Below are positions 1 to 64,000 of a stretch of 64,000 bases of DNA, piece by piece. The DNA comes from Bolinopsis microptera (lineage: Eukaryota > Ctenophora > Tentaculata > Lobata > Bolinopsidae), in the NCBI RefSeq assembly GCF_026151205.1, contig NC_087076.1:11756902-11820901 (forward strand), written 5' to 3'. The translations under genes and the position numbers were made by a program. The notes beneath the pieces were generated by a model that was given only the letters and a program-made list of their open reading frames with translations, did no database searches and was not told the origin of the DNA. Within the stretch, counting starts at the first letter, position 1. Each line of letters opens with the position of its first letter.

Positions 1-840
1 ACCGGTATACCTATAACGGGGGCGATATTAGTACAATTTTGTTAGAACACCTCCTCCCGTATTATTGAGAATAAATTTACTTTTCCATACAATTGTGCAC
101 TTCAGTCGTATAGCAAACCTGCAGAAAAGCATGAAATGCTTTAATGATAAAAGATTCGTTTGTTACATAATCATGCTTTTTTTGAGTCGAGGAATACAAA
201 ATATGATGTTAACAAAACACAACTTTAAAGAACGATCAAAATTCTTACAAAGTTTTATTATAAAACTCTGTGACTGTTAAAAAGTATTAGGTAAATGATT
301 TTTTTAATTCTGCCTTGATGGTCTGTAGCTTTTTCTCCTGTTTCCCATTTTGAGGAAGTCAATCCTGATCTTCTTAGAAATTGTGCAGTAGAGTGTCGAC
401 GGGTCTGAGAACTCCAACAAATGAGGCATGCAATATCTTCTTCTACAGTCTTTTCAAAAACTTGTTAACATTCTGAGTTATATTATTGTCATAACAACGA
501 ATAGAATTTAAAAAGTAGCTCAACTCTAATAACTTAACTTTATAGTCATCTGATCGTGACAATCATTTTAGTTTTAATACTGTCAAAACAATAAACAGAA
601 GTAGCTCATCTCTTATAATAATAACTAGACTTTGGAACCACTGAAAACCACCGAATTGGATATATTTTTTGTGTTTAAGGTAATATCTTAAATTTGGCAC
701 ATAGAAACTCGCTCAAACTTACACAGATTATTCGTCCTATAACCACCATACTTTCAAAGTTTCAAGAAAATCGTACGGTATATATATAGGATCTGACATA
801 AACTATTGTCCAAATAACCTATTTTCTGAGTCGGACAGAT
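1..840. other. Unassigned AT-rich sequence
   Basis: I see no recognisable gene, RNA or mobile-element signature. The only reading frames are short and biased by AT-richness. The block ends where the 57-bp minisatellite begins. Confidence 0.4.
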
Positions 841-865
841 GTCGCTGTCGGACAGATGTCGGCCA

Positions 866-2090
866 ATCCTAGAATGGAGCTGTGTAACTGGAGTAATGTG
901 AGATATTGGAAGTAAACTTACCCCGCTAGAATGAAGCAGTGAAATTAAAATAATGTGAGATATTGAAAGTAAACTTATCCCGCTAGAATGGAGTTGTGAA
1001 ACTAGAGTAATGTGAGATATTGGAAGTAAACTTATCCCGCTAGAATGGAGTTGTGAAACTAGAGTAATGTGAGATATTGGAAGTAAACTTATCCCGCTAG
1101 AATGGAGCTGTGAAACTAGAGTAATGTGAGATATTGGAAGTAAACTTACCCTGCTAGAATGGAGCTGTGTAACTGGAATAATGTGAGATATTTGAAGTAA
1201 ACTTACCCTGCTAGAATGGAGCTGTGTAACTGGAATAATGTGAGATATTGGAAGTAAACTTACCCTGCTAGAATGAAGCAGTGAAATCAAAGTAATGTGA
1301 GATATTGAAAGTTAACTTACCCCGCTAGAATGAAGCTGTGAAACTAGAGTAATGTGAGATATTGAAAGTAAACTTATCCCGCTAGAATGGAGTTGTGAAA
1401 CTAGAGTAATGTGAGATATTGGAAGTAAACTTATCCCGCTAGAATGAAGCAGTGAAATTAAAGTAATGTGAGATATTGAAAGTAAACTTATCCCGCTTGA
1501 ATGGAGTTGTGAAACTAGAGTAATGTGAGATATTGGAAGTAAACTTACCCTGCTAGAATGCAAATGAAGCTGTGTAACTGGAGTAATGTGAGATATTGGA
1601 AGTAAACTTACCCCGCTAGAATGGAGTTGTGAAACTAGAGTAATGTGAGATATTGGAAATAAACTTACCCTGCTAGAATGGAGCTGTGAAACTGGAATAA
1701 TGTGAGATATTGGAAGTAAACTTACCCTGCTAGAATGAAGCAGTGAAATTAAACTAATTTCGGGATAAGTTTACTTCCAATATCTCACATTACTCCAGTT
1801 ACACAGCTCCATTCTAGCAGGGTAAATTTACTTCCAATATCTCACATTACTCCAGTTACACAGCTCCATTCTAGCAGGGTAAATTTACTTCCAATATCTC
1901 ACATTACTCCAGTTATACACAGCTCCATTCTAGCAGGGTAAGTTTACTTCCAATATCTCACATTACTCCAGTTATACACAGCTCCATTCTAGCAGGGTAA
2001 GTTTACTTCCAATATCTCACATTACTCTAGTTTCACAACTCCATTCTAGCGGGATAAGTTTACTTTCAATATCTCACATTACTTTAAATA
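866..2090. repeat. 57-bp minisatellite with an internal orientation switch
   Basis: A unit of about 57 bp, recognisable by GTAATGTGAGATATTGGAAG and TAAACTTACCCTGCTAGAAT, repeats about 15 times in one direction from about 870 to 1755. It then continues in the reverse complement for about 5-6 units to 2090. Units differ by point changes (CCCGCTA or CCCTGCTA, GGAGCTGTG or GAAGCAGTG). The junction near 1757 joins the two orientations head-to-head, so the single strand could fold into a large hairpin. Long minus-strand reading frames here are repeat artefacts (LHSSRVSLLPISHI-type repeats), not genes. Confidence 0.9.
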
Positions 2091-2092
2091 TT

Positions 2093-2262
2093 AGTTAAAC
2101 TAATCTCTGTCACATAACATACTTGAAATAAAGTTCACAATTACTGTGAACTCAAATGTATTATATAAAACACACTCACAACTGATCGTACAGTTTAAAA
2201 TGGAACAAAATAAGATAGAATAATTGATCAAATGTTAAAAATAAGTTGATTTAGTAGAAGCA
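2093..2262 (+). repeat. ~160-bp direct repeat, left copy
   Basis: This block (start ATTAGTTAAACTAATCTCTG) recurs at 7466-7617 in the same orientation with few differences. The two copies bracket the inverted duplication and the LINE fragment (2326-7464). Either an ancestral repeat was interrupted by insertions or the two are independent copies of one dispersed repeat. Confidence 0.75.
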
Positions 2263-2987
2263 AATATTATTAATCAACTATATACAGCAAACACAAGATA
2301 ATAGTTAGGGAATAATGTAAAATGTCTGGGAAAAAATTTGCAACAAGCTGATTTTTACAGGAATGTGTTGTCCATAGTGTCAGGAACCACCCCAAAGAGT
2401 TTCCAATCTGGATCTGTTGAGCAAAAAAAGTTACAGCCAATTTTCTTCAGGCGCGTATGTCAGCCTGAGGACCGCACTTGAAAAACTCGTAACTATCGTA
2501 ATAAAGACCCCCAGGAGCACCATAGGGGGTGCAAAATGACCGCAATAGTGACATTATGTGTGGCGAATCAGTGTTTCAGGGTCGTCAGATCTTTACTTAT
2601 TGAGATAATTTCATTTTTATAGGCTAACCTCTCAAAAATTTACTAAAATTTTGAAATTTTACTTAAATTTGGAAATTTAGCAAAATTGTTGTACAATTAA
2701 AACATTGTCTAGTTATCAGTATTCAAATTCTAAAATTTACTTTCAATTGTCAATTGATCCTTATATTAGTATAGTAAATAATATACATATCACATCAAAT
2801 TCTGTAAAAAAAGGTCCTGAATTATTAGCATGGTGTCTTTGATTGGCAACTATTAGGTCACTTCTGGCTATCCCATTTCCTCAGAGTTGTTTGATTCTCC
2901 TGAATCGTCCTGTCTTTCGGGTGCATTAGTGCAACTTAATCCATGACATTGGCCACATGCAGGTAGACATTTAAAGCCATACTTCCG

Positions 2988-4466
2988 TCAGGAACACCTT
3001 AAGTACTTACAAGGGTTCTCAACCTCCACCGAGCAATTGCAGCAAATGAGGTTGAGCATCCCTGCCGGGGCAATCGCAGCTTTAGTCGGGATTGGCCGGT
3101 AGTATCCTTCAGAACTCATCTCCCATCCATAATGTAGTGGATTTAGACTTGCAGTGTCGAGTGTCACCCAGTTATGGTACTGAAGATATGATCTTAATAT
3201 ATGCTCAGTTGCAGAGGATGTAGACGGTGGTAGCCTTGATGGGTTGAGTTTTTTCTTTGCTATCATTCTACTGTAGCTGTAGCTGAGAAATCTGAGAGTT
3301 TCAAGTGCCTTGGTTTTATCTCCATAGATATGTTGAAACAAGGAGTTAGGAGAGGCCAGCTTCAATTACTTCATTTGTTGAAACTCTCACAGTGAGTAAT
3401 GATGCTAAATGACCCTCCTCATGAAAAGAAACTGCCTTTTTCAATATCTTCACCTTACCAAAGCCATGTATACTGCTGACCGTGTCACATCCTGAGAAAC
3501 TGTGAACAAACAGTAATATGCGTTTTATGTTGGCATCAAGAGCATTTACTATTTTACTGATCGAGTGTGAGCCGTTTCTGGTCGTCATCACAATTTCATT
3601 GTCATTCTCAGTAAAATGATGAATAAGGAGGCAAAGTATATCAGTATCCTCTGCTTTTACCTCAACATCTTCGTAGAAGGACAAGTTTAAAGCTTTACTA
3701 GCTACCATGGTATCAGCATCATCAGTAGCTACATGTACTTCAATTCCATGTTCTGTAAAAACGTTCGACAGAAGCTTTATAAGCTCATGGTTGTTCTTTG
3801 AGTTGCTGAACAGTTTTTTCATCGGAACTGTGCACACAGTAGTACTTTTAATAGCTATATCAGAGCAGTATGCCTTGATTCTTCGCTGATGCTCATGATC
3901 TTTTGTTGATCGGCATAGCCATCAAACACAACAATCACTTTCCGCTGTTCGGATTTCGGAACTAGCTTAAGGTATTCATTAGCTATGTCGCCGTATGTTT
4001 CAAAGCCTGTGAACGAGGTAACTTGATAGAGTAGCCATCCACCATCAATTATTAATGGAGAGGATGGGTTGCTAAATGTCACAGTACAATCAACAACATT
4101 CTTGAGGTATTGCCCAAGGGCTGCCTTGTTTGCCTTTCTCATCATCTGCTCATTGTTAAAAAGACTCATCGGCATTGCTGTGAGCTCATATTGGAAGCTT
4201 TCCTCCAGTGTAGACTCTCGTTCAGATGCGAAGACAAGCCGATTAAAAATTGTCAATGAGTCTATAACAATGTCTTTTTCGTTCACCCTCACTGTCCTCT
4301 TTAGAAGGGTCAAGTTTCCTACTCGAAACTTATCGATAAAGCTTTTGCCATCCAGCTCTTTCTGGAGGGCAGTACCAACTGAAATGCAATCTTCTGGGTT
4401 GACATTATCCTTCTCTTTCTGTGATATGATTGAGTGTTGCAGTCCATAATTTATGGGCAGATTCAT
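2988..4466 (-). pseudogene. PIN/FEN1-like nuclease-fold protein, frameshifted copy (left arm)
   Basis: Three overlapping minus-strand reading frames (4466-3855, 3837-3346, 3365-2988) read as one protein of roughly 490 residues broken by frameshifts. The middle part has acidic patterns of an XPG-I/FEN1-like fold: a D-D-A-D cluster, then E-D-T-D, then SGCDTVSSIHGFGK, which resembles a helix-hairpin-helix after the nuclease core. The N-terminal part has VVFDGYA, a plausible PIN-like strand. Proteins with a GCDT..S...G.GK motif are common as uncharacterised, often repeated genes in invertebrates. The frame is lost just after VVFDGYA (near 3918) and again near 3350. I infer a dead copy of a mobile-element-associated or multicopy gene. 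Family-level assignment is moderately secure; function is unknown. Confidence 0.5.
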
Positions 4467-4752
4467 GAGTTCGCATTCTCCCTCCAGACAAACCCCCTGA
4501 TGAATTTGCAGCCTTCATTAGTCGCTGTTCGATCGACAGGTCTGTCCACACACCAGACCACTCGTGTTAATTATATCGAACTGTGTGCAGACCTACGACC
4601 TTGAACGTTTTGACTAGTGCCCCATACTGAATCTCAAGTACGGTAATCTGCTCAAGATACAGCCGTAGAGCTTTGGAGTACTGACCTCGACCTGCTTCGC
4701 ATCCGAACGAGAGTCTTCACTGGAGGAAAGCTTCCAATATGAGCTCACAGCA

Positions 4753-5929
4753 ATGCCGATGAGTCTTTTTAACAATGAGCAGATGATGAGAAAGGCAAAC
4801 AAGGCAGCCCTTGGGCAATACCTCAAGAATGTTGTTGATTGTACTGTGACATTTAGCAACCCATCCTCTCCATTAATAATTGATGGTGGATGGCTACTCT
4901 ATCAAGTTACCTCGTTCACAGGCTTTGAAACATACGGCGACATAGCTAATGAATACCTTAAGCTAGTTCCGAAATCCGAACAGCGGAAAGTGATTGTTGT
5001 GTTTGATGGCTATGCCTGATCAACAAAAGATCATGAGCATCAGCGAAGAATCAAGGCATACTGCTCTGATATAGCTATTAAAAGTACTACTGTGTGCACA
5101 GTTCCGATGAAAAAACTGTTCAGCAACTCAAAGAACAACCATGAGCTTATAAAGCTTCTGTCGAACGTTTTTACAGAACACGGAATTGAAGTACATGTAG
5201 CTACTGATGATGCTGATACCATGGTAGCTAGTAAAGCTTTAAACTTGTCCTTCTACGAAGATGTTGAGGTAAAAGCAGAGGATACTGATATACTTTGCCT
5301 CCTTATTCATCATTTTACTGAGAATGACAATGAAATTGTGATGACGACCAGAAACGGCTCACACTCGATCAGTAAAATAGTAAATGCTCTTGATGCCAAC
5401 ATAAAACGCATATTGCTGTTTGTTCACAGTTTCCCAGGATGTGACACGGTCAGCAGTATACATGGCTTTGGTAAGGTGAAGATATTGAAAAAGGCAGTTT
5501 CTTTTCATGAGGAGGGTCATTTAGCATCATTACTCACTGTGAGAGTTTCAACAAATGAAGTAATTGAAGCTGGCCTCTCCTAACTCCTTGTTTCAACATA
5601 TCTATGGAGATAAAACCAAGGCACTTGAAACTCTCAGATTTCTCAGCTACAGTAGAATGATAGCAAAGAAAAAACTCAACCCATCAAGGCTACCACCGTC
5701 TACATCCTCTGCAACTGAGCATATATTAAGATCATATCTTCAGTACCATAACTGGGTGACACTCGACACTGTAAGTCTAAATCCACTACATTATGGATGG
5801 GAGATGAGTTCTGAAGGATACTACTATACCGGCCAATCCCGACTAAAGCTGCGATTGCCCCGGCAGGGATGCTCAACCTCATTTGCTGCAATTGCTCGGT
5901 GGAGGTTGAGAACCCTTGTAAGTACTTAA
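4753..5929 (+). pseudogene. PIN/FEN1-like protein, truncated broken copy (right arm)
   Basis: This is the mirror copy of the gene in the left arm. It lacks the N-terminal ~120 residues because the palindrome arm starts inside the gene. Frames 4753-5019, 5092-5583 and 5564-5929 correspond to the left-arm frames. Here a T makes an in-frame TGA right after VVFDGYA (5017-5019), where the left arm instead lacks one base. Downstream the frame stays in register across 5020-5091, unlike the left arm. The SGCDT motif is changed to PGCDT. It is not expected to encode a working protein. Confidence 0.5.
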
Positions 5930-6681
5930 GGTGTTCCTGACGGAAGTATGGCTTTAAATGTCTACCTGCATGTGGCCAATGTCATGGATTAAGTTGCACT
6001 AATGCACCCGAAAGACAGGACGATTCAGGAGAATCAAACAACTCTGAGGAAATGGGATAGCCAGAAGTGACCTAATAGTTGCCAATCAAAAACACCATGC
6101 TAATAATTCAGGACCTTTTTTTACAGAATTTGATGTGATATGTATATTATTTACTATACTAATATAAGGATCAATTGACAATTGAAAGTAAATTTTAGAA
6201 TTTGAATACTGATAACTAGACAATGTTTTAATTGTACAACAATTTTGCTAAATTTCCAAATTTAAGTAAAATTTCAAAATTTTAGTAAATTTTTGAGAGG
6301 TTAGCCTATAAAAATGAAATTATCTCAATAAGTAAAGATCTGACGACCCTGAAACACTGATTCGCCACACATAATGTCACTATTGCGGTCATTTTGCACC
6401 CCCTATGGTGCTCCTGGGGGTCTTTATTACGATAGTTACGAGTTTTTCAAGTGCGGTCCTCAGGCTGACATACGCGCCTGAAGAAAATTGGCTGTAACTT
6501 TTTTTGCTCAACAGATCCAGATTGGAAACTCTTTGGGGTGGTTCCTGACACTATGGACAACACATTCCTGTAAAAATCAGCTTGTTGCAAATTTTTTCCC
6601 AGATGGTCCTGTATTAATGTTAATTGTCCCTAACTATAATAGAAATTAAATCATAAAATCGAGTGGCCGAGTAGTCTCGAC

Positions 6682-7464
6682 TCACCCATAACTTCTCCAA
6701 AGACGTCTATCATGAGCTTTGTACACTAAATCGTTGAAATTACTTAAACTAAATCTTTTATTTACAATCACAATAATTTGTTTTGTCATAATGTCTTTTA
6801 ATAATAAATCAAATAAATTTGAACGAGGTCTGCCCCTCCTTCCTTTGTAGTCAAAACATCCTAAACATGCAAATCTGAAAGATAAGAAGGCGGGAGTGTC
6901 ATCACCGCTTCTGAGAACGTGCCCAAGCATCTTCCATCGTGCTTTCTTGATCCTTTCAGTAAGGGGACTGACATTACATCTCATATATAAGTTCTCGTTA
7001 CTGATAACCGTAGGCCAATAGGTGTTGATTATCTGTCTCAGATGCTTCCTTTGAAGAACGTCGACAGATGCCATTACGGTTTCAGGAGCAGCCCAGCTGC
7101 TACAGTTATACAACAACACTGAAGTGACAAGAGCTTCGTATAGCTTCAGCTTTCTACTCTCACTGATCTGAACAGAACTATTCAACCAGACTTTCTTGTA
7201 GGTGTAGAAGGCAACATTGGCTTTGTTGCGTCTGTTGACAATATCTCTTTCTGAACAGAGCTTTGATCCTAATAGCACTGACTCTCGCCACTCTTCATCT
7301 CCTCTAATTTTATTGCCATGGGCATCTAAAGCATCTGTATCTGCCAAATACACTCTTGTAAACACCGTCTTTGATTCGTTAACAAAGAGACTCCAATCCT
7401 TTAGTATATCACTGGCAATCTCTAGTATCTTCACCAGGCTCTGACCATCTTCACTCAGAAGCAA
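6682..7464 (-). pseudogene. 5'-truncated non-LTR retrotransposon, C-terminal end of reverse transcriptase ORF
   Basis: A 260-residue open frame matches the region after the RT palm in APE-type LINEs. It has a LYEALVTSVLLYNCSSWA segment, then RKHLRQII, then ERIKKARWKMLGHVLRSGDD and a basic GRRGRPRSN stretch. The catalytic YADD and the endonuclease are absent, so this is a 5'-truncated insertion. It ends abruptly at about 7464 where the ~160-bp direct repeat begins. The clade is probably RTE/Ingi/Jockey-like, but this part alone does not settle it. Confidence 0.75.
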
Positions 7465-7465
7465 A

Positions 7466-7617
7466 TATTAGTTGAACTAATCTCTGTCACATAAAATACT
7501 GGAAATAAAGTTCACAACTGTGAACTCAAATGTATATAAAACACTCTCACAACTGATCGTACAGTTTAAAATGGAACAAAATAAGACAGAATAATTGATC
7601 AAATGTTAAAAATAAGC
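7466..7617 (+). repeat. ~160-bp direct repeat, right copy
   Basis: Second copy of the block at 2093-2262, shorter by small deletions (for example ACAATTACTGTGAA versus ACAACTGTGAA). Confidence 0.75.
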
Positions 7618-8350
7618 TGTTAAAAAATAAAGGTAACAGACGAGTAGCTTAAATGCGGGGCGAAGGTCTCAAATGAAGGAATTAACTGTAAATTTGCAAG
7701 GCATAGCAACCATTCAATTCGCAACGATCCAATGCGAAAATTAAAAATCACATTTGGATATAATGCGCGTGAGTGCTTATAAATTTGCTTTTGGCGGAGA
7801 TATAAACTGCGCCTTCGATTAATTACTAAAGCCAAAATTTCAGAAGCTGAATAATTTTTTAAAAAGTTTCGGTCGTTGATCACGCAATATAGGCCGTGAA
7901 CACGTTGGTGCCAATTAAATAATACGGAGGGACTCCAAAACCACACGGCGCGAACGTGCTTGTGATTTGTGATTGAGCGCGCGCCTGCCGCCCCTGCGAA
8001 AATCGTGGTACCGCTAGGCTCAACTGCTTGAGCGGTTCAAGCATGAAGTACTAACAACTAAGCAATAAATTTAGTGGGATGCTATTCATAATTCATCACG
8101 TCGTGACCCCTATTGTCGTTTTACTAGAAACTTTAACGTTTTTACGATACAGCCAGGGGGAGCTGCGCATTGGTGCGTGGTACGTGGGTCTTAACGGGTA
8201 ATACTCGTAAAATGTAAAATATCTGTTCTGCATATATTGGACCGTCGACGAGTCCAACCCGGCGCGCGTCCTAGTAGGTTGTAAACCTACAACGCGACGT
8301 GGGTCGTACAACGTATGACAAAGATGCACTATGGACGGATGATGGGTATT
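7618..8350. other. No gene seen; contains a GC-rich motif shared with 48.4 kb
   Basis: No coding evidence. At about 8246-8283 a segment containing GTCGACGAGTCCAAC followed by CGGCGCGCGTCCT is nearly repeated at about 48378-48412. Both are preceded by ACTCGTAAAAT. The nearby GTTGTAAACCTACAAC is a perfect short palindrome. Confidence 0.5.
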
Positions 8351-8640
8351 ATTAATCACTCTACACTCGACTGTCACGTAAATTTTTCAACCCGCTCTCT
8401 AGCTGGCACTGAACGACTATTCAAAATTTTAACCCTCTATGCTCTAAATCTAAATAGTAAATAGCTGCATCCGATCACAATCCTAACCCTAACCTGATCC
8501 TTAACGAACGCATATGCTGAAACCCCAATATAATCCTAAGTAGAAATTAGACTAACTTCCTTAATATACGGTCATATTATCACGTGATCGAGACAGTTTT
8601 GCGCCAATATCTCGTCAGGGAAGCTTGTTAATAGTGTATG
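8351..8640 (+). repeat. Dispersed ~300-bp repeat (TTAATCACTCTACACTCGAC family)
   Basis: It begins TTAATCACTCTACACTCGAC, includes GTCACGT, a run of degenerate AACCCTAA units, ATATGCTGAAACCC and CACGTGATCGAGACAG, and ends near ATCTCGTCAGG. Related copies lie at 48901-49205 (plus) and about 17075-17510 (minus). A looser relative lies at about 62280-62505. It is non-coding. Multiple copies make a non-autonomous mobile element likely. Confidence 0.7.
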
Positions 8641-8912
8641 TACTAAGAGCGCCAACTTGTGGGTGAGATTTTATGTCTCAAAACCCAACATATTATACAC
8701 CATTGGAAAGGTCTCATTGAGTAGAGTCATATGGTACCAAGTTTTGGGGAAATGGCTGCTCCTAGCGAAAGTTATAGCCCGTCAAAGTCCCAAAATTGTC
8801 ACTTCAGAAAATTGGGCGGTCCATCGTGTTCTTAAATTTTTTGACGAATTTTTTTAACAGCATATTGTTTATCACAGTTTTTTACACAAGATTTGCTGTA
8901 TGCCGTAATTTT
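8633..8912 (+). repeat. Inverted repeat, left member (pair with 16615-16896)
   Basis: About 280 bp beginning AGTGTATGTACTAAGAGCGC recurs as a close reverse complement at 16615-16896, 8 kb away. Differences are mainly small A/T indels. The pair could be long terminal inverted repeats of one 8.3-kb unit or two independent insertions in opposite orientation. I found no matching flanking duplication. Confidence 0.8.
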
Positions 8913-9107
8913 TAATCCATAATTAGAGTCACATTCAATTAATTTTGTCAACAGAGTTTGAAATATTTGAAGAGACAATTAATATTCCGCGTGGTTCGCG
9001 GCGCGCTTCTTTGTCTACAAATTGTTAAATTGCGCGTTACAATTCCGAGTAGCAGAAGACGTTTCCCTGAATTTTGTTGGGGATTCTGTAGGGGATTTGA
9101 CACGGAT

Positions 9108-9760
9108 TTCAAATCCCCTAATAATAGTTTCAAATTGTCCCTGGGAGTGGCCTGAGTGGGTCAAGACGTCGAAAAGTAGTTTCCCTGGTTGTTGGGGTCA
9201 GGTACTTCCTATCTAACCACCAAATCATGTTCCAAATACCCCGGAACATAAATCTCCTACAGGGGTAAAGATTCTCAGTCTTGATTTGACCTGGATTTCA
9301 GTAATTTTGGGATGTGGCCTGAGTGGGTCAAGAGTTCAAAACTCGGTTTTACTGATGGTTTGGGACAGGTACCAACTATTAAACCACCAAAACATGTTCC
9401 AAATACCCCGGAACATAAATCCCCTACAGGGGTAAAGTTTCTCAGTCTTGATTTGACCTGGATTTCAGTAATTTTGGGATGGGAGTGGCCTGAGTGAGTC
9501 AAGATGTCGAAACTCGGTCTTTCTGATGGTTCGGGACAGATAATAACTATTTAACATCCTAAAAATGTTCCAAATACCCCGGAACATAAATCCCATACAG
9601 GGGTAAAGATTCTCATTCTTGATTTGACCTGGATTTCAGTAATTTTGGGGTAGGCGTGGCCCCTGGGAGTGGCCTGATTGGGTCAAGATGTCAACCATTA
9701 AACCACCTGAAAATGTTCCAAATACCCGGGAACCCATACAAGTGTGAAATCCCCAACACA
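9108..9760 (+). repeat. ~167-185 bp tandem repeat (GGCCTGAGTGGGTCAAG units)
   Basis: Four consecutive units start with GGCCTGAGTG or a variant at 9149, 9316, 9487 and 9671. Each unit carries TGTTCCAAATACCCCGGAAC, a CCCCTACAGGGG palindrome and TTGATTTGACCTGGATTTCA. Two more diverged units lie at 20700-21075. Short reading frames inside are not supported as genes. Confidence 0.85.
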
Positions 9761-9769
9761 AATCAAGGA

Positions 9770-11690
9770 AACGTGCTCTCCCGAGCAGCGCACGAACAAT
9801 GCCAGAGTGCATTCTCGGTTTTTGTGTCGAATGTGAATTTAACTTATTCTGAAACTAGTTATTAAAAACTATGATTGGAATTAATTGTAGAGAATTCAGC
9901 TAGTAATTAGCCACGTCACTAATTACCTAATTAACCAATACATAAATTAATGAAATGGTGGCCTGGTGCCCCCATTTATGGTCTGCTTGCTCCCAACTGT
10001 ATCTAGAACCGTTTGTTAATAGAACGAGATCAGGTTATATCTTAAATCTTTATGGTATGCAACTAGTATGCTGAAGTACACCCAAACATGCGAGGAGTTT
10101 ATTGAACATTTAAAGCATTAAAGACTATTGCTGTAATCCTGTCTGTATCCCTAATAGTGAGTATTAAAATATAGATTATAGGTATCTACCATTTCACAAG
10201 TCTTAGTTCCCCAATTTGTTCTGACATCGAGTGAATCGTAATTGTAATCAGTACAATACAAGTTGAATTTAGCATCATTTTAGTTTGATTTCTGTTGCCA
10301 CTTGCCGGTCTAGAAGATGTCCGTGATATTGCGCATAATTGATCGAAGTATAATATTTGTTTCCATCGTATGTGGTGCATATAATGGTTTCAACCTTTAT
10401 TTTACTCTAAAGACATACTGTACTAGAAAATCCGTTGTCACAGGGAGGAAGCTAGAACTCAATTTTTATCGTATCATAAAATTTAAATCACAACCGAAGA
10501 TACAGGCTATTATTTCGTAGAACACTCTAAACTCAACAGTAAATGATCGAAATTTAGTTCCAAATTCTTAACACGTGCACGTGCAAGTCTCCGCCTGCTT
10601 TACTATGCACGGGAGTGGTTGTACACACAAACAGAAATTTTCGAACTATAAAATAAAAAGATTAGAATCACATTAGAATTGTCAAAGATTGAGCTAACAT
10701 TTTTATCAAATACATTACATATTGTGTAGTTATTGACTACTGATAACACATGTATAAATATGGCGAAATATCAAATATCAATTTAAAACTTGTAAATTTG
10801 CCAAATTCATGAATTAGTCTCAACTGATATATAAAATAAAGTAAAACATCGCAGCAATAAACATAAGATGAGGACATTGACAGCTCTAATAATAGATCAG
10901 AAGAAGAAAAATGGCGTTATTCAATAAAAATCGAATCGAATAGCTTAAACTACAGGTGCTAGGGCCCTTGTAAACAATCGTAATATCCTGTGAATTAAAT
11001 CGAATGATTCTAATTGGTGTTCGTCACTGATTAGAGGCAACAAAAGGATAAGCTAGTCAGCAGTAAATAGCAATGCATCAGTCAGCGAACGCCATCGATC
11101 GTAATGTGTCTTGCTCCAAGCTTTTAACACCTAAAATTATATGTTTTGAATAACAATTACATTATTCAAATGAAATAACGGAACTCAAAAAGCTCTTACG
11201 TTACAATATCTTAATAAAATTCTGGGTAACTAATTTAATTAAAACCATACCAACATTGAACCTACGTCTTACAATGAGCGCTATAATTTTTAACATAACA
11301 GAACATAACAGCTGATAACCACCTATAACAAGCATGAAGCACGTGATTAAAACCCACGATTAGGGTCGGGCAATCTATCACTACTACTGGTACCACTACC
11401 ACTACCAGGTATGAGCGTAAGCTGCGTAACAAACTTAAGATGAAACAATTGATCTCTATGTAGCACTCTGCACTATATTATATGTATACGTATCACTATT
11501 TTGCCTAGTATTACTGATAAGATGGTGGTAGAAAGTAAGCACTTATTTTCTAAATACAATGATATTTACTTTAAATATCAAGATGGCAATTACTAGCCTG
11601 GGCTGATCTTCGTGATAATATATACAGTAAAACCCCGACTTACAGTACAGTTTGGGGGGAGATAAATAGTGCGGTAAATCAGAGTTTTCA
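9770..11690. other. No recognisable feature
   Basis: AT-rich sequence with only short open frames and no domain signature. A short palindromic ACACGTGCACGTGCA lies near 10570. Nothing else can be supported. Confidence 0.4.
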
Positions 11691-11698
11691 CCAGGAGG

Positions 11699-12535
11699 TG
11701 ACCGGGATTGGCAATTTTGAGCTATCCCGGTCCCGGTCCCGGTCAAGTCACATTTTTCATCCCGGTCCCGGTCCCGGTCCCGGTCCCGGTCAAATGCTGA
11801 TTTATGATCCCGGTCCCGGTCCCGGTCAATCACTCAAATTTGCCAGGATTTTGACTGGGATCTTTTACATGATTTCATTCACTGTGATTTTAAGTTTTTA
11901 CTTTTATTCATTGTGAATTTCATCTTTAAACAACCTCTGAGCCAAATAAAACATTGTTTAAATTGCTAAACAAGTTTAAGTAATAATATAAATTGAGAGT
12001 AAGTGCAAAGTAACATCAAGTTTTCAACTCGGGCTACGCCCAATAGTCAATTGGAATTGGAGAATGAAACTGTTGAATAATTTGAGGGATCATTGATTGA
12101 GGAATGAGGAATGAGGGTGAACTTGAGTTATCAGTACATGAACATTATTGGTGTAGTACATTAGGCCCATGCCCCATATTGACGGGTTTTTTCTAGTTTT
12201 TTCTAATTTAATATTCTAGTTATTACTTATTCAAATTGTTCAATTATAATGTTAATGAAAGTTGCAGCTTTCAATATGAGAATACCAGTTTTGGTCCCGG
12301 TCATCCCGGTCATCCCGGTCATCCCGGTCAAATCCCGGTCATCCCAGTCATCCCGGTCATCCCGGTAAAATTGGATTGTTGGTCCCGGTCCCGGTCCCAG
12401 TCCCGGTAAGATAGAAATTATTGGTCCCGGTCCCAGTCCCGGTCCCGGTCCCGGTAAATTGATAATCTCAGTCCCGGTCCCGGTCCCGGTCCCGGTCAAG
12501 TCACATTTTGTATCCCGGTCCCAGTCCTGGTTTTC
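11699..12535. repeat. CCCGGT hexanucleotide arrays (two blocks)
   Basis: Runs of CCCGGT (with CCCAGT and CCCGGTCAT variants) occupy about 11725-11829 and 12293-12517, separated by ordinary AT-rich DNA. They translate as GPGPGP or RDRDRD repeats and are not credible coding sequence. Scattered single CCGGGA units continue to about 13010. Confidence 0.85.
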
Positions 12536-13195
12536 ACTTTTTGGTCCCCTTGGCCGTCGGATCACATGGTTTCTCTCCGCACAGAATTGGTTCCCAATTA
12601 GTGGTCATGGACTATGGTTCACAAGTACTCAAGTGAGGGGTACTAAAACTGTGTAGGTTCAATGTAATGCTATACAGTACGCTCTTTGACCAACACCAGA
12701 AACAAAACATTATTTACCGCCCCTTTTGTCACCAAGGATCGACCGGGACTGCTTTTTTGGCCGGGACTGGAAAGAAGTGCCGGAACCATGTATAAGCCGG
12801 ATTTGGGACCGGGATCATAGCTAAGAAAACCAGCACTTAACACTTACACTAAAATCTGGTATCCGCAACTGATAAAAAGCACAAGCACAGCTTACCCAAC
12901 AAATTGGCATTTGACTCTGACAGTGTTTTGTTTATTAATTGGTGAATAATCTTGCTTTAAACTTCAGTTTTTAAAAAAAATCCGGGATTAAACCGGGATC
13001 CCGGTCGAACCTTGTCTATCACTCCCTGTCATCTCTTAGCGTTCTGACACCTTATTGCTTAATGTTAAGATCCTAGCTTAACAATACGTAACACATTCAT
13101 ATGGAGTCTTTATTCTAGCTCGACGGTACTGTAAAACCACTAATAGGAACCAATTCTATGCGGAGAGAAATCATGTGATCCGACGGGGACTAAAA
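12533..13195. repeat. Inverted repeat around a CCGGGAC-rich core
   Basis: The segment at about 12541-12620 (with GTCGGATCACATG and TTTCTCTCCGCA, then GAATTGGTTCC) recurs as a reverse complement at about 13125-13195. Between the two lie dispersed CCGGGACTG and CCGGGATC units. The structure suggests a fold-back or composite repetitive element. Confidence 0.65.
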
Positions 13196-13539
13196 AGTGA
13201 AAACTTTGATTTACTACATTTCTTACATGTGCATCTCTTATTGCTATAATTCGACGACTTATCTGCTACTTTGTGTCCGGTGCTATACAATTGTGAGTAC
13301 GTTATGGAAGATGTGTACTTAGACTCTCTAATGTAGTCAAGTAAACATTTTGACCAGCTTTCAGATGCTTCTAATGATCTTGGTATTTGGGTTGAGGTAA
13401 TGAAGACAATAAACTTTGATGAAGATAGTGATATCACATTCGGGAAGTTCAAGAAACCAAATAAGGACGTTTTAGTAAAGCACCTTTTTGATGCGTTTTA
13501 GGGTATTGTCTAATATCAGCGTATTCTCCACGAATAAAA

Positions 13540-13990
13540 AGATAGAGGAAATGAAAAGTGAAATCATCAGTGCTCAGAAATCAGCAAAAAAAGCAGAGGA
13601 AACCCTTCCCCCAGCTCTGTCTCCACTTTCACGGCAGAAAACTTGAAGAAAGTAGTTTGGAATGTTGTAGCTGAAGAAGATCGCAGCAGATTGCAGAAAT
13701 GTCTTCATTTTTAGTCTCAAGGAGGATACAGGAGAGAAACTCGGCGATCAAATTTGTGATGTGTTTGAACAAATTGAAGAAAAGCCACGCTTCGAAGCTG
13801 CTCGAATTGAGAATATGTCTGCTGAAAAACCCAGAGCTGTCAAAGAATCATTTTGAAACTCTAGCACCGTTCATCAGATACTGATCAAAGCTAAAGAACT
13901 CAGACTGTCTCAGTGTTTCAAAAGTAAATGACCAAATCAACTATTTGAAGGATGAAACGAATATAGAGCACTTATTTCTAAAATTCTAAA
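13540..13990 (+). pseudogene. Decayed LINE ORF1 (RNA-binding type) fragment
   Basis: Conceptual plus-strand reading in shifting frames gives NVVAEEDRSRN, VFIFSLKEDTGEKLGDQI, CDVFEQIEEKPRFEAARI and then HQILIKAKELRLSQCFKS. That order (RS-R-N, F-L-E, V-F-E, KPxFEAxRxE, KAxxLRxSxxFKS) is the pattern of the RNA-recognition-motif ORF1 proteins of CR1/RTE-type LINEs. Stops and frameshifts (near 13712, 13857 and 13928) break it. No RT is seen adjacent. Confidence 0.6.
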
Positions 13991-15034
13991 GGTATATTGT
14001 CACTAGTGAGATTGTATAGGGTTGTACACTCCCTCTTTTAATCTATTGTCCCCATATCCAAAAAATTTTTAATTTCCTACATTCTCAATTTTTTCGTTTT
14101 CTGTGGCAGATTTCATGATTCTCAATTTTACTTTTTTAGGGCCCGGAATGCTTTTTAATAGATAATCCTAGGTTACTTTTGGGGGTTACAAATTTAAACT
14201 AGATTTGGCCTCCTGGAACGAATCTGACAATGGAGAACGATTTTAGCATACTATTTTCTGATTTCAATTTTTATTGGGATAAATTGTCTGGATTCTAGAA
14301 TCCCTAAACACTTGGCTTAACTAAAGCACGAAATAGGAGACAGCATGAAGTATCAAGAGTTTATAATTTTGGCAAAAATGTTTTCTCATCTACTACCATC
14401 ACTTTCTGCTTTCAAGCTATAAACTAATACAGGGTTAAGGGAATTTGGAGAAGGAAGCAAGTATGAGAGGTCCAGCAACTTTTAGTCTGCTCTTTCACTT
14501 AAATTCCTACTGAAATATTATCGAAAATTCTCAGAGTTGGCTCTCGAATTTCCTACTTTTTGTCAAAAATTTCCTACTTTTAAAAATTTCCTACATTCTT
14601 AGAATGCGAGAATGCGGGTTTTTTCGATATGGGCTATTGTCACCATAAATTGAGAACGTTTTGAGTTAGGAACTCCAAAATTTCCAGACACATTTGGACT
14701 TGGTTTGATAATTGAAGTGCTTTCCTATAACTTCAAGTTCGTTGTTTACAACTAAGCCGAGTTATGACCATTTTAAGATCTGGTGGATACATGATCCTGG
14801 CACTTAATCTGTGATTTCTTCACTCAATCAATGGCACTTAATCAGTGATTTCGAATGATTTAGTTTCAAATTATTATTCAATTAAGTAACTTTTGGTGAT
14901 CAATCCAGTGATAAAAACCAAATTGCCCAATCTTGCCTAAAAACGATGTTTGAATGTTGCATTGAAAATATCCACTTGCTAAAGTCACAATGATAAGAAT
15001 TGGCTGTAAATAAATTGGTAAGTAGATGAGCATA
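13991..15034. other. No gene seen
   Basis: Non-coding AT-rich DNA. A short motif, AATTTCCTACATTCT, recurs near 14070 and 14585, the second time together with a GAATGCGAGAATGCGGG stretch. No further structure is supported. Confidence 0.4.
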
Positions 15035-15282
15035 ACAGTGGAGTTCCCACCTACGAGTGGTGGCTGAGAGGTGGCGCGCCTGAGAGGTGGCGCGGTGTAT
15101 GCAGAGTATGATAATGTCAGCCTTGCGGCGCAGCTGACATTAGCTTTCATTATGTTTAAATTATCACGTCCGCGGCAAGGCTGACATTATCATACTCTGC
15201 ATACACCGCGCCACCTCTCAGGCGCGCCACCTCTCAGGCACGCCACCTCTCAGCCACCACTCGTAGGTGGGAACTCCACTGT
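15035..15282. mobile_element. GC-rich fold-back element (hairpin, arms 15035-15126 and 15175-15282)
   Basis: The ends ACAGTGGAGTTCCCACC and its complement begin two long arms with a 48-bp loop. The arms share a ~16-bp unit containing GGTGGCGCGCCTGAGA. The left arm has two such units and the right arm three, so the arms differ by one slipped repeat. A CAGTGG start is reminiscent of hAT-type ends, but no 8-bp target duplication is visible. Confidence 0.75.
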
Positions 15283-16614
15283 AATGAACTTAACAGGCAT
15301 CAACCATCCTTAATGTTAACTATCAATAAACAAGTGTGTTTGTACAACGCAGTTTTAGGTATTTAATGGGTTTCCATCAGTAATAATTCTTGCTTGAAAA
15401 TTACAGTCAGTTGGTGGTACTGTTAAATAGTTGTAAAATTATAATGGTAAATAGGACCGTCATTTCTCTCCACAATCGCTTGGTAAGAGGTTATCTTTTA
15501 TTATAAAGGCTGAGCTAAAGCAGTCATATGTATACTAAGATAAAAAAGGTCACATCAAGCTTGAACAAAGTACTTACATATTTCAGCCCATAGGATCGGT
15601 TGTTAATTATTATATCAGCATACAATAATGTTTGTCAGGAAAGCATCTCGTCCCAAAGGAAATTCAGGTTCAGCTAGAAATAATGATATTTGAAGCTCAT
15701 ATTTTAAATTCAAACATTCTGGCTAACTGCTTAAAGCTATACTTTAATTAGAATAAACAATATACATCAAGTTAGGTCTGTTTCTACACAAGGAAAATAG
15801 ATTAATTGAAAAAAATTCCTTCAAAACCTTCAAATACCTGCATTTCAAGAAATAATAACGAAACAGGTCTTCGAGTTCGATATTACAGCTTAACTAAGAT
15901 AATCAAACTAAGTGGGACACACCAGCATTACAAAGCAGCTGTTTTTTGGCAAATGTGATTATAGGCCATTATTGAAGGCAGATATCTAGAGCTTGGAATG
16001 CGTTTCGGGCATCAAAGAATGTGCACCTGTGTACCAAGGCAATTGCACGATTTGATTGGAAGTACATATACTTTTTCTAACACAGAATACTGTCCGTTAT
16101 TGTTTATACAAGGCTTGAATGGGTTAATTGTAATTTCGGTATGAAGCATGCTTGAAATGATCTGATAAAAGTGTAAAACGTTCAAATCCTGTCCAGAACT
16201 AAACGAGTGTAACAAGGGATTTAATTTAGCAACATCCTGATCCACTAAGCTATTCTATACTAAAACAAGTTTTTAGTAGTCTCCAGCACATCGCAGCCAA
16301 AACGCAGTAACACTAACTCAGTTATATTAAATACCCTCTCAAGATCATTTAGTAACATCTGCATTACAATGTGCAACGAAACAACTACTATCAAACTAAA
16401 TATATGGTGTGTGCATTGAGGCTCTATGCTAATTGCTATGAGCGGCAACAAAAAGAGATGCGACCGAAAAGTATCAACGCATATTTGATATGAGAATAAA
16501 AATCGTGTGACAAAAAATTTGGTTAAATCTCCTTATTGCAATTTCTAACTGCGCGGCGTAGCGCGTACTTTGAAATCCAAATAAAAATTATTTTTGATTA
16601 AAATATCGAAAAAT
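15283..16614. other. No recognisable feature
   Basis: AT-rich DNA with short open frames only. No domain, RNA or repeat signature could be supported. Confidence 0.35.
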
Positions 16615-16896
16615 AAAATTACGGCATACAGCAAATCTTGTGTAAAAAAATGTGATTAACAATATTCTGTAAAAAAAAATTCGTCAAAAAATTTAAGAAC
16701 ACGATGGACCGCCCCATTTTCTAAAGTGATCATTTTTGGGACTTTGACGGGTTATAACTTTCGCTAGGAGCAGCCATTTCCCCAAAACTTGGTACCATAT
16801 GACTCTACTCAATGAGACCTTTCCAATGGTGTATAATATGTTGGGTTTTGAGACATAAAATCTCACCCACAAGTTGGCGCTCTTAGTACATACACT
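16615..16896 (-). repeat. Inverted repeat, right member (pair with 8633-8912)
   Basis: Reverse complement of the left member, ending GCGCTCTTAGTACATACACT. It contains the complementary TTTGAGACATAAAATCTCAC and GGTACCATATGACTC segments. Confidence 0.8.
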
Positions 16897-17074
16897 ATGA
16901 TTTGATTCACGATGTCAATCCTTCGCAGCTCGGTGAGGCACAGTGGTGCATCTCGCCGATCTACCGAAGTGTGGTTGCGAGAAGAATTATTTGATGCGCG
17001 GGCGCGCGGCGCGACCCAGTAGTGCATCGCGCTACAACGCCATGATATAAGGTTAAAATGGTCCCCTAGCAAGA

Positions 17075-17510
17075 TATTGGCGAAAAAATGTTTTGTGCCG
17101 CCTTCGCACTTCGGCGGTCGCGCGCTACTGCAAGCGAAAGGCAGAAAGGGCTCTGGTTAGAGCAAATCACGTGATATGACTGTATAAGGAAATTGGCCGA
17201 ATTTATCGTTAGGGTTGGAGTTAATTGACGATGCCAATTGATCATCGCAGCCCGGCGCGGCACAGTAGCGCATTTCGCCGATCTAGCTGTGAGATCTCGC
17301 CGCGATCTAGCTGTGCAGCACAGTAATGCATCGCGCTACAAGGTTTGGAGTTTCAGCATATGTTTTTGTTAAGGATTGGGTTAGACTTAGAGTTAGGGTT
17401 GGGATCAAATAATATAAGAGGGTTAGGGTTTTGAATAGTCGTTCAGGGCCAGCTAGAGAACGAGTTAAAAAGGCACGTGACAGTCGAGTGTTATAGAGTG
17501 ATTAATCATG
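17075..17510 (-). repeat. Dispersed repeat (TTAATCACTCTACACTCGAC family), interrupted copy
   Basis: Reverse-complement relative of 8351-8640 and 48901-49205: GTGACAGTCGAGTGTTATAGAGTGATTAATC, a GGGTTAGGGTT stretch, GGGTTTTGAATAGTCGTTCAGGG, then CACGTGATATGAC and TATTGGCG. The GC-rich motif at 17228-17340 interrupts it. Confidence 0.6.
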
Positions 17511-17725
17511 ATCATCCATTCGGAATCAGCGTCCGAAAATACATCGATTGAAGGACGGTTTCATTGTTCATGGCTTGAAACTGTTGGGGGGGGGCCTTTA
17601 AAACAATTTCACAGATCGATGTAAAGTGATTTAGCACGATCGAGTCTAGTGCGCGATTCTCAACTCTGCAATTGAAATTTAGACGAGTAACATCCGTCAA
17701 CCGTGGGGGTCACGACGTGATACAA

Positions 17726-18034
17726 TCTTACTATATATAAAGCGAGACGATATATATCCGTGCCATTTTGCTGACACCACGGCATCAACTTTAACTCGAC
17801 TTTCCGCAAAAACCGTAAAAGATATACAACTGAAACTTTTTTGGCTGGGTCAAATGTTTTAATGGCCTCCAAATCAGCATGACAAAATAAAATATTGGTC
17901 AAGGAATAATGATTTTAGAGCCGAAAATTTAGACCCCCAAGTGGTGTCAAAAACGTCAATTAAATAGGTAATAATTATTTTAGTATTTTGAGTCTTGACA
18001 CCGTTTGGGGTTATATTATACGGGTTCCTGCTAG
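17726..18034 (+). mobile_element. Short non-autonomous Helitron (309 bp)
   Basis: It begins TCTTACTATATATAAAGC and ends GGTTCCTGCTAG. It sits between A and T (…ACAA | TC…CTAG | TATA) with no target duplication. TC at the 5' end, CTAG at the 3' end and A|T insertion are the classic Helitron signature. CCCAAGTGGTGTCAA near 17937 can pair with TTGACACCGTTTGGG near 17995 upstream of the end. There is no coding capacity. A longer relative occupies 29652-31115, where its boundaries are confirmed by an empty site. Confidence 0.85.
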
Positions 18035-18351
18035 TATATGTTAAAGGATGACGTAAATGAGTTTTTCAATTTTGGCAAAGATTCTGTGATGCCATTGTAG
18101 CGCGATGCGTTACTGTGCCGCGCCGCGCATTTAATGAGGCTTCTCACAGCGACATCGGCGAGATCAGCGAGATGCGCTACTGTGCCGCGCCGAGCTGCAT
18201 CGTCAATTAAGTGATGCCACTTACGTTAACTTAGGCCTCGCATACTGTACTCTAATATGATCAAACTCAAAGAACGGAATTTCTAGCTTCCACATAAAAT
18301 TAAATAGAGATATCACACGCACTTGATTGACGATGTCAATCCGTCGAGATT

Positions 18352-18374
18352 GTTGCTCTGCGAAGCAGAGCAAC
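18352..18374. repeat. 10-bp-stem hairpin with GAA loop
   Basis: GTTGCTCTGC, loop GAA, GCAGAGCAAC is a perfect stem centred on GCGAAGC, a sequence known to form an unusually stable DNA mini-hairpin. Similar GAA/TTC-loop hairpins occur at 56619-56635 and 59814-59871. Confidence 0.75.
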
Positions 18375-18677
18375 GATCGACGACGATGCGAAGCAAGAAT
18401 GCTAGTTTACGCGGCGCGTCGAAGCGGCGAAGTCCTCCAACACACGCACTAAATTTATCGCTGCACACAAAACGTTCCTAGTTTGGAATGTTGTTTCCTC
18501 TCAGTACAGTGGTTATGTGTTGTTTGCCTTCTTTTTTCCGTTCGTTAGAAGGCTCAATATTTCATTTTTGTAACGTTTGGATCGTTAAATTATTATTGAA
18601 CAATTGTATGAAAAAGCTTTACATCGGTATTTGACAAAAAACAGACTTTAAAACCATAAAACATTCATTAAAACGCA

Positions 18678-18960
18678 CTAAATCCGCGAGTTAATATTAA
18701 TAATAATTGTTCCCGGTAAGACGTCTCTGTATTTTCCGGCTGCGGATGGGTAGAGATTTCTGATTCGTTTCACTACACATGATGGCAAAACATATTTCCT
18801 CCCCTTGCCACAAAACCTTAATATAAAGAGCACATTTGTAAAAGGGTTGTGTAGGCACTTTGTGTAGGCAGTGTATCGTAAATCCTCGGGCCGAATGGTG
18901 CCGTCAACGGTTCTCTTGACATCTTGCTCCTTCATAAAATTAAAAATTAAAATTTTAAAT
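18678..18960 (-). pseudogene. P2X7-like C-terminal (P2XR_C) domain fragment
   Basis: The minus-strand frame between the GGA tract and the stop at 18678 reads FMKEQDVKRTVDGTIRPEDL, then RYTAYTKCLHNPF, then CGKGRKYVLPSCVVKRIRNL and YPSAAGKY. The Y-x-A-Y…LGKG-x-R-x-V-x-PSCVV-x-x-IR-x-x-(F/Y)P…G-x-Y pattern is that of the zinc-binding intracellular domain of P2X7. That domain is also very common as stand-alone multicopy genes in aquatic invertebrates. Only the C-terminal half is present and the usual upstream cysteine-rich part is missing. The adjacent upstream DNA is the GGA microsatellite. It is probably a fragment or the last exon of a multicopy gene. Confidence 0.55.
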
Positions 18961-19037
18961 TTGGACACGAGTCTCGAAACACCCTGTAGAGGAGGAGGAG
19001 GACTGAGGACTGAGGACTGAGAAGGAGAAGGAGAATG

Positions 19038-20190
19038 AGGAGGACTGAGGAGGAGGAGGAGGAGGAGGAGGAGGAGGAGGAGGAGGAGGAGGAGGAGGAG
19101 GAGGAGGAGGAGGAGGAGGAGGAGGAGGAGGAGGAGGAGGAGGAGGAGGAGGAGGAGGAGGAGGAGGAGGAGGAGGAGGAGGAGGAGGAGGGGGGGGAGG
19201 AGGAGGGGGAGGAGGAGGAGGAGGAGGAGGAGGAGGAGGAGGAGGAGGAGGAGGAGGAGGAGGAGGAGGAGGAGGAGGAGGAGGAGGAGGAGGAGGAGGA
19301 GGAGGAGGAGGAGGAGGAGGAGGAGGAGGAGGAGGAGGAGGAGGAGGAGGAGGAGGAGGAGGAGGAGGAGGAGGAGGAGGAGGAGGAGGAGGAGGAGGAG
19401 GAGGAGGAGGAGGAGGAGGAGGAGGAGGAGGAGGAGGAGGAGGAGGAGGAGGAGGAGGAGGAGGAGGAGGAGGAGGAGGAGGAGGAGGAGGAGGAGGAGG
19501 AGGAGGAGGAGGAGGGGAGGAGGGGAGGAGGGGGAGGAGGAGGAGGAGGAGGAGGAGGAGGAGGAGGAGGAGGAGGAGGAGGAGGAGGAGGAGGAGGAGG
19601 AGGAGGAGGAGGAGGAGGAGGAGGAGGAGGAGGAGGAGGAGGAGGAGGAGGAGGAGGAGGAGGAGGAGGAGGAGGAGGAGGAGGAGGAGGAGGAGGAGGA
19701 GGAGGAGGAGGAGGAGGAGGAGGAGGAGGAGGAGGAGGAGGAGGAGGAGGAGGAGGAGGAGGAGGAGGAGGAGGAGGAGGAGGAGGAGGAGGAGGAGGAG
19801 GAGGAGGAGGAGGAGGAGGAGGAGGAGGAGGAGGAGGAGGAGGAGGAGGAGGAGGAGGAGGAGGAGGAGGAGGAGGAGGAGGAGGAGGAGGAGGAGGAGG
19901 AGGAGGAGGAGGAGGAGGAGGAGGAGGAGGAGGAGGAGGAGGAGGAGGAGGAGGAGGAGGAGGAGGAGGAGGAGGAGGAGGAGGAGGAGGAGGAGGAGGA
20001 GGAGGAGGAGGAGGAGGAGGAGGAGGAGGAGGAGGAGGAGGAGGAGGAGGAGGAGGAGGAGGAGGAGGAGGAGGAGGAGGAGGAGGAGGAGGAGGAGGAG
20101 GAGGAGGAGGAGGAGGAGGAGGAGGAGGAGGAGGAGGAGGAGGAGGAGGAGGAGGAGGAGGAGGAGGAGGAGGAGGAGGAGGAGGAGGAT
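19038..20190. repeat. 1.15-kb (GGA)n microsatellite
   Basis: About 380 GGA triplets run without interruption except for G-rich slips near 19190-19208 and 19513-19535. A degenerate lead-in, GGACTGAGGACTGA, lies at about 19000-19020. All purines are on the plus strand. GGA runs are known to form G-quadruplex-type and triplex structures. Poly-Glu, poly-Gly, poly-Ser, poly-Leu and poly-Pro frames across it are artefacts. Confidence 0.97.
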
Positions 20191-20424
20191 ATAGCTACAC
20201 AGACGACACAACAATCACTATCCAGCTGAAGACCTGCCTCGCCCACCAACTCAGTCCCAAGAAGAAGCCCAAACATGACGCCGCTGCTAAAGTTCTACGG
20301 AAGATTGAAGACACGGTGAAGAAAGGAGTTCCTCTCCCTGACGAAATTCAACAAAATCAAGATCCTTGTAAACATCTGATGGAGAAGAGAGTGATTTGTA
20401 AACACCTGATATTGACACTTATCT
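20191..20424 (+). other. Possible coding remnant downstream of GGA tract
   Basis: The plus-strand frame after the repeat reads YSYTDDTTITIQLKTCLAHQ, then KKKPKHDAAAKVLRKIEDTV and KKGVPLPDEIQQNQDP, ending in TGA at 20422-20424. Charge pattern and codon variety look more protein-like than the flanks. I do not recognise a domain, and the upstream continuation is the microsatellite. It may be an exon end or chance. Confidence 0.25.
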
Positions 20425-20699
20425 GATTTACTGACAATATTGTAATGCAAATGATATGATTTTTGACAATTGAAGATTTATACCACGAATTTTAAATGAA
20501 TAAAGTGAATATAAATATGATCACACAAATTGTCAAAACATAAATCTACATAAATTGATAAATATTTCTGATAAAAGTTGCATTCAGATTCATTGATAAA
20601 ACAGTCGGTAGTTCAGAAGTTCGGGTAGCTCTTTGGAGAAGAGGTCTCTGACTCTGTCTCTTGATCGTAGTAGTCCTCTCTGCTACTACTTAGATTCTC

Positions 20700-21075
20700 G
20701 GTCTGGATTTGTATGGGATTTGACCTGGATTTCAGCTATTTTTGGTTGGTCGTGGCCCCTGGGAGTGGCCTGAGTAGTTTGAGAGGTCGAAACTTGGTTT
20801 TTATGATAGTTTGGGATAGGTAGTACCCATTTTTTACACTAAAATATGGGCCACCTACCCCGGAACATAAATCGCATACGGGGGTAAAGATTCTCAGTCT
20901 GAATTTGACCTGGATTTCAGCTATTTTGGGATGGGCGTGGCCCCTGGGAGTGGCCTGAGTGGGTTGAGAGGTCGAAACTTGGTTTTTATGATGGTTTGGG
21001 ATAGGTAGTACCCATTTTTATACTAAAACATGGGCCACCTACCCTGGAACATAAATCGCATACGGGGTAAAGCTA
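20700..21075 (+). repeat. Two further ~185-bp units related to the 9.1-kb tandem repeat
   Basis: Units start GGCCTGAGT at 20767 and 20952. Both contain TTTGACCTGGATTTCAGCTA, ACCCCGGAACATAAATC or a close variant, and GGTAAAG. They share the unit plan of 9108-9760 but are diverged. Confidence 0.8.
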
Positions 21076-21092
21076 GCTGAGCCATCTCGGCC

Positions 21093-21923
21093 ACGGGCAA
21101 AAAAAAATCATTTTCAAAATCAAAATGGTTTTCAAAATCAAAATCAAAATGGTTTTCAAAATCAAAACCAATATCGTTTTCAAAATCAAAATCAATATCG
21201 TTTTAAAAATCAAAATCAATATCGTTTTTTAAAATCAAAATCAATATCGTTTTTAAAATCAAAACCAACATCGTTTTCAAAATCAAAATCAATCTCGTTT
21301 TCAAAATCAAAATCAATATCGTTTTCAAAATCATAATCAAAATCAAAATTGAAATCAAAATTGAAATCAAAATTGAAATCAAAATTGAAATCAAAATTGA
21401 AATCAAAATTGAAATCAAAATTGAAATCAAAATTGAAATCAAAATTGAAATCAAAATTGAAATCAAAATTGAAATCAAAATTGAAATCAAAATTGAAATC
21501 AAAATTGAAATCAAAATCGAAATCAAAATTGAAATCAAAATTGAAATCAAAATTGAAATCAAAATTGAAATCAAAATTGAAATCAAAATTGAAATCAAAA
21601 TTGAAATCAAAATTGAAATCAAAATTGAAATCAAAATTGAAATCAAAATTGAAATCAAAATTGAAATCAAAATTGAAATCAAAATTGAAATCAAAATTGA
21701 AATCAAAATTGAAATCAAAATTGAAATCAAAATTGAAATCAAAATTGAAATCAAAATCAAACTCAAAATCGTTTTCAAAATGAGAATCGTTTTCGATTTC
21801 AATATGAAAATCGTTTTTTATTTAAATTTTAAAATCATTTTACAAATCAAATTCAAAATCGTTTTTATTTTGTGATTAATTGTATAATTAAGTTTTTTAT
21901 TCAATTTTCAGTGAACATTTTGG
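21093..21923. repeat. Low-complexity insertion with 12-bp tandem array, flanked by 15-bp direct repeat
   Basis: A perfect direct repeat TGAGCCATCTCGGCC lies on both sides (21078-21092 and 21924-21938). Between them are AAAATCAAAATC-type imperfect repeats (about 21100-21340), a near-pure 12-bp array AATCAAAATTGA of about 35 units (21340-21760), and more degenerate AAAATCGTTTT units. The flanking repeat looks like a target-site duplication around an 831-bp insertion. ISILISIL and KSKLKSKL reading frames are artefacts. Confidence 0.8.
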
Positions 21924-21949
21924 TGAGCCATCTCGGCCGCCATACAGGT

Positions 21950-22759
21950 CGTCCGCAAAGGCTTGAACAAAACTTGTCTGGATTCCTAGTGAACTAAGGA
22001 AAGTGTCCAGCGTTGTGTTCCATAGTCATTGGGAAGCCTTTGGTTCTTAGAGAATTTGGACAGAATCAAATTTCTGTTAATTTTGGGAGTACGGAAGTGA
22101 TGCCAACAGAATGTGTCGGTGACAATTGGAAGAGTTTAGGAGTCAAACTAGACCCAGCTCTTACCATGGAAAGACAGCTAAACAATGTTAAACAGAAGTC
22201 AATGTGGGCATTAACTAATCTGAAGAGAATACGATGTTATCTTGATGAAAGTTTAAAAGTTATGCTAGTGAAGCAACTGGTTATATCGAAGCTTGACTAC
22301 TGTAATGCACTGTATGTTTGCCTACCGATGAAGTCACTGAAAAAGCTCAAATCTGTACTGAATGCTGGAATACGATTCATCTATAACATCGATGACCGTG
22401 ATGTAGATCTTCTTGAATACTACAAAAAAGCACACATTCTCCCCATTGAAGAACGAATAAGTTTCAAGATTTGTCTTCTGGCGTATAAGGTTATGTACAG
22501 CCAAGCACCACCATATCTGTCTGAACTTCTTCAGATTGACTCCCAGGCAGCATATTCTAAAACACGGCAACTGTCTGGTGATGACTTAAGGTTTAAGGTT
22601 AGTAGACCCAGTAAAATCAGGCTAGGTGATAGGAGGTTTAGCAACGCAGCCCCAAAACTCTGGAACTTGCTACCGTATACGGTAAGAAAAGCTAACAACA
22701 TTGATACTTTTAAACGGGCTTTAAAAACCCATTTTTTCAATAATCTAGAACATACCTAG
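21950..22759 (+). pseudogene. 5'-truncated CR1/L2-type LINE, C-terminal RT ORF
   Basis: The open frame ends at 22759 and reads WKSLGVKLDPALTMERQLNN, KLDYCNALYVCLP, RFIYNIDDRDVDLL and PIEERISFKICLLAYK, then RRFSNAAPKLWNLLP and IDTFKRALKTHFF. This is the thumb and C-terminal tail of CR1/L2/Daphne-like LINEs, whose ORF2 typically ends FSNAAPxLWNxLP…F(K)xxLKTHLF. The endonuclease and RT palm are missing. The first in-frame initiator is a TTG, so the left limit is a truncation point, not a start. Confidence 0.8.
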
Positions 22760-23552
22760 TCGTATTTATATTTGTGTTCATTTTTAGAAAGTTCCGTGAA
22801 CCTGGCCTTAGTTTGTAGATTATTCCATGGGATTTTTTTTTTTTTTTTTAAACTGTCATGAGTTGTGTGTATAGTTACACTCACACGGAGTCCGGAGAGA
22901 CTAGACTGCCATTTGCCATGCCCTGGCTTGTTTTTATTTTTATGTTTATAAACCTGTATCTTTGGCCGGTACCACATGATTGCAGAGTTGGTAGCACATG
23001 CTTCGGCAATCTACCTGTACCTCAGTGAACCGGTGGGTGAACGGCAGCTTGCTTGCAAGCTGTTGGGTACAGGGTGATGTAGTGTGCGAGTTCCCTTAAT
23101 TGGGTGCGACAATACTCAGGGAAATCGGACTGGGGATCCGTCGGCCTGGTCTACTACCTTGAGCAACTCATTAAATGATTGTGTGGTATTGACGGGGATG
23201 CAGGCCTCAGTTTGTGTTTGTTGTTTTGATCTACAAATAAAGAAGAGTGTATAATGAAGTTCAATTAATTAAATTCTTTTGAATAAATAAAGGTAACCAT
23301 TAAGTGTCGAGATTATTATTTTTCTCTTATAGTTTATTCCATCTGATGTCTGATTGTACCACCATGTCTGTCGTATAATATAGTTTTTAGACGTTAGTGT
23401 TACTAATAAGCAGTTTAAAGGAAATTGAGAATTTTTTGTTGGAGAATTCTAAATTATTAAAGTTTTATCTTTGTTTGGACAGCCGCTCTGACATTAGTAG
23501 CTAGTACCATTCTTGGTTACTAGTTGCTAATATGAGCGGGATATAAATACTT
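22760..23552 (+). other. LINE 3' untranslated region and unassigned DNA
   Basis: Just after the LINE stop there is a T-run (22829-22849). Next comes a segment with an 8-bp hairpin, CAGCTTGC-TT-GCAAGCTG, near 23045. The CTACAAATAAAG stretch near 23231 could be the 3' end. Nothing else is supported up to the MITE at 23553. Confidence 0.4.
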
Positions 23553-24091
23553 GAGGGACCACATGCAAAACTGGTATATCTGAACATATACCAATTTTGC
23601 GCAGGTAGCACATAGTCTTCAGGGTGAAAAGGTGCATCTTTGGAACTTTTTTTGAACAATTTTGAAGAAATTTTTGAAAAAGGGTGAAATTTTATTTTTT
23701 CAAAACTGGTATACGTTACAATATACCATTTCAGCTTTTAACAATCATGAAAACAAAATGGTATATCTGCAGATATACCACCTTCAAGAAACTTATCTTC
23801 TATAAAACCGGTATATCTATACACATTTTATAGACTTTAGCCAACCCAAATGGTATATCTTCAGATATACCATTCTCAGTTAAATTATTTTATTGTTAAT
23901 AGTATAGAAAAAATGGTATATCGTGAGATATACCAGTTTGGAACAATTCTAGTTTTAAAAATGGTATATAGACAGATATACCATTTTTTAGAAGTGTGTT
24001 TTACACATGATATAGAATCTTATAAATCAGTAAAATACATTTATCTCAAAACTATCAAAAACAGATATACCAGTTTTGCATGTGGTCCCTC
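23553..24091. mobile_element. 539-bp MITE with seven internal GGTATATC palindromes
   Basis: Terminal inverted repeats of about 30 bp begin GAGGGACCACATGCAAAACT and end in its complement. The flanks both read ACTT (23549-23552 and 24092-24095), a possible 4-bp target duplication. Inside, palindromes of the form TGGTATATCT(nn)AGATATACCA lie at 23572, 23707, 23759 (perfect 22 bp), 23851, 23914 and 23962, with half-sites at 23809 and 24062. There is no coding capacity. The palindromes continue into the TIRs themselves. Confidence 0.85.
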
Positions 24092-24132
24092 ACTTTGTTA
24101 TTATTATTATAAAGGGTCTCAATAAGAGGTCT

Positions 24133-24215
24133 CGACTGCCTAGGCGTCAAACCTTGGCAGTCGGTAGTTTTCCTCTGGCCCGGGATCAGCTGACCCTAGG
24201 GACCAGAGGGTAAGG
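24133..24215. repeat. Two adjacent strong hairpins at the 3' end of the R4/Dong-like element
   Basis: CGACTGCCTAGG can pair with CCTTGGCAGTCG (one T·T mismatch, 7-nt loop). Next, CCTCTGG and CCC can pair with GGG and CCAGAGG. They lie just inside the (TTA)n end of the minus-strand LINE and could be its RNA 3' structure. Confidence 0.55.
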
Positions 24216-24254
24216 GTGTAGAGACTATGTGTATCTACAAATCTTTCGAGGTTG

Positions 24255-24890
24255 TTTTTACAAGAGACAGGGCTTGCTACGCAAGGGAAGAAAACCGGGA
24301 GAAACAATCACAAATTATACAAATAAATGTTATAAAACCTAGCAAAAAGAAATTAAAACAATCCTACACTACTACAGATGTTTATTACATACTACAATGT
24401 AATACACGATAAAAAAAATGCTGTATAATCAAGAAACAGGGCTTGCAGGGCAAGGGACGGAACACAGGGACTGGCTACAGAGTGTATAAAACAGTGATTC
24501 AGCAAGTATCCATTGGGTATTGCTGAATCTGACCCACAAAATACCTCAATCAATACAAGAATATACAATATTTAAACAAACATCATGTTTATACAAGAAT
24601 CAGGGCATGCAGAGCAAGAGAAGAAGAATAAGAGAAAAACTCCAACACATGTATACCCCTTAGTCCAGTAAATAACAATAATTACTTGTACACAAAACTG
24701 TATTTAATATAAAATACATAACAAATACACAGTCTACCCAATATACGGGTTAAAAATTGTATAAACAAGAGACAGGGCTTGCATAGCAAGGGAAGAGATA
24801 TAAGAGGACCAGGTAAAAAGTGTTTATTACAGTATCCAATGAAGAATAAACTAAATATAGAGTATCTACAGTGTATTATACTCTCAATAA
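24255..24890 (-). repeat. Four diverged repeats with CTTGCnnnGCAAG hairpin in the LINE 3' UTR
   Basis: ACAAGAGACAGGGCTTGC…GCAAGGGA-type motifs recur near 24260, 24430, 24590 and 24765. The arms are conserved (CTTGC/GCAAG; CATGC/GCAAG in one) but the 3-nt loop varies (TAC, AGG, AGA, ATA). Spacing is about 160-175 bp. Between the second and third lies TCAGCAA…TTGCTGA, another hairpin. Confidence 0.65.
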
Positions 24891-25944
24891 TATCATATGT
24901 CTAAGACCATCCTGAGAATTCTGGCTGATCCAAGCAGAGCTGTCTTCTGGAGATTAGAGATGCTCAGATTGCAGTGGACTGTGTCGAGGTGTTTACGAAA
25001 GTTAATGTTGATAGTTCCTAATGAGCCTATCACCACAGGGACGATTGTGACCTTTCGTAAATTCCAGTTCTTCTTAATTTCTCTTTTTAGGTCTTGATAT
25101 TTCAGTATCTTTTCTTGTTCTCTATCCAGGATCCGGGTATCTCCTGGGACTGCAACGTCAATGATGGTTGCTGCGTTGGTTACCTTGTCTACCAGGAGGA
25201 GATCCGGTCTGCAGTGTTCGATAACGTGGTCCGACTGGACATGGAAGTCCCACAATATCTTGACTTTTTCGTTCTCCAGCACCTTCTCTGCCCGGTGTTC
25301 GTACCACCTTTTACTGCGTGGGAAGCCGTATTCCTTACACAGACTCCAGTGCAATGCGGCAGCTACTTTGTCATGCCGACACTTATATTCTGTCTGTGAA
25401 AGTTTTGGGCACCCATTCAGTATGTGGTCTATTGTCTCGTAATGATTTCTGCAGAGTCTGCAGAGGGGAGAAGAGCCAGGTGTTTTGTCAATCCTGTGCT
25501 TCACATAATTCGTCCTAAGTGCTTGGTCTTGGGCTGCTATCAACAATCCTTCTGTCTCCTTCTTCAAGTCTTGTTGAGTGAGCCAGTTCCAAGAGGTTAA
25601 CGGGTCCGCTATACCCATCATCTGCCTTGGGAACTGTCCGTGCATCACTTTAGCAGTCCACTTCTCCTTGCGGATTTCCTCGCGTTGTGTTCGGTCGATA
25701 TCTTTCTCTATCTCTTCACCCAAGAGTATCTTGTCTTTGACAAAGTAGTCCTTCAGAGCAATCAGTTCTGGGTCTCTACTTCTCACCACATAAGTGGTGA
25801 GTGCATTCTCCTCTCTCTTTACGACTTCCTCTATACTATGTAGCCCACGGCCACCCAGTTGACGGCTTACGTATAACCGATCAACATCTCCTTGGGGGTG
25901 GTGAGCTCCATTTATCCTCATCAGTTTCCGGGTCTTGACATCTA

Positions 25945-26024
25945 TTACTGGGCCGCGCTCAGCCTGTCATTCCGCCTAATCTCTATTCTGTTTACCAACA
26001 TTAAAGCCTGGGGTCCTCAGGTAA
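25945..26024 (+). mobile_element. 80-bp MITE, copy 1 (8-bp TSD GACATCTA)
   Basis: It begins TTACTGGGCCGCGCTCAGCC and ends GGGGTCCTCAGGTAA. The perfect flanking duplication GACATCTA is at 25937-25944 and 26025-26032. It interrupts the R4/Dong-like ORF. Removing one duplication and the element leaves the ORF continuous in frame (…KALDVKTRK…). Other copies are at 42111-42177 and 56340-56410. Confidence 0.9.
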
Positions 26025-26099
26025 GACATCTAAGGCTTTGGTCTCTCCAGCATTCCATGAGAGAATTCCAGCTCCATATCTTATCACAGGTATTATTAT

Positions 26100-27123
26100 T
26101 ATTATATAATAGAAGTGTACGTGACTGTGCGTGATCATCTTGTTACTTACCATGTACAAGGTGAGTTGAAAATAGTGTGTGGAATGTAAATTGCTCTAAT
26201 TTTTTTGACTGATGAAATTTTGTAGTAGATGATCTAGATCCAGTGGCAGTGATTGTTTTCATTGTTTATACTTGCCCCTGTTAAATAACTGCATTCCAGA
26301 TAAGATGAGACTTCAGGAATCTAGGGACAGCAACCTTCATATCACGCCAAAGGTCTTCACGTCAAACAATAAGCTGACAAATTCCAGAGATACCAACAGT
26401 GGAACTATAAGAAAAATAGACACTGATCTACAGATATATTAGTATATTGACATCCTTTGCTGCTGAACGACTGCCTTTCTTGCTCAATGTATGAAAAATT
26501 AATTTACAAATTATCTGCTAACATTTTTAAAACGCAAAAAAAAGATGAACAAATTTGGATCTTTGATGTTTTTGAATGCCTTCGAGCGTTCATTTTAATG
26601 TCTGTTCATAATTATGTCCGTTCATTTAATATCCGGTGAAATAAGGTCCGATAAGGTAAGTAGTTTTATGAGGTCTTTTGTGTGTAGTCTTGTGTGTGTA
26701 GTATAACCATTTTATCTTCATATCACTAATCTTAATCTGATTGAACATGTTTTGTATTAGGATACTGGTAGTTCATTATTGCTGGCAAATCCTAATCTTT
26801 TGTACTTTTATTTACTGCTTTACAAGAACTTTATATCAAAAAGATAGTTTTACAAATCTTTACTTTAAACTTATACTTCAACACCTGGTTTGAGTAGCCT
26901 CAAAACGTATTAATTTCATTCAAAAGTACTAGTAGTGTGGAATGTATATTGTTAATTGTTTTGAATGCATTCGAGCCTTCAATTTCATTTTAATGTCCGT
27001 TCACGTAATGTCCGGTCAAATAAGGTCCGACAGGCGATAAGGTATACCGAAGGCGAAAATAGTTCTTTGGATATGCCTTTTCATACTCAAAAATGACACA
27101 CAGGATAAACCGAGAGTGGTAGC
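26100..27123. repeat. Dispersed non-coding repeats
   Basis: Two families are visible. About 26255-26430 (CATTGTTTATACTTG, CCTGTTAAATAACTGCA, AGGAATCTAGGGACAGCA, CGCCAAAGGTCTTCAC) recurs at about 49365-49490. About 26563-26660 (TTTTGAATGCCTTCGAGC, TGTCCGTTCA, AATAAGGTCCGATAAGGT) recurs at about 26957-27045, with a partial copy at 48316-48332. No genes are seen. Confidence 0.65.
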
Positions 27124-27366
27124 CCTATATCATCGGATTCGGACTAAACTATATCATTGGATCAATGAAAAACGAGTTATTATACAATTTAAATATTCTA
27201 AATATCACATTATATTATGGCATGATCACTTTCTTGATCTTTGGCTTCCTCGTTCACTTCTTCGGAGTTATTATTTACCTCCACATATTGTAAAAGTTTA
27301 CACTGAAATAAAGACTTTTGGCATGAAGACTACAAAAGTAGTGTAGATTGAACAGACAGTATATCA

Positions 27367-28149
27367 GAGTTAGAATTAACCCAAATATCAGGGACACGAA
27401 TGACTACTCCAGGATTTAAGAAACTAAACTTTCAACACTGAAAACATTCAGATTCTTGCCAAATATATTTCGATTGTAGTCATCTCCAGTGACATTGAAC
27501 CTAAAAAATGTTAAAAGGTTAGTGAAACTCAAACCGTTACAAAATTAAGAATCCGAAAAAGGTAAAAAGATCATATTAAGGTTTATGGAATATAGGTAAT
27601 CCAAAGGGATTGACAGTATTAAGGCCAAAAGGTCTAAGCTAAGAGAATTAAGCAAATGTATGTAGTTATTTTCTTTTACTTCAAGTGTACTGGGACTGCA
27701 ATTCTCTAAAATAAAAGTTCTAAAAGTTTCATTAAAATCTGTATGTACTCCTAAACCGTGGTCAATCAAGTGAACTCCTAGGCTATACTCATCACTAGTA
27801 ATATCAAATGCTCTACCATCAACGATTTCATAAAATTTGGACCTGTGTCCGTCCATCCTTTTATGCAAGCTATTAATAGTCCTACCCACATAGTTTTTCT
27901 TACAAATCGAACACTGTACAAGATGGATGATGTTATAGGTCTTGCAACAACCAGGGGCTGATTTGATCTTTTTGCCATTTGATGTTATGGAGTCCTTACT
28001 CATGATCATTTTACAACACTTGCAGTTTCTTCTGTGGCAGGGTTCAGTTTTACCATGTTTAGCACCTAAGGCAAGCTGTTTAGATGTAACGAGGCGAGAT
28101 CTAAGCGTAGATCCCGTTTTCTTCACAAACTGAAACAGACAGTATATAT
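27367..28149 (-). mobile_element. 5'-truncated Penelope-like element with GIY-YIG endonuclease; 14-bp TSD
   Basis: The element lies between two copies of CAGACAGTATATCA (27353-27366 and 28150-28163). The paralogous site near 46378 has only one. The minus-strand frame ending at 27545 reads KKTGSTLRSRLVTSK, then a CHRRNCKCC cysteine cluster, then YNIIHLVQCSICKKNYVGRT and HKRMDGHRSKF. This is the linker and GIY-YIG endonuclease of Penelope-like elements. The reverse transcriptase is missing. A partial extra ACAGACAGTATAT precedes the right TSD. The reading frame that runs past 28149 into flanking DNA is not biological. Confidence 0.85.
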
Positions 28150-28217
28150 CAGACAGTATATCATTGTGTTTCATTTGATATTTTCTATATTTCACTCGGT
28201 AATTTATACGTCCTTAA

Positions 28218-29193
28218 GGGGGCATACCCCAAAACAGTGGTTTGTGCCGTCCAGACCAAATGACCTCATAGGCAGTTTAGTGACCTTCTAGCGCACCGTT
28301 TCCACTCCAAAAAAATTATTTTTAGGATACCTATTTTTGTAAACGAGCATTTCCTGGTTAAGAGTGCAATTTTCGGAAAAAATTATTTTGTGGTTGAGAC
28401 GCTATAAGTTAATCATTTCTTGCGGTATCAGGTTGAAATTTTGCTCGCCGTTTACTCACATCTATGTTAAGATGTGTGTAAAATCTTGATATCGTATCTA
28501 AAAAGGCTGGTGTGTTATGAATTTTCAAAGCCAAAAAATCACATTTTCTCCCATAACTTCAAAGGGAAGCATTTTAGGGTGTTTTGTTGTTCATAACTCA
28601 TATATAAATGTGCTAGTTGCAGTTATTTTGCACCCTTCAAAAAGTCACTAGCACATTCCTATCAAAATTTTAGAAAAATCAGTAAATATTAAAAACGAAA
28701 AATGTGCCTAAATTTGTTGTTTGGCTTTGAGGTCCAATAGATCAGAAGATAAATGATTAAAAACATTTTTGAGGGCATCAAAAACTGCGCCAGAATTCAG
28801 AGAACAATTTGATGTCAAGCATCAAATAATCCGATCTTCCCTGACTGACTTTTTGTTAAAATAAGCCTGAAAAGGACAATTTTAGCTTTTTGACTTTAAA
28901 ATTCATAGCACACCAGCCTTTTTAGATACGATATCAAGATTTTACACACATCTTGACATAGATGTGAGTAAACGGCGAGCAAAATTTCAACCTGATACCG
29001 CAAGAAATGATTAACTTATAGCGTCTCAACCACAAAATAATTTTTTCCGAAAATTGCACTCTTAACCAGGAAATGCTCGATTACAAAAATAGGTATTCTC
29101 AAAATATTTTTTTTTGTGTAAAAACGGTGCGCTAGAAGGTCACTGAACTGCCTATGAGGTCATTAGGTCTGGACAGATTTGGGGTATGCCCCC
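28218..29193. mobile_element. 976-bp fold-back DNA transposon with TTAA target duplication
   Basis: It starts GGGGGCATACCCC and ends GGGGTATGCCCCC, with TTAA on each side (28214-28217, 29194-29197). The intact paralog has CCTTAAACAAG with a single TTAA. The arms are very long inverted repeats of a few hundred bp (for example GGTCATTTGGTCTGGAC-type outer parts and AAGGCTGGTGTG-type inner parts near 28505 and 28910). TTAA duplication points to piggyBac or Kolobok superfamilies. No transposase is encoded, so it is non-autonomous. Confidence 0.9.
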
Positions 29194-29651
29194 TTAAACA
29201 AGATGAAGGATGAGTATGAAGTCATACTTGGTGGAAATGATATATTGGACGATACAGGAGGACAGAAGGAACAGAAATCTTGGACGAGAATCGATAAGCT
29301 CTTGTTGATGTTTTGTGCCCTGTGCGATTTTGCAGATGGAACAGAAATTGATCTACCTGGTTTGTACAACGTTTAAAGTTTTAACTTACAATTGAGGCAA
29401 CAACCGAAAAACTAATAGCATGATCCCTCACTTCTAGCCTGTTTAATACAAGTGTAGACAGTAGAATCCTGATAAACATTTGTCTCCTCAGGAATGCTGA
29501 CACAACAAGTTTCGTGTGACATTGAACTGTCTTCATGGAAGGAAGGATTACTGAAATGTAGTTTATACATCGCATTAGTAATTTCAACTTTCATTTCCGT
29601 AGCACTGTCAATAAGGTAAGCATCGCAAATTGCTGTGTATAGGCTATACTA

Positions 29652-31115
29652 TCTTACTATATATAAAGCGAGACGATATATATATATATATATATATATA
29701 TAATAAATAGTTGTTGTTTGGTTTCCCAAAGAGAGTGCTCGACTGCAGTTAAGCAGGAGCATTATAATTCGAACAATTGAAACAAATCAAATTGGCGGGC
29801 AAACGATCCGTTTCATGATATGTATAAAAAACAATACCAATCATCAGTGCCAAATAGAATAATGAATTGTAGCGCTTTGACATGTTGCTCCTTTATAAAA
29901 TAATTTTTATCGATCATGAAACATTTTCAAAATTATCAAAATTTACAAAATTTACAAAAAAACAAAACAACAGTTTATTGTGTCCGTCCAAATTTTAAAA
30001 TTGTCTATGAAGTAAGGTAGTAAGATATCTTTGGCTTTTAAAGTTGTAAACTGCGTTGGCCTTCGTGTAGTGGTAGAGGAAAATTCTTACTACCTTACTT
30101 CATAGACAATTTTAAAATTTGGACGGACACAATAAACTGTTTTTTTGTAAATTTTGTAAATTTTGATAATTTTGAAAATGTTTCATGATCGATAAAAATT
30201 ATTTTATAAAGGAGCAACATGTCAAAGCGCTACAATTCATTATTCTATTTGGCACTGATGATTGGTATTGTTTTTTATACATATCATGAAACGGATCGTT
30301 TGCCCGCCAATTTGATTTGTTTCAATTGTTCGAATTATAATGCTCCTGCTTAACTGCAGTCGAGCACTCTCTTTGGGAAACCAAACAACAACTATTTATT
30401 AGTTATGCTCCTTCGACTCGTCGTTGTTGAGCACTCTCGTTTGATAACCAGAATCAACAATTAACTCTCAAATACGGATCCTAATTCTACCAGCATCACG
30501 GAACTCAGTAAAGAATTTTCCTCTACCACTACACGAAGGCCAACGCAGTTTACAACTTTAAAAGCCAAAGATATCTTACTACCTTACTTCATAGACAATT
30601 TTAAAATTTGGACGGACACAATAAACTGTTTTTTTGTAAATTTTGTAAATTTTGATAATTTTGAAAATGTTTCATGATCGATAAAAATTATTTTATAAAG
30701 GAGCAACATGTCAAAGCGCTACAATTCATTATTCTATTTGGCACTGATGATTGGTATTGTTTTTTATACATATCATGAAACGGATCGTTTGCCCGCCAAT
30801 TTGATTTGTTTCAATTGTTCGAATTATATATATATATATATATATATATCCGTACCATCTTACTGACACCACGACATCAACTTTAACACGACTTTCCGCA
30901 AAAACCGTAAAAGATATACAACTTAAACTTTTTTGACTGGTTCAAATGCTCTAATGGTCTTCAAATCAGCATGAAAAATAAAAAATTGACCAAGGAATAA
31001 TAATTTTTGTGCCCAAAATGTGGATCCCCAAGTGATGTCAAAAACGCGAATTAAATAGGTAATAATTATTTTAGTCTCTTGAGCCTTGACACCACTTCAG
31101 ACGGGTTCCTGCTAG
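29652..31115 (+). mobile_element. Non-autonomous Helitron carrying a nested insertion
   Basis: 5' TCTTACTATATATAAAGC and 3' GGTTCCTGCTAG match the 309-bp copy at 17726-18034. The intact paralog reads GGCTATACTATAATACTAAT at the empty site. The element therefore sits exactly between A and T with no duplication, as expected for Helitrons. It lies in intron 2 of the disrupted transporter. The interior is split at a TA-rich tract by 29701-30826. Confidence 0.9.
29701..30830. repeat. Nested inverted repeat with a third partial arm, inserted in (TA)n of the Helitron
   Basis: Arm 1 (29701-30024) is the reverse complement of arm 2 (30086-30401), with a 61-bp loop. The loop plus an arm then recur inverted at about 30514-30826, giving arm-loop-arm-spacer-loop-arm. 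The right edge runs into (TA)n, mirrored by (TA)n at 29683-29702, which the short Helitron copy has only as ATATATAT. Contents (ATGTCAAAGCGCTACAATTC, GGACGGACACAATAAACTG) show no coding domain. Confidence 0.85.
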
Positions 31116-31889
31116 TAATACTAATAGTCCGATGATTCTTATGTAACTGTTTATCTGCTAATAGGTACAGAAATTCAATATGTGAACGTTATAAAGTTTA
31201 ATCTCAGGTTTGGAAGACGGAAGTTAATTATAATCTCGCTCTACCTGAGTGCAATGAGTACAATAGTCTGTGCTATAGTTGCAGACTTTAACACTCTCCT
31301 TCTTTCCCGAATACTCCTTGGCTTTTGTCTTGGACTGAGACACACCCTGCTTTATGTTTGGGTCGCTGAGATGGTTTCCAGTCAAGAGATTCTAGCTAAG
31401 ATTTTAATGGTACAGTCCATAGTGTACTATGCGGGGGAAATGTGGTCGTCGGTGTTGGGGTTCCTCCTACTTGAGCAAATTGGATGGAGAATGTTCTTTC
31501 TTTGTGCGTCATTACCCATGATCATTCCACCAATCATCATGCTTCACTGCTGTTTCACAGAGGAAGTAGGCCCACAGATAGAATACAGTGATGAGAAAGA
31601 AATAGTGACCGTCCCTAACTTTGTTGGCCGAACCACCAAACTAGGGTTGCTCTTTGCTTGTATAACTTTCAATGGCTGGCTTGTTTGTTTGTTTGTTTAT
31701 AGAACCCGTCCCCAATCTCGTATCGGAAAATGACTAAACTCAGGTCTGAGTGTGAATACGGGTGGTACCTGCAAGAGTGTTCATTAAGCATTTAGAGTTC
31801 TGTAAAACTGCAGTTACAATTGTGCTAGAGTATTTTTAGTATATACGATTGGTATCAGAAATATATCCCTACATGCTTCCAAAATTTGT

Positions 31890-32059
31890 AAAGCCGTAGT
31901 ACATACATATCACACTACACCGGAGCCTACACAGTGCAATCTCCTCCATACCAGTCGATCTGCGCCGCGTATGTTTATATAAGCGCGCGGCGCAGACTGG
32001 AGGAAACCACACTCTGCAAGTTCGATCCAGTGCAATGCTACATGTACGTACTACGGCTT
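31890..32059. repeat. ~170-bp imperfect hairpin with GC-rich inner stem
   Basis: AAGCCGTAGTAC pairs with GTACTACGGCTT (outer arms). Inside, CCAGTC plus CTGCGCCGCG pairs with CGCGGCGCAG plus ACTGG. It resembles a small MITE. Target duplications are not evident. Confidence 0.6.
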
Positions 32060-32524
32060 CATCTCCAACTTTCTGCACAATGTACTGGAATGTTTTGAAG
32101 GAAAAGAATGAACAAAAAAAAGTGATATATATAAATAAAATCAGCGATTTAATGTTAGCCTTAAGAGGGTAACTTTAATTCCCTGGTTTCTAAAATCAGC
32201 TTTTTAATAAAATAAAATAAAGTATGTAACGTCGATACCAAACCGATTATTGAGCGATAATAACTGAGTAGTTTATTCCTGGGTTGCGGAGTCATTCAGA
32301 TGTTCCAGTTTTCGAATGTGGTTCTTGTTCAGTTCTTGACCAGAAGTGTCTAATGAAGTAAGTCAGACAAGCAAACTCTTCCTTTAATGCTGATATAAGT
32401 CGTCTCAATCCCAGAAATTATGAATGATGACCCAGTGTAAAAGTGCAGAAATCGACCGAAAATAACAAAAACTAAAAACAGTTAAAAAGTGACAAGATTC
32501 AAACACAAGGAAAATTAATAACTT

Positions 32525-35500
32525 AGAGCGTAATAAGCAATATCTCCAAACGGAGTTTTCTGAGAGGGTGAGAGGTTCTTTAATTAGAGCTAATGATTAA
32601 ATGAGACCCACTAAAGGTACTAAATTAACCGGACTGCTAGCAAGGAATCGAGAGTGGAAATAAAAATAAAAGCGGAATAAATTTTAAGATAATGAAACAG
32701 AAACTGAAAGCTAAAATATATACCGTTCTAGAATGCCTCCGCAAACTATTGCTCCTTTGTAAAGCACGTGTTAGTAAGTGTAGTAAAAAGATAAAAATAA
32801 TAAAGCTATAAAAATGAACGGAGCGTTGAAAATCTGAGAGGGTGAGACTGAGAGGTTCTTTAATTAATAACTTAGAGCGTAATAAGGAATATGAATATCT
32901 CCAAACGGAGTTTTCTGAGAGGGTGAGAGGTTCTTTAATTAGAGCTAATGATAAAATGAGACCCACTAAAGGTACTAAATTAACCGGACTGCTAGCAAGG
33001 AATCGAGAGTGGAAATAAAAATAAAAGCGGAATAAATTTTAAGATAATGAAACAGAAACTGAAAGCTAAAATATATACCGTTCTAGAATGCCTCCGCAAA
33101 CTATTGCTCCTTTGTAAAGCACGTGTTAGTAAGTGTAGTAAAAAGATAAAAATAATAAAGCTATAAAAATGAACGGAGCGTTGAAAATCTGAGAGGGTGA
33201 GACTGAGAGGTTCTTTAATTAATAACTTAGAGCGTAATAAGGAATATGAATATCTCCAAACGGAGTTTTCTGAGAGGGTGAGAGGTTCTTTAATTAGAGC
33301 TAATGATTAAATGAGACCCACTAAAGGTACTAAATTAACCGGACTGCTAGCAAGGAATCGAGAGTGGAAATAAAAATAAAAGCGGAATAAATTTTAAGAT
33401 AATGAAACAGAAACTGAAAGCTAAAATATATACCGTTCTAGAATGCCTCCGCAAACTATTGCTCCTTTGTAAAGCACGTGTTAGTAAGTGTAGTAAAAAG
33501 ATAAAAATAATAAAGCTATAAAAATGAACGGAGCGTTGAAAATCTGAGAGGGTGAGACTGAGAGGTTCTTTAATTAATAACTTAGAGCGTAATAAGGAAT
33601 ATGAATATCTCCAAACGGAGTTTTCTGAGAGGGTGAGAGGTTCTTTAATTAGAGCTAATGATAAAATGAGACCCACTAAAGGTACTAAATTAACCGGACT
33701 GCTAGCAAGGAATCGAGAGTGGAAATAAAAATAAAAGCGGAATAAATTTTAAGATAATGAAACAGAAACTGAAAGCTAAAATATATACCGTTCTAGAATG
33801 CCTCCGCAAACTATTGCTCCTTTGTAAAGCACGTGTTAGTAAGTGTAGTAAAAAGATAAAAATAATAAAGCTATAAAAATGAACGGAGCGTTGAAAATCT
33901 GAGAGGGTGAGACTGAGAGGTTCTTTAATTAATAACTTAGAGCGTAATAAGGAATATGAATATCTCCAAACGGAGTTTTCTGAGAGGGTGAGAGGTTCTT
34001 TAATTAGAGCTAATGATAAAATGAGACCCACTAAAGGTACTAAATTAACCGGACTGCTAGCAAGGAATCGAGAGTGGAAATAAAAATAAAAGCGGAATAA
34101 ATTTTAAGATAATGAAACAGAAACTGAAAGCTAAAATATATACCGTTCTAGAATGCCTCCGCAAACTATTGCTCCTTTGTAAAGCACGTGTTAGTAAGTG
34201 TAGTAAAAAGATAAAAATAATAAAGCTATAAAAATGAACGGAGCGTTGAAAATCTGAGAGGGTGAGACTGAGAGGTTCTTTAATTAATAACTTAGAGCGT
34301 AATAAGGAATATGAATATCTCCAAACGGAGTTTTCTGAGAGGGTGAGAGGTTCTTTAATTAGAGCTAATGATAAAATGAGACCCACTAAAGGTACTAAAT
34401 TAACCGGACTGCTAGCAAGGAATCGAGAGTGGAAATAAAAATAAAAGCGGAATAAATTTTAAGATAATGAAACAGAAACTGAAAGCTAAAATATATACCG
34501 TTCTAGAATGCCTCCGCAAACTATTGCTCCTTTGTAAAGCACGTGTTAGTAAGTGTAGTAAAAAGATAAAAATAATAAAGCTATAAAAATGAACGGAGCG
34601 TTGAAAATCTGAGAGGGTGAGACTGAGAGGTTCTTTAATTAATAACTTAGAGCGTAATAAGGAATATGAATATCTCCAAACGGAGTTTTCTGAGAGGGTG
34701 AGAGGTTCTTTAATTAGAGCTAATGATAAAATGAGACCCACTAAAGGTACTAAATTAACCGGACTGCTAGCAAGGAATCGAGAGTGGAAATAAAAATAAA
34801 AGCGGAATAAATTTTAAGATAATGAAACAGAAACTGAAAGCTAAAATATATACCGTTCTAGAATGCCTCCGCAAACTATTGCTCCTTTGTAAAGCACGTG
34901 TTAGTAAGTGTAGTAAAAAGATAAAAATAATAAAGCTATAAAAATGAACGGAGCGTTGAAAATCTGAGAGGGTGAGACTGAGAGGTTCTTTAATTAATAA
35001 CTTAGAGCGTAATAAGGAATATGAATATCTCCAAACGGAGTTTTCTGAGAGGGTGAGAGGTTCTTTAATTAGAGCTAATGATAAAATGAGACCCACTAAA
35101 GGTACTAAATTAACCGGACTGCTAGCAAGGAATCGAGAGTGGAAATAAAAATAAAAGCGGAATAAATTTTAAGATAATGAAACAGAAACTGAAAGCTAAA
35201 ATATATACCGTTCTAGAATGCCTCCGCAAACTATTGCTCCTTTGTAAAGCACGTGTTAGTAAGTGTAGTAAAAAGATAAAAATAATAAAGCTATAAAAAT
35301 GAACGGAGCGTTGAAAATCTGAGAGGGTGAGACTGAGAGGTTCTTTAATTAATAACTTAGAGCGTAATAAGGAATATGAATATCTCCAAACGGAGTTTTC
35401 TGAGAGGGTGAGAGGTTCTTTAATTAGAGCTAATGATAAAATGAGACCCACTAAAGGTACTAAATTAACCGGACTGCTAGCAAGGAATCGAGAGTGGAAA

Positions 35501-38500
35501 TAAAAATAAAAGCGGAATAAATTTTAAGATAATGAAACAGAAACTGAAAGCTAAAATATATACCGTTCTAGAATGCCTCCGCAAACTATTGCTCCTTTGT
35601 AAAGCACGTGTTAGTAAGTGTAGTAAAAAGATAAAAATAATAAAGCTATAAAAATGAACGGAGCGTTGAAAATCTGAGAGGGTGAGACTGAGAGGTTCTT
35701 TAATTAATAACTTAGAGCGTAATAAGGAATATGAATATCTCCAAACGGAGTTTTCTGAGAGGGTGAGAGGTTCTTTAATTAGAGCTAATGATAAAATGAG
35801 ACCCACTAAAGGTACTAAATTAACCGGACTGCTAGCAAGGAATCGAGAGTGGAAATAAAAATAAAAGCGGAATAAATTTTAAGATAATGAAACAGAAACT
35901 GAAAGCTAAAATATATACCGTTCTAGAATGCCTCCGCAAACTATTGCTCCTTTGTAAAGCACGTGTTAGTAAGTGTAGTAAAAAGATAAAAATAATAAAG
36001 CTATAAAAATGAACGGAGCGTTGAAAATCTGAGAGGGTGAGACTGAGAGGTTCTTTAATTAATAACTTAGAGCGTAATAAGGAATATGAATATCTCCAAA
36101 CGGAGTTTTCTGAGAGGGTGAGAGGTTCTTTAATTAGAGCTAATGATTAAATGAGACCCACTAAAGGTACTAAATTAACCGGACTGCTAGCAAGGAATCG
36201 AGAGTGGAAATAAAAATAAAAGCGGAATAAATTTTAAGATAATGAAACAGAAACTGAAAGCTAAAATATATACCGTTCTAGAATGCCTCCGCAAACTATT
36301 GCTCCTTTGTAAAGCACGTGTTAGTAAGTGTAGTAAAAAGATAAAAATAATAAAGCTATAAAAATGAACGGAGCGTTGAAAATCTGAGAGGGTGAGACTG
36401 AGAGGTTCTTTAATTAATAACTTAGAGCGTAATAAGGAATATGAATATCTCCAAACGGAGTTTTCTGAGAGGGTGAGAGGTTCTTTAATTAGAGCTAATG
36501 ATAAAATGAGACCCACTAAAGGTACTAAATTAACCGGACTGCTAGCAAGGAATCGAGAGTGGAAATAAAAATAAAAGCGGAATAAATTTTAAGATAATGA
36601 AACAGAAACTGAAAGCTAAAATATATACCGTTCTAGAATGCCTCCGCAAACTATTGCTCCTTTGTAAAGCACGTGTTAGTAAGTGTAGTAAAAAGATAAA
36701 AATAATAAAGCTATAAAAATGAACGGAGCGTTGAAAATCTGAGAGGGTGAGACTGAGAGGTTCTTTAATTAATAACTTAGAGCGTAATAAGGAATATGAA
36801 TATCTCCAAACGGAGTTTTCTGAGAGGGTGAGAGGTTCTTTAATTAGAGCTAATGATAAAATGAGACCCACTAAAGGTACTAAATTAACCGGACTGCTAG
36901 CAAGGAATCGAGAGTGGAAATAAAAATAAAAGCGGAATAAATTTTAAGATAATGAAACAGAAACTGAAAGCTAAAATATATACCGTTCTAGAATGCCTCC
37001 GCAAACTATTGCTCCTTTGTAAAGCACGTGTTAGTAAGTGTAGTAAAAAGATAAAAATAATAAAGCTATAAAAATGAACGGAGCGTTGAAAATCTGAGAG
37101 GGTGAGACTGAGAGGTTCTTTAATTAATAACTTAGAGCGTAATAAGGAATATGAATATCTCCAAACGGAGTTTTCTGAGAGGGTGAGAGGTTCTTTAATT
37201 AGAGCTAATGATAAAATGAGACCCACTAAAGGTACTAAATTAACCGGACTGCTAGCAAGGAATCGAGAGTGGAAATAAAAATAAAAGCGGAATAAATTTT
37301 AAGATAATGAAACAGAAACTGAAAGCTAAAATATATACCGTTCTAGAATGCCTCCGCAAACTATTGCTCCTTTGTAAAGCACGTGTTAGTAAGTGTAGTA
37401 AAAAGATAAAAATAATAAAGCTATAAAAATGAACGGAGCGTTGAAAATCTGAGAGGGTGAGACTGAGAGGTTCTTTAATTAATAACTTAGAGCGTAATAA
37501 GGAATATGAATATCTCCAAACGGAGTTTTCTGAGAGGGTGAGAGGTTCTTTAATTAGAGCTAATGATAAAATGAGACCCACTAAAGGTACTAAATTAACC
37601 GGACTGCTAGCAAGGAATCGAGAGTGGAAATAAAAATAAAAGCGGAATAAATTTTAAGATAATGAAACAGAAACTGAAAGCTAAAATATATACCGTTCTA
37701 GAATGCCTCCGCAAACTATTGCTCCTTTGTAAAGCACGTGTTAGTAAGTGTAGTAAAAAGATAAAAATAATAAAGCTATAAAAATGAACGGAGCGTTGAA
37801 AATCTGAGAGGGTGAGACTGAGAGGTTCTTTAATTAATAACTTAGAGCGTAATAAGGAATATGAATATCTCCAAACGGAGTTTTCTGAGAGGGTGAGAGG
37901 TTCTTTAATTAGAGCTAATGATAAAATGAGACCCACTAAAGGTACTAAATTAACCGGACTGCTAGCAAGGAATCGAGAGTGGAAATAAAAATAAAAGCGG
38001 AATAAATTTTAAGATAATGAAACAGAAACTGAAAGCTAAAATATATACCGTTCTAGAATGCCTCCGCAAACTATTGCTCCTTTGTAAAGCACGTGTTAGT
38101 AAGTGTAGTAAAAAGATAAAAATAATAAAGCTATAAAAATGAACGGAGCGTTGAAAATCTGAGAGGGTGAGACTGAGAGGTTCTTTAATTAATAACTTAG
38201 AGCGTAATAAGGAATATGAATATCTCCAAACGGAGTTTTCTGAGAGGGTGAGAGGTTCTTTAATTAGAGCTAATGATAAAATGAGACCCACTAAAGGTAC
38301 TAAATTAACCGGACTGCTAGCAAGGAATCGAGAGTGGAAATAAAAATAAAAGCGGAATAAATTTTAAGATAATGAAACAGAAACTGAAAGCTAAAATATA
38401 TACCGTTCTAGAATGCCTCCGCAAACTATTGCTCCTTTGTAAAGCACGTGTTAGTAAGTGTAGTAAAAAGATAAAAATAATAAAGCTATAAAAATGAACG

Positions 38501-40149
38501 GAGCGTTGAAAATCTGAGAGGGTGAGACTGAGAGGTTCTTTAATTAATAACTTAGAGCGTAATAAGGAATATGAATATCTCCAAACGGAGTTTTCTGAGA
38601 GGGTGAGAGGTTCTTTAATTAGAGCTAATGATAAAATGAGACCCACTAAAGGTACTAAATTAACCGGACTGCTAGCAAGGAATCGAGAGTGGAAATAAAA
38701 ATAAAAGCGGAATAAATTTTAAGATAATGAAACAGAAACTGAAAGCTAAAATATATACCGTTCTAGAATGCCTCCGCAAACTATTGCTCCTTTGTAAAGC
38801 ACGTGTTAGTAAGTGTAGTAAAAAGATAAAAATAATAAAGCTATAAAAATGAACGGAGCGTTGAAAATCTGAGAGGGTGAGACTGAGAGGTTCTTTAATT
38901 AATAACTTAGAGCGTAATAAGGAATATGAATATCTCCAAACGGAGTTTTCTGAGAGGGTGAGAGGTTCTTTAATTAGAGCTAATGATAAAATGAGACCCA
39001 CTAAAGGTACTAAATTAACCGGACTGCTAGCAAGGAATCGAGAGTGGAAATAAAAATAAAAGCGGAATAAATTTTAAGATAATGAAACAGAAACTGAAAG
39101 CTAAAATATATACCGTTCTAGAATGCCTCCGCAAACTATTGCTCCTTTGTAAAGCACGTGTTAGTAAGTGTAGTAAAAAGATAAAAATAATAAAGCTATA
39201 AAAATGAACGGAGCGTTGAAAATCTGAGAGGGTGAGACTGAGAGGTTCTTTAATTAATAACTTAGAGCGTAATAAGGAATATGAATATCTCCAAACGGAG
39301 TTTTCTGAGAGGGTGAGAGGTTCTTTAATTAGAGCTAATGATTAAATGAGACCCACTAAAGGTACTAAATTAACCGGACTGCTAGCAAGGAATCGAGAGT
39401 GGAAATAAAAATAAAAGCGGAATAAATTTTAAGATAATGAAACAGAAACTGAAAGCTAAAATATATACCGTTCTAGAATGCCTCCGCAAACTATTGCTCC
39501 TTTGTAAAGCACGTGTTAGTAAGTGTAGTAAAAAGATAAAAATAATAAAGCTATAAAAATGAACGGAGCGTTGAAAATCTGAGAGGGTGAGACTGAGAGG
39601 TTCTTTAATTAATAACTTAGAGCGTAATAAGGAATATGAATATCTCCAAACGGAGTTTTCTGAGAGGGTGAGAGGTTCTTTAATTAGAGCTAATGATTAA
39701 ATGAGACCCACTAAAGGTACTAAATTAACCGGACTGCTAGCAAGGAATCGAGAGTGGAAATAAAAATAAAAGCGGAATAAATTTTAAGATAATGAAACAG
39801 AAACTGAAAGCTAAAATATATACCGTTCTAGAATGCCTCCGCAAACTATTGCTCCTTTGTAAAGCACGTGTTAGTAAGTGTAGTAAAAAGATAAAAATAA
39901 TAAAGCTATAAAAATGAACGGAGCGTTGAAAATCTGAGAGGGTGAGACTGAGAGGTTCTTTAATTAATAACTTAGAGCGTAATAAGGAATATGAATATCT
40001 CCAAACGGAGTTTTCTGAGAGGGTGAGAGGTTCTTTAATTAGAGCTAATGATTAAATGAGACCCACTAAAGGTACTAAATTAACCGGACTGCTAGCAAGG
40101 AATCGAGAGTGGAAATAAAAATAAAAGCGGAATAAATTTTAAGATGTAA
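32525..40149. repeat. 355-bp satellite array, about 21.5 units
   Basis: The unit period is exactly 355 bp (for example GGACTGCTAGCAAGGAATCG recurs 22 times, 32631 onward). Units are almost identical. Each unit contains an internal partial duplication of GAGAGGGTGAGA(…)GGTTCTTTAATTA. One recurrent A/T difference (GATAAAATGAG or GATTAAATGAG) marks units: T at about 32593, 33306, 36146, 39341, 39696 and 40051, A elsewhere. The first unit lacks a 6-bp GAATAT duplication found in all others. The 109-residue minus-strand frame repeated in most units starts at GTG and is a repeat artefact. Confidence 0.97.
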
Positions 40150-40892
40150 AAACTAGGGTTGCTCTTTGCTTGTATAACTTTCAATGGCTGGCTTACCACC
40201 CTCCTCGTTCCAGCCCTGATCAAAATGTTCAATATCAAGGAAGCAGGATCTAACAGTAATTGCTCTGTGACCATGACTCGAGGGCCGGAACTCTTGTTAC
40301 TGGGACTCGTTAACTTCGCAGCCATACCCTCTACACTGCTCACCCACTGTATTAAAGGAAAGATAGGATTTCGTAAACTACAGGGTGTAATTGCCATGAT
40401 ATGCATAGGAAATTTTGCACTTATGCTCACACAAGAAAGCCTCGTGGTAGCGATTTTAACCAACTTCATAGCTAAGTTCGTGTACGGGATCACTACCTTG
40501 AACATATGTTACGTACTCTACGACGTGAACTACTTTGGAACAAAAGACTTTGCTCTAGGTAGTAGCACGGCCTGCTCATTAGGTATGATAGGAGGGATGG
40601 CCGGGTCGGCAATGGTCTCTTTTGCTCCCACATCGTCCGTTATATTCACTGCTTTGGTGCTCTCTGCTGTTCAGATAATGGTCCTTTTCTCCATGTCAGA
40701 GGTGCAAGAAGGGGAGATGGGAAAGATGCAAGAACAGTAGATGGAAAAGGGCGCAGAGGTGCAAGAAGAGGAGATGGGAAAGGTGCAAGAACAGGAGATG
40801 GAAAAGGGCGCACAAACTTTAAAGTAATCAGAACCTTTCAAAGTTTATGTTTTATTCTTTTAAAGCTTCAGATTTAATTTAGAAACAAAAAT

Positions 40893-41295
40893 CCTACTGA
40901 ATACCATATATTCGATGATTCGGTAACCCTAGTTCATATCTTTTATCTTACCACACTATTATACTGCTAAATATATGTCCACTTGATGCTGTTGTTAGTG
41001 TTGCAATTCGAACTTAAATAATTTGCTCAATTCAGATTTATTTCATGGCTGCCTTTTTGGGATGTCCCAGTGTCATGATTTTTTCTTGTTCTATACCTGT
41101 AACGAATTGTTGATTGTTTTATTTATTATCAGTTCTGAAGGATCGCTAAACAGTCTTGTTTAGCGATCCTTCAGAACTAATAAGATCAATCAATAATTCG
41201 TACCAGATATTCGTAGTAATTCACTAATTGGTATTAGAGAAAAAATACCAATTCCTACTGAATACCGAATATTTGATGATTCGGCAACCATAGGT
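40893..41295. repeat. Direct repeats around a 22-bp-stem perfect hairpin
   Basis: ATCCTACTGAATACC…GATGATTCGG occurs at about 40893-40925 and again at about 41242-41275. Between them, 41131-41152 and 41157-41178 form a perfect 22-bp stem (AGTTCTGAAGGATCGCTAAA…) with a GTCT loop. The stem is extended outward by a weaker pairing of ACGAATTGTTGATTG with CAATCAATAATTCGT. Confidence 0.8.
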
Positions 41296-41299
41296 CAAC

Positions 41300-42258
41300 T
41301 TCATTAATGATAATATAATTATAAGGAGGTAATTTCAACAATTTCGAAATTTAAACTTCGAAAACATTTCCTTGTGTTTAGGTAAGCATATCTGTCGATT
41401 ACTGACTGAATATGCCACTTTACACTCATTCAAGTTAGCATTAAATTCATATATAATGCCATTTTACTGTCGTGGGAAAACAGAATTTGTGCGAAATCAC
41501 GAATGAGCAGAATTCTCACTTTTCGCACGTGCATACTTTGAGTGGACGTTGCGTGCGCATTCAATATTGAATCACCGTACATTTTTGCATGTTGGTGTTT
41601 TATAAATTGTTTGATAAGCATGCAACGTTTCAAAAGATTTCAAAAAGAACTTGGATCACAACGGGACTCCAAAGAAAATGGTGAAAATAGCAATTTTCAG
41701 TGATTTTAGCAATTTTATATTAATTTGGGCGTGTCCCCACGTGTGTAACTTTTCGATTTTAAACTTTTAAACGAGTTTAATGCACAATTTATACCTATAA
41801 AAAGCAGAGATGAGCTCCACAACCCAAGGCATGGCCTAACACCAAAGAATACTAAATCACAACTTTTGTATTTTTGTGAAATTATTGTGTAAAAAAGCAC
41901 TAACTTCAATTGCAAATATCTTTATAAAGGAGGAAACTAAGAAAACTTTGCGGTAGATTTTCAGAATGCTTGAACAATTATTTAACTTCTGTATCCATCA
42001 AATTTTGAATAAAATTATTTCTTGATGGTGTAAAATTGATTTGAAAAGTTTTTACTTTTTCAAAAATCAAGTTTTATAAACGATTAACTTGATGACGTCA
42101 TCAAGTAGTGTTACCTGGGGACCTCAGGCTATTATGTAGAGATTCGGCGGAATGACAGGCTGAGCGTGGCCCAGTAACAAGTAGTGATGATGACGTTAAA
42201 TTATTTTTTGATATAATGTAAATTAAAGTCAAAACAATTATCTTCAAGACCTGTGGTC
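41300..42258 (+). repeat. Copy A of ~2-kb dispersed repeat (body module), interrupted by MITE copy 2
   Basis: The body module runs from GGAGGTAATTTCAACAATTT through GCACGTGCATACTTTGAG, GGGCGTGTCCCCACGTGTG and TTGATGACGTCATCAAG to CAAGACCTGTGGTC. Other copies are 44530-45500, 58430-59370 and 60767-61985 (damaged), all plus strand, and 62690-63690 (minus). It is non-coding. TGACGTCA, a CREB/ATF-type site, is kept in the four copies that retain this part (A, B, C and E). Confidence 0.85.
42111..42177 (-). mobile_element. 67-bp MITE, copy 2 (TSD CAAGTAGTG)
   Basis: It starts TTACCTGGGGACCTCAGGCT and ends AGCGTGGCCCAGTAA, reverse orientation to copy 1. CAAGTAGTG is duplicated at 42102-42110 and 42178-42186. 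Paralogous body modules (about 45400, 59275) carry the same site uninterrupted. Confidence 0.9.
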
Positions 42259-42405
42259 CAAGATGATACCGAGCGACCGATTTCATTCTCGGTATCATTT
42301 TGCATTTGCGGACGGTTATTCAAATTAATATCATTTCCTTTTGTTTGGGAAAGAGAGACACTGGCAGTCCACTCTACCCATGATTATGGGTTTTGGTCAA
42401 ATGTA
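42259..42405 (+). repeat. Single arm of the hairpin module
   Basis: It runs from GAGCGACCGATTTCATTCTC through GCATTTGCGGACGGTTATTC and AGAGAGACACTGGCAG to CCATGATTATGGGTTTTGG. Only one arm is present here; paired arms occur at 44223-44525, 58086-58424, 60455-60755 and 63690-64000. Confidence 0.8.
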
Positions 42406-42489
42406 TATGTATATATGTTTTATAAATTTGAAAACGTTTAGTGATAAAAATTATTTTCGAAATTTTCCAAATCTCAAAATTGTTTGTAA

Positions 42490-43860
42490 TTGTAGTAAAC
42501 CAGCGTGGAGCACACTTGGGCCTTATCAAATGACTATGAGTGGTTCGGCAGCTACAATACGATAATACTTTCGCACTTCGAAAGCCGCGCGTGATATTGA
42601 TACTACGATACCGATTCCTATTTTGTATTCACCCCACATGAATTATAAGGGTTTAATGTTTAAATTTGATCACGTGACATGAATCGGCCATATAAGGGAT
42701 TAGGTCAAATTTCTTGCTACTGCTAGGGTTCTGGTTTGTGAGTTAGCAGATGCTTGAATAACTTAAATAGGCTCATGGTAGTGTTGAGGCTCATGGTAGT
42801 GTTGAGGTAGTGTTGAGGTAAATTAAGTTAGGGCTGTCAGAGCCATGTAGAGATCGTGTTTAACTAAGTCACGTGACAATTCAGTATAGCGTGATTGATC
42901 AGGTAGGACTAGCAATTAGATTTAGTGATTTATTCACAGAATGCCGGACACCAGGCTACCAAAGTATCTACTTTACTGGATACCTGCTCACGGCCGAAGA
43001 TCACGTGGGCGGCCAAGAAAGAATTAGCGAACCTGTGTCCTGGAAGACGCAGTAACATTTACAGGAGATCCAGACATTGTATTTGATAAGGTCCGAGAGT
43101 TGGCAGGAAATCGCAAGCACTGGAGAGAGATGATACGACATAAGCGGCAATTCCTTGGTGCAGGCCACTCGAATGATTGAGGAGACCTTATCAAGTATCA
43201 AGTAAGATTTATTCACAGCTGATTAGTGGTTATTAACATGATTAAATAATTTATTAAAAGCTTGTTCCTTGAAAAGATTCCTAAAGAGCTTAGCCTTCTA
43301 AGACAGTGTTCCTTTTGCCTGCAATTGCCTGCGTCAGAACAGCACAAGAAATAAACGTGTCTTCACACTCTTTATTGTTAATGCGTTAGATACAGTGATC
43401 TGGTCGGAGCATGTAAACTGTAGACTAAGTGCTTACTGCTTTACTGTTTAGATTAGATATGGACTCTTGCTACGTGATACGGTGGAGGCTCTTTCTATAT
43501 GAAAGCTTCGGTAAGAATTGTTTTATGCCTATATTTCAATACCTGGCTACTATAAATACACTATATCTGTCAGATGAGTTCAGTTCGTAATTAGTATACA
43601 ACCACTTTGAATTCCTTTTAAAACTTATAACGGATCAGTAACAGATTGAAGTGTAGTAGAGTTCACTTAGATCTACCATACAGCATACTACTACCATACT
43701 ATAAGTTTAATCTTGATGCAAGCTAGTAAGGTATCTTGATGCAAGCAAACTACAGTGATTTACAAATTTATCACAGATCATAGTAACAGACTGAAGTGTA
43801 GCACAATTTAACTTCACTATACCACGAAACTAAAAGTAAACAGATAAGGAGGAATGTTGA
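42490..43860 (+). repeat. Dispersed repeat block, related to 56640-58080
   Basis: It shares ATACTTTCGCACTTCGAAAG, GGGATTAGGTCAAAT, an 18-bp GGCTCATGGTAGTGTTGA tandem repeat (two units here, four at 56.9 kb), CATGTAGAGATCGTGTTTAA and a long downstream part. It is interrupted at 42940-43205 by a LINE fragment. The leading part (GTGGAGCACACTTGGG, 42498) also occurs at 49870. No gene is seen. Confidence 0.75.
42940..43205 (+). mobile_element. 266-bp LINE 3' tail insertion with 13-bp TSD
   Basis: GATTTATTCACAG flanks both sides (42927-42939, 43206-43218); the paralogous site near 57086 has it once. The insert reads in frame YLLYWIPAHGRRSRGRPRKN, a stop, RTCVLEDAVTFTGDP and then VRELAGNRKHWREM. 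This is the extreme C-terminus of an RTE/Ingi-type ORF2 (HGRR.RGRPRK … W). It ends in ATCAAGTATCAAGTAA, a short repeat tail typical of RTE-like elements. It is a 5'-truncated dead copy. Confidence 0.85.
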
Positions 43861-44222
43861 GACCAAATATGATGAGCACAGCTGTCCACTTCCAGTTCAT
43901 TCAACATTCAGTTTTGTTTAAGTTTAAGTTCTTTGTTGAAGATTCTGGGACGATATTTCAACGAATGATTATTTTTTCATGACTCTCGCCCAGACTGTAT
44001 CCATTTAAGGCATCCGCTCCCTTCTTTGATTTACGATAATTATCGTGAACAAAATTAGAGTCTGGTATTTTTCATAAATACTGAGGTCTTCTTCCAAAAA
44101 ATTTTAGATCTCTATAAACATGGTTTTTTAGACACCTAAATATTTCGATTTCCGGGTTTTTTCCAGCGTTAAATTTTAGCAGCTGGTTGCTTTTTTCCTT
44201 TTCATCTTTAACAATAGAATAG
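43861..44222 (+). repeat. Dispersed module shared with 60053-60455
   Basis: It begins GGAATGTTGAGACCAAATAT and includes TTCTGGGACGATATTTCAAC, GTATCCATTTAAGGCATCCG and TTTTCCTTTTCATCTTTAAC, leading directly into the hairpin module. Nearly the same sequence precedes the hairpin at 60.45 kb. It is non-coding. Confidence 0.75.
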
Positions 44223-44529
44223 AATATTTGACCAAAACCCAAAATCATGGGTAGATTGAACCGTTGCCAGTGTCTCTCTTTTCCAAACAAAAGGAAATGA
44301 TATTAATTTGAATAACCGTCCGCAAATGCATATTGAATAAGATTTATTACAATTCGTAAGCCGTGAATGAATGTGAAATGGGAAAAGTGAGCGACCGATT
44401 TCATTCTCGGTATCAATTTACATTTGCGGACGGTTATTCAAATTAATTATATTTACTTTTGTTTGGGAAAAAGAGAGACACTGGCAGCGGTCCATTCTAC
44501 CCATGATTATGGGTTTTGGTCAAATATCA
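44223..44529. repeat. Hairpin module, 44-kb copy
   Basis: Left arm TTTGACCAAAACCC…GAATAACCGTCCGCAAATGC and right arm GCATTTGCGGACGGTTATTC…GGGTTTTGGTCAAA pair over most of their length. The inner part of the left arm (the ACCGAGAATGAAATCGG stretch) is missing here. Confidence 0.85.
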
Positions 44530-45545
44530 TCTCTTTTTGATTATAATGTCAGGACAATTTACAAAGTCGAAATGTAAACTCAAATCTTCATTAATATCAA
44601 TATTAATACGGAGGTAATTTTAACAATTTCGCAATTTAACCTTTGAAACAATTCCTTGTGTTTAGGTAGGCATATCGGTCGATAACTGACTGAATATGGC
44701 ACTTTTTACTCATTCAAGTTGGCATTAAATTCATATATAATGCCATTTAAATGTCGTGGGAAAGCAGAATTTATTCGAAATCACAAATGAGCATAATTCT
44801 CACCTTTCGCACGTGCAAACTTTGAGCGGACGTTGCGTGCGCGTCCAATATTGAATCACCGTAAATATTTGCATAGTGGTATTTTATATATAGTTTTATA
44901 AGCATGCAAAGTTTCAGAGGATTTCAAAAAGAACTTAGATCACAACGGGACTCCAAAGTTGATAAAAATCGTGAAAATAACAATTTTCAGTGATTTTAGC
45001 AATTTTAAATCAATTTGGGCGTGTCCCCACGTGTGCAACTTTTCGATTTTCAACTTTAAAACTAGCATATAACACAATTTAGACCTTTAGGAAGCAAAAT
45101 TGAGCTCCACAACCCAACAGATGGCCCAACATTATTTTATTATTATTAATTCACAAGTATTGTGTTTTTATAAAATTATTCTTCAAAAAAGCATTAACTT
45201 CAATAGCGATTATCTTTATGAAGGAGCACGTGCACGGTAGGAACATTTTGCGGTAAATTTTCAGAATGCTTGAACAATTATCTAACCTGAAAATCTCCTC
45301 AGATTTTGAATGAAATTACTCCTTCATGGTGTAAAATCGATTTGAAAAGTTGTTATTTTGACAAAAATATAGTTTTAAAAACACATAATTTTATGACGTC
45401 ATCAAGTGATGATGATGACGTTAAATTATTTTTCGATATAATGTAAACTAAAGTGTAAACAATTATCTTTAAAACCTGTGGTTCGAGATGACTGTATCTT
45501 TTATACTTTCGAAGCTATGGACACTTAAATGTAGGCTACAATTGA
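44530..45545 (+). repeat. Copy B of the ~2-kb dispersed repeat (body)
   Basis: Aligns end-to-end with copies A and C. It retains GGGCGTGTCCCCACGTGTG and ATGACGTCATCAAG and provides an uninterrupted site for MITE copy 2. It is followed by CAATTGACTGCCAAAGCGTC. Confidence 0.85.
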
Positions 45546-45569
45546 CTGCCAAAGCGTCTATACATACAT

Positions 45570-46012
45570 CTATCACAATGCTGGCAAGCATTACCGTTGC
45601 CATTATATTCACAATACTATTTACCCCCTATACTATTATACCCCCTTTATTGTTTTTCAGGCATTGAGACTCATCGAAAGTAGTTGAGCAGGTATATTTA
45701 AGTTCAAAACATTCTAATTCAATGTTAAAGATGACAGGAATAAGAAATAGTTATGTGGAGGTTTTTTAAGAAATTTGCACAAAATACTCGCCAGCATGTT
45801 ATACGAAATTAGGTAAAAACCCCAAAATCGCCATATTCAGGTGCCTTAAAAACCATGTTAAAATTGAGTTAGGGATCTGAAACTTTGCAGGGCGTCTAGA
45901 CCTTGTCCAAATCGACTGTTTAAAAAATATCATGTTTCAAGAGTATCGGAAAGTGGGTTTTCTGGATCCCCTGTTTTACAACAGATTGTCGTGAAGTATA
46001 TCACCTTAATAA
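45570..46012 (-). repeat. Tail module of the ~2-kb repeat, opposite orientation to copy B
   Basis: It begins ATCACAATGCTGGCAAGC and contains CCCCCTATACTATTATACCC, AGGCATTGAGACTCATCG and GGGTTTTCTGGATCCCCTG. The same module follows copy C at 59420-60022 (inverted) and forms the start of copy E at 61984. Here it ends at the (GT)-rich block at 46020. Confidence 0.75.
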
Positions 46013-46013
46013 T

Positions 46014-46152
46014 CCCAGAATGTGTGTGTGTCTGATCGTCTGTGTGTCTGTCTGTCTGTGCGCGTGTAATTTCCGGTCGGTTATATTAAAAAAACGGTAA
46101 GAGTTACGGGACTGGTTTTTTCGGTATAGTGTCGACAAAATAAAAGTGACAT
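46014..46152 (+). repeat. Short GT-rich repeat block, relative of 49930-50525
   Basis: CCTTAATAATCCCAGAATGT, a short TG run, TCTGATCGTCTG, GGTCGGTTA and CGGTAAGAGTTACGGG match in order the block around the huge GT tract at 49930-50525 (CCTTAATAACACCAAAATGT … AAGAGTTACGGGG). Confidence 0.7.
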
Positions 46153-46450
46153 CCCTATAACATCGGATTCGGACTAAACTATATCATTGGATCAATGAAA
46201 AACGAGTTATTATACAATTTAAATATTCTAAGTATCACATTATGGCATGATCACTTTCTTGATCTTCGGCTTCCTCGTTCACTTCTTCGGAGTTATTATT
46301 TACCTCCACATCTTGTAAAAGTTTACACTGAAATAAAGACTTTTGGCGTGAATACTACAAAAGTAGTGTCGATTGAACAGACAGTATATCATTGTGTTTC
46401 ATTTGATATTTGCTATATTTCACTCGGTAACTTATACGTCCTTAAACAAG
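46153..46450 (+). promoter_or_regulatory. 5' flank / 5' UTR of intact MFS copy
   Basis: Conserved with copy 1 (27124-27366, 28164-28217, 29198-29202) up to the ATG, which suggests it was part of the duplicated transcription unit. No TATA box can be assigned with confidence. It carries the uninterrupted sites for the Penelope-like (near 46378) and TTAA (46441-46444) insertions. Confidence 0.45.
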
Positions 46451-48068
46451 ATGAAGGATGAGTATGAAGTCATAATTGGTGGAGATGATATATTGGACGA
46501 TACAGGAGGACAGAAGGAACGGAAATCTTGGACGAGAATCGATAAGCTCTTGTTGATATTTTGTGCCCTGTGCGATTTTGCAGATGGAACAGAAATTGAT
46601 CTACCTGGTTTGTACAACTTTTAAAGTTTTAACTTACAATTGAGGCAAACAACCGAAGAACTAATGGCATTCCTCACTCCTAGCCTGTCTAATACAAGTG
46701 TAGACAGTAGAAGCCTGATAAACATCCGTCGTCTCCTCAGGAATGATGACACAACAAGTTTCGTGTGACATTGAACTGTCTTCATGGAAGGAAGGATTAC
46801 TGAAATGTAGTTTATACATCGCATTAGTAATATCAACTTTCATTGCCACAGTACTATCAATAAGGTAAGCGTCGCAAATTGCTGTGTATAGGCTATACTA
46901 TAATACTAATAGCCCGATGATTCTGATTGTAACTGTTTATCTGCTAATAGGTACAGAAATTCAAAATTTGTAGGTTATAAAGTTTCATCTCAGGTTTGGA
47001 AGACGGAAGTTGATTATAATCTCGCTCGACCTGAGTGCAATAAGTACAATAGTCTGTGCTGTAGTTGCAGACTTTAACACTCTCCTTCTTTCCCGAATAC
47101 TCCTTGGCTTTTGTCTTGGACTGAGACACACCCTGCTTTATGTTTGGGTCGCTGAGATGGTTTCCAGTCAACAGATTCTAGCTAAGCTTTTAATGGTACA
47201 GTCCATAGTGTACTATGCGGGGGAAATGTGGTCGTCGGTGTTGGGGTTCCTCCTACTTGAGCAAATTGGATGGAGAATGTTCATTCTTTGTTCGACATTA
47301 CCCATAATCATTCCACCAATCGTCATGCTTCACTGCTGTTTCACAGAGAAAGTAGGCCCACAGATAGAATACAGTGATGAGAAAGAAACAGTGACCGTCC
47401 CTAACTTTGTTGGCCGAACCACCAAACTAGGGTTGCTCTTTGCTTGTATAACTTTCAATGGCTGGCTTACCACCCTCCTCGTTCCAGCCCTGATCAAAAT
47501 GTTCAATATCAAGGAAGCAGGATCTAACAATAATTGCTCTGTGACCATGACTCAAGGGCAGGAACTCTTGTTACTGGGACTCGTTAACTTCGCAGCCATA
47601 CCCTCTACACTGCTCACCCACTGTATTAAAGGAAAGATAGGATTTCTTAAACTACAGGGTGTAATTGCCTTGATATGCATAGGAAATTTTGCACTTATGC
47701 TCACACAAGAAAGCCTCGTGGTAGCGATTTTAACCAACTTCATAGCTAAGTTTGTGTATGGGATCACTGCCTTGAACATATGTTACGTACTCTACGACGT
47801 AAACTACTTTGGAACAAAAGACTTTGCTCTAGGTAGTAGCACGGCCTGCTCATTCGGTATGATAGGAGGGATGGCTGGGTCGACAATGGTCGCTTTTGCT
47901 CCCACATCGTCCGTTATATTCACTGCTTTGGTGCTCTCTATTGTTCAGATAATGGTCCTTTTCTCTATGACAGAGGTGCAAGAAGGGGAGATGGGAAAGG
48001 TGCAAGAAGAGGAGATGGGAAAGGTGCAAGAAGAGGAGATGGAAAATGGCGCACAAACTTTAAAGTGA
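46451..48068 (+). CDS. MFS transporter, SV2/SVOP-like, intact copy (3 exons)
   Basis: Model: exon 1 46451-46607, exon 2 46741-46864, exon 3 46994-48068, giving about 451 residues. Introns are GT-AG with phases 1 and 2, both consistent with copy 1. Exon 1 encodes an acidic N-terminus and first membrane helix (KLLLIFCALCDFADGTEIDL). Exon 2 encodes a second helix (SLYIALVISTFIATVLSI). Its splice to exon 3 creates RFGRRK, the loop 2-3 motif of the major facilitator superfamily (usually D-R-x-G-R-R/K). Exon 3 has many hydrophobic helices and an acidic tail made of VQEEEMGK octamer repeats. The family moves small organic solutes across membranes; the substrate is unknown. The start is chosen at MKDEYEV because the sequence is conserved in both copies. 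Minus-strand frames over it are shadows. Confidence 0.75.
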
Positions 48069-48080
48069 TCAGAACCTTTC

Positions 48081-48900
48081 AAATTTAAGTGAATAGGAAA
48101 AATTTCGATTCTGCACGCGCAGGACCGAGGTGGTCAAATAATTTGATTTTTCAAAAAGCAGGTATTACTGATATGATCCTTGCATGGAATATTTAATGCA
48201 CGATAACCCATTTGAGGAAGATGACCTGTGATATGATCATCAAATCTGGTCATATTTCGTATCAGTTGTTTTTATACAACTTTATTAATCATAGATATTT
48301 TGACATTTTCAAATAAGGTCCGATAAGGTATACATTTATTACTTAATGGGTGTTACTCGTAAAATATTTGTTTCAGGACTGTCGACGAGTCCAACTCGGC
48401 GCGCGTCCTGGTCGGTCATACTCATAAACCTACAAATTTATTACATGCCTTCTCAATTCTCATGCGAAACTTTTGCACCCACGAGACATTTTCAAACACG
48501 AGGCTTGCCGAGTTTTGAAAATGTTGATATTGAATTGCATGAGAAGGCATGTGATTAATGTTTTATTACACTTTCTTTGGAGCCAAATTTTGCCAAATGT
48601 CGAACTTATTTATGTTTATACTTTATACTGTTCAAGCTAAGAATATCTCTCATTAGGTTAGTATTTCGGAACTGGAAGTGGAAGGAAGGCACACAACCAT
48701 TATGCTGTGCTGACTTGTCTGCCACTCAGGGGAGTGAGGGGCTCGAACTCCTCAGTCCTCAAGTCGCTCACGAGGAAGGCTTAAAGTCGTAACAGGACTA
48801 CCTCATCGTCCATGACAGGCAATGTTGAGACCTACCTACCTTGAACAAATTACAATCACGCTTTGTTACCCCCTTTTGTTTGAGAAGGGATGATGATTAA
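48081..48900. other. No gene seen; one nested hairpin and shared motifs
   Basis: ACATGCCTTCTCA (48443-48455) pairs with TGAGAAGGCATGT (48540-48552). Inside it, ACATTTTCAAA pairs with TTTTGAAAATGT. The GC motif GTCGACGAGTCCAAC shared with 8.25 kb lies near 48382, and an AATAAGGTCCGATAAGGT piece near 48316. No coding domain is recognised. Confidence 0.5.
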
Positions 48901-49205
48901 TGATTAATCACTCTACACTCGACTGTCACGTGACTTTTTAAACACGTTCTCTTGGTGGCCCTGAATGACTATTCGAAATCCTAGCCCTCTAATCTGATCC
49001 CAACCTTAACCCTAACCCAATCTCTAACAAAAGCATATGCTGAAACCCTAACCATAACAAAAAATTAGACCGACTTCCTTATATGGTCATATCACGTGAT
49101 CGAGACAGTTTTTCGCCAGTATCTCGTCAGGGTAGCATTTAACCCTATGTCATGGGAGTGATTCGGAATCAGCGTCCGAAAATACATCGATTCTATTTGG
49201 TTTCA
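48901..49205 (+). repeat. Dispersed repeat (TTAATCACTCTACACTCGAC family), best-preserved copy
   Basis: It starts TTAATCACTCTACACTCGAC and contains AACCCTAACCCAATC, CATATGCTGAAACCCTAACC and CACGTGATCGAGACAG. It ends with TTCGGAATCAGCGTCCGAAA, a palindromic terminus also present at 17517-17537. Confidence 0.75.
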
Positions 49206-49646
49206 ACTGTCGGGGGCCCTTTTAGAAAAATCTCGAAAATCGACTGTAGTGATTCAGCACTCTCGTTTGAGAAGCTCGATTGATACTTGCGGTAGATTAC
49301 TGGCGTCCGTTAGTATTGTTTATACTTGTAGATTTAATGGCACCTGCTATTGTTTGGCACACACCATTGTTTATACTTGTCCCTGTTAAATAACTGCAGA
49401 CCAGAGGGGACTTGAGGAATCTAGGGACAGCAGTCTTCGCGCCAAAGGTCTTCACCTCATGAAACAATATGCTGATAAATTCCTGAGATAGTAGTAGTAA
49501 ACCCGCGATGTGACATGTGCCTCAATACTCAATAGGATATTACAAACATTTATTATATCAATTTATCATTAAATAATTCAACAATATCAATAACTTATAT
49601 GGTATTGGTTGATCCTTCACACTAAGCACCGATTTAAAAAATCCAT

Positions 49647-49804
49647 GCCTCTATTCCCCGAGAGTTTCCACGCCAACTGGCGGGAGCTCTGCCCACACTA
49701 CGCGCCTCGTTGTGTGAATCCGGTTTTTTTACCCACGCCATGTGGCCCGTCAAAACATGGCGTAGTGTGGGCAGACATTCGGGGAATAGAGGCGTAGTGT
49801 GGGC
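49647..49804. repeat. Fold-back repeat with GCCCACACTACGC arms
   Basis: GCCTCTATTCCCCGA (49647-49661) pairs with TCGGGGAATAGAGGC (49779-49793). GCCCACACTACGC (49691-49703) pairs with GCGTAGTGTGGGC at 49760-49772, which is repeated at 49792-49804. Probably a small MITE-like element. Confidence 0.7.
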
Positions 49805-49949
49805 AGGCCCTAAAGCTTTTGAATCTTCGGACACTTGAATATATCCTAAAAATCTGAAGTAAAACCAGTGTGGAGCACACTTGGGTCTTATCAAATGACT
49901 ATCAGTGGTTCGGCAGCTACTATAATCACCTTAATAACACCAAAATGTT

Positions 49950-50403
<454 letters not shown>

Positions 50404-50525
50404 TGACGAAGCCCATAAGCAAATTTTTTTAAATCGGTCGGTGGTAAGTGGTTTAATTGATGGTTTTGTACCAAAAATGTGACATAAAATAGCTTGAGCA
50501 GAACGGCAAGAGTTACGGGGCTTGC

Positions 50526-50849
50526 TCTCTCTCATTACTGTATTATATGTAGCGTCATAATTGGGTTAGCCCAGGAAGATTCGCTGTAATGTTATACCAT
50601 AAGCCCATTAGGGGAGGGGGGACTGTTAGTGTTTGGGGTCTGTTTGGACTGCAGAGAGAGAGTTCATACGACAATGTTATGCGTGTTTTCAAATATTTAA
50701 TGTAATATTGTCCCAATGTCAAAGCGATAGAAGAGACTATGACGTGACCGTTTGTATCCTAAGCAACGCATCTACTTCCTGGGCTACAGTATTGACTTCG
50801 CCATTTTCTCCTCCCTCACCGCCATCTTCTCCTCCCTCTTTCCTTCACT
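50526..50849 (+). promoter_or_regulatory. Probable 5' UTR / internal promoter region of the intact LINE
   Basis: It lies between the end of the GT-bearing repeat (about 50525) and the ORF1 ATG. It contains a G-rich run (TTAGGGGAGGGGGGACTG) and a CT-rich run just before the ATG (TCTCCTCCCTCACC). The exact 5' end of the element cannot be fixed from one copy. Confidence 0.4.
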
Positions 50850-52232
50850 ATGGATCTGAATTCTGTTACCAATGTTTTAAACTCGTTTTCATTAAAAGAG
50901 CTGAAAGCTCTTAAGGCCAGTGTTGAGAATGTCATGAAACTTAAAAGGGATTCTGTTAAATGCGAGGACTTCTTGGAGTTGCATTCAGATTTTGTTCAAA
51001 ACAAGAGTGTTCAACATGGCACGTTGATGTCTGAACTTGAAACACTTATGGCCAAGCAAACTGCTGTGAAAACTGCCACAAAGTGGCTCACTTCCACTGG
51101 AGAAGAATATGTATGGTCTTCCTCAAATGGACACACCACGACTAAGGAGCCAATCGATATTTTAAATTATCCTGGGATATCAGAGCTTATGCATGATATC
51201 AACTCCAAGTTTGGCTGCAAGCTAAACTCATTCCTAGCAAGCATGTACAAGTCTGGTGCTTGTGCAACTAGGTACCACAACGACGACGAGGTGTCTCTTG
51301 ACCAGTCGCAAGGTATTTATGTAGTTTCATTTGGAGCTGAGAGGACCCTCGACATAATTCCAGAAAATGGGGATAAGCGATGTAACAGTAAATGCCATAT
51401 CACCCCAAAGGACTGTAGTTTGTATATTATGAAACCGGGGTGTCAGGAATATTGTCTTCACAAGGTTCGTGCAGAGAGATCAGCTAAGGAGACTCGGTAT
51501 AGCTTATCTTTTCGCTGCCAGATACCGAAGACAGATACAAATGTAGTCAGGGAGCAGAATGTCCTCACTACAATTCCTATGCCGCCCACCACCACCTCAA
51601 CACCGACCCTTTACTACCGAAATGCTCCAAGAAAACCGAAGAGCAGAAAAACCACTGTCCTGTTTGGTACGTCAATGACAAAACTCGTACGGACAAATAA
51701 GTTGGGATTCCGGGGAAGGAAAGTAATCAATGTGTCCCAAAGTGGTGCAAAAATTAGAGATATCACTGAAAATATTCAGCATTTTCATAAAACTCATGCA
51801 GCTGCAGAAGCTGACGATATTGAAAAGATTATATTGAGTGTTGGTACAAATGACATAAAACATTCTAAGTATGGGGTTCAGTTCCTTAGGAAGTATCTTA
51901 ATGACTTAATTGACACCACTAAGCAGTTATTTCCCGCTGCAATTATAATTATCCAATGTTGTCTTCCTATTAAGTGTTTATATTCCTACATAGCAAAGAA
52001 TGTTCTAGATTTTAATAATCTACTTAAAGACTTATGCCTAAATAATAATTGCGTGTTCTTAGACTGTTTCTCAGACTTTTTAACTCGAGACTTTAGATCC
52101 TGTAATGAACTTCTATACCATGATTGGCTTCATCTCAACATGAGAGGAGTAGGTTTATTGTCCACTTGGCTTAAGTTTGTTGTAAACGAACACAGTTTTG
52201 ACAGGGTTGTAAATAATTTTCTGGGAATTTAA
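50850..52232 (+). CDS. LINE ORF1 protein: AlkB-like dioxygenase + SGNH esterase
   Basis: 460 residues. Residues 1-75 are charged and probably helical. About 105-223 looks like an AlkB-type 2OG-Fe(II) dioxygenase: H143-N-D145 (HxD), distal H204, and R216-YSLSF-R222 (R-x5-R, the 2-oxoglutarate/substrate signature of AlkB). A proline/threonine linker spans 241-262. About 266-445 is an SGNH/GDSL hydrolase: G273-T-S275 (nucleophile block), S298-G299, G332-T-N334-D335 (block III) and D425-W-L-H428 (block V). Esterase domains in ORF1 are known from CR1-like LINEs. An AlkB domain in the same polypeptide is what I find unusual. All catalytic residues appear intact. ORF1 and ORF2 are in different frames, 97 nt apart. 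Start: first ATG after a CT-rich leader. Confidence 0.85.
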   Translation: MDLNSVTNVLNSFSLKELKALKASVENVMKLKRDSVKCEDFLELHSDFVQNKSVQHGTLMSELETLMAKQTAVKTATKWLTSTGEEYVWSSSNGHTTTKEPIDILNYPGISELMHDINSKFGCKLNSFLASMYKSGACATRYHNDDEVSLDQSQGIYVVSFGAERTLDIIPENGDKRCNSKCHITPKDCSLYIMKPGCQEYCLHKVRAERSAKETRYSLSFRCQIPKTDTNVVREQNVLTTIPMPPTTTSTPTLYYRNAPRKPKSRKTTVLFGTSMTKLVRTNKLGFRGRKVINVSQSGAKIRDITENIQHFHKTHAAAEADDIEKIILSVGTNDIKHSKYGVQFLRKYLNDLIDTTKQLFPAAIIIIQCCLPIKCLYSYIAKNVLDFNNLLKDLCLNNNCVFLDCFSDFLTRDFRSCNELLYHDWLHLNMRGVGLLSTWLKFVVNEHSFDRVVNNFLGI

Positions 52233-52329
52233 ATCTTTGATCTTTTCTTTCATTTAATATTCTGATTAAGACGTTGCGCCTAAAATTAAAACTCAAACAA
52301 ATCTCTGATTTAATCTTTTTCTCAATTTT

Positions 52330-55300
52330 ATGCCTCCTATTTCAGGTACATTCGGTCACTGCCCATTTTCCCATATGTTAGACAATGAATCGTTTAGACT
52401 TAGAATAGGTCTTTTTGCATGCAAAAGGCCTCGTACACAGTCAAGAAATGCACATATACATATCAACACGTTTATACCTAACAAAATTTACACATTCAAG
52501 TCCCCATACACTCCACACATCAACCACAATTCTCATGATCATATGTTTCTTTTCTATTCTCTCATCATGACTTACCTTCTCCCAATTCTTCTCTCCACAA
52601 CTAGGTCCATGAACACCGTATTCCCCCTAGATTCTAATATTCATTCCTCTCTACTCCTTGACAGCCCACGTTATCTTATACCATTTCTTGCTTGCTCCCA
52701 CATCAAACTTTTCTTTGTAATTATCTCCTCATGGTTTATAAGAAATGTTCTTCTCCCTGGTAAGATGAATAGAGTCAAGTATTCCAGCCGCCTCAGGCGT
52801 CTAGTATCTTTATTCATTCTTTGGGTTTTCTCTCTTAACTTTCTTTTGATAACTCTTGTTAATCCTTCTATGCTTAATCCAGGTCCCAACTCCCTATCTG
52901 TACTCTACCAAAATGTCCAAGGTCTTATTCCTTTCAGTAACCTAAGCTCCTCCCATCCCCTTCTTGATGGTAATAAGATTTCCGAACTTCAATCCTTTGC
53001 TAACATAGAGCAGCCTGACATAATTGCCCTAAATGAGACTTGGCTCAAAAAATCTATTTCTAGCAACGAAATCTTTCCTTCTTCTCAATATGAAATCTTC
53101 CGCAATGACCGCACGAGAAAGACTCATCCTCAAGATCCTAATAACCCTAAAAAGTTTAGGGAAAATGGAGGTGGTGTTCTTTTGGCTGTTCGGTCTGATC
53201 TCGATGCCACTACAACCCGACTACCAGTTAGCCTAGGTGCAGAAATGCTTGCCGTTAAAATTGCTTTTCCTAACAAAGAGAGTATTGTAATCTGTACTTG
53301 TTATAGAGTAGGAACTCTTGGGTTACCTAATCATGATGTCATAGTTAGTTATATTCGCAAGCTAGTTTCCAAAAAGAATCCCCCTAAAATCTATGTTATT
53401 GGTGATTTTAATCTCCCCCATACAGACTGGCTATCTTCATCCAGTACCGTACCTATTGAGCAATCCTTCATAGATTCTTTCAGTGATCTTTCTCTCTCCC
53501 AGTTGATCACACCACCCACCCATAAAAGTGGTAATACATTAGACATTCTTCTCAGTAATTATGATAACACAATCGATAACTTGAATGTCTGTGATCCTCA
53601 TTCCGTGTGCAAATCTGATCATTTTCCTGTCACTTTTTCAATTAAAAGCTCCTTTTCCCGCAAGAAAACTCCTAAACGTAAAATCTATAATTATAAGAAA
53701 GCAAACTGGGACATGATTAATCGTGAATTATGCTCGATTAATTGGCAAGTCCTAGAATGCCTAGATCCTGATTCGTCTTGGAAGTTAGTTAAAGACTGCA
53801 TTATGAATTTAGTTGATATACATATTCCTAAAGTAACTATTAAATCAGAGTTTCAACCCCCGTGGTTCGACAGTGAACTTTTTTCTTCATGCCGTAAAAA
53901 AGATAGACTCAGAGCTAAATTTAAAATTTCTGGTTCTATTTCTGATGAGTTAAAGTTTGTTACTAGCCGTAAAGATTTTAAGAGGCTTTCATCAGCCAAA
54001 ATAAGAGACAATCTTTTCAATAGTGATGATCCAGCGCTTATAACTAAGAAGTTTTGGTCACATGTTAAGTATAAATCTAACTCCTGCCGTATTCCTAATT
54101 GTGTTAGTTATTCTGGACAGCTTCGGTTCAAACCCAAAGCTCAAGCTGAACTTTTCAATTCTTTCTTTTATAACCAGTTTTCGGATCCTTCACTTTATGA
54201 CACTGACATCTCCTATGTCAATGATGTTGATTTTGATATTGACTTCGATCATCGGGATGTTCGTAAGCTTCTTTCAAATATTAATTCAAATAAAGCCCAG
54301 GGACCAGATGGCATACACGGTAAAATTCTCAAAAATTGTTCCGTAGGTTTAGCTTACCCTCTAACATGCATTTTTCGTGGATCTTACAACAGCGGCTACA
54401 TTCCACAAGAATGGAAACTTGCAAATGTTGTCCCAATATTTAAGAAAGGTAAGAAAAGTGAGGTTGAAAACTATAGACCAATATCCCTTACTTGTTTAGT
54501 CATGAAAGTTTTTGAGCGCATTGTTAAACGTAAACTGCTTTCTTTGACAAGTACCCTTCTTGATCCCAGGCAGCATGGTTTTCTAGAGCACAAGTCATGC
54601 ACAACCAATATGGTTGACTTTTGTGATAGCCTGGCATTGTCTCTTAACGAAAACATTATCAATCATGTTGTGTATTTTGATTTTGCTAAGGCATTTGATT
54701 CTGTAAATCATGATATCCTTCTTCATAAGCTAAAGACCTTATATAACATTGATGGTACACTTCTCAAATTTCTTACCAATTACCTTCAAGGCCGTTACCA
54801 AAGAGTGGTTATTGGTAATGAGATGTCATCTACCCTCTCAGTTAATTCTGGTGTCCCCCAGGGCTCTATTCTTGGTCCCTTACTTTTTGTATTGTTTATC
54901 AATGATATTCCTCTTGGCCTTTCGGATAATACTGATATTGTTTTGTATGCCGATGATACAAAAATCTGGCGTAAAATACATTCATCTTCTGATAATACTA
55001 ATTTACAAATGGATATAGACTATCTCTCTGACTGGGCACTAAGAAACAAAATGCGATTTCATCCAGCAAAATGTAAAGTGCTTATTGTTTCAGGAAAACC
55101 ATCTTTATCTCCTCCATTCGCATATAATCTTGATGGCTCTCCTCTTGTGTATGTAGAGTTAGAAAAAGATCTTGGAGTCGATGTTACTCCTAAGCTAAGT
55201 TGGAATAGTCAGTGCGACAGAATTTATACTAAGGCCTGCCAACAACTTGGTATGGTCAGAAGAGATGGCCATATTGTCATTGATCAGAAACGTCGCCGGG

Positions 55301-55845
55301 CGCTTTACCTCTCCCTGGTTCGTAGCCAATTCGAAAATTGTTCCATAATCTGGCGCCCTTGTAATAAATCACTTAGTGATAAATTAGAAAGTCTCCAAAA
55401 GAGAGCTATTAAATGGATTCTGTCTGAAGAGGGCCGCAGTTATCCACCTGAGCAATATGTCAAAAAGTGCAAGCTTGTCGACATTCTCCCTTTGTCTCAA
55501 AAGTTTGACTTGAATGATCTTATTTTTTTCCACAAAGTTCTTAACAATTTAATTCCTGTATCGCTGCCTCACTATCTCTCTTTATATCAGGGCACTTCTC
55601 GACTAAGACGTTGCCACCTCGACAGTCTGTCTATTGTGTCATCAATTTTACCTAAGTTAAGTCAGAATTCACACACCACATGTACCTCAAATAGCCCACT
55701 GGCAAAATCATTTTTCTACAGAACCCATATACTGTGGAATGGACTCCCTTTACAGGTAAGACAGATTGTGTCTACTAGTCTTTTCAAAGCTGAGGTCACT
55801 AAGCATCTATGGAAATGTTTATTGGATAGTGAAACAACAGTCTAG
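52330..55845 (+). CDS. LINE ORF2 protein: APE endonuclease + reverse transcriptase (CR1-like)
   Basis: 1171 residues if the first ATG is used. Residues 1-180 are poorly conserved-looking and include hydrophobic stretches (LFYSLIMTYLLPILL; LFILWVFSLNFLLITLV), followed by NPGP at 183-186. The endonuclease follows: QN195, NE236TWL, GD359FN361 and SD430H431FP, all catalytic positions present. The RT spans roughly 640-930 with QGPDGI, YRPISL, FD784FAKAFD, GVPQGSILGPLLF and YAD875D876. The C-terminus ends LWNGLPLQV…LFKAEVTKHLW, as in CR1-type LINEs. With the esterase in ORF1 this favours the CR1 group. No stop or frameshift interrupts it, so the copy may be recent and active. A downstream ATG (for example near 52765) could be the true start. 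Confidence 0.93.
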   Translation: MPPISGTFGHCPFSHMLDNESFRLRIGLFACKRPRTQSRNAHIHINTFIPNKIYTFKSPYTPHINHNSHDHMFLFYSLIMTYLLPILLSTTRSMNTVFPLDSNIHSSLLLDSPRYLIPFLACSHIKLFFVIISSWFIRNVLLPGKMNRVKYSSRLRRLVSLFILWVFSLNFLLITLVNPSMLNPGPNSLSVLYQNVQGLIPFSNLSSSHPLLDGNKISELQSFANIEQPDIIALNETWLKKSISSNEIFPSSQYEIFRNDRTRKTHPQDPNNPKKFRENGGGVLLAVRSDLDATTTRLPVSLGAEMLAVKIAFPNKESIVICTCYRVGTLGLPNHDVIVSYIRKLVSKKNPPKIYVIGDFNLPHTDWLSSSSTVPIEQSFIDSFSDLSLSQLITPPTHKSGNTLDILLSNYDNTIDNLNVCDPHSVCKSDHFPVTFSIKSSFSRKKTPKRKIYNYKKANWDMINRELCSINWQVLECLDPDSSWKLVKDCIMNLVDIHIPKVTIKSEFQPPWFDSELFSSCRKKDRLRAKFKISGSISDELKFVTSRKDFKRLSSAKIRDNLFNSDDPALITKKFWSHVKYKSNSCRIPNCVSYSGQLRFKPKAQAELFNSFFYNQFSDPSLYDTDISYVNDVDFDIDFDHRDVRKLLSNINSNKAQGPDGIHGKILKNCSVGLAYPLTCIFRGSYNSGYIPQEWKLANVVPIFKKGKKSEVENYRPISLTCLVMKVFERIVKRKLLSLTSTLLDPRQHGFLEHKSCTTNMVDFCDSLALSLNENIINHVVYFDFAKAFDSVNHDILLHKLKTLYNIDGTLLKFLTNYLQGRYQRVVIGNEMSSTLSVNSGVPQGSILGPLLFVLFINDIPLGLSDNTDIVLYADDTKIWRKIHSSSDNTNLQMDIDYLSDWALRNKMRFHPAKCKVLIVSGKPSLSPPFAYNLDGSPLVYVELEKDLGVDVTPKLSWNSQCDRIYTKACQQLGMVRRDGHIVIDQKRRRALYLSLVRSQFENCSIIWRPCNKSLSDKLESLQKRAIKWILSEEGRSYPPEQYVKKCKLVDILPLSQKFDLNDLIFFHKVLNNLIPVSLPHYLSLYQGTSRLRRCHLDSLSIVSSILPKLSQNSHTTCTSNSPLAKSFFYRTHILWNGLPLQVRQIVSTSLFKAEVTKHLWKCLLDSETTV

Positions 55846-56262
55846 CCTAGTCTCTTTGCTCCCCATATTATTATTATTTTTGTTTTATTAATTTTTTTAT
55901 CTACCTTCCTATACTTTCAACATCATATCACACTTCACCCGCACACCTTCTCACACATTAATGACCATTTCAGACCTGTATCTAATGTATCTGGAATTTG
56001 ACGTATTGAAATACCAATTTTGACTCCATATCCACAGTTATTCACCATGGATTTGTTTGTTCTTAAATAGTTTTTCATAAATTTTTGGATTTAGATTAAT
56101 TCGATGTAATGGGTCCAAGTTACTGCGGACATAGTTCACTATGTGTTTACCGTGTTTGGGTACCCATCATATTTTACAGATGGGGGCGATATTTTGAACG
56201 ATTCTATTTTATATTCATCTATTGCTGTACTCTGTAAAATTTGAAAAGTATTTAATAAAAAA
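55846..56262 (+). other. Probable 3' UTR of the intact LINE
   Basis: Non-coding, starting directly after the ORF2 stop. A T-rich stretch with ATTATTATTATTTTTG lies at 55868, and an A-rich run (TTAATAAAAAAATA) near 56250 may mark the end. CR1-type elements end in short repeats rather than poly(A), so the exact end is unsure. Confidence 0.45.
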
Positions 56263-56339
56263 ATAGGCGGGTGTGGTGCGGAGTTAACAAGGGTTAATTT
56301 CTATAACGATTTAAATAAAAATGGAAAGCGGTTCAAGAC

Positions 56340-56410
56340 TTACTGGGCGGCGCTCAGCCTGTCATTCCGCCAAATCTTTATGAACATAATAGCCTGGAGT
56401 CCCCAGGTAA
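56340..56410 (+). mobile_element. 71-bp MITE, copy 3 (8-bp TSD TTCAAGAC)
   Basis: TTACTGGGCGGCGCTCAGCC … GAGTCCCCAGGTAA, same orientation as copy 1. TTCAAGAC is duplicated exactly at 56332-56339 and 56411-56418. CAGCCTGTCATTCCGCC is identical in all three copies. Confidence 0.9.
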
Positions 56411-56618
56411 TTCAAGACGGGAGTGATGAGGTGTAATAGTCGGTGTGCAGACCTTATGATCATGGAATGTGGTGCCTAATGGCTAATTATAATGACTTAA
56501 TTATTCACGAGAAAGAACTGATTATGAGATTATTGTTTAAAATGCTATTGGGTCACCTAATGCGGGTTTTGACTCAGCGGGTAATTACTCATACCCTTTT
56601 TAACTGCGGCAGTGAAAT

Positions 56619-56635
56619 CCCGGCCGAAGGCCGGG
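56619..56635. repeat. 7-bp-stem hairpin with GAA loop
   Basis: CCCGGCC-GAA-GGCCGGG, perfectly paired, in otherwise AT-rich DNA. Same loop type as 18352-18374 and 59814-59871. Confidence 0.7.
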
Positions 56636-56639
56636 TTAC

Positions 56640-58080
56640 ACTAGTACGATAATACTTTCGCACTTCGAAAGCCGCACGTGATATTGATAATGATCGACAC
56701 CGATTTCTATTCTGTATTCACCCCACATGAATTAGAAGGGTTTAATGTTTTCCTGATGATTTATCGGCGAAAACTGTCAAACTGTTTAGATTAAATTTGA
56801 TCACGCGTGACATGAATCGGCCATATAAGGGATTAGGTCAAATCTCTTGCTAAGGTTCTGGTTTGTGAGTTAGCAGATGCTTGAATAACTTAAATAGGCT
56901 CATGGTAGTGTTTAGGCTCATGGTAGTGTTAGGGCTCATGGTAGTGTTGAGGCTCATGGTAGTGTTGAGGTAGTGTTGAGGTAAAAGTTAGGGCTGTCAG
57001 AGCCATGTAGAGATCGTGTTTAACTAAGTCACGTGACAATTCATTATAGCGTGATTGATCAGGTAGGACTAGCAATTAGATTTAGTGATTTATTCACAGC
57101 TGATTAGTGGTTATTAACATGATTAAATAATTTATTAAAAGCTTGTTCCTTAGAACCGATTCCTAAAGAGCTTAGCCTTCTAAGACAGTGTTCCTTTTGC
57201 CTGCAATTGCCTGCGTCAGAACAGCACAAGAAATGAACTTGTCTTCACACTCTTTAATGCGTTAGATACAGTGATCTGGTCGGAGCATGTAGACTGTAGA
57301 CTGTAGACTAAGTGCTTACTGTTTAGATTAGATATGGACTCTTCCTACGTGACACGGTGGAGGCTCTTTCTATATAAAAGCTTCGGTAAGAATTGTTTTA
57401 TGCCTATAATTTCAATACCTGGCTACTATAAATACACTATATCTGTCAGATGAGTTCAGTTCGTATACTTACTTTGGTAACTTTGGTTTGCTTCATAGAA
57501 TCCTCTATCGGGTCATCAGAGTTGCTGACCACCCGGGCAGCGAGATCGCTGCCTTTATTCCACTCCAGTCCAGTAACGAGTTTCCATTTCGACAGCTGTA
57601 TACTTTGAATTCCTTTTAAAACTTATAATGGACCAGTAACAGATTGAAGTGTAGTAGAGTTCACTTAGATCTACCATACAGCATACTACTACCATACTAT
57701 AAGTTTAATCTTGATGCAAGCTAGTAAGGTATCTTGATGCAAGCAAACTACAGTGAAATTCTTATTCATAACAGCCTTCTTTTACTTGAACATTTACAAA
57801 TTTTAATTTAATTTAAATTTATCACAGATCATAGTAACAGACTGAAGTGTAGCACAGTTTAAGTTTAACTACCATACGGCATACTATAAGTTACATCTTG
57901 ATTATTGATGCAAGTTAATAAGGTATCTTGATTCTTGATGCAAGCAAACTACAGTGGAATTCTTATTTAGAACGGCCTTCTTTTACTTGAACATTTACAA
58001 ATTTAAATTTATCACAGATCATAGTAACAGACTATAGTGTAGCACAGTTTAAATACTACGAGACTACAGAATATATATAT
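56640..58080 (+). repeat. Dispersed repeat block, second copy of 42550-43860
   Basis: Same order of segments as 42550-43860. It has four GGCTCATGGTAGTGTT units and no LINE insertion at the 57086 target. It has an extra ~120 bp at about 57476-57600 containing a GCAGCGA-GA-TCGCTGC hairpin, and repeated AGATCATAGTAACAGACT segments (57834, 58017). No gene is seen. Confidence 0.75.
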
Positions 58081-58085
58081 CTTGA

Positions 58086-58424
58086 TTTTACCAAAACCCA
58101 TAATCATGGGTAGAGTGGACCGCTGCCAGTGTCTCTCTTTACCAAACAAAAGGAAATGATATTAATTTGATTGACCGTTCTCAAATGCAAAATGATACCG
58201 AGAATGAAATCGGTCGCTCGCTTTTCCCCCACAGATGCCTTTGGGTAGTTTTTCTTAATCTATTACAATTGTAAATGAATGGGAAAAGCGAGGGACCGAT
58301 TTCATTCTCGGTATCATTTTGCATTTGAGAACGGTCAATCAAATTAATATCATTTCCTTTTGTTTGGTAAAGAGAGACACTGGCAGCGGTCCACTCTACC
58401 CATGATTATGGGTTTTGGTAAAAT
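58086..58424. repeat. Hairpin module, 58-kb copy (arms 58086-58228, 58281-58424)
   Basis: Two ~143-bp arms pair almost perfectly around a 52-bp loop. Landmarks: ATTTTACCAAAACCCATAAT and its complement at the outer ends, TTTCCCC and GGGAAAAGCGAG at the loop. This copy has GATTGACCGTTCTCAAATGC paired with GCATTTGAGAACGGTCAATC. The other copies have a different but also matched pair. Confidence 0.9.
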
Positions 58425-59813
58425 ATCATCTCTTTTTGATTATAATGTCAGGGTACTTTATAAAGTCGAAATATAAACTGATATCTTCATTAATATTAAT
58501 AAGGAGGAAGTTTCAACGATTTCGAAATTTTTCCTTTAAAAACATTTCTTTGTGTTTAGGTAAGCATATCGGTCGATCACTGACTGAATATGCCACTTTA
58601 TACTCATTCAAGTTGGCATTAAATTCATACATAATGACATTAAAAAGCAGAATTTGTTGGAAATCACGAATGAGCAAAATTCTCACCTTTCGCACGTGCA
58701 AACTTTGAGCGGACGTTGCCTGCGCATCCAATATTGAATCGCCGTAAATTTGTGCATGTAATTGTTTTATATATAGTTTGATAAGCATGCAAAGTTTCAA
58801 AGTATTTCAAGAAGAACTGTAATCACAACGGCACTCTAAAGTTGACAGAAAATGACGAAAACAGCAATTTTCAGTGATTTTAGCAATTTTCTATCAATTT
58901 GGGCGTGTCCCCACGTGTGCAACTTTTCGATTTTCAACTTTAAAACTAGCCTAATGCACAATTTATACCTATAGGAAGCAGAACTGAGCTCCACGACCCA
59001 AGGCATGGCCCAACACCAGAGAATACTAAATCGCAAAATTGACGTTTTTATAAAATAATTCTTCAAAAAAGCACAAACTTCAATGACGAATATCTTTATG
59101 AAGGAGCAAGCTAGAAAAACTTTCCGGTAGATTTTCAGAATGCTTGAACAATTATCTAAGATGAAAATTTCCTCAGATTTTGAATACAATTACTTTTTAA
59201 TGGTTTAAAATCATTTTTTAAAGTTATTACTTTGTCAAAAATCAAGTTTTAAAAACGGTTAACTTGATGACGTCATCAAGGGGTGTTTATGACGTCAAAT
59301 AATTTGTTTATACAATGTAAACTAAAGTATAAACAATTATTTTCAAGACCTGTGGTCGGAAATGGCTGTATCTTTTATACTTTTGAATCTATGGACAATT
59401 AAATACAGGCTACAATTGACTGGCAAAGCGTCTATCCCTGAATATATGTATATAGGTATGTATGTATCACGACAATCTATCGTAAAACAGGGGTTCTAGA
59501 AAACCCATTTCCCGATGATCCTGAGACCTGAAACTTTTTTTGCAGTCGATTTGGTCAACGTCTAGACGCCCTTAAAAATTTCAGATCTGTAACTCAATTT
59601 TAACATGGTTTTTAAGGCACCTGAATATGGCGATTTTGGGTTTTTTACCGAATTTCGTATAACAGTGCTGGCGAGTATTTTATGCAAATTTCTTAAAAAT
59701 CTCAACATAACTATTTTTATTCCTGTCATCTTTGACATCAAATTAGAATGTTTTGAACTAAAAATAAATCTGCTGAACGACTTCCGATGAGTCTTAATGC
59801 CTGAAAAACTCCT

Positions 59814-59871
59814 GCCGGAGGCGGCGGCCTTCGGCCGCCGCCTCCGGCCGGAGTGCACGCTTCGCGTGCAC
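59814..59871. repeat. Two adjacent perfect GC hairpins with TTC loops
   Basis: GCCGGAGGCGGCGGCC-TTC followed by its complement (59814-59848) is a 16-bp stem. GTGCACGC-TTC-GCGTGCAC (59853-59871) is an 8-bp stem. They lie in the tail of copy C only; the tails at 45.6 kb and 62.05 kb lack them. Confidence 0.85.
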
Positions 59872-59894
59872 GAAAGAGACTTGTAACGTGTACC

Positions 59895-59975
59895 AAAGGG
59901 GGTATAATAGTAAAGGGGGTTTAATAGTAAAGGGGGTATAATAGTAAAGGGGGTATAATAGTAAATGGGGTACAT
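59895..59975. repeat. 17-18 bp tandem repeat (AGGGGGTATAATAGTAAA)
   Basis: Four to five imperfect units of AAAGGGGGTATAATAGT. In the tails at 45.63 kb and 62.04 kb only one or two units are present. Confidence 0.85.
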
Positions 59976-60052
59976 AGTATACCCACAATAAATGCAACGG
60001 TCGTGCTTGCCAGCACTGTGATACAGATATATATCTTGATACAAGTAAGCAG

Positions 60053-60770
60053 ATAAGGAGGAATGTTGAGACCAAATATGATGAGCACATTTGTCCTTAT
60101 ATAGCTACTCCACTTCCAGTTCAACAACATTCAGTTCTCTTTAAGTTTAAGTTCTTTGTTTAAGACTCTGGGACGATATTTCAACGAATGGTTATCTTTT
60201 CATGACTGTCGCCCAGACTGTATCCATTTAAGGCATCCGCTCCCTTCTTTGATTTACGATAATTATTGTGAACAAATTTAGAGTCTGGTATTTTTCATAA
60301 ATACTGAGGTCTTCTTCCAAAAAAATTTAGATCTCTATTAACATGGTTTTTTAGGCACCTAAATATGTCAATTTCCGGGTTTTTTTCCAGCGTTAAATTT
60401 TAGCAGCTGGTTGCTTTTTTCCTTTTCATCTTTAACAATAGAATAGAATATTTGACCAGAACCCATAATCATGGGCAGAGTGGACCGCTGCCACTCTGCC
60501 AGTGTATCTCTTTTCTAAACAAAAGGAAATGATATTAATTTGAATAACCGTCCGCAAATGCAAATTGAATATCAATAAGCTTTACTACAATTCGTAAGCC
60601 GTGAATGAATGGGAAAAGCGAGCGACCGATTTCATTCTCGGTATCAATTTGCATTTGCGGACAGTTATTCAAATTAATTATATTTACTTTTGTTTGTGAA
60701 AAAGAGAGACACTGGCAGCGGTCCATTCTACCCATGATTATGGGTTTTGTTCAAATATCATCTATTTTTG
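60053..60770 (+). repeat. Dispersed module plus hairpin module, 60-kb copy
   Basis: 60053-60455 matches 43861-44222. 60455-60590 and 60615-60755 are the two hairpin arms. The right arm has one unmatched change (GGACAGTTATTC versus GGACGGTTATTC) and the left arm has an 11-bp slipped duplication (CTGCCACTCTGCCAGTG). Confidence 0.8.
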
Positions 60771-61985
60771 ATTATAATGTCAGGATAATTTACAAAGTCG
60801 AAATGTAAACTCATAACTTCATTGATATCAATATTAATTTCAAAAATGTCGAGATTTAACCTTTGAAAACAATTCCTTGTGTTTAGGTAGGCATATTTGT
60901 CGATAACTGACTGAATATGGCACTTTTTACTCATTCAATTTGGCATTAAATTCATATATAATGCCATTTAAATGTCGTGGGAAAGCAGAATTTATTCGAA
61001 ATCACAAATGAGCACAATTCTCACCTTTCGCACGTGCAAACTTTGAGCGGAGGTTGCGTGCACATACAATATTGAATCACTGTAAATTTTGCGTAGTGGT
61101 ATTTTATATATAGTTTAATAAGCATGCAAATTTCAAAAGATTTCATAACGAACTTGCATCACAACGGGACTCCAAAGTTGATAACAAGAATTGCGCCCGT
61201 TGTTTCGTTTTGGCGGACGTAGATTTCCATTCCACATTTACTATAAATTTAAGTATAAGCTCTAATCAGCTCACTTCAATCTTCATAATAATATTGACAA
61301 ATTATGCATTAAGTATACAGGAAACACTTAAAATTCAGTTCAATTGCCAAAGAACTTAACTTGTAAAATGTAAAGCAAAGAACTTAAATTGAAAGCTAAG
61401 GTAAACTACACTTGTGTACACATCAATACACTACGCGTGCCACGTACAAATTGGGCTTATAACCTAATATTATACATCGTATACATAAAAACACAGTCGC
61501 GCCGCGCATTCATAGATCACACTCACAGGCTATCTATAAATCACATCCCACTTTTTCAATGCATGGTAACATACGGAAGTACCGACGACATGTTCAGACC
61601 TGCACCTACTGCAATCTCCAAAACCCACGTTTTTCAGCAAAAACTTCCATTTGTAACCTTTCACTATTGCCTTTTTTCAAAAGGGTGAAATAGAAAAATC
61701 GTGAAAATAACAATTTTCGGTGATTTTATATAATCAAGAGGCTTGCATATGAACATATTGACATGGGTGTAGAGTTGAGCCTGTACGGAACCTAGTAGTT
61801 TCAGTTCCTTGTTTAACTTGCCGTACAGCAAGGACATTTTAGCAGTTTTCTATCAATTTGGGCGTGTCCCCACTTGTGCAAATTTTCGATTTTCAACTTT
61901 AAAACTAACACAATTTATAGTACCTTTAGGAAGAAAAAATGGAGCTTTACAATTTAAGGGATGCCCCAACACCAGAGAATCACAA
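60767..61985 (+). repeat. Copy D of the ~2-kb repeat, damaged by insertions and deletion
   Basis: The body is recognisable (GCATATTTGTCGATAACTGA, GCACGTGCAAACTTTGAGCG). It is interrupted at about 61183-61690 by unrelated DNA. A second interruption at about 61728-61844 is flanked by ATTTTA on both sides. It breaks off at CACCAGAGAATCACAATGCT, where it is fused to copy E. The first inserted segment has a 99-residue plus-strand frame that I do not recognise. Confidence 0.7.
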
Positions 61986-63690
61986 TGCTGGCAAGCGCAA
62001 GCATAACCGTTGCCCTTATATTCACAACACTATTTACAATTACCCCCTATACTATTATATCCCCTTTATTGTTTTCCAGGCATTAAGACTCATCGAAAGT
62101 AGTTCAGCAGGTATATTTAAGTTCAAAACATTCTAATTCAATGTTAAAGATGACAGGAATAAGAAATAGTTATGTGGAGGTTTTTAAGAAATTTGCGCAA
62201 AATACGCGCTCCTACTAAATCGCTCGCCCAAATTTTAAGAAAATTCTTGTGAAAAGGCCCTTTAGGCATGAAAGTGATCTAGATAGGTGTATTTTTGGAC
62301 GCTGATTCCGAATCACCCCCCCATGACGTAGGGTTAAAATGCTTCCCTGGAGAGTTATGGGCAAAAAACGTTTTGGTCACGTGACAGGCTAGTAAAACGT
62401 GAATTCGATTATTTAGGGCTCGGGTTAGGGTTAGGGTTGTGGTTAAGATTATGGATAGCTTCGGGGTTATGGTTAGGGTTAGGGTTGGGATAGGGTTTAT
62501 GTAAAACATGTTAAAATTGAGTTAGAGATCTGAAACTTTGCAGGGCGTCTAGACCTTGTCCAAAATCCAAATCGACTGTAAACAAAATTTCATGTTTCAG
62601 CAATATCGGAAGTGGGTTTTCTGGGAACCCCTGTTTTACAACAGATTGTCCTGAAGTATATCTATCTATGTATAGACGCTTTGGCAGTCAATTGGCAGTC
62701 AATTGTAGCCTAGATTCAAGTGTCAGTAGATTCAAGAGTACCTATAAAAGATACAGACATTTGAACCACAGGTCTTGAAGATAATTGTTTATTACTTCAG
62801 TTTTCATTGTATTAAAAAATAATTTAACGTCATCATCATCACTTGATGACGTCATCAAATTAAGTGTTTTTAAAACTTGATTTTTGACAAAGTAACAACG
62901 TTTCAAATCAATTTTACACCATTAAGGAGTAATTTTATTCAAATCTGAGGGACATTTTCACCTTAGATAATTTGTTCAAGGCACTCCAAAAATCTACCGG
63001 AAAAGTTTCCTACCTTGCTCCTTCATAAAGATATTTGCTATTGAAGTTAGTGCTTTTTGAAGAAAAATTTTATAAAAACACAAAAGTTGTGAATTAGTAT
63101 TCTCTGGTGTTGGGCCATCCCTTGGGTTGTGGAGCTCAATTTTGCTTCTTAAATGTTAAATTGTGTTATAGGCTAGTTTTAAAAAGTTAAAAATCGAAAA
63201 GTTGCACACGTGGGGACTCGCCCCAAATTGATTAAAATAGCTAAAATCACTAAAAATTTTTGATTTTCACGATTTTTATCAACTTTGGAGTCCCGTTGTG
63301 ATCCAAGCACTATTTGAAATCTTCTGAAACTTTGCATGCTTATTAAACTATATATTAAATACCACCATGCAAAAATTTACGGTGATTCAATATTGTATAC
63401 GCACGCAACGTCCGCTCAAAGTTTGCACGTGCGAAAGGTGAGAATTTTGCTCATTCATGATTTTGAATATATTCTGCTTTCCGCGATATTTAAATGGCAT
63501 TATATATGAATTTAATGCCAACTTGAATGAGTAAAAAGTGCCAAATTCAGTCGGTTATCGACAGATATACCTACCTAAACACAAGGAAACGTTTTCAAAG
63601 GCAGAATTTCGAAATCGTTGAAATTATCTCCTTATTAATGAAGTTTCGACTGTGTAAATTATCCTGACATTATAATCAAAAAGAGATGAT
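61984..63690 (-). repeat. Copy E of the ~2-kb repeat (tail then body, minus strand)
   Basis: Starting CACAATGCTGGCAAGCGCAA, it runs through the tail, then CAATTGTAGCC, ACCACAGGTCTTGAAGATAA and TTGATGACGTCATCAA, then the body to 63690, where the hairpin module follows. The tail is interrupted at about 62190-62505 by a TTAGGG-containing insertion. Confidence 0.8.
62190..62505 (-). repeat. Insertion with degenerate TTAGGG units, related to the 48.9-kb repeat
   Basis: It contains CGCTGATTCCGAATCA (complement of the 48.9-kb family terminus), GGTCACGTGACAG, and several GGGTTAGGGTT units (about 62415-62490). It is embedded in copy E, so it is an interstitial element and not a chromosome end. Confidence 0.65.
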
Positions 63691-64000
63691 ATTTGACCAA
63701 AATCCATAATCATGGGTAGAGTGAACCGCTGCCAGTGTCTCTCTTTTCCAAACAAAAGGAAATGATATTAATTTGAGGAACCGTCCGCAAATGCAATTTG
63801 ATACGAGAATGAAATCGGTCGCTCCGCTTTTCCCAATTAATAGCTTTATTACAATTCGTTAGCCGTGAATGAAGGGGAAAAGCGAGCGACCGATTTCATT
63901 CTCGGTATCAAATTGCATTTGCGGACGGTTCCTCAAATTAATGATTACTTCCTTTTGTTTGGAAAAGAGAGACACTGGCAGCGGTTCACTCTACCCATGA
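63690..64000. repeat. Hairpin module, 63.8-kb copy (runs off the window)
   Basis: The left arm starts ATATTTGACCAAAATCC and has GAGGAACCGTCCGCAAATGC. The right arm has the matching GCATTTGCGGACGGTTCCTC. The right arm is cut by the window end at CCATGA. Confidence 0.85.

Follow-up and report, generated by a model that had tools for sequence, protein, structure and literature searches.

An AlkB-like dioxygenase fused to an SGNH esterase in the ORF1 protein of a comb-jelly LINE

A LINE of the comb jelly Bolinopsis microptera has an ORF1 in which an AlkB-like dioxygenase is fused to an SGNH esterase, a point on which sequence profile, predicted fold, conservation and context agree, and that both folds and their fusion are real can be taken as practically certain. 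The element lies in a window of 64,000 nucleotides, the whole stretch analysed (NCBI RefSeq assembly GCF_026151205.1, contig NC_087076.1, forward-strand positions 11,756,902 to 11,820,901). A first-pass annotation, made from the letters of that window, had proposed the fusion, and the residues that it named (H143, D145, H204, R216, R222, S275, G299, N334, D425 and H428) are all where it placed them. Why should a retrotransposon keep such an enzyme? The best explanation as a whole, for and against which we find the scales about level, is a LINE ORF1 protein with an AlkB demethylase that acts on the template. That the AlkB–esterase pair is kept intact in related elements suggests a role in cleaning or handling the young element's own nucleic acid during copying.

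The element and its ORF1 fusion

To judge from its sequence, the window element is a two-ORF APE-type non-LTR retrotransposon (Jockey/CR1/L2 group), with ORF1 upstream and an APE-like endonuclease and a reverse transcriptase in ORF2. Its parts, in window positions, are as follows.

50710..56263, plus strand: whole non-LTR element, about 5554 bp; 5′ boundary GTCCC..., 3′ terminus TTTAATAAAAAAA
50850..52232, plus strand: ORF1, AlkB–SGNH fusion, 460 aa; ATG start, intact frame
50856..50951, plus strand: N-terminal helices, residues 3-34 (AlphaFold model)
50955..51527, plus strand: AlkB-like 2OG-Fe(II) dioxygenase domain, residues 36-226
51276..51284, plus strand: H143-x-D145, iron ligands 1 and 2 (alignment column conservation)
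51288..51290, plus strand: E147 of HxDxE, common to ALKBH3 (aligned to the ALKBH3 Glu)
51459..51461, plus strand: H204, iron ligand 3 (alignment column conservation)
51495..51515, plus strand: R216-x5-R222, 2OG-binding motif RYSLSFR, with S218 where host-like genes have Asn
51546..51620, plus strand: disordered linker, residues 233-257 (pLDDT <50)
51642..52193, plus strand: SGNH/GDSL esterase domain, residues 265-448
51672..51674, plus strand: S275, catalytic Ser, block I (alignment column conservation)
51744..51746, plus strand: G299, block II (alignment column conservation; copy L010 has Ser)
51849..51851, plus strand: N334, block III (alignment column conservation)
52122..52133, plus strand: D425-x2-H428, block V (alignment column conservation)
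52330..55845, plus strand: ORF2, 1171 aa, APE-type endonuclease and reverse transcriptase (Pfam matches)

The Pfam matches in ORF2 are PF14529 (4.6e-13, residues 320-434), PF03372 (3e-7, 208-408) and RVT_1 (1.2e-28, 708-918). The outer limits come from blastn comparison with five other long copies (L009-L013): in all five the match starts at 50710, and at the other end the matches stop at 56262-56265, that to L010 being in two pieces with an internal gap. No target-site duplication was recognised by eye in the flanks of the window element. An LTR retrotransposon carrying AlkB, as in orchids, was ruled out by the lack of long terminal direct repeats: none of 25 nt or more was found when 50600-56400 was scanned, and the sole direct repeat of that length there is an internal 26-nt pair (73%). 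Outside the element, a few hundred bases upstream, is a long TG/CA microsatellite at 49946-50402; a repeat scan just upstream of the element found nothing. Elsewhere in the window there are dispersed repeat pairs (57087-57465 with 43206-43589, and 57602-57756 with 43604-43758), and 58071-58500 is repeated near 42.3, 44.2-44.6, 60.6-60.8 and 63.6-64.0 kb.

For the identity of the two halves of ORF1, the Pfam search that the first-pass annotation had proposed was decisive only for the esterase (GDSL_2, E 4.3e-12), the dioxygenase of the window copy falling short of the cut-off (PF03171, E 0.006, 17.3 bits where 23 are needed). Its relatives do pass: one member each of families B, C, D, E, F, G and H was scanned, and every one has PF13532 above cut-off; the domain is also among the precomputed annotations of 74 of 101 relatives. 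With phmmer against the PDB, ORF1 residues 107-226 matched ALKBH3 (E 2.7e-9), and SGNH chains were also matched, among them the ORF1 esterase of zebrafish ZfL2-1 (4c1b, E 1.9e-4); a profile of 102 aligned proteins sharpened this to 4.9e-19 for ALKBH3, 4.9e-17 for ALKBH2 and 1.3e-12 for 4c1b. A double-stranded beta-helix had been expected within residues 105-223, and the predicted model has an AlkB fold at 36-226. A chance motif match was ruled out by these E-values together with residue conservation and the fold comparison.

Which AlkB family is nearest? In sequence profiles and fold comparisons ALKBH3 and ALKBH2 outrank AlkB and, where these are listed, ALKBH1, ALKBH5, ALKBH6 and FTO, absence of a family from either list not being used as proof of distance. 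The top structural match of the predicted ORF1 model is ALKBH2, and ALKBH3 and ALKBH2 outrank the others for the model of family G as well. The m6A-eraser family (ALKBH5/FTO) was set aside as closest kin on its lower fold Z, about 18 vs 21.5-22.9 for ALKBH2/3, a gap of about 3.5 to 5 that does not decide substrate. Viral replicase models are among the BFVD fold matches of ORF1, and a scan with the profile of the 102-row alignment found no relatives in viral contigs.

Conservation and selection

In the alignment of 102 rows, query included, counts are of rows having the column. Retention of the HxD…H residues across related copies had been singled out in the first-pass annotation as telling, and it is complete: H143 in 96/96, D145 in 96/96 and H204 in 100/100. 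E147, which aligns with the Glu of ALKBH3 HSDDE, is kept in 95/96, R216 in 100/101 and R222 in 101/101. For the SGNH blocks the figures are S275 99/101, G299 101/101, N334 100/100 and H428 97/98, with the triad Asp, D425, at 81/97, so that the dioxygenase residues are retained no less strictly than those of the esterase. In 55 aligned of 110 family-G relatives the iron triad is also invariant and the R-x5-R invariant or nearly so.

Two positions depart from the canonical 2OG site. The Asn of N-x-Y is Ser in the window element, and N in only 4/96 rows; at position 218, the Asn of R-x-N-x-T-x-R, the window element again has Ser, and of the 101 rows 77 have S, 22 have C, one has N and one has L. 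As both canonical Asn are Ser, 2OG binding may be altered. Ser218 is common to representatives of all eight families A-H, and the three host-like ALKBH genes (L039, L040, L041) all have Asn; the element domain, departing from the R-x-N-x-T-x-R of human ALKBH3 and the host-like genes, is thus best termed ALKBH2/3-like and not ALKBH2 or ALKBH3 proper. These substitutions give some ground for supposing that the fold is kept only for nucleic-acid binding, with catalysis dispensable or lost, as does the statement, in the available part of PMC3905857, that esterase ORF1ps have no other RNA-binding domain. However, even relatives at about 25% identity keep the iron ligands without exception and both Arg almost without exception, and binding alone needs neither, so this reading seems to us decidedly improbable. 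The AlkB domain is not basic (pI 7.1), which offers no support for strong binding to RNA in general. The dioxygenase is probably active.

A search for other LINEs with the fusion, also suggested at the outset, showed it to be more widespread than the first-pass annotation had seen: families A-D, of which the window element belongs to A, carry an ORF1 of this kind. The genome has 25 full-length stop-free copies of the window ORF1, the window copy included, and these, together with the same layout in families B-D, rule out a one-off fusion or assembly join.

A dN/dS comparison had been proposed too, and with families A-E pooled it gave purifying selection on the AlkB region: 19 synonymous variants per 508 sites and 12 nonsynonymous per 1769, a ratio of 0.18 (Fisher p 2.8e-6). 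By the same pooling the ratio is 0.27 after AlkB and 0.46 (p 0.075) before it. What was counted were unique within-family codon variants among equal-length copies (A 13/13, B 5/5, C 3/3, D 3/4, E 4/8), copies of unequal length, which in families D and E distort the SGNH region (ratio 1.94), being left out. Copies were chosen by protein similarity, with a resulting bias toward intact ones. In family A by itself, with 78 pairs summed, the ratio is 0.51 for AlkB vs 0.18 for SGNH, and the unique AlkB variants are 10 synonymous and 10 nonsynonymous, so the strong selection result rests on pooling five families. Between homologues the two domains are about equally conserved.

Mobile elements are known to capture extra domains (PMC9289625, as far as its accessible text goes). 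Might the AlkB part then be a captured host ALKBH exon, riding along functionless in a chance or decaying fusion? With the 25 intact family-A copies, the conserved active site, purifying selection and AlkB in families A-H all contradicting it, this is scarcely credible, the pooled selection ruling out a decaying passenger domain.

What the dioxygenase may do for the element

m1A and m3C are lesions that stop reverse transcriptases. The ORF1 protein of this two-ORF APE-type LINE comprises a predicted helical N-terminus, an ALKBH2/3-like dioxygenase and an SGNH esterase. Within the ORF1p ribonucleoprotein its AlkB domain would serve to bind nucleic acid and would also be catalytically competent as an Fe(II)/2OG demethylase; its substrate would be LINE RNA in single-stranded form, first-strand cDNA or both, from which it would remove Watson-Crick-face methyls (m1A/1meA, m3C/3meC) that block reverse transcription. 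That the RNA or cDNA template is the main substrate is a proposition on which we could argue either side with equal force. The esterase would have the role proposed for that of ZfL2-1, tethering the particle to lipid or stripping acyl groups. Packaging of element RNA is presumed for ORF1 proteins, and Schneider et al. (2013), in the portion of PMC3905857 at hand, reported no RepBase esterase ORF1p with a structural RNA-binding domain and asked how RNA is bound; an ALKBH2/3-like domain would fill that gap. Template demethylation, already suggested in the first-pass annotation, is our leading mechanism, ranked above erasure of a host mark, a role in binding only and repair of host DNA.

Host-mark erasure would have the dioxygenase remove DNA 6mA/5mC or RNA m6A and so counter silencing of the element. 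Fungal DNA transposons carry TET/JBP enzymes and orchid Gypsy elements carry an m6A demethylase (PMC12730594 and PMC9289625 respectively, each in its accessible part), but the sequence and fold here, in a comparison that covered AlkB, ALKBH and FTO enzymes, are closer to ALKBH2/3 than to ALKBH5, FTO or ALKBH1, and we think the idea unlikely. Alternatively the enzyme might act on the host, for instance in repair of the nicked target site or of single-stranded target DNA in target-primed integration. The ALKBH2/3 database entries are named as DNA dealkylases, and it is ALKBH2 that heads the structural matches; against this stands the presumed packaging of element RNA by ORF1p (PMC3905857, available part), which leaves action on the host a very slim prospect beside template demethylation.

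Several known systems come close, cited here from the available portions of the papers. One is zebrafish ZfL2-1 (PDB 4c1b; Type IV ORF1, CR1/L2 LINEs), which likewise has an SGNH esterase at the ORF1 C-terminus and an EN-RT ORF2 downstream. A coiled coil ahead of the esterase is a mark of Type IV ORF1s; the model here predicts helices at residues 3-34. ZfL2-1 differs in that in the window element an AlkB domain precedes the esterase, and in that its transposon-specific H191/S228 pair aligns here to S330/Q369 (numbering anchored on S143), S-Q being present at those positions in 83/100 rows. The ALKBH2 and ALKBH3 dealkylases share the fold, HxDxE, the distal His and R-x5-R, whereas the domain here is retrotransposon-encoded and esterase-fused and has R-x-S-x-[ST]-x-R in place of R-x-N-x-T-x-R. 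Two cases serve as precedents. In orchid Ty3/Gypsy elements a retrotransposon also carries AlkB, and there RNA demethylase activity was measured; unlike the present case, those are LTR elements of Phalaenopsis with an ALKBH5-like AlkB in a separate ORF (PMC9289625). SymbioLINE-Dnmt, of the dinoflagellate Symbiodinium, is a LINE whose ORF upstream of the reverse transcriptase likewise encodes an enzyme that modifies nucleic acid, though that enzyme is a cytosine methyltransferase, a writer, and the one here is of the eraser type (PMC5890265); the window element is in that sense its counterpart. RNA viruses (Alphaflexi-, Betaflexi- and Closteroviridae) have AlkB in another RNA-templated selfish element (PMC9289625), there in replicase proteins and not in a LINE ORF1.

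No description of AlkB in a LINE ORF1, or of an AlkB–SGNH fusion, was found among the open-licence PMC papers listed in the searches, judged by titles and abstract starts, a mention in Repbase, Dfam or bioRxiv being possible; the available part of PMC6338049 has no mention of AlkB, dioxygenase, esterase or ORF1. The ZfL2-1 study, in its accessible portion, left nucleic-acid binding by esterase ORF1s open (PMC3905857), and here a conserved nucleic-acid-processing fold adjoins the esterase. If active, this would be a retrotransposon editing the chemistry of its own template.

Families, origin and a spliced leader

Families A-D are two-ORF LINEs sharing the ORF1 and ORF2 layout, with ORF2 44-47% identical between families; among the matches listed in the ORF2 search there are near copies and otherwise only ones at 54%. 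Family E has an endonuclease match directly downstream (7.5e-6, above cut-off). Family G combines a PHD-like finger, AlkB and SGNH, and has a weak endonuclease match (0.005, below cut-off) in an overlapping frame. Its finger rests on the 55-row alignment and sub-threshold Pfam matches; among its 110 relatives the SGNH pattern was found in 84 and the PHD pattern in 2, the latter ill-chosen in asking for CxxC where the alignment has CxC, and four are named Mnemiopsis leidyi. Families F and H have AlkB with SGNH-like stretches, and no ORF2 was seen in their available loci, which do not extend far enough. The order of parts also varies: in family F (L043, L053, L057) SGNH comes first, then a long Pro/Ala-rich stretch and then AlkB, in open frames of 1012 aa (L053) and 2459 aa (L043), and a 706-aa homologue, P0088, has two AlkB matches and then the esterase.

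Genome-wide there are at least 151 PF13532 matches, those listed all being above the Pfam cut-off (150 of 587 candidates scored). Element genes and host genes both occur in the set, which includes at least three host-like ones (L039-L041), and many matches lie in open frames of 550 to >3000 aa. With some 150 listed matches above cut-off, this genome offers a good animal setting in which to ask why RNA-templated selfish elements keep demethylases. Resolution in the AlkB-domain tree is weak, with stars on 12 of its 29 inner branches. A 94/87 branch, below the star threshold, has families A-G, 13 long homologues and two short ones on one side, and on the other the host-like genes, six other short proteins mostly of unnamed origin and family H, itself a long branch; the mis-cut L012 row, the second family-H row and P0110, P0116 and P0119 (domain pattern unmatched) were left out. 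Because Ser218 is common to the representatives of families A-H, the residue pattern suggests a single AlkB capture, which we favour.

Many copies begin with what looks like a spliced leader. Twelve further loci of family A (L002-L013) were compared: directly before GTCCC, 8 have a leader of some 43 nt and 2 a second variant, while the leader of L007 is truncated and L008 has none; in the ten carriers (L002-L006, L009-L013) the flanks beyond the leader are unrelated. The window copy has no leader at 50710. In other families, allowing up to 6 mismatches, leaders were found at 5/5 loci of B, 1/3 of C, 2/4 of D, 7/11 of E (one of the second variant) and 1/2 of H, and at 0/1 of G and 0/3 of F, loci that may stop short of the 5′ end. 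By locus, the two variants are at L014-L017, L020, L021, L024, L025, L045, L047, L049-L051 and L054-L056.

Where does the leader come from? Aligned to the published Hormiphora leader (PMC8527503, available part) it is identical in 39 of 46 columns, where 500 shuffles gave a mean of 25.4 and a maximum of 33. When up to 3 mismatches are allowed, the leader matches at 1012 places in the genome and the reversed control at 0. The leader end plus a donor occurs 170 times; in 72 of these both parts are perfect, and the 72 all read GAG|GTAAG and are mostly clustered, 36 of them in one C3 array with a period mostly of about 591 bp. This pattern fits spliced-leader RNA genes and trans-splicing of the LINE RNA before insertion. 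Candidate gene clusters are at C3:13511053-13533417 (part of it L059), C5:21.34-21.35 Mb, C13:12.78-12.95 Mb and C13:15.24 Mb; the putative genes have exon end TTTGAG and donor GTAAG, and beyond the donor the sequence matches Rfam SmY (E 0.0035) below the gathering score.

A comprehensive account would be of a large comb-jelly LINE group in which the usual RNA-binding part of ORF1p has been replaced by a demethylase that clears RT-blocking methylation off its own template, one ancient capture having since been rearranged into a number of forms (helical, PHD-bearing, with the esterase on either side of AlkB) and host spliced leader being taken up on the RNA before insertion. As a whole this picture is tentative and somewhat less likely than not. 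At the junction the leader ends in TAG in 8 of 10 family-A cases, 5/5 of B and 1/1 of C, in both variants, while the leader genes end in GAG; perhaps the TAG is that of an inherited leader serving as splice acceptor.
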